NCBI RefSeq assembly: GCF_000003605.2 | Contig: NW_003121912.1 | Location: 22,618-59,205 of the forward strand | Direction of reading: 5' to 3' | From: Saccoglossus kowalevskii | Taxonomy: Eukaryota; Hemichordata; Enteropneusta; Harrimaniidae | DNA: 36,588 nucleotides | Shown: piece after piece, positions 1 to 36,588 of the stretch | How the letters are laid out: the number at the start of each line of letters is the position of its first letter | How positions within the stretch are numbered: position 1 is the stretch's first letter | The notes under the pieces: model-generated | The model's input: only the letters and a program-made list of their open reading frames with translations | The model's database searches: none | What the model was told of the DNA's origin: nothing | Made by a program: the position numbers and the translations under genes

Positions 1-3000
1 AAGTTTGCTTTGCAGCTATTTGAGTTTTGAATATGTGTGTTTAAACGATTATGGCGATTTCCATGCGAACTATTTTCATACATACACTTTACTGGTGCAA
101 GAAGTATAACAGCAACAACAGGTTCAAGGTCCAACACGCGTTTTGGTCCCAATATGTTTTGTTTGTATGCATGTGCCATGAACACGTGAAGAGTTCAATT
201 CTGAAACGTGTTTGTTATGGTTCCGCGTTGAGTGGTTGGGTAACTGTAACACGCGTAGGAAAACTTCAGCGAACGCACAGTAAAGATGATATCCGTCCGG
301 ATCGTAGATAAACAACCTAGAAAAGTATCATATGACCATATGGGTGTATGATGTAGCCATGCACGTTAGGTTTTTTTCTAGTACTTGATTTTCCTCTACA
401 AAACTTACTCCCGAACTTTGACTTTTACCGGAATCCTCCGTCGGCAGATATATTTGAAAGACGTTCTTAGCAACTAAATTATGATGTAAATTATTATATG
501 TACGGATGTACAAGGAGATGTGTCCAGGTGTCATGCGAACTTATCAAGACGGACATGCGCCAACCACCATTCCCAAAGATGGATATCCAGCTATTACCGA
601 CAGGGACCGGGCAACAAATGATCACTAGATCTAATAATTAACGGATGGACAATACAAGAGGAAGTCAAATGAAGAATACGAGTAAATTACACAATGTCTA
701 AACTGATGTTCTCACGGTTATTACTCACTAAGACCATGGAGGTATATAGAGCCATTCACCTCTTGTCCTTGAAATTACGCAATATCACTGATGGAACGTG
801 AAGGTGGTGAAATGAACAAAGTCTGACGCATCACTAAATACATTCTTACGTATTCGCGTTTATATAATTTGCTTCTTCGAACCCCGGTTTGCAAAGCGGT
901 GTTATTTTTAGCTATAATTCGAGAGGAAATATTATTGGGTCGATTCTGGAAAGCAATTCACAATTAAATAATCATGCAGAGAAGTTAACATTAAGATATT
1001 CACCGGTATGATCATATTACATGCTGTATAGTAATTACGTTCTATAAGCCCAGAGATTAAATGTTGCATTTGGTGAATATGATACAGACGTAATGTGAAG
1101 ATTCATTCAAATAGCGGATACGACTTGGGGGGTCGTTTGAGGTCTGCAGGTGCCTATGCTCATGTTCAAGTTCAGGCCGCTATAGCACATAGATTTGTTA
1201 TATTATAAGTAACACAAGTAAGTTGTCCACACAAAACAATCACTTATAACTTATGTGGCATACTGCAGGAAACGTTAGAACTTGAGTTTTACAAATTATA
1301 CATAACATAGTGCATCCTATATCACGTTCAATGTTGATAATTCTTGCCATGCACAACATTATTATATATTAATACTGAATAGAGTGACAGCTGCGAGTCA
1401 TACAGCTCAGTCTTCAGAACGAATTGACAATATCATCGATACACGTAGCAATGATATACATGCATCAGGTGACTCGCCGGCGGTAGGTATATGTATCGGT
1501 GTTTGCACACGTACCGTGTTGTCAAGGTTTGGACATTTATGAGAAAGCTATGCATCATACATGAAAGCGAGAGGTCACATTCCCGTGTGAACTCCCCTCT
1601 TTGAAACACACTGCTATATGCACAAGATAGGCTAGATAGCATAATTAGTACACCTACGTGGCTTTGACTGAAACATGTCACGGTGATCCCAGCCGAGTAT
1701 GTAGAACTCCCGATACGTATTATTTGAGTCGTTGTATTTGAATAACAATAGTGCCCCATCCCTTGCCAAATCAAATATCGTTGTACATCGCTAAAGGTAC
1801 TCAAATATAAACAGATATAGTACAATTAATTTTGCAGAATAACACTCTTTCGTGTATATTTTGAAGGCAAAAAGAACAATTTCACTCAGATTATATTAAC
1901 GACTGTCCTTCTTACTAGTAGATTGAGCTAGTTTTTCTTTACTCGCATGCTCGTAGTAGCATTTGGTGGATAGTCTGGTATCTGGATTTGTATATAGAGT
2001 TGGCATGTAAACAGTGGTACTCGTTTTGAATAGTCGCACACACAGATTCGTTGTTCTCGTGGTAGTATGCATCATAGTTACTAAAAACCTGTCTATCGCT
2101 CTCGGCATTGAGCGCATGCGCTGAAATACGGGAAGCTGTAATCGGTCCAAGTTGAAAGCTGATTGCATTTTGAGTTCGAAATTGTGCTGTAAACATTGTT
2201 ATGATTAGTATAGTTTGCATGGTTCAAGTTTATTATAATTAGTTGTATTTACATGCCAATCCTGACGATCTATCTTTATGTATGGTTATTTAAATGTAGC
2301 AAGGAAGGCGATTTCATTTGCAAAACCTTGTGATTGGACCATAATTCTACAAAACCATTGGTAAATCGAATTAGATTTTAATTCAATAGCCATCCTTATT
2401 ACGCTCTGCTATACCTACAAACCCAATGATCGCATTAAGTATTAAACTATGATATAAACGTAGTGGCTTTGGCTTCATTTTAAGAACTTCATAATGATCT
2501 GAAAAGGGACACCCTAACTCATCGCTCTATTATTTGCGTTGTTTTAAAATTAGTTTAGAATTTTATGTAAATTCTTTCTATGACAGGCTTTTATGTATCC
2601 GAAATATCCGACTAGCATAATTAAATATGTTGCTTGAAAAAAATGGAATGCATTTCTAGCTACTTCGTGAAATTATAATTGTATATTTTTGAGACAGACA
2701 AATTGACATTTTCTGATTGATTAAATCCTTTTACACAATTTGGCATATCATTAAATAAATTCGAACGGAATGTGGCTAAATTTTAAATTTTCCGACCCTT
2801 GTATATGTTTTCTATTGACGAGGAGACTGGTACTCCTAACACACACATCCGTTAATTCAAATGACTTGGATTTTAAAAACATTGTTAAGTCGCTCCAAAC
2901 ATAACTATATATGCTACGGTAATTGATATCAGGACCTTGACCATTTCCTTATGAACTTGGATTTCTTGAACGCTGACTGGAACCAAGTTGTCTCCCACAA

Positions 3001-3844
3001 TCCAAGATGTTTCTTGACACCTTCCCTGAGAACATAAAATACGGCAATATTTCGCCTTGTTCCATTGTTTAGGTCTTATTTTCATGACAACCTAAGTGTA
3101 GTTCAAGAAGCACATGTATAAAATGCCCATCTGATTGTATTATACTTGTATTACACAGAAAGAACTTGATTGTGTTCTAGGTGGCTACATAAAGTTAACT
3201 TCAGTAAAATTAATGTAATGTCAGATCTTTTAGCATTAAGCGTAATTCAAGTATATACAAATATCGCATTCGTAAGGTTGTTAGGAGAGTCACATGTATC
3301 GTGATTTATGTGTTTTATTGACGAGTAAACTTCATTTTAGAGATCATATAAACACTTGTGTAAGCAAAACTTTTAAAATGTTAGGTTTTCTATAACGAAC
3401 GTACAAACCTTTTGATAGTGTCAATCTTATTAAAACTTTATATGCAACGTTAGTGAGAAGCAAACTCGAGTACAACTCTCAGTGTGGTTTCCTCCACAAA
3501 CATTTCTTGTTAATAAAATTGAACGAGTTCAAATGTAATTTATAAAATTTGTATGCACAAGTTCAAATATATTATATTCTTTAAAAAATTATGTATCCAT
3601 TTTAACTTACCTCCTTTAGAAATACGATACAAATTTTGGATCACACAAATCCTTCCATCCTTATTACTATTGCGCCTATATTTTATCGGAAATCCGTTTA
3701 TAACATGTTGCACCTCGTTCTAGTACGACGTTAAATTATCGAGTAAATGTTCATAATTTCCTCGTGTACTTTCTCTTTTTAAAAGTTTAAAAAAGTAATT
3801 AATTGCTTGCCATTTGTGATTTTTAAATATTTGTTGTTAAATGT
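1..3844. other. non-coding stretch, no supported gene
   Basis: AT-rich sequence in which open frames are short (130 codons at most), have unbiased composition and lack recognisable motifs or convincing splice context. The only structured item I noted is a perfect 12-bp palindrome at 2111-2122 that contains the NRF-1-type core GCGCATGCGC. I see no RNA gene and no tandem array here. Confidence 0.5.
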
Positions 3845-3850
3845 TTTATT
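3845..3850 (-). promoter_or_regulatory. candidate poly(A) signal AATAAA
   Basis: AATAAA on the minus strand, about 63 bases after the stop codon of the tentative terminal exon at 3913-4170. A second AATAAA overlaps that stop codon itself. The spacing fits a 3' UTR, but the region is AT-rich and the hexamer can occur by chance. Confidence 0.3.
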
Positions 3851-3912
3851 TGTGAAATATTTTATCGCAACTCATGAATATAAAACAAATAAATAACAAA
3901 TCCCGTCATTTA

Positions 3913-4170
3913 TTATGTTTTGAAGTTTTTTATGGTATCCTCTTGCATTTCGTGTAATGCGTCCCCAATGTTTATAATAATTTGTGACTCCACATGGCTG
4001 AAACAGTCTTTTATTTCCTGGAAGCCTTTTGCTAAGCCTATACGATTTTCCGGTAATGGCCCCAATGTATTGCTGTCCCCGCATTTAACTGTGTTTGAAG
4101 AGGACCCGGATTCATTTCCAGCTTCCCAAATACAAGTAGTGCCAATACACGAGAGAATACCTAGGCGAAA
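3913..4170 (-). CDS. tentative terminal coding exon, unknown protein
   Basis: An 85-codon open frame ends at TAA (3915-3913). It has no start codon of its own. It opens just after a possible splice acceptor: TTTAG ending at 4171, or the more pyrimidine-rich TTTCGCCTAG ending at 4161. The translated residues look protein-like. A Gly/Ser/Asn-rich part is followed by GPLPENRIGLAKGFQEIKD and an amphipathic helix-like C-terminus with CFSHVES and ALHEMQEDTI. A poly(A) signal follows within about 65 bases. I recognise no family and could not identify upstream exons, which would lie at higher coordinates. The 84-codon plus-strand frame over the same bases looks like its shadow. It could be a chance open frame. 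Confidence 0.33.
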   Translation of the reverse strand, partial: FRLGILSCIGTTCIWEAGNESGSSSNTVKCGDSNTLGPLPENRIGLAKGFQEIKDCFSHVESQIIINIGDALHEMQEDTIKNFKT

Positions 4171-7100
4171 CTAAATTAGCTTCTAACACATGTTGTGCGA
4201 ACATTTTCTTCGCCTTGCTTTTTAGCCACGAACAAAAAATCTAAATTAATCAAATATCGAAATACGTCTTAGGTGTTATAGTGGCCTGTATTTTTTCAAC
4301 GCGATTTGCTCTGAATATTATGAAATTCGTCACGCCAGTGAGATCGAGCTAAATTGAACTGCTATGACAGTGTCTGGCCGTATCCCAGTCATGTTTGACA
4401 TGGGTTCGATGCTACGAATACCACTTGCGTAAAATATACCAACGAGTGACACATGGCCACTGTGGAGCTTCAATGTATATTAGAGGGACTGTGATTAGTA
4501 TATGCGTTTAGAATCAAAACCCTCACGTTTATGATAAAAAAAAATACACACAAAACTGTAGATTGGAATGTAATCTCCTGTATACAATTAAACCCAATAC
4601 GACAGCGTCTAAGGTTTTCAGAATATTATGGAATTAAACACAGATTTTGTCTTTAAGATCACCACGAATTTTATAAATTCGGCTCCAACTGTGTAGTGAA
4701 GAATACTACATCACAGACATATGTCTCCAATAAGACGAGGGTCTTCCGCGTTCCCTGGTAATCGGGAACTTTATTCATTTAAATTATGACATTGCTGAAA
4801 TATCTCATTCACTCATAATCAACCGAGCATCTTCATCAATCAACGTCCGTTAGCCATGCAGTTAATATCCATCAAACGAGAAAATGATACTTGATTGCGA
4901 TAAAACATAATTCCCGCGCAGTGAGGATCATCTTACAGCCATATACTGCACTTAATTGAAGTCCAGTTTTTATTAACTTGCGTCGTGACGGGGTCGCACC
5001 GGCGGATTGACTCGAATGACTCAATACGGCCCGGCGTATTCGCGATTTGACCTCGATTGCTCAGATTGCACATATCTCTGACATAAAACACCAAACACTC
5101 TTGTAAAGATTAACTCCTATTAAAATAAACTCCAACGCACGTACAGTTTCTATTTCGATAGCCAGGCGTACATTTGAAATATTAAAATCGCGGAAAAATT
5201 ATGATTCAATTTGGAACGGTTTATTTTCTCTCAGCCAGTTGATAATTAATATGTAACCGCGACCGATTTACCGACTCAAGAAAATTGGGAAGGCGCATTT
5301 CCGCTAATATTCCACAGAATGTAACAGGCACACATAATAGACAAATTAAATTAAATATCAAATTAGTCATACCATCAACATGTGCATCGTCAAACACGTT
5401 ATTAAATTAATCCAAATACATAATTACATTTATGTCCACGAATTGATATATGATACTTGAATTGCTATGAGGAATGTCGTTAATATTTTTTGCGTTCTTG
5501 AGTGAGTGAAATTAATTATTTTGAGTAATGTTGTCATTGTTTGCAATTATACACGTACGTCTGGCCGTAAAACGCGAAGTAATTTACTGTAATGTTCAAA
5601 TATCACGCTTCCAAAGACGCCGACCAGTCACAGTGCATTTTTAGTATATTTGACCCGTCAAATTAACTTGCCTCAATCCAACATATTTTTGTTTTAATTG
5701 GTCTTGACTATGTTGTTCTAATAATGAAATGCTATACTTAGAAATATAAATGCCGTATTCGTGTAGTCGCTTATTAACGTATTCCCAAATTAACGACGTT
5801 ATTGCCCAAATGCACACGTGATACTTTCGGTGCACTGATTCTAAATTCGCGGACATTCATTGTTTAACTGTATTCTTTCCACGCTAGTAACATACCGATA
5901 TGGGGATCGAGTAGACGTAGATGTATTATTCCGCATCATAAAACATGATCCGTCGAATATACCAGTACCAAACTGTTAAAATTAGGATAAAAATATACTG
6001 CTAAATTGATGAACTGTTTCGAGCGTCGTAAAATAAACAGCCCAGGATCCCCGTGACGGACGGAATGAAAGAAATGTGTTCCCCGTCAAGCAACTTTTCA
6101 CATGAAAACAACCAGAAACCGCGCTAAACTTTGAGAGTCACACCCATACATTCTAACCAACTGGACAAACTTGGAAGAGCGTCGTTTACTATTGAAAGCA
6201 ACCTGGACTCGCACTGACAACAATCGTACTTGATTGGATTCCTGCTGTGAAAGACAAAGTGAAAGCCTTAGATGGCAGCATTTTTTCACAGCAGGATTTC
6301 GAAGTTATAAAATGAGATGCACTCATGCATACATGTACACATAAGATCAATCATCATGAGGTCAATCAAAGAGTAGGGACACCGTCACAGCGTTGTCTTC
6401 AATCGAGTAAAGGATGCGTTAACATTGTTATTAAGTTGTCCGTACAATTAGTTTGAACCACTGTGCGTCTTTGATTTCACGACGGGTGCTCGGATGGGAA
6501 ACGCTTCGTGCCCTGTGTGCGCTCCATTAAATGTATAAACAGCAAAATATACAAACAAATAAAGCAATATACTGCAGCGCAATCGAGGCTGGATATCGGC
6601 ACTATCATTAGTACAACCACAGTTGCTGTATGGGCTTTAATAATCTAAAATTTTCAATCAGTCTGTGAATTTAATTAAGCATAACTGCATGATATCCCTT
6701 GTAGTAATTCAACGCATCTCTCTAGACTGATTATATCTCATTAAAATTGCTGATCACGTGATTCGAACAAAAAAATACTGTTCATGGACGGAATAAACAA
6801 ACGTCCTTGCACCAGATCGTAAGATATTCCATCGCTCAGCTAAAACAAGACAATTTTGCAAAGACACCAGAGACATATTCAAAATGGTCTCTCAACAGTC
6901 ATCAATATCAATCGCAGACTTTTGAAGTAACAATTATGATGACAAATTTAACGAGAATCCGTATTCCGATTCTCTTATCAAAGTCATTTTTCAACTTAAA
7001 CTGAGGGCGATGTTTGAAAACGGAATTCTCCATCCATTGCCCCGATGAAACAAACCATGCATGCATAACATCGCTGTTTAAACTTTCGAACTAGCATTAC

Positions 7101-8806
7101 ACGAAACAGACTAGAGTTTCTACTTGTAGTACGTCTGTCGTTTGGAATGTCAGTTTCACAATGCCCTAAAAATGAATTATGATAGTAACAACAACACAGC
7201 TGTGTCTTGTTATTCTATATAGGATTCACTGCTCAGTGCTGATTCAGAGTGTCCTGTTATGCAATTTGCTCTTCCCCCCGTGATTGAAAGTACATGTGTA
7301 TCCAGTCAGGTCAGTCTTAGGTCACTCACCCTTAAGCTGTTAAATATTATTTATGAAGAATAATTTACAAACAACAAATCAATTCGTTGATTACAACTTG
7401 GTGTGGTATGACTGGCGTGTATTGTAGTATTCTAACTAAATTAATACATAATAATAATAATAAATTATTTTTTTTATTTATTAAATCTATTTCTTGTTGA
7501 AGTGTTTAAAAAACGCGTTTAAAAAAGCGTGTTCAGAATCGTTTCTATGGAAACGGTTGTCTTGCATACTTCACATACGTTGTTTAGGAAAATCGACGTT
7601 CATATAACAAACCCAAATGAGAAAACACTTTTCTTTATCATCAATGCACTTATATCTTGTTATTAAACATGCGTATTGCAAAGACATAACATTCAGTTAT
7701 GATGTACATGTGTATCACTTGTTATTTAATCATATCCGCAACAACGTGACACAATGATAAATGTAACGACCTACGCTCAACTATACAGAGTAAGTACGTT
7801 TAAAGAAATTTGAATTACCGTATAGTAATTCTTGTCGCCGGCTATGTACACAGGCGACCCGAATTAAAGCGATCGGAGTCAATACAAACATCGCATTTCA
7901 ATCAGGCATAGTTTCTGAAGGAACGGCAAAGAAGTCACATTTCTCGGGAAATCCGGGACGCGCATATAATCTTCATTGGACAGCATTTTTTCTCAGAGCA
8001 CATCTCCTTTTCATTTCCTCAGAAACTACGTTATATCCCCCATGCGTAACAGTTCTCGGGGATTCTCTTCTGAAACCCTTTCCCGACAAATCAGGATTTG
8101 TATGCGAAGCGGAGAGGTGCCATAATACGGAGTTACATTTTAAAAATATTTTTCATACTCTTAAAATAAATCAAGACATCAGGTGTCTCGTTTTGATTCA
8201 TATCGCGGTTCAAACACGTGTTGTCACGATGTGAGAATGTTCGAGGAATGTGAACTTTACTTTTGAGATACACTTGGCACAAGATCAAATGGACACGTGT
8301 TTCCCGTGACAGGTGACCTCAACCATCATCATGGAATTATATGATAGAACTACACTGATGTTTTGATAAGTATACAGGCATTGCAATTTTGCATGTGTAT
8401 CACACTTTGGTACAACTCCGAATTAGCTAAAAGCTCTATGTGCCCACTAAAAAAATGACCTACTGCATACTAAGCGAAAGAAAATCAGCGAATCGATGTT
8501 TTGTACTTTTGAAGACAGTGACGGTGTGCATGTACTGTTTCACAATTTGTTTTTTTTTTAGCCTAAAATGTAAATTACATGTGTTGTATAATCAGTAAAC
8601 ACGCACCATGTAGCGTGGCATATATTTTGATAATAGCATTTTAGACAAGTAGCCTCTCGGTTGAGATAGCTCCGCTGTTAGCAATGCACATTTCATATTA
8701 AAGAGTTGAAGATATCTCAAAATGAACGAATCTGAAAGAAGTCCACCTGTAGCACCTATATGTATTCTCGGGGGCGGACATCCGGTCATTTTCACCGCAT
8801 GACAAC
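4171..8806. other. non-coding stretch, no supported gene
   Basis: Mostly AT-rich sequence without a supported coding region. A short GC-rich island lies around 4983-5045 and an ATA/AAT microsatellite around 7448-7463. If the 3913-4170 exon is real, its upstream exons could be hidden here, but I could not pick any out. Confidence 0.45.
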
Positions 8807-8970
8807 CATCACGGTGAAAACAAAATGAAAGGCCGAAAACGGTACTTTGGGATGGTTGTTGAGACTCCCCTGAACAGTGTAACAAGATTACCCCTGCGTG
8901 TGTTTTCTCGAATTTTCACCGGCTCTTTGCTCGGCGTTCCGCGATCCTCAGCAGCGCGCGCAGAGCCCTT
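8807..8970 (+). repeat. dispersed repeat, copy 1 (inverted to 31755-31965)
   Basis: This segment matches the reverse complement of 31755-31965. Shared landmarks in order are GGTGAAAAC, GGATGGTTGTTGA, CCCCTGAAC followed by GTGTAACAAGATTACCCC, GTTTTCTCGA, CACCGG, GCGTTCC, and GCGCAGAGCCC. The second copy is longer in the middle by roughly 45 bases. The open frames across both copies are by-products of the shared sequence. The family is unidentified. I saw no clear terminal inverted repeats or poly(A) tail. Confidence 0.75.
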
Positions 8971-11929
8971 AGAAATACGAGGTACAGTGGTGTGCGTCTT
9001 AGCAACGTGGAACGTCTTGTGACGTAGCTCCACCCTGAGAATAATATCAAATCAATCAGACTTGCGGTTATTAACAAGAAGTCAAAAGTATATTTTTTTA
9101 CAAAAAAAATGACAACAATATACATATACATCAAATATCAAAGCCACCAGGCTTGTAGTTTTCAAGAAGAAGTCGAAAAACGAAAACGGTGAAGCGGACG
9201 ACGGCGGACAATCACTTGACAAAGTCGATAGCGGAGTTAAAAATAAATGTCTGGTCGATCAAGCATTTATTTCCTGTGAGGTATATGCGTACTAACAGCA
9301 TCCAAACATTTCTCATTTTGTATCATAATGTTATTTTGATTCAGTGTAATGTAATATCAAATATGAAAAAAAAGAGACAAAAAGCAGCCTATGCCCCTTT
9401 AATTTAAATCAGTATAATCAGATCGCCCTTTTAACATTATTCGGTTTGCTGAATCAAAACTCTCTGTCATAGGCACACGTACTGTAATCACCTCCACGTT
9501 GTTCAGAATTTGTGGTATTTTTCATGAACTTGACTGTGGCATTGCTGGCATATCTCACTAACTAACACTAACTTTATCCTAGCAGCGGTAACTAGGCACG
9601 AATTCAAAGCCATAAAGACCACGTGGTAAAATTAACAGCGATATAGATTCAGTCATTGTTACAAGCCCAATTAAACGCTCTTTTATTTTACGACATTGTC
9701 GTAGGTTATTGGTATTATATTGATTCGTGTACTATGCAATTCGCCCTTGAACTTTCATCATCTCAAATCTCCAATGCAGAACACATTATATTGTAGTAAA
9801 AAAAAAAAAAACTTTCATCGCTGCCAGCAGAGGGCGCTCGACATGCTCGCGTAGGTTCAGCATCTTAGCATGGTGGTAGAGATCAAACCAAAAATACTCG
9901 TCAATAAAGGAATTAGTTTTATTCTCAATAATACTCACAGAATACTATAGATGCCCCGAACAAAACTTGCGGCTTCAATGTTACGCGGACACAGTGCAAC
10001 AACGACCGCCGCCATGTTCAAATGTTTAGTAATTCGGCACGGACCATAACTAAAAACTAATTCCATTTCGACGTCCAGAAATATCACAAAGCCTCGACCA
10101 ATCACCTATATTGTTTGGAACTAATCTCAGTGTTCCAAATAAATAACAAGTAAACATTTCCAACTATTGCGGGCGCACACCTGTTGGTAGTATATGATAC
10201 TTTGCGCCTTAGAAATGACTTATTTTCCTGGGAAAACATGTCTTCAGCGAATAACTATTATGTGACATGTTTCATTTTTTTGAGATTTTTTAAAATATTT
10301 ATTGATACTGTAGCTTTTGTCCCAGGGTAAAATTTCAGTCGTTCTCGTTGCAGCGTCCATTTTTATAAATTATTGGATTTGAGTTGTTATCATTAGTTGT
10401 CAGTGATGTTTAGCCTGTTGTGGGTTTTCAAAAATGACAACTGTGTAGTATGTGACTGGATAAGAAAACTAAATTTAACTTATAAACAGCTGTTCAAGTC
10501 TTTGCCTTATGCTCCGACTATTGTTTCGGGAGCTTAAACCGGATTAAAACCTACTGTTTGACAGTTGGTAAAACTGGTACTATTGGGAGAGTTCTTCTGA
10601 TTGGTCATAGCCCGTCTCGCTTCCCTTACTGGCTGATCAATCTTTCGTCCAGGTCACTTGTCTATGTTGTTTTTATAAAAAAAAAAGATTTACGAAACAA
10701 ACGTACGCTGTGACGACATGCCTGTATGCAGCCTGCAATAGCAAAGCATAAACTGTAGCGAGGCTGCAGAAAACCCTAAAAAAAACTCGCTGAATTGGCG
10801 GTATACCTCATTATCGTATTCCTCCTTGTGTGTTGAGTGGTAACACACAGTTCATGATGTAGGAGTGCGTTAACTACCAGTTATTGGACACACTGTTCAG
10901 AAAATAACACTAATGCCACTGTGATACTGATGTGACGGACCTATTAATGCGTTAATTTGTCGTTATTTGGATATTATTTTAACATATTTACTTACTTACT
11001 TCCTGGTAGACCTTCTTAGAAAATGGACGTTCAAACTAAACAAGCAAGTGTACTCCATCAAAAAAATTACCATCCAAGCGTTATGTCATTTTGGTATAAC
11101 TGGTACTTTACTAATACGTTAAAGACTGCCATTATGATATTCAATGTCCATATGAATACTTAGAAATAACCCGACAAAACATCTAAAAGTTTAATTTAAC
11201 AGGCTATTCGCGCAGAGAACAATGCGATTAGCACAGAAATACAGAATTTGTTTTATTGCAAGATTTGGCACCAACTTGACTGGAGATCAGTGAAACGTGC
11301 ACTGTTATCTCCCTTAACATCCAGTAAGTTGCTCACCGGTGAATTCTTAAAAGGAAAAACACGTTTTGTGGGAAGTAAAATCGTGAAATACTCGGCTCGC
11401 TTAAGGTTCAACTCGGAGCCTCTGTTAGTAGTGTGCCCTCTGTGGCGAAAATACTAAATGAAATACTAGTAGGTCTTCCGGGAAGAGCGTTGAAACAAGG
11501 AGTTCGAACAAATAAAAAATAAGCATAGGATTTCATGCGTTTTTTTATTCGTCTACAAGTTTATATTTGATCATGCATGTAATGTTTGAGTAATTAAATA
11601 ATTCGGCTACTAGTCGTTGTCGCCAATGTACCCTATCCCCTTAGAGCAGTTAATAATATATAACCACGTATTATCCGGAATATATAGGATTCATAATGAA
11701 ATACATTATATTTTCAAATATCATGTGCATTTTAATTGATTTAAAATTTCCTGACCGGGGCATCAATTGCCAAAAAATATTTTTGCACGTTCATAATTAA
11801 TCCCAGTGATTGTAAGTGAATTTGTTTAATTGTGAGGGTGATGAATCTTCCAAGCGTCATATTGAATTCGGAAAAGGGTCTAGACGCGATAACGTGTTTA
11901 ACTACGCTATACACCCTTCTTGTCATCCA
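8971..11929. other. non-coding stretch, no supported gene
   Basis: No coding region that I can support. It contains a run of about 14 A at 9798-9811, directly followed by a CTCF-like motif at 9824-9837, a short TTAC microsatellite near 10985, and no obvious RNA gene. Confidence 0.45.
9824..9837 (+). promoter_or_regulatory. CTCF-like motif
   Basis: CCAGCAGAGGGCGC fits every position of the known bilaterian CTCF core consensus (CCASYAGRKGGCRS). It lies just after an A-rich run, about 2.8 kb beyond the 3' end of the Ig receptor gene. A one-mismatch version in the same orientation is at 25256-25269. AGAGGGCGC strings also occur in some invertebrate repeat ends, so repeat origin is an alternative. 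Confidence 0.35.
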
Positions 11930-11931
11930 TA

Positions 11932-12047
11932 TTGTTTAAATAACAGGACAAGGACAAGGAAGTGCGCAATATTGGACGTGAAGCAGTCTTTGTCTGAGCT
12001 CAGACTTGTATTACTAGTCTGAGGTCTGAGCCCTGTTATTTAAACAA
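11932..12047. mobile_element. TA-flanked MITE with 16-bp terminal inverted repeats
   Basis: The left end TTGTTTAAATAACAGG (11932-11947) is the exact reverse complement of the right end CCTGTTATTTAAACAA (12032-12047). The 116-bp unit is flanked on both sides by TA (11930-11931 and 12048-12049), the target-site duplication typical of Tc1/mariner-type transposition. It encodes no transposase. The interior holds the further palindrome GTCTGAGCTCAGAC. It is a non-autonomous element; its family is not identified beyond the TA target. Confidence 0.75.
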
Positions 12048-12619
12048 TAATGAATCTCCACAGAGCCTGCATTGGATTAGGAGAATGGCCTTTTTGTTGA
12101 AATGAATTGCGATAACAGGTGTATATTATTGTGCGATAATGTGAACCTACGATGTCCTACAAAAAATCTGATTCTTATAATGGTTATTCATAACACGCAA
12201 TAATAATAATGGGCAGTGCGGGTTCTATATTTTAACTATTAATATTACAATTAACATTGTAATTAATATTACGTGCAGTAATACTCTTGAAATGTTTTGC
12301 GAAGGATGTTTTGGTTATATAAATTGTTCTAGTAAATAGTTTAAGCAATGAAATGCTTGATTTCACCGAGTAACTATTTTAGTTTTTATAATAATTGTAA
12401 TCACAGTAGATAATATAATAATAATTGCATTAGACTGACTAAATTGAACGAAGTATAGTTTGACAGCTGTAGTCAGGCCCGTTATCACGCTGAACATGGT
12501 ATCTGATTATTATACAATTATGTCGCTTCATACATAGTGGTATGAAAACATATTATGATTAATGTGGTTTGAAATGCAGTAATGTCCGTCAAAGAAATGC
12601 CGTTACTCTTGTTTGTTTT
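12048..12619. other. 3' flank of the Ig receptor gene
   Basis: AT-rich sequence downstream of the minus-strand Ig receptor. It holds a 10-bp direct repeat TTAATATTAC near 12239 and 12263. No canonical AATAAA was found close to the stop codon on the minus strand, only variants such as TATAAA, so the 3' end is not defined. Confidence 0.35.
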
Positions 12620-15429
12620 TTAACAGCTCATGATATCGGCATAGATGACTTTGTCGTCTGATTTAAACGACTTTACGTTTCCCTCACGTTCCGGCTTAAA
12701 GAGGGAAAAATCGAGATCGGCGTAAACTAGCTCCCCCGATTTCGCGAACGTCGTGAGAGGCCCCGCGTTAGTACAAGTATCGTCGTTTACCGAGCCACCA
12801 GGTTGTCCATCATCATGCGGTGAGACTAAAGCGACTGTATGGTCACTCGATGATGTGAATGACGGTTTACTTGGTTCAAACACCGTGCTATGTTCATTTT
12901 TGTCCGCGTCCCTTTCGGCGTGACGGTTGGCTCTTTCTGTCAGCTCCTGTATGTCGTGTGTTCGGCTTTCGCCTTTCTTTTTACGTTTTGCGTTTTTATT
13001 ATTTCTCCAACAAATAAGGACAGAACAGACAACAATTATCGTTAAAATGGCTCCTCCCGTAACGTATATCGATATAGAAAGAATTTGGTTATTGCCAGGC
13101 GTTGTTAGAAATACCCCTTTCGTAAAAACGGTAGTTGCACTAGCAGTTGTATTCGATGCTTCAAAATTCTTGTCAGTGAATTGGCCAGTGGCATGAAGGG
13201 TTGTTTCATAGTGGGCAAATTTCAAGATGGTCGCTGCATTGATAACCGTCACTGTGATCGGTGCCGTTGTATCAGGTGAGGTAGTCGATTCGATGTCGTC
13301 GGTCTTTTTGTAAGACGCGGCCAAGGAGACGGTCGTCGGTTTAGTAAACTTCGCGGTGATTGCTGTCGTTGCATCACGTGTAGTAGGTGGTTTGATTTTG
13401 TCGATTGTTGTTTTGTAAGGGGCGGTCAGAGAGGCAGTTTCGGGGACGAACATTGGTTTAGTCAATTTTGCAGTTACCAGTGTCGTTGTATCACGGGCAT
13501 TAGTTGGTTTTATTTTTTCGATTGTTGTTTTGTAAGGAGATCGAGTGGTCGAAGAGAACGTTTTGGAGATGGACGTTGGTTTAGTCACCTTCGCAATGAT
13601 TCGTGTCGTTGAATCAAGTGCAGTAGTTGGTTTTATTTTGTCGATTGTTGTTTTGTAAGGAGATCGAGTGGTCGAAGAGAACGTTTTGGAGATGGACGTT
13701 GGTTTAGTCACCTTTGCAATGATTCGTGTCGTTGAATCAAGTGCAGTAGTTGATTTTATTTTGTCGATTGTTGTTTTGTAAGGAGATCGAGTGGTCGAAG
13801 AGAACGTTTTGGAGATGGACGTTGGTTTAGTCACCTTCGCAATGATTCGTGTCGTTGAATCAAGTGCAGTAGTTGGTTTTATTTTGTCGATTGTTGTTTT
13901 GTAAGGAGATCGAGTGGTCGAAGAGAACGTTTTGGAGATGGACGTTGGTTTAGTCACCTTCGCAATGATTCGTGTCGTTGAATCAAGTGCAGTAGTTGAT
14001 TTTATTTTGTCGATTGTTGTTTTATAAGGAGATCGAGTGGTCAAAGAGAACGTTTTGGAGATGGACGTTGGTTTAGTCACCTTCGCAATGATTCGTGTCG
14101 TTGAATCAAGTGCAGTAGTTGGTTTTAGTTTGTCGATTGTTGTTTTATAAGGGATGGTCAGAGAGGCAGTTTTCGAGATTAACGTTGGTTTAGTCACCCT
14201 CGCGGTTATCAGTGTCGTTGTATCACGGGTAGTAGTTGGTTTTATATCGTCGATTGTTGTTTTATAAGGGGCGGTCAGACTGGCAGTTATGGAGACGGGC
14301 ATTGGTTTAGTAACCGTCACGGTGATTGACGTCGTTGTATCAATGACAGTAGAAGGTTCGACATCGTTCATCGTTGTTTCTTCTTTCTCAGGGATTTCTT
14401 CAACTTGTATCGGTCCAACTGTGCATTGTCTTTCAATTAACACAGCGGGGCCGGTCATAACACACGTAATGTTGATGTCATTATCATGGGATGACAATAT
14501 CCATGTGTCGCGTATTTCAGGAACATTATCATTAACACGTGTTCCATTCCTAATCACATCTCCTTTTCTCCACGTCAAGTCGATAGGGGCATTACTTTTC
14601 CCAGATTGACACGCCGTGGTGATGACGTCACCAGGATAATACACCTGATTAGTTGGATTAAGGGAGGTACATTTAGGGTATGTCTTTTTTGGTGGGTAAA
14701 TAACTGAGAGTTTGGCTTTTGACGACTGCAACATCTTTGTTTTGTCCTCCTTGTCGCGAACAACACAGCTATATTCGCCAGCATCCTTACGCGTAACCTT
14801 GCGAATTGTCAATCTATACTTGGTCGTACCAGACTCCGAATTAACATCCCTTGTAACATTGTAACGCGATAGATATTTCCGTTTTATCCCCCCATCTATT
14901 GTTATTGCAATATTCTTCAAGTTCAATCTATAGTATACGTATCGTTGTTGTAATTTTTAATCTCGCAGGTCATGCTGCAATTACCATGCTTCACTACAGT
15001 GTTTCCAACAGGGTGGCCCGTGAATGTGATCACTGTAAGCTTTCCAGTTTTTGATTTGTAATTAATCTGTGTTTCCCCATCATAATACAGAAAACAAATA
15101 TATGAACCGCCGTCTGTTTCTGCTACGTTAGCAATATACAGAGTGCCCGTGATACTACCTTGGCTTGGCTGTGATTCATTCTCTCTGATTGTAGATATTC
15201 CATACTTGTCGTTGGCTTCCTTCAAAAACATTCCCGCATTCTTTTCCCAGTATACGTCATATTGATCAACATATTTATATCTTAAGTCTTCTACTCGGCA
15301 TGTCATGGTGATGTTCGTATTGAGAAGGACAGTTGTATCACTGGGTTCTATAATGAATTGATCCTGATATGATGATTGGATGAGAGATAGTAGAACAATT
15401 GTGACGCTCACGAATATGTTCATTTTCAT
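12620..15429 (-). CDS. Ig-superfamily membrane receptor with Thr-rich repeat stalk and two ITIMs (one frameshift)
   Basis: A type I membrane protein, about 936 residues if one missing base is allowed for. The chosen start at 15429 opens a good signal peptide (MKMNIFVSVTIVLLSLIQ). An in-frame ATG at 15525 is upstream but lies within about 20 bases of a TATA-like box. Ig domain 1 has Cys44, Trp61, and DGGSYIC with Cys112. Ig domain 2 has Cys155 and DAGEYSC with Cys222. Ig domain 3 has Cys274, Trp287 and Cys323, with extra Cys254 and Cys336. A Thr/Ser-rich repeat stalk (about 354-740) leads to a membrane segment (about 785-808), a basic KRKKK stop-transfer and a 128-residue tail. The tail carries ELVYADL and KVIYADI, both fitting the ITIM consensus [SIVL]xYxx[IVL], with tyrosines 27 residues apart (codons at 12722-12724 and 12641-12643). 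By family knowledge ITIMs recruit SH2 phosphatases, so an inhibitory receptor is inferred. A one-base deletion near 14924-14927 breaks the frame at the Ig2 tryptophan. It may be a null allele, a young pseudogene or a sequence error. Confidence 0.82.
13215..14385 (-). repeat. in-frame minisatellite encoding the 41-residue stalk repeat
   Basis: About ten units encode the Thr/Ser-rich stalk of the Ig receptor. The five central copies (13531-14145) are nearly identical with an exact 123-bp period, so the frame is kept. One unit runs PYKTTIDKIK, PTTALDSTTR, IIAKVTKPTS, ISKTFSSTTRS, and 17 of 41 residues are Ser or Thr. The outer units are shorter and more diverged. Unit variants alternate KIKP and KIKS, which points to duplication of a two-unit, 246-bp block. 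Such stalks are usually O-glycosylated and extended. The very low divergence implies recent expansion and probable length polymorphism. Confidence 0.92.
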
Positions 15430-15534
15430 GCTGTTGACGACTTGTATCAGAGGCACACTATGCGAAATTGGTTCATTTGTACACTCCAAGAATAGTACAC
15501 TGTTTAAAACGGTTATTAGTTTCATGAAGTGAAA

Positions 15535-15542
15535 TTATATAA
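15535..15542 (-). promoter_or_regulatory. candidate TATA box of the Ig receptor gene
   Basis: TTATATAA lies about 106-113 bases upstream of the preferred ATG at 15429. Transcription beginning about 30 bases downstream would exclude the upstream ATG at 15525 and make 15429 the first in-frame start. AT-rich context makes a chance match possible. Confidence 0.3.
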
Positions 15543-17002
15543 TTATCTTATTTTTCCAGGACGGAAAGTGGAACGCAATAAGGAACTACACTGTCGTGGT
15601 TATCTGACCTTACGTCCTATGTCAAAATCTGAATAACTAATTTGCAAGAGTATCCTAACCAAACCATTTCAATATGAAAAATAAGACACGACCTAAATTA
15701 AATTTTAATTTACAAATAAGCAGCAAGTTGTATTTCCTTCGAGCTTGAAAGGGTGATAGTCGTCGCGCCACACATGCACGAGATATATGGGTCTCATATA
15801 AACAAAGATGGCGACTTTGACTGTTTTGCAGATCAACGAGTACAAACTGAGACGTTGATAAGCTTTAATTAGGTATTTTGCAGGTGATTGGAAGGTATCG
15901 AAGGAATCACCAGCGGTAATTATTGCAAGTCGCGCCCAGGTCAAACTTGTGATTTCCATTAGAATAGCGCTTTGAATTGTGGGGTAATCATGTTTATCAA
16001 CACAAATGTCGCACATGCGCAGTGCGTCGACCACCACCCCTTCGAATATTATTCTGCGTTCCCCTAATCAGAAAGTGAATATACGCAACTTATCCCGATG
16101 ATAAGAATGATGGCCTGTCGCGATTAAATAAACATGTGTTACGGATCTGCATGTTCCGACTGTCATGGATACACCAAATTTATTAATATTTCAGTCATCT
16201 GCTCTCAACGCATATATAAGATAGTTACGTCACTAGTGTTTGCGAAAATTATAAAGGAATAGTATCTATTAGTATCACAATTCTAATCATCCTATGATTA
16301 TATTGTTCAGATTCATTGCCGTATTGTGAGCTACTCTATTTGAGTACATCAATTGTGCCAGTGTTTCTGTGTGTTACACAACTATAATATTTCTTATTAC
16401 AAAAATTGAACTATATCTGTATAGCATCACTGTATATAATAGTGACATGCATTATATTAAACTCAGTTAATAGTAATTATATACGGTAATAGTGAATACA
16501 TGTTTAGAACTACTTCCGTGTCTTCGATCTTTTTAATACTATTTATATACATATCACTGTCATCACTCATTCGCATTAGTTCATTGTTTTATTAAAAATA
16601 TATTACGATGTACTTACATATTACAAAACTAAAGGTGATAATTGTTACATTCAAATACAATTTGTCATGGACTTACGTGATCATGGTGAAATAATATTTT
16701 CTTATTTGTGTAAAACCATTCATGTAACAAATCTGATGTAAATAGATTACTGTACCTATTTATACTTGTTTTCAACTTACACACGAAACTGAATTAGTTT
16801 TGTGTCGTTTATTAATACAAGTAGTATCTTAGGAAACATCTGTTTTAAATTGTACATTTCCGTCTACAAAAATAGGACAAACACGGAATAGTTTTGATAC
16901 GTGATGCTGTTTATTAGTCCCATCATAATCATCACCTTCAACAGTATCTTTAAAATAAATTGACGAAAATAACAACTATTCGAGTATATGAAAGAATGCT
17001 TG

Positions 17003-17044
17003 AATGTATACAATTAAATGTATACAATTAAATGTATACAATTA
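17003..17044. repeat. 14-bp tandem repeat, 3 copies
   Basis: Three exact copies of AATGTATACAATTA. No gene overlaps it. Confidence 0.9.
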
Positions 17045-17480
17045 AATTTTAACAAAAAATATACAAATAATTTTAAACTATGTCTGTAAGACGTATGGAA
17101 TACAATGTGACGAGAATGTTGGAGTGGCTACTACAATACCTCAAATGTAAAATATCTTGTCCGAATGCAGTGGTTTGTAATCTGTTGATGTGTTTTATTT
17201 TGTCTTAGGGCCACTCATGATTAGGTACCAACTGATCACCAAAACGTAAGTACGTTCTAATGTAAGACATTAAACTATTTACTTTGCGTTTTGTACGGAG
17301 TTGTAGATACACAAATATGTAAACTTGTGTACTTCACTTACTAACACTTCTGTGAGACTAATTGCAAAATCAACACATTTATAGACCGGCTAAGTACAAA
17401 AGCACGAGTAGCGTGGAACGACTTTCCGAAGTACCCCCACCACTTACCCTAACTCTAAATCTTGCCCCAAGCACCCATTC

Positions 17481-17540
17481 AATTGTATATGTTCCTCTAG
17501 ATGATAACTATAGGTGTTCTCAAGAGGGGCATATACAATT
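17481..17540. repeat. foldback palindrome
   Basis: AATTGTATATGTTCCTCT (17481-17498) pairs with AGAGGGGCATATACAATT (17523-17540) at 16 of 18 positions around a 24-bp loop. C-rich sequence on the left (CCCTAACTC near 17446) and G-rich sequence on the right (GAGGGTAAAGTTAGG near 17572) suggest a longer, decayed foldback element over about 17425-17620. Confidence 0.65.
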
Positions 17541-18781
17541 AATTTGAGTATCAATAGAGGTTATGGGGGTGAGGGTAAAGTTAGGATTAGAGGTATATTG
17601 GAAAGTCTTCCCGACCGCATTATAGCTGCTGCTGATTTCTCGCATTAACGAACCACGTGCCATGGTGTTACTAACCATGATTTCCAACTGTAAACTAAAT
17701 TAAAACAGGTGGCCTGAACGTTTCAGCGTGTTGCTGTGAGGGTGGATCCATTTAAAGCAGTGTAGTCGTAAAGCAGGTGTGGCCCGGCTCCTAAGTGTTC
17801 ACTGTCAACATATGTGAAAATCAGAGAATATGCTATGGATAGGGAAATTATATATTAACCTTGTCTAGTATAAGCAGTATAAGCTACGAGAAATCTCGGA
17901 GATTTTATTACACATATTATACAAATATTATCATTATATCATATCATATAAAGCCACGTGTATTTCAGACATCAAATTCACCAAGCTCAGCCACTGCGCT
18001 CACAGAAATTGGTTTCACCCATACTAAGTGTATATTGAATGATGGCTGCAAAAAATCATTAAGTAATACATTATTTGAGACATTTCTATAGATCCAAATA
18101 GATTGCTATATAAATTGTAGTTTGCATAAGCACTATATTGCAGTAACATATTTATATATACAGTTTGACGTTGTTAATAAGATTGAATATTAACATGAAT
18201 ACATGTCAAGACCTTATTCAATATCTGCATGCGTAGCAATCCAATAAGTGCGAAAATGTAAATAGACGAATAATAATTCCCAAAAAAATAATTATAAAAC
18301 TCAACGCCACAGGACAGTGCAGAAAACATTTCATTTATAGGACACTCGTTACAGCGCATTGTAGTTTCATAAAATAACATAAGATAAGACCACAATGGCG
18401 ATTACATCGCATAATTCATGGTGATCAAATTCAATGTAGTTATACCATGTTACACGACAGCATTGCATCAAAACCCAACAGACAAACCAGCAAAAACGGT
18501 TGTGTGAACGCGTTCAGGTCGAGTCGGCTTCAATAATGTTGTCACCAACAAACACTCGGTTTTGTTCTGCGATTGAATTCCAGAACTCCGACGTGGCATG
18601 TTCATCTAAACGATAACCCCATCTCAAGGGGGATATCCCAGCTCCACTTCTAAACGAACTTGACCCGACCGAGCGTCGTTCACAGTCGTGTTAACGCAGA
18701 AGAAATAATCTTCTGAGAATTGGTGGGAAAAGCAATATTTCGCCACCGATAAAATGCTGCCGTGTTGTCATGGCAATTGTG

Positions 18782-18787
18782 TTTATT
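18782..18787 (-). promoter_or_regulatory. candidate poly(A) signal of TLR-A
   Basis: AATAAA on the minus strand, about 240 bases after the TLR-A stop codon at 19025-19027. It is the first canonical hexamer I found downstream. Confidence 0.35.
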
Positions 18788-19024
18788 AATTATAAGGTAA
18801 TTCTTATTAACACTATTTTTTGTGTGTGGAATAAATGGGAGTTAATTTCACCCAAAAATGCCTCAAAGTACATCTTGCATATCATTTCAGACCATGACAT
18901 GAAACTGAAAGAACTGAAAATTCATTGATCAAGGATATATTGTCAGGATCTAATTGATGCAGATAAAAAGTTCTAGAGTTCGTGTTAAGCCCGGTGATCG
19001 TTTACAGTTTGTCTTACTATAAAA

Positions 19025-19547
19025 TCAAACCATATTAGTTTTGGTACATTTCAGTGCCGAGTCCAGTTTGCTCCAGAATAACAGTTCTCCGTGTTTGTTG
19101 TCACTCCATTCAATATAGTTACCCTTTCTCATTAAATACTTCAGCAATCCTGGCATATCACCGGTGGAGACATTCTCTTTCATGATTAAGATGGCTAAAT
19201 CTCTGTGTTCATCAAACATCTGTTGCCGCACCATCTCAAGTTCAAAGTAACACCACTCACTCTCTATAAACGATTTGGTTAAGATGAACGCGGTTTTACG
19301 ACTTTTCTGCACAGCGTCAATAATATTATCAGCGATTGTATCCCCGATAATAAAATCGCGATAATCTAAACACAATTTATAATTATAAGGTGGATTCTCT
19401 AGAGTTGGGTGTAGGACCTTTAAAACCCATTCTTCGTCTTTACTGGAATGCGAGAGGAAAACGTCATATTTGAACTCATCGTCGTCATCTTTGATTTCTT
19501 CGTACTTATTTACCTTGAATCGACGTTTAAATACAAATATGCCGTAT
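19025..19547 (-). CDS. Toll-like receptor A, exon 2: cytoplasmic TIR domain
   Basis: The terminal exon encodes the juxtamembrane segment and TIR domain (residues about 338-511). The acceptor is CAG at 19550-19548. Its first base completes the Arg codon split from exon 1 and restores RWRIRYGIF, the juxtamembrane form typical of TLRs. Box 1 is YDVFLSHSSKDEEW (from residue 365), box 2 is LCLDYRDFIIGD (396-407) and box 3 is LFWSKLDSAL (FW at 495-496). The SEWCYFELEM helix segment is present. TIR domains self-associate and recruit adaptors such as MyD88. The BB-loop proline usual in RDxxPG is Ile405 here (codon 19346-19348), and the TLR-B copy has the same change. An acidic run DDDDE precedes box 1. 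The frame is intact to the stop codon. Confidence 0.93.
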
Positions 19548-19570
19548 CTGTCGATACAAAATGATGAGAA

Positions 19571-19602
19571 TACATTACATTACATTACATTACATTACAT
19601 TA
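19571..19602. repeat. (TACAT)6 microsatellite next to the TLR-A acceptor
   Basis: Six copies of TACAT plus TA, about 21 bases upstream of the TIR exon. On the transcribed strand it sits where the branch point and polypyrimidine tract would lie, so length changes could affect splicing. Confidence 0.95.
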
Positions 19603-21580
19603 TGACCTAGCTGTACCAATTTGTGAATGAAATCGAGAAGGTGGCTAATGATACATCAAACTCCCACTTGGATCGAGTGGGATTGATTATGTAAGAGTTA
19701 TTAACCCTAACTACATTTAATTATATCGGAGGCATGGAAACGGCTGATCCCAACAGATTATTACTCACATATATGTAGTTTTGAGGTGCGTCCAGTGAAG
19801 AGAAAAAATATTTGAATATAGGACATAATAATATTGTCTTTGTGGAAAACCTATTTGAAAGTAGGGCGAGGTGGGAACATATTATAACAATGTTGGGTTT
19901 GTGTGGCTTGCACTAGACTAGTGATGAGGACTGTTTTGATTTTACTCGTGATTTGACCCAACGCGATGCATGCTGGGCCAGTGACCTGATCTTGAACCAA
20001 GATTTCGCGTTGTTTTGTTTTTTTCTTAGTACAGTAAAACTAGCTCAGTATTTTATCTTGTATAATATATGGTTTATATAAAAATCCTGGTGTATTTTAT
20101 GAGAACAAAGAAGTATAAACTTCCTGGGACGTTTATAAGACCTTGAACAATAGCGTGTATAAGTCTTAGGCCAATTTATGAGAACAATAACTATTTGACT
20201 CGAGAAAATGAGTATGGCTCGAAAAACGGGATATTTAGTGTAAATCCGACTACGAAGCATTGTGATCGGTCGAGAAACACCATTCGGGTTTCATTATTTA
20301 CGTTCCGGAATGATTTGATTTCAAAGGGTAATTCCAGCTTCAAACTGCTTTTGGTATATTCGGCAACATAAAAAGTGATAAATTACATACTATGTTAAAT
20401 CGTTAATTTTAACATACTAATATGAATAGTAGTATGCCGTACGGCGACAGTCCAGTGTGAATTGAACTTTGAAACTAAGTATTGACTTTTTGACGGAATG
20501 TTACAGCAATCAGTGAAATGGGCTGCAGCTGTTTTCAGTTCACTTTCTGACTGTGTTTTCTAGATGTATATTCATCCTCTAAAATCCGTGTTTTTGAACA
20601 CCTGGCTTTAATCGGTATTTTTTATACAATTAATGTTAGCGCTAAGTGTGAATTAAACTTTAATTTAAAGCATTAGAGATAATTATTTGATTGCGAGCGG
20701 TCACCGATCTGCCTGCTTCGAACATATTATGTTACATCAATTTGGATATGCAGTTAAATGATCATTCTATTGACTGGAGTCGAAATTAACAGATTGATTA
20801 TTTATGGACAACGCCTAAACTGGATATGACCCTTTACCCCACCATGTCGTGGGGGTACATTACTCAAAACTAGCTGTTTGATTTGTTGACATACTATCAC
20901 AAGTTGCCATGCTGTTGCACGGGGTTATACTCACAAACTACCATACACGTACACGTCGTGGTATAATTTATTTTATACGAATTACGTCACTATAATATGT
21001 AGAATTTATGAATTGCTAACAAATCAATCAGATTTCGTCTTTTACATGAAAAGCACACGAAACTAAAGATTGTGCTTCCCATATTTAGTAATGAAATTTC
21101 ATATCACATCGTACGATTACACACTTTGCGACCTCGAGGTTAAATCATATCAAATGTTTGGTTACATGGGCGGGTATATAACAAAGGTCACATTACTAAC
21201 AGTAGCTCCTTTGATAATGAGAAAGCACAAATCTATTTGTCGCATGACTATGACGTAATAAACAATCTATTTCTATGTGGATGTCAGTGCTCTGTACATA
21301 AGCGCTTGTATGTCGTGATCAGCACATGGGTGTGTGCCTGAAGATATTCGCCGTTACCTCGACAAATTCTTTCAAATACCAAATTATGTTTTTAAAACAC
21401 ACCCAAAATGCCCCTTTTTACTTTAAATGCGAATTAAACACCAATTAAATGTTTTGAGATCCAATTCAGGTGATTATTATTGTAGGTTACCAATAGTGAA
21501 TTCCCCAAACCGTAAAGATAATGGTGAGTGAAAAAATACTTGTAAATGTTAATCGCAGTAGGGTAAACGTAGTAATCAGG

Positions 21581-21666
21581 AACAGTAATCAGTGTTACTA
21601 TTTGTGAATAAAAAAAACTGCCAAGTTTCAAAAAAAAAAAAAAAAAAAAAAACAGTAATCAGTGTT
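21581..21666 (+). mobile_element. 5'-truncated retroposed fragment with poly(A) tail and 16-bp target duplication
   Basis: AACAGTAATCAGTGTT is present at both 21581-21596 and 21651-21666. The first two A of the right copy merge with the tail. Between the copies are about 33 bases with AATAAA (21607-21612), then a run of at least 21 A from 21630, 17 bases after the hexamer. A poly(A) signal plus tail plus target-site duplication is the signature of LINE-type target-primed insertion of the 3' end of a polyadenylated RNA. The insert is too short to name its source. Confidence 0.82.
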
Positions 21667-22451
21667 CAGGAACGGTGACCATTTATGCAAATAAGCATGC
21701 ATACAAGGCACAAAATTTGAAACGTCACACACACTTGTTGACAAACAAGCTGCTTTCTGATTGGTTTGATTCTTTATGTGTCAGGGTTGGGTAGCCAATC
21801 AGGTACAGTCTTGTAGCTTTTAGAAGCTACGAAACAGATACATGGATTAAACAAATACAAAATTCATGACCCTGGAGTACCAAACTCCGATTCTCTGGCG
21901 GGGAACAAATAAAATTTACTACACACGTTTAATAAATTAAAGGGCTAAACGTTGCGCGGGTGACTTTTTACTGTCACATTTTCTAGTCATATACATATTT
22001 TTAGCGGATTTATCTTCACAGAGACTGAGAAAATCGTCAGCCGTGTCACTGTTGGCTATTGGCAAAATATTTGTTTTTTATGACGCTAACAAAAAAATAG
22101 TTCCGAGGAAGTTGGCATATAAATTGGTTGTCTGTAAAATCTATTGCGACACGAAAACAAAGTATGATATATTAGCAGATAGAACAAAATAATAATTTAA
22201 TGGTTTTATTCTCCGATTACATCACAGTTCTTGGTAGGATGGGATTTCTCGTCTTGAAGTACCGTAGTGAGTACAGTCCTGCGCATGTGCGTGTCAGAGG
22301 CTAATACAATAGAGAAAGAATGTTTTCATTGCAACCAATTTGTGTCAAATAGGGCTATACTTTATGACTGGTTGTAACGATAGGGTAATAGAACAGTGAA
22401 ATGGACCTGTCGACAGTTTTGTTGACAGTGTCCCTTAAGCACTTTACCCAC

Positions 22452-23464
22452 CTGATTCGCCATCTGTTAGCACGAAGTGAGACGATGATAGCACAAAGCA
22501 CTATTGACGCTGCCACTGAAACTGTAGTAACCATAATAACGGGGAATTCACATCGCAGGTCATCGGGGTTGAATTTCAGGATGTTTCGTCCATCCGAACA
22601 GTTTACATTGTTTATATCCCATACAATATCTGTAGTGTCGATCCAATTACGAAACCAAATTAAGTCACATCCACAGTCTAATGGATTACCGTATACGTGT
22701 AGTTGCTTTAAGGATTCTAAATTTTGTAAACCAATGTCGGGGGAGATGGTCCTTAGTTTGTTATGAGCGATGTTCAGCCTGGTTAGTTGATCTGTTCCGT
22801 TGAGCATCCCTGGTGGTAGGTGGCTCAAATCATTGCGATGTAAAAACAATCCGTTCAAGTTAGTCATATTTTGAAACAAGGAAGCTGGAATTGCTTTGAG
22901 ATTGTTGTTATTGAATATAATCCACTCTAAGTCATTGTTATTGACGAAAATATTTTCATCAATCTTATCCAGATTATTGAACTGAAAATCGAACTTTGTC
23001 AATGATGCCAATGGTTTTAACCATTCTCTACGCAGTTTCAAAAGACCCGGATGTGGGTTGTTGCCCATTATCAAATAATTCAACTTGCCGAGTCCCTTGA
23101 ATGCTGCCAGATGTATTAAATTGCCGTCCAATTTGTTGTGATCAATGTAAAGTTTTGTCAGGTTTGTTAAATGTGAGAATGTTTCATTGAATATCTGAGA
23201 CAGTTGATTCCACCCAATATAGAGACGGTTGGTTTCGGTCGGCATTTGCTTTACCGCCTTCCTCAGTAACTTCGCTGTCTTAATCTTCCAACAGTCTATA
23301 TTCAAGCGTAACTGTTCTCCGCAAAGCTGACACTCGCACAACTCAGGGCAAGTAACATTGACTGCTGGGATGCATTTCGGAGAAGCGTACGCGTAAGAGG
23401 CGAATAATAAAACCAGCAGCGAGACGAATGTTGTAGACCACATGATTGGAATTCTGCGTGGCAT
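22452..23464 (-). CDS. Toll-like receptor A, exon 1: LRR ectodomain and membrane segment
   Basis: First coding exon of a short TLR (exons joined: 511 aa). The start at 23464 gives a signal peptide with a basic head (MPRRIP) and core (FVSLLVLLFASYAYA); ATG 23443 would also work. A cysteine-rich LRRNT (VTCPELCECQLCG) is followed by about seven leucine-rich repeats, for example NLTKLYIDHNKL, SLTKFDFQFNNL and NLNGLFLHRNDLSHLP. The LRRCT has DCGCDLIWFRNW with later Cys pairs. The membrane segment runs from about residue 308 to 330. The exon ends within the Arg codon of RWRIR, followed by GTGGGT. One C-terminal cysteine cluster and few LRRs set it apart from the long TLRs with about 20 or more repeats. 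It senses ligand outside the cell and signals through the TIR domain in exon 2. A tandem paralogue lies upstream at 27021-28928 in the same orientation. The ligand is unknown. Confidence 0.93.
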
Positions 23465-24377
23465 TACTAAATGTGTAATGGCGACGATTCGGATCTCGAA
23501 TGCCGCCAATACATGTCCGGTCAACATATGCAGTACCGACATTGATTTATTGAACTGGTCATATCTGTACTTTACACCAGGCCACGTGACTGTATTGCGA
23601 GACTTACCACACAATGATAATATGTTGCATAAAATAATCTGTCATTGTTATCTTCAATACCTCATGCATATTGTATTTGCTTGTTTATGTGTGTTTATGT
23701 CTCATGTCGTTTTGTTATGTTCCATTTATCTGATATTATATATAACATAGTTCAACTGACTGGCACGTTGTGTTGAGTGTTTACCGCATTCGATTGCCAT
23801 TTCGTTCAAAATCGCGATTGTAATCGCCACGGGCGAGTATCAAGAGAGACTGCTTAACCCACGTGTGTGTTTCGAACAATAAATGTTACTGTTGTAATTT
23901 CTAATAAGGCAGTCTGGTATAAACAGCGCCACCAATCATCGTAAAACAAAAACTATCATGCAAGACATGTTTTAACAAGCAAGTATGTCAGAGCTATTCG
24001 ATAAAACCACATTAGAAAAGTGGCCTAAATTTGAAGATCTTCACATCCCATATGTGTATAGTAATCACACACCTAAACAACTTTTAAATATCTATTTAAA
24101 AACCGGACATGTGGTTTGCAGTACTTGCATTTTTAATATAACTTGTAGACAGTGAGCGAATATATGATTCTAATTTCATTCCTGGATGTTGTTAAGCAAA
24201 CCGTAATTTTAAAGCAAATAACTCAATCATTGTGTGCCAGTGAGTGGATTTCATTACACCTAGTTTTATATTGTATGTATGTATCTATATTGTATTTAAA
24301 TATATCTATGTCTCTCCGTAAACAAAAAAAACACCACCCTCAGCCAGGTGGAAACCTGGAAACGGTCTGACTTTTTA

Positions 24378-24396
24378 TTCCCATGATGCTTTGCGG
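24378..24396 (+). promoter_or_regulatory. ZNF143/Staf-like motif
   Basis: TTCCCATGATGCTTTGCGG resembles the Staf/ZNF143 site (TWCCCAYAATGCAYYGCG) with two mismatches. It lies about 0.9 kb upstream of the TLR-A start codon. Whether this organism uses such sites in promoters is unknown. Confidence 0.25.
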
Positions 24397-24805
24397 CATG
24401 GCCTACACCACCTGACCCTCAGCTAAAGAAATAGGAGACTGTCAAACGATTTGTTTGTGTACCTTACCAAACACTGAAGAACACTGAAAGGACCATCATG
24501 CCGAGAACATCGATGATATACTGTCAAGAAAGAAGGCGTGGCTGTTAAATGACCGCCCAACTAACAGTGCTAACGCTAAAGATGCAGTTCACAAATAAGT
24601 GACAAGACTACATGTTATGTCAACATATACAACTGCTAAGAATTATTTATCAAATCGTCTAAGCAACTATCGCATTCGATCACCTGCCATAACATCATTT
24701 TCGGTGCTATCAAAGAATAAATCGGTATGGGTAAATGGCGAAAATAGAAAAACAAATATTGCTCAAAACATATCAAATAGGGGAGGACCACAAGAAAAAA
24801 TACTG

Positions 24806-24823
24806 TTTATTTATTTATTTATT
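24806..24823. repeat. TTTA microsatellite
   Basis: Short run of TTTA units (TTTATTTATTTATTTATT) in intergenic DNA. Confidence 0.85.
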
Positions 24824-25255
24824 TTGTTTGCGTAATTATGTGACCCCCATTATATAAAGATACTCTTAAAACAAAACATATTTGACCTATTTCAAGCAGG
24901 GCGGTGAAGTCGCTGTGCATAGGAAATCAATCCGCCATGTGATTTCGTCATTTGTCACATTGGTGGATATTGGACCTGATCGTAAAGTTCACGGTATACA
25001 GTTACATTCCAATGAAATTAGGACTATATATGCCATTTCTAGAATGGAATTTAGAAGAGTAGTTTTTTTTGTGGCCGTCGATTTCCTCTTCAAATCGAAG
25101 TCAATCAATTTTGTTCCAATACACAAAGTCAACTCTTCCTTCCAAAGAAAGCGAGGTGATGAATAACGTTTTCATTCATATACACCACACCATGCCACGT
25201 TACCCACATTTACACCAACAAATTTCATGTCATATTTTACATACATCATGATGCA

Positions 25256-25269
25256 CCAACAGAGGGCGC
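25256..25269 (+). promoter_or_regulatory. CTCF-like motif, one mismatch
   Basis: CCAACAGAGGGCGC matches the CTCF core consensus except at the fourth base. It lies between TLR-A and TLR-B, in the same orientation as the perfect match at 9824-9837. Confidence 0.25.
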
Positions 25270-25929
25270 CAGTTTCTCGTTAACGGCCGAGAGTTTCATC
25301 AAAAAGATTGTTTGGAATAATCCTTCGTGTACTACTGCGCGGATTTAGGGAGAGGCGCGCCAGGCGCCCCCTTCAGCCCGCAGAAAAATTGACAAATCAA
25401 TTTAAAAATCCAGCCAACCGGAGGTCTACTTCGGCAACGTCATTAGGAGCGCCCCACTTACCGAGTTTCTGGATCCGCCAGTGTGTATACGTCACTGAAG
25501 GATACATGGATTGTGTATCTTCATATGAGTTATTGGCTCATAATGTACACACCACGTTAAAAACATAATTCACTAAATCTGGGCTCAATATCGAATGTTT
25601 GCTGTGAAATCCAAAATATTTTAATAATTGTTACCGTGCGGTCATCGCTGTCACTGTGCTCTGTGCTTATTTAAAGTTAGTTCGATGACGGGAGAAATAA
25701 TCTTACCGGCAGTAAAAAACGATATACCCTGTAATACTGTAGCTACTGTTGCATTGTTAACTCAAATAATAGGCTCGATCAAGCAAAGTATTTCAGTATG
25801 TACATGAAAAATTGGGTTATTTCTGTGTTTATAAAGATTTTTTAAAACCAACACATAAAAATTACGTGACATTTTACACTAAAATAATGAGGATTTGGTT
25901 ATTTGATGTTCGACCGTCAACTACGAATA

Positions 25930-26137
25930 CTGTAAAAGGATTAATTATTCACTGGGTTTTAATTTAGCTTATTTCGCTGACTGGAAAAATGCGCTAAATT
26001 AAAACCCAGTGAATATGTAAAATTTAGCATAGAACACATTATCTAAATGACGAAACCGTGAATTTAAAACCCACTGAATATGCCTGAAATGGTAAATCAG
26101 TGAAATTTAAACCCAGTGAAAATTAGTCATTTTACAG
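25930..26137. mobile_element. 208-bp Tc1/mariner-like MITE, copy 1
   Basis: The ends CTGTAAAA and TTTTACAG are inverted repeats flanked by TA on both sides (25928-25929 and 26138-26139). Inside, TTCACTGGGTTTTAATTTAG and its reverse complement form a long hairpin around a 24-base centre. Further copies of the CCCAGTGAA/CCCACTGAA core follow in direct orientation. A near-identical 208-bp copy lies at 35235-35442. There is no coding capacity, so movement would need a transposase in trans. Confidence 0.9.
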
Positions 26138-27020
26138 TACCATAACGATAAGGTTCGCTGGTACGCGCTGTGTCCGAAAATGAAGTACGCTGTCTCATAC
26201 CCGTCTATTTCGTAGTCCTTTAGCGGAATTTCTCATTTGCGCGTAATTCGTCGTTGGTGGCGCTGTTAAATATTTTTACAACTGTCATGTACGCCGCTCA
26301 TGGTAACTTACGGCTTTCTCAATTTACTCAATACTTGTCAAATCGCTGAAGAAATTAAATATAGGTATAATGGCGCAGTATCTAGGTTGTGTGTATATTT
26401 AATACGCATATTATTCTATTAATTATCATTTTACTAATAGCTAGTTACCCGTGGACCCCATGGCGTGTAACTAGTTTTCCAGACGTGTTCGTTAGCTCGC
26501 CATACCTGTAAGTTTCGCTTGGCTTCAAACGTATTCGTTGCCAGTAGCATCTACCTTGATAGTTTGAAAACACTCATGGGATGGAATAACGATACGAATA
26601 CGTACATGTACCCCGGATATGCACCCTTACGCACAGTCGATCCACAGCGGCGATCTGGGGGAGATTATTCGTAGCGTGGTGCAAGTGTGTCGTTCGCCCT
26701 GGCGATCACTACAATGATATTCCATACGATACACCAGTCACTCGTTCACTCGCAATGTCAGTGATTTGAATACAATAATATTTGATAGATTAAAATTAGT
26801 TCTTTTCATAGTTTGTCATATACTAAGACTGTGAAAACAATTTCAAGAAAAACATTATCTGAATATTTAACGAACCGGATGTTATTTGGATGTGTAAAGA
26901 ACAACTGTATACGTAGTATACTTTCATGCCCATGTAAATGATTCCGTTTTAGTTCATACATTGATATCTGAATATATATTGAACAGTTCCCACATATTTA
27001 TAAGTCTACTGTCGACATAT

Positions 27021-28928
27021 TCAAATCATGTTTATGTTTGTGAACTTCAAAGCCGCGTCAAGTTTTTTCCAAAACAACTTTTGTACTTGTTTATCCTCAC
27101 TCCAGATTATATGGTTACCATTTCTCATCAAATATTGTAATAATCCAGTCATTTTAGTGGCTGTAATGTTTTCTTTCAGAACAATCACAGCTTGATTTCG
27201 ATGCTCATCGAACATTCTTTGCCGGACCATCTCAAGTTCAAAATAACACCATCTCAAGTTCAAAATAACACCATCTCAAGTTCAAAATAACACCATCTCA
27301 AGTTCAAAATAACACCATCTCAAGTTCAAAATAACACCATCTCAAGTTCAAAATAACACCATCTCAAGTTCAAAATAACACCATCTCAAGTTCAAAATAA
27401 CACCACTCGCTTTCAACAAAACTGTTCGTAACAATGAAAACCGTTTTACGACTCCTTTCTATAGATCTGAGAATATTGTCAGAAATATGGTCACCGATCA
27501 TAAAATCTCGGAAATCTAGACAAAGTTTATAATTATAGGGTGGGTTTTCCAGTTTTGCCTGAATTGTATCGTATACCCAATCCTCATCTTTGCTTGAGTG
27601 GGAGATGAATGCATCAAACTGATAGTCAAGTTCCTCCACATTAATGGGCTGATAACCACCGATACGGAGTTTACACAAAAATATACCATATCTGCAAAAA
27701 CGTGAAACATAACAATTAAAACAAGACACACTACAATTAAAACATCTTATTGCAGAATCTGAGCTATATGCTCCAGTTTCCTTTTTTCTTTCATGTGAAT
27801 ACGTAAATCAAGCTATATCATTTTTGATACGATTGTTCACTAGTGTTTCTATGCAAATTATATATGTTTCATTATATAGAGCAACGTTCTTACCTGATCC
27901 GCCATCTGTTTAAAACTAGGACTATTGTTAAACTGAGGATAAACAACGTTACAATGGAAGCAGCAGTAACCACAATAACGGGGAAACCACACTGCAATTT
28001 GTCCGGATCAAATTGTCGAATATTTTGTCCGTTGGAGCAATTTATTTACATTGTCAATGTCTTGTATGACATCTGTGACAGTGTCTATCCAGCGCCGAAA
28101 CCAAATGAGATCACATCCACAGTCAAAAGGGTTTCCATATAAATGAAGTTTTTTCAAAGAGGATAACTTGTGTAGGCCTACGTCTTGTGAGATCGATGTT
28201 AATTTGTTGTAAGCAAAACTCAAATCTGTAATATTTGTAGATCCATTGAACATATTGTCTGGAAGCTTTATAAGACCATTGTAATGCAAGAAAACTCTCT
28301 TTAAGTCTGGCATGTTGTTAAAGATGGAATCTGGTATTGATGTTAGTTCATTGTTGTTGAGTAAAATGTTGACAAGTTTTCTATTATTCGAAAACGCTGT
28401 TGCAGGAAGAATTTCCAAATTGATATTTCGGCTGTTAAAATCTTTCAAAGCTGACAATGGTCTCAACCACTCACTGCGGAAATACGATGCCAACCCAGCA
28501 TGGTTGAAACCAATGCATAACCTAGTTAGTCTGCCTAGTCCTGCGAACGCATTAGGGTGTATATCATATCCGACCAGTCGGTTATTATTTAGGTAAAGAT
28601 ACCGCAATTGTTTCAGACGTGAAAACGTTCCCGCTTCTACCCTGGAAATGAGGTTCCATTTGAGGTCGAGGCTAGTTGAGTCTGATGGTATTTCGTCCAC
28701 GATTTGTTTGACCTGAGAAGGCGATATGATTCCTCTGTAACAACATCCAACTTTCCAGTACGGAAATATGTCTTGTATTGCCCTCGACCCGCACAGATTA
28801 CAGTGACATAATGTTGGACAGGTCACATTTACCGTGTCAGCTTCTACGCATATTATTGAAGTAGCAGTGAATATCTGGGCGCAGAATACACCAAAAAATA
28901 CACTGAGGCGTGTGGTTAACACCATCAT
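27021..28928 (-). pseudogene. Toll-like receptor B, tandem paralogue broken by two duplications
   Basis: Same plan as TLR-A. Exon 1 (28928-27894) has a signal peptide (MMVLTTRLSVFFGVFC), an LRRNT (VTCPTLCHCNLCG), about seven LRRs and an LRRCT (DCGCDLIWFRRW). A 202-bp intron (27893-27692, AG|GTAAGA to TTTTTGCAG|A) splits the same Arg codon of RWRIRYGIF. Exon 2 (27691-27021) has TIR boxes FDAFISHSSKDEDW, LCLDFRDFMIGD and LFWKKLDAAL. Lesion 1 is a tandem duplication of AAAT (28040-28047) just before the third LRRCT cysteine. It shifts the frame to a stop near 28008. In the other frame the rest of the LRRCT and the membrane segment (PVIVVTAASIVTLFILSLTI) remain readable. Lesion 2 is a 22-bp unit present 8 times in the TIR exon, adding 154 bp (not a multiple of 3). 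As written it could yield at most a truncated ectodomain without a membrane anchor. The coding sequence is otherwise well kept, so the damage looks recent. An assembly artefact is possible at lesion 2. Confidence 0.9.
27227..27402 (-). repeat. 22-bp tandem repeat, 8 copies, inside TLR-B TIR exon
   Basis: Eight exact copies of a 22-bp unit (plus strand CCATCTCAAG then TTCAAAATAACA), which encodes the WCYFELEM segment of the TIR domain. TLR-A has one copy at the matching place. Seven extra copies add 154 bases and put a stop codon in the frame. The copies are identical, which implies very recent expansion or an assembly or sequencing problem. Confidence 0.97.
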
Positions 28929-31754
28929 GCGTCAGTCACCAATCTCAGAATTGATTACACTGCAAGTGTGGGTTGCATGTGTAAAGGCAAAGTACAATAC
29001 GGAAGAAGATGGTAGTGGGTTTCAATACGTCATCAATAATTGGATATGTTTGTGAGTCTGAGTTCTCCAAATTGTTGTTTTCGATTCGTGATGCATGTAT
29101 TTATGTACAAACAATTGTTCATTTGTTTGTGAACTATTTATTGGTGTTTATGGATCGCCGACGACCTCTATGCTAGAATGGTCTTGATGGTATGCATAGT
29201 TCACACAACTCGGACAATTTCGCCACTGGTTTTATGTGCTATATTACTAACTCTTTTTTACATTTGTCTGGACAATCACATCTTGAAGACCGCTGTCTTG
29301 TTCCACATATCAGAGAAATCAATCTATTATTGAACAAGAATGCGAATGTTTCGTACATTTGGCATGCCAGTGGCATTGTATTAGTTACATTATAAGGTGG
29401 ACCCAATATTGATAGGTTCTACACCGACTAATCATTTTATTATTGAAACATGTGTTGCGACCAACGAAAAACAAATGAATGAAAAGATTATATATATTCT
29501 ACGTGTATTCTTTTATTTGACACAATTTTTTTTGAAATATATTCATATTTTCGTGTTTTGTAATGTCCTTGGTTGTTGTGTAGTCAGGCCGTGATAGTCG
29601 TGTACGTGTTCTGTGGGGTATAGGATCTTTTATAGAATCAGACAACAAGCCCGTTATTTCGTGTTGAAAAGGACGACTACTTTATTGCTTGGTCTAAACA
29701 CTGCTGCCCGTGTCAGCCTTGACTCACACATGAGACAAGTTTACAATCTAGCGAGAAATCTCAAGTTACATTAACGTGATAGGCTATAGACTGTAATGGC
29801 GAAATGTAAGATAAAGAATATCATATGTTATCCTCAAATATGCCAATCTCAGAAATCTTAAGCAATGACTGAAACACTGTCACGTATTAATTATTAATTG
29901 AAACTTCCCACAAATCGGAAATATTTATCAATTATAGTTATAAAGTTAGCTAAATATGTCGACTATTAATTATGTCTGAGACAACTAGTATAGACATTTT
30001 TAGAAGTTTTTTTTTTTCAGATTTAGAAAAGTTCACATGGGAGTACTAGTATATTTCCCGTATTAGCTAAACCAGGAAAACTATGAAATAGAAAAATGAA
30101 ACAGCAGATATGTATTTCAACCAAATGTACTTTCTCAATACATTATTCTATATTCGTAAAACGTTGTTGAGGTTGATGCATGTACTAGCCCTGTTGTTGT
30201 ATTGCAATGTTTATTGATTAAAACATCATTAACTTCACTTTTTTTGACAATGCCCTCTCACTTCCTGATTTTTCACTTTTGAATTTTAATCGTTTACTTG
30301 ACATTATTATTCCGATTGTTGATATTCTGCACATGCGCAGACTATTTTTAATTTCAAATTGTACTTAAATTACATCTAAAACAATGTGTAGTAGGTACGT
30401 CTTTAATAGTTGATACAGTTACATATATGTACTGTCTACAAATGTTTAGGGTAACGTATGTGTATACGAACAGGCCCATAGCAAACTAATTATACCAGAA
30501 CCTTTCTATGCGGCGTTTTCGCTGTTCCATTTCACAAGGGAAATCCTAGTCACCTTTGTCACTTAAGGTCTCATGCCACTAATCAACCAATGACTGCTCG
30601 TAGTGGTTGTAATGCTTTGAAAGAACCAATGAAATTTTTTAAATATTTTTTGTTCACTACTTAGCGGCTGTGTACCTGTGGGTTTATTCTGTGTGTATTT
30701 GGATGCTCTAATCTTAGTGTTTTTTCCAGTGATTTCTCTAGGTGAAATCCAAATACAGTAGGTGTGCCTTCTTTACCTGGATTTGTTAGAATTTGAGCTG
30801 GCCAACATGTTAGTTTTTGTTCATGTGGTTGATTACTACTTTGTTTATCATTTCCATATAGCAATCTCGTCATATGTTAACATTGTCGTCTTTGGAGTTT
30901 CAATTGGTGATTGGTATAAGCCCTTATTAATGCCCTTGTTCCACATGACTAATATGGCTGCCATATCCTTGTATATGATAAAACTAGACCCGGCGGGAAA
31001 CAACGTGAGTTATTAATAAACAAGTCATTGAGGTGGTCGATTACGATACTCTTTTCGGATTAATACCGACATAAATGTAGCAATATTCCGAAATTACACA
31101 ATTATGAGATTTAACCCATTATTCTTTAACAGATTTTCATTGTACGTGCAAACGTTTATCTTTACTTTACGTTTATCTTTTGTAAATTATAATTATTTCA
31201 CCTTTTTTGCGTTCACAAATCATCATTTTCGATAACATATTTTAAAACTTGTTTACCGATATGTAGACATCAACACGAGAGCCCTTTAATAACAACGAAT
31301 CGCTAAGAACACGCGTAGTAAAAGTCTTGTGGCGTTTCACCACAAAATGGCAGTATATGGTGGTATACCTTCGCTGTTTGAACCGCAAGGAACTCAGAGA
31401 GAGAGAATGACTTGGTATGGTATGTCGCCTTTGGTGCCCACCCGCGACATGACATTCCGCTACGTCACACATTCTCCCACAGGCCGCCGTTGCAGGTGTG
31501 TAGCAAGGGTTCGGATTGAACATGGCTTGGAAGCCTGCGGATGAGAGCTATTCTAGAAGAAGACAAAAAAACACACAGTGACTTTAAATATGACAATATG
31601 AATAAAACACACACCTGTCATCTTGAATTTTCAGGCTGAATGTTCCGGCGAAGCACTCCACTATTACCTTGAAGTATTTCATTAGGACTATGTGATTTGA
31701 CAATGCCCTCACAGTTTAGAATCAGTTTAAAAACAGCCAATCATATTGCTTGTT
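28929..31754. other. intergenic stretch upstream of TLR-B
   Basis: No supported coding region and no clear core promoter for TLR-B. A T-rich run lies near 30009-30019 and an NRF-1-like CACATGCGCAG at about 30331. A GC-richer patch at 31329-31544 is open for 71 codons on the plus strand, but I recognise nothing in it. Confidence 0.45.
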
Positions 31755-31965
31755 TACGGGCTCTGCGCGAGCTGCTGTGGAACGCTGGTCGAAAAACCGG
31801 TGCTAAATAGCTAAAATCGAGAAAACAGCACAACTTTGAAGTGGCCCTAAACAACCAACTTTTAATATGTTGTATATGTAGGGGTAATCTTGTTACACCG
31901 TTCAGGGGTGTGTCAACAACCATCCTAAAATACCATTTTCCGAGAATTTATGTTTTCACCATGAT
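31755..31965 (-). repeat. dispersed repeat, copy 2 (inverted to 8807-8970)
   Basis: The reverse complement shares ordered landmarks with 8807-8970: GGATGGTTGTTGA, CCCCTGAAC, GTGTAACAAGATTACCCC, TTTTCTCGA, GCGTTCC and GCGCAGAGCCC. It has about 45 more bases in the middle. It is an unclassified interspersed repeat. Confidence 0.75.
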
Positions 31966-33176
31966 GATTGCTCGATCCACCACCAATTAGATATAATGTG
32001 TACATATTTTAATACATATAGGTATATTAACAAAAATGAAATATTAATAAAAGAATTGATTATATAACCCAGACAAAAGAAATCAATATTTGTCCTTCCA
32101 ATAATGGTGCATTTTTTCCTATTTGTGTAACTTCATGCGCAAATCTATTAAATGAGATTTAAAATTCATGGTGACTGTCGAGTAAGCAATATTAGGGATT
32201 GTCAATTTGTCGGTGTTGGCTACAGGAATTTGAAAAAATTGTATTCATTGTTTGTTTGTTTTTTGTAGTTATTTTTTTGTGTATACCCTAAGGTCCACAG
32301 TATATTTTTCTTACTGATTTGACTACATTTGTACTTTCCTTTACTGTAAGTATCGGATTATTTTTAAGCATAAGATTTTAATTTCGTACATTGATGGGTT
32401 AATGTATGCTGACACTATCTTCTGAGCCTACCTGTGTCCCGGACCGTTTTTACTACTTATTTACTTACTCACTTACTTGTTAGTGTCTGACTGGTATATA
32501 CAAAATAGTAATAAAAGCTAAAAATCAGTTGCCCATGCCAGGAGAGCCGCCGAACCAAAACAAATCTGTCAGCCGTCGCCGTCCACACCAGCGATATGAT
32601 TTTACATTGCATAGAAATAAACACTAAATATAGCTAACCCGGCCAGCAATCAAATCATCAATCTAGTGTCATTGTCCAAAAAGAGAGTGCAGGAGACGTT
32701 CCAGTAAAGAATGTTTATGCAAATCAAAATCCTTTATTGGAACAGAACATGTTCTATATTCACCAGAAAACAATGTTGCCATGTTTCTGGGCATACAACG
32801 AACTTGAAACAAATGATGAAACACTCCGATCCAAACGACCTGCGTCCTTGGATATCGAAATCGCCTTTGTCTTTCCAAGTGAAAGAAAGGTCGAGGCCAA
32901 AAATATGATAGGTTATTAATTAGAAGCGCCAGGGGAACCAAAAATAGAACGCGAATTAACCCGGTGACGAAAAGCAGTGATAACAAGCCATGCATTGCAC
33001 AGTCTCCGTTGGTTATCAAATTTAAGATATATAATTTTGTTTATAGTAATATAGCTGGAATATAACCATGTCAGGAATATGATTTTTTAACATTAAAATG
33101 ATTGACATTTGTATCTGATCGTCAAACAAGTACAAGTCCATATTGAGAGATATTGCTCTGGAACAGCATTTAAAAT
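31966..33176. other. non-coding stretch, no supported gene
   Basis: AT-rich sequence with a short TTAC/TCAC-rich patch at 32451-32479. At 32669-33019 both strands are open for 60 to 116 codons, but neither translation shows recognisable domains or clear splice context. Confidence 0.4.
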
Positions 33177-34215
33177 CAGCTATTTTGAATACATGTATAT
33201 ATATATATATATATGATGATGTATAATATATATACATGATGTATAACGAATATATACAATTTGAATATAATCAGTCAAAGCATTTAAGATATATGGGTCT
33301 AGAAGCCCAATCAATAAAACAAAATGGCCGCCAGTCAGCCATTTTGAATCCATTCTGAAAAATAAAATGACGTGCATCAGGAACCTGTAATGTTTAATGT
33401 ATGTTATAAGTTTTAACAAAATCCATTCATTAATGCAAGAAATGCTTGATATTTGATGATTTTTTTAGCACAAAAATAGCCACCATTTGGCCACTTTGAA
33501 ATGGATCGTCAAACCAATATATCCGTATATCTATGACATGTTGTATAATAAATATTTAAAATTTGAACATAATCAGTCAATTTGAAAACAGGTCAAACAT
33601 ATGGGGCTGAAAACCCATTCATTTAAAAAAAATGGCCGCCAGACAGCCATTTGATCTGAAAAATAAAATGATGTGCACCAGGGACCCGTAATGTTTAATG
33701 TATGTACCAAGTTTGAACGAAATCCATCCATAAATGCCAGAAATGCTTGATTTTTGATGATTTTTTAGCACAAAAATGACCGCCATTCGGCCATTTTGAA
33801 TAGGATCGTCAAACCAATATATCTGTCTATCTATGACATGATGTATAATGAATATTTAAAATTTGAACATAATCAGTGAAAGCAAGTCAGACAAATGGCA
33901 CGAGAACCGCATTCATTAAAAAACAAAATCCTATCTGAAAAACAAAATAATGTGCATCAAGGTCCTCTAATGTATATACCAATTTTGAACAAAATCCATC
34001 TGTAAACAGCCGAAAAATGCACAAAAATGACCGCCATTCGGCTATCTTGAATCAGATCGTGAAACAAATTGACGTGCATATGTATAATATCATGTATGAT
34101 GTATGTGTGAAGTTTGATTGTGATTGGTCAAGGCATTTCTGAGATACAGGTCCGGACGCAAGGACGCACGCACGGAGGTCAAAACATAAGTCTCTGCTTT
34201 CGCACTGCGTTCGAA
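33177..34215. repeat. tandem array of about 300-bp units, 3 full copies plus a partial
   Basis: A landmark string (ATGTATAAT, GAATATTTAAAATTTGAACA, TAATCAGT) recurs near 33237, 33538 and 33838, a period of about 300 bases. Each unit also carries AAAATGGCCGCCAG, AATGTTTAATGTATG, AATCCATC, AATGCTTGAT and CATTTTGAAT. The last, partial unit ends in GTCAAGGCATTTCTGAGATAC and a GGACGCAAGGACGCACGCAC tail, a type of ending common in repeats of marine invertebrates. The copies are diverged, so the array is older than the MITE pair. A TA microsatellite at 33195-33213 lies at its start. Confidence 0.85.
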
Positions 34216-34333
34216 CGCGTACGGGGACTAGTAACTAAGGGGTAAAATAGATTATTTACCTTGGTGATAGCATGGTGGTAGCTACGGTAATAGCGACCCA
34301 TTCGATATTGGCAAAATAGACTACACGTGGACC

Positions 34334-34580
34334 GCTCTCAGATTTGTTCATTTCGTGATGATATCTTTGATTCTCTAATTTTGATGAATATTTTTGTAAT
34401 TTTTTGGTAAAACGTGATATTTTCAACTTCTTGCTGAAAACTGCAAGCCTGATTGCTTTGATATTAAATATATATGTACTACAAGTAGGTCTCTCTTAGA
34501 TTTTTTTATTTCGTGATGATATCTTCAATTCTCTAATTTTGATGAATATTTTTGTCATTTTTGGTAAAAAGTAATATTTC
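34334..34580. repeat. two-copy direct repeat, 157-bp spacing
   Basis: About 90 bases at 34334-34424 recur at 34491-34580, sharing TTTCGTGATGATATCTT and TTCTCTAATTTTGATGAATA. It is an old local duplication without coding content. Confidence 0.85.
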
Positions 34581-35234
34581 CGAATTCTTCAGTTCTTTGA
34601 TTGAAATGTGCATTGCTAACCGAACAGCCGAGCTATCTCAGCCGAGAGACTGCTTGTTGAATTTCCTCGGCGGTAGCTACTTAAATTAGGACCAAAACGT
34701 CATCGGCAAGATTCAAGGGACGGTAGTGACGACCACTAAAACGTAATTGAAGGCAAATAAACACGTGAAGCATAAAACAACTGTTTAACATCATAGCTAA
34801 AGTACGGGACTGATCCATTGTTTACCCTTGAGGGAAATGGAAATTACTTGCTTTTGAGTGTGCCATAATAAGCGAGGGTGGAAAAGTGAAGACCCTGAAC
34901 GTAATTTATGTACTTTAAGTACAAAGTAATTTTTGTTTGATTACCTAACGCCTTAAGGTTCATGTGCTGCAAGTTAGAGTGCACATACCTAAGCGACCGT
35001 CCCTCCGCAAATGATTGAACCCAGGCATTTTCCGTGTCAAAATCACGAAACTATCCGTTTTCACGCAATCTGGGAAGTCCGAATTACTAAACGAAGTACA
35101 GAACGACGAAGCTGAAATATCATCGAACCAACACATACCAACAATTATATCTCAAAAGTAACTATTCGTGGTATATTTTAAGTCTAACCAGACCGAAAGA
35201 GAGAATTTGTTACTACTCTAAATATCCAAAGATA

Positions 35235-35442
35235 CTGTAAAGGGGGTAATTATTCACTGGGTTTTAATTTAGCTTATTTCGCTGACTGGAAAAATGCGCT
35301 AAATTAAAACACAGTGAATATGTAAAGTTTAGCATAGAACACATTATCTAAATGACGAAACCGTGAATTTTAAACCCACTGAATATGCCTGAAATGGTAA
35401 ATCAGTGAAATTTAAACCCAGTGAAAATTAGTCATTTTACAG
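35235..35442. mobile_element. 208-bp Tc1/mariner-like MITE, copy 2
   Basis: Same length as copy 1 at 25930-26137 with only a few base differences. The ends are CTGTAAAG and TTTTACAG, flanked by TA (35233-35234 and 35443-35444). The internal hairpin is kept. Confidence 0.9.
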
Positions 35443-35609
35443 TAATTTAGTATAAGGTAGTAACATGTAGATGACAATGGAATGAGCCAACAACTAATCA
35501 CTAATAATGTGTTTCTTTGTGCGTTTTTTTGAAATTACATTGCAATAACGCGAAAAGTAAGTTTTGAGAGATTGCTGCTCTTTTCTAGAGACACAAATAG
35601 TTTTAGAAC

Positions 35610-35621
35610 GGGGAAATTCCC
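35610..35621. promoter_or_regulatory. palindromic kappa-B-like site
   Basis: GGGGAAATTCCC contains a perfect Rel/NF-kappa-B palindrome (GGGAAATTCCC). It lies about 6.7 kb upstream of the TLR-B start, so any role for this gene cluster is speculative. Confidence 0.3.
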
Positions 35622-36588
35622 ATTGTACGACGAGTATCTGCGAAAGAGCTCTGAAGGACAAACTACCAAACGTTACGTAAGCAGTAAAAGCCTTCATCAA
35701 TGTGGCTGTTTGGGTCACACGGACACAGTCCTGGGACTGTGACAAGGAGTAGAAATAATATGACATCAAAACTATATTGGAAAATATAATCGTGTCTCTA
35801 CCCCTCCTGTATAATGGATTGTTGTACTTGCCAATACTAACTTTCGCCGCCTATTTTCAAAATGGAATGCTCCGTCGCTGCTAGGTTTCCCCAGTCTATG
35901 TCATGCTTTTGGGGGCAGAGAAACAAAAACAACTATATACGCGCGGGTAAGCAAGGAGAGAGAATGAACATAGAGTCTTCAGTTGACATTGACACTTGTA
36001 TAACCAATTAGATTGAAGGTGTATCTCAGACTTTACAGATCAAATCAGTGGAAGGGTACATGGTAGTGTATTGCTATATTGCATCTACTAAAACTGTCAG
36101 CTTTATTATTTCTTTAGTTAATACAAGGACGTGACCTTTTATCGGCATTTGCATATTGTAATTGTCAAGCCGAACTATACACTTAACTGCAGTAACTTCA
36201 AGGGCGGCATGACTCCATACAAGGCCTATTTGTGAGTAAGACGTAATGCTTGTTTTTTTACGTTTTGCTAGAAATAGTTTGACATATTATAGAAGTACCA
36301 GTTGTCGCCGATCTGTCAAGCCTGTTTAGTGTGGAAGCAGAAATGATCCATGTAAATCGGCACTTGGCGATAGTTTGGGGCAAAGTTTGCTGCCATCTTA
36401 ACCGTATCCATGTTATCTTTACAAAGCAGGTCATATTATTACCAAACGCTTCAGCGTGGTATTAAGAGTTTGTTTTCAGGGGTGGGTGATACCAAGGTGG
36501 GAAATGGATGCACATAAGGGTTAATTCCTTGAATTGCAATATAGAGGGTTCAGGCCGAAATACAATATATAGGGTTTTCATGTTTCGT

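Follow-up and report, generated by a model that had tools for sequence, protein, structure and literature searches.

Does a gene of the hemichordate Saccoglossus kowalevskii encode an inhibitory Ig receptor, and if so, which signals would it restrain? The question is raised by a stretch of 36,588 nucleotides (hereafter the window), in which a first-pass annotation had recognized an Ig receptor with paired tyrosine motifs beside two Toll-like receptor (TLR) units. Contigs and loci are cited below by our own labels (C and L); the window lies on C1466.

Anatomy of the Ig receptor gene

The gene occupies the minus strand of the window, from a Met start at 15429 to a stop at 12620, and its parts follow in the order leader, three Ig domains, Thr-rich repeat stalk, single membrane helix, and a tail with LVYADL and VIYADI (Table 1). 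It is read in two frames. The first contains the Met, the hydrophobic leader, Ig domain 1 and the initial part of Ig domain 2, and the second contains the remaining Ig domain 2, Ig domain 3, the stalk, the membrane segment and the tail. In Pfam scans, the second frame scores 28.1 bits for Ig_2 against a cut-off of 27, with its best stretch in Ig domain 3, and 29.3 bits for Ig_3, slightly below the cut-off of 30, with its best stretch in Ig domain 2. In the latter domain, this stretch covers residues 38-67 of the second frame, and the first half and the join were assigned by eye. The leader, three Ig domains, Thr/Ser stalk and one membrane segment that had been claimed for the gene are thus confirmed by the frames, Pfam and hydropathy, the leader by hydropathy only. 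Mean hydropathy of the membrane segment is 2.47 across 19 residues. The longest stop-free frame is 778 aa, as compared with 192 aa across 50 base-shuffled windows, and the gene is confirmed as real. Single-sequence structure prediction gave Ig domains 1 and 3 a mean pLDDT of only 37.7 and 37.8, respectively.

The stalk consists of 27% Thr and 10% Ser. Five of its units, each of 41 residues, differ at 0-5 positions per 123 bases in all ten pairwise comparisons, and this near-identity suggests that they were duplicated in tandem recently.

In the tail, the tyrosines of LVYADL and VIYADI are indeed 27 residues apart, as had been stated for ELVYADL and KVIYADI. The strict ITIM pattern is [S/I/V/L]xYxx[I/V/L], and both motifs satisfy it beyond the single membrane segment. 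When the tail was shuffled, at least two strict ITIMs arose in 130 of 200,000 trials.

Table 1. Features of the Ig receptor gene, in window positions
Feature	Position	Strand	Basis
Start codon and putative signal-peptide-like leader, MKMNIFVSVTIVLLSLIQSSY	15367..15429	-	Hydropathy peak only
Ig domain 1	15031..15357	-	Pfam Ig_3 (E 3e-10), V-set (E 1.2e-6)
Ig domain 2, divided by frame change	14699..15021	-	Second half: Pfam Ig_3
Reading-frame overlap (one frame change)	14923..14956	-	Two overlapping ORFs
Ig domain 3, C2-like family domain ending CTVGPIQV	14402..14686	-	Pfam Ig_2 (28.1 bits) and family alignment
Thr/Ser-rich stalk, 437 aa, units of 35-41 aa	13091..14401	-	Repeat and composition analysis
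Transmembrane segment, single	13013..13075	-	Hydropathy 2.41 in a 21-residue window
Cytoplasmic tail, 130 aa	12623..13012	-	Reading frame
ITIM 1, LVYADL	12713..12730	-	Motif pattern and paralogue comparison
ITIM 2, VIYADI, tyrosine close to C-terminus	12632..12649	-	Motif pattern and paralogue comparison

The two frames need an explanation, and the first-pass annotation, which spoke of joined frames, implied a frame change without stating one. Because both halves of the divided Ig domain 2 resemble, by eye, the corresponding halves of Ig domain 2 in paralogues, a single frame change inside this domain is the simplest reading. A run of five A's (A5) lies beside it. The change in this copy may reflect a fault of the assembly, an allelic difference or a genuine loss of function. 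If it truly inactivates the gene, in the individual or in the species, the gene would be a damaged copy. This is what two overlapping frames would suggest, and such damage would have company: two paralogues (L025 and L038) have lost their tails, and the second TLR of the window is broken too. However, the remaining 778-codon frame is open and retains both ITIMs, and a change that adjoins a homopolymer such as the A5 run is a common type of sequencing error. We therefore consider an inactive copy somewhat unlikely.

Related genes and their tails

We searched an assembly of 572 Mb in 4830 contigs for relatives. With the membrane segment and tail as query, only one other place was found, on C1466 at 92 kb past the window's end, and the match was weak (E 0.05). 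This locus, L024 (also labelled L003), reads as one frame without interruption and has Ig domains (Pfam recognizes two stretches, the family alignment a third), a membrane segment and the tail LVYAEL...VSYAELKRC. Its protein as query gave 21 matches, including L024 itself and the window gene (L030). The protein of another paralogue, L026, gave 47 matches on 12 contigs: 14 on C1466, 7 on C127, 6 on C3169, 4 on C3945, 3 each on C2456, C3769 and C1345, 2 each on C3688 and C2784, and 1 each on C1613, C1866 and C3325. Two of these contigs appear to hold different genes and were left out. All seven C127 matches lie within one 2918-aa open frame (C127:40220-48622, minus strand), which probably encodes a long Ig protein of another kind. 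The C3325 matches (one from the L026 search and six of the 21 from the L024 search) lie in short frames. The family count is then 39 matches on 10 contigs; since counts are of six-frame matches, they are lower bounds.

Among these 39 matches, 34 are within open frames of at least 400 residues, and the other 5 are in frames of 138 to 320 residues. Of the 34 long frames, two exceed 6000 residues, probably owing to runs of N, as at L034. A stop codon is spanned by 3 of the 47 L026 matches. Because the matches sit in long open frames, the family's genes appear to be intronless.

Local identity between the window gene and its paralogues over the Ig regions is 25-37%, e.g., 28/92 and 45/136 residues with L024, 26/75 and 53/142 with L026, and 33/106 and 32/130 with L040. 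Some copies are much closer to each other. The ectodomains of L025 and L024 agree at 175 of 290 aligned residues, but in L025 a stop shortens the tail, which contains no ITIM. L038 duplicates the L040 ectodomain, with 85-97% identity per 100-base block over nine blocks; past these blocks, its similarity to L040 fades, and neither a membrane segment nor an ITIM tail was recognized there. Given dN/dS values of about 0.42 for L038/L040 and about 0.39 for L024/L025, the ectodomains of both pairs look constrained. Past 200 kb, C1466 was read around single matches only. Inside the Ig cluster, this contig also carries a long frame in which Roc and COR-A domains occur along with weak LRR matches (L021:5093-8272, i.e., C1466:175093-178272, plus strand). 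A frame with a CARD_2 domain (L016:40-558, i.e., C1466:120040-120558, plus strand; E 6e-11) lies on the contig too.

The first set of tails came from 15 proteins: the window gene, 13 of the 21 L024-search matches and a frame at C1466:184287-185771. L034, which runs into N, and the six C3325 matches were left out. A clear membrane segment is present in 14 of the 15, the exception being L038. Four of these 14 tails (those of the window gene, L024, L026 and L040) have a C-terminal tandem module that we describe as [SIVLM]xYA[DEQ][LIV], then 12-30 residues, then the motif again near the C-terminus. We defined this pattern with the tails already in view, and shuffled tails produced it in 0 of 280,000 cases. 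With the generic strict ITIM, at least two occur in 6 of the 14 members, and 8 have no such pair. In 20,000 shuffled sets, four members with at least two strict ITIMs were reached twice, and five or six were never reached. It is important to consider that the window gene (by the way it was found) and L024 (by the tail search) were picked through their tails. Without these two, 4 of 12 members have at least two strict ITIMs, two of them with the module. Conservation of the motif in homologues exceeds chance. According to the shuffles, composition does not account for the motif; they say nothing on how many times it originated, because related sequences share ancestry.

The four core members resemble each other in further respects. 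Their tyrosine spacings are 27 in the window gene and 22, 28 and 25 in the other three, the last tyrosine sits at the extreme end of the tail, and L, Y, A and L are invariant in the first motif, as are V, Y and A in the second. Ala occupies pY+1 in all 10 of their strict ITIMs. L028 and L036 are weaker cases, with two strict motifs each that lack Ala at this position. The tails of these two genes (at 96 kb and 116 kb of C2456, respectively) have 11 tyrosines each, L036 being read to the end of its locus, short of a stop, and possibly they represent a third type of tail.

Eight further tails, on C1345, C3769, C1466, C3945, C3169 and C3688, were read after the L026 search. The one at 218 kb of C1345 has LAYAEI, LTYAEL and a C-terminal TIYAEV, which fails the strict pattern at -2. 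At 335 kb of C3769, LTYADL is followed by TLYTKV, and at 442 kb of C1466, LVYADL is followed by TEYATI; both tails thus have one strict ITIM. In the 20 tails tallied (the 14 and six of the later eight), Ala occupies pY+1 in 14 of 19 strict ITIMs, and only five tails have at least two strict ITIMs with this Ala. Apart from these five and L028/L036, the tails tallied have one strict ITIM or none. The C1345 tail as query gave one further, weak candidate (C1345:189292; E 0.2, 55% over 29 residues). Paralogues without the tail motifs had been named in advance as evidence against an inhibitory receptor, and the outcome is divided: three paralogues (L024, L026 and L040) keep both motifs, and others have one, an ITAM-like motif or none. 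That the four ITIM genes form one clade was not borne out by a tree of Ig domain 3, where the ITIM label showed no stronger clustering than it did after shuffling (all 500 of 500 shuffles were as low); this tree is poorly supported, with 1 of 11 inner branches starred.

A different motif terminates the tails read from C3945 (at 397 kb and 403 kb), C3169 (381 kb and 344 kb) and C3688 (302 kb). All five end in an ITAM-like YxxL-x7-YxxL, which was found by script in three and by eye in two. The ITAM consensus is YxxL/I-x(6-8)-YxxL/I, and all five satisfy it. The two C3945 tails are 71% alike and the two C3169 tails 76%; since each pair consists of close relatives, we count about three independent cases. 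When the three tails found by script were shuffled, the motif arose in 0.8, 0.4 and 0.2%. No match to Pfam's ITAM family (PF02189) was found in the five tails at E up to 1, this profile being so short that filtering is possible. The ITAM-like motif is absent from all 15 proteins first read. A C3169 tail as query found 7 copies, exclusively on C3169, that are 69-100% identical. Long-frame Ig receptor genes with such tails are L049 and L053 (C3169), L046 and L052 (C3945) and L051 (C3688), and an upstream YINM motif is also seen in the C3169 and C3688 tails read.

Candidate signalling partners and alternative explanations

A Pfam search of the genome for SH2 domains gave 25 matches, of which three form a group at the end of C208. 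The joined C208 exons match SHP2 (PTPN11) among solved structures with E 3.4e-89 over 147 residues, and PTPN6/SHP1 is well behind (E 5e-66). C208 ends before any phosphatase domain, and SHP2 is known here from its SH2 exons; 47 phosphatase matches are on other contigs. On C2592, there is an SH2 exon whose best match is Syk (E 2e-17), followed by ZAP-70 (3e-15) and SHP2 (9e-15). With these two scoring closely behind, the exon is not an established Syk orthologue, and Shark-type kinases are an alternative. Among the kinase matches listed, none is on C2592, and a second SH2 exon (L055) reads into stops. SH2 and kinase matches occur together on C1469, C2385, C93 and C1492, among the matches listed. 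Given the tandem SH2 exons of SHP2 and the Syk-like SH2 exon, parts of a SHP2/Syk-like pathway exist in this genome, and they may act on the family's tails.

The tails can be compared with published rules for the docking of phosphatases. Ala at pY+1 is described as conserved in the ITIMs of BTLA, Siglecs and SIRP-alpha and as favouring SHP1 docking (PMC8631942). PECAM1, which prefers SHP2, has Thr at this position (PMC8631942), so Ala at pY+1 is no mark of SHP2 as such. The only such gene that we found is SHP2-like, while the Ala result of that paper concerns SHP1. Doubly phosphorylated peptides are reported to be the strongest activators of SHP2, and their spacing matters (PMC10231330). In PD-1, Y223 and Y248 are 25 apart (PMC7078208), a distance to be set beside 27, 22, 28 and 25 in the core members.

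The inhibitory-receptor layout proposed in the first-pass annotation is supported by a tandem ITIM that is kept in paralogues with diverged Ig domains and by SHP2-type SH2 exons in the genome. Our favoured explanation, which we consider probable, is that the window gene encodes an inhibitory receptor of the SHP2 type and belongs to a family in which activating and inhibitory members are mixed. Its product would be a type I surface receptor from a large multi-Ig family with clustered genes that appear to lack introns; should the frame change prove genuine, the gene would have encoded this receptor until very recently. Once the Ig domains meet a ligand, a Src-type kinase would phosphorylate both tail tyrosines, and the doubly phosphorylated LxYADL...VxYADI pair would dock the tandem SH2 domains of the SHP2 orthologue, which could then damp nearby tyrosine-kinase signalling. 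Relatives with ITAM-like tails on other contigs would drive the opposite, Syk/Shark-type signal. With ITIM members and such oppositely signalling relatives, the family could set a threshold between inhibition and activation. From the sequences we infer surface expression and its cell type, phosphorylation, SHP2 binding, inhibition and the ligand.

PECAM1 and SIRP-alpha recruit SHP2 in non-immune cells. It is therefore conceivable that the window gene is an adhesion or growth-factor type of receptor whose tandem motif recruits SHP2 in such cells and promotes signalling. Among solved structures, the Ig domain 3 profile matches SYG-2 and Robo2 best, its further matches including neurofascin, DSCAM and LAR-type proteins, and a single piece of Ig domains 2-3 best matches carcinoembryonic antigen. 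However, the same profile's matches include Fc receptor-like 5 (third, E 1e-13), SIRP-type proteins and CD22, and a large family whose genes are clustered, whose ectodomains diverge, and in which some tails are lost and some relatives are ITAM-like would be more typical of immune or recognition receptors. On this evidence, we regard an adhesion-type receptor as unlikely.

We find it quite improbable that the tyrosine motifs are endocytic sorting signals with an incidental likeness to ITIMs. YxxPhi is the pattern of such signals, and YADL, YAEL and YADI all fit it, but sorting signals require no hydrophobic residue at -2, Ala at +1, pairing, spacing or C-terminal place, all of which the four core members keep.

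The remaining explanation concerns the TLRs. Two TLR units, with LRR and TIR matches, are present in the window on the strand of the Ig receptor, as had been claimed, although the TIR exon of the second is broken. At window 27226-27405 (minus strand), this exon is interrupted by a tandem array of 8.2 exact copies of a 22-bp unit from its own coding sequence; the array breaks the frame, and the remaining TIR resumes past it. A tandem repeat of 300 bp (2.2 copies, 81% matches) is found elsewhere, at window 33226-33881. Of 23 TIR matches in the genome, 2 are on C1466, both in the window, 4 are on C999 and 3 on C4557, and the rest are scattered. The neighbourhood was seen in part: about half of the first 200 kb of C1466 is N, as are the window's flanks (C1466:1-22617 and 59206-118924). 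The shared orientation of three adjacent genes is weak evidence of a link, and the proposed brake on innate signalling through these TLRs found no support, since TIR and family matches seldom share contigs. In view of this census, we set aside as barely credible a dedicated brake on the two TLRs, even though the gene is on their strand and about 3.6 kb from the first TIR exon: only 2 of 23 TIR matches are on C1466, the other nine of the ten family contigs have no TIR match, and C999 and C4557, which are richest in them, have no family match.

Comparison with known receptor systems

Several invertebrate Ig receptors invite comparison with the family. The Alr genes of Hydractinia form an IgSF family of 41 members (PMC11999971), and candidate Alr genes carry ITIM- and ITAM-type motifs (PMC12065747), so both families are invertebrate IgSF families with both types of motif. 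The likeness to Alr is one of description, while the single-frame genes and the tandem ITIM with Ala at pY+1 were measured from the sequences of the present family. The FcoR proteins of Botryllus, with 53 loci so far, are type I receptors, 520-610 aa in length, that combine Ig domains with long tails bearing ITIM or hemITAM motifs (PMC12065747). They resemble the present family as type I Ig receptors with ITIM-bearing tails. In contrast, FcoR proteins are described as having a sushi domain between V-type and C2-type Ig domains and as being alternatively spliced, while the genes here are single frames. Pfam scans found no sushi domain in two pieces of the window gene (E up to 1) or in seven paralogues (E up to 0.01), and we therefore reject membership in the FcoR family. 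In oyster, CgIgIT2 has five Ig domains and a tail ITAM (PMC11999971), and CgSiglec-1 has two I-set domains and restrains apoptosis and phagocytosis (PMC5877582). Both are likewise invertebrate Ig receptors; however, the motif of CgIgIT2 is activating, and the consulted text of these sources describes a tandem ITIM for neither protein.

Among vertebrate proteins, BTLA, PD-1, Siglecs and SIRP-alpha share with the window gene an Ig ectodomain, one membrane helix and paired tyrosine motifs. Similarity in sequence to the vertebrate SHP-recruiting ITIM receptors is only at the generic Ig level, and the likeness is likely convergent or separately assembled.

Among the titles and abstracts listed in our searches of the literature, which included few subscription papers, we found no intronless invertebrate ITIM/ITAM family, and the present one may already be annotated under another name. 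The opposition of ITIM and ITAM in invertebrate Ig families has been described in the allorecognition systems of Hydractinia and Botryllus (PMC12065747). We tentatively suggest, as a broader possibility, that an invertebrate lineage may have independently built a germline-encoded, intronless paired-receptor system. It would consist of SHP2-type tandem-ITIM and Syk-type ITAM receptors in separate arrays of dozens of genes, with tail-less copies beside ITIM copies (L024/L025 and L040/L038), and could resemble KIR/LILR or Siglec receptors in sensing self/non-self or microbes. With a further family that has both types of tail, simple single-frame genes, and SHP2 and Syk-like partners that can be identified, how often and why animals converge on a balance between phosphatase- and kinase-coupled receptors would become directly testable, using genes that are short and easily cloned.
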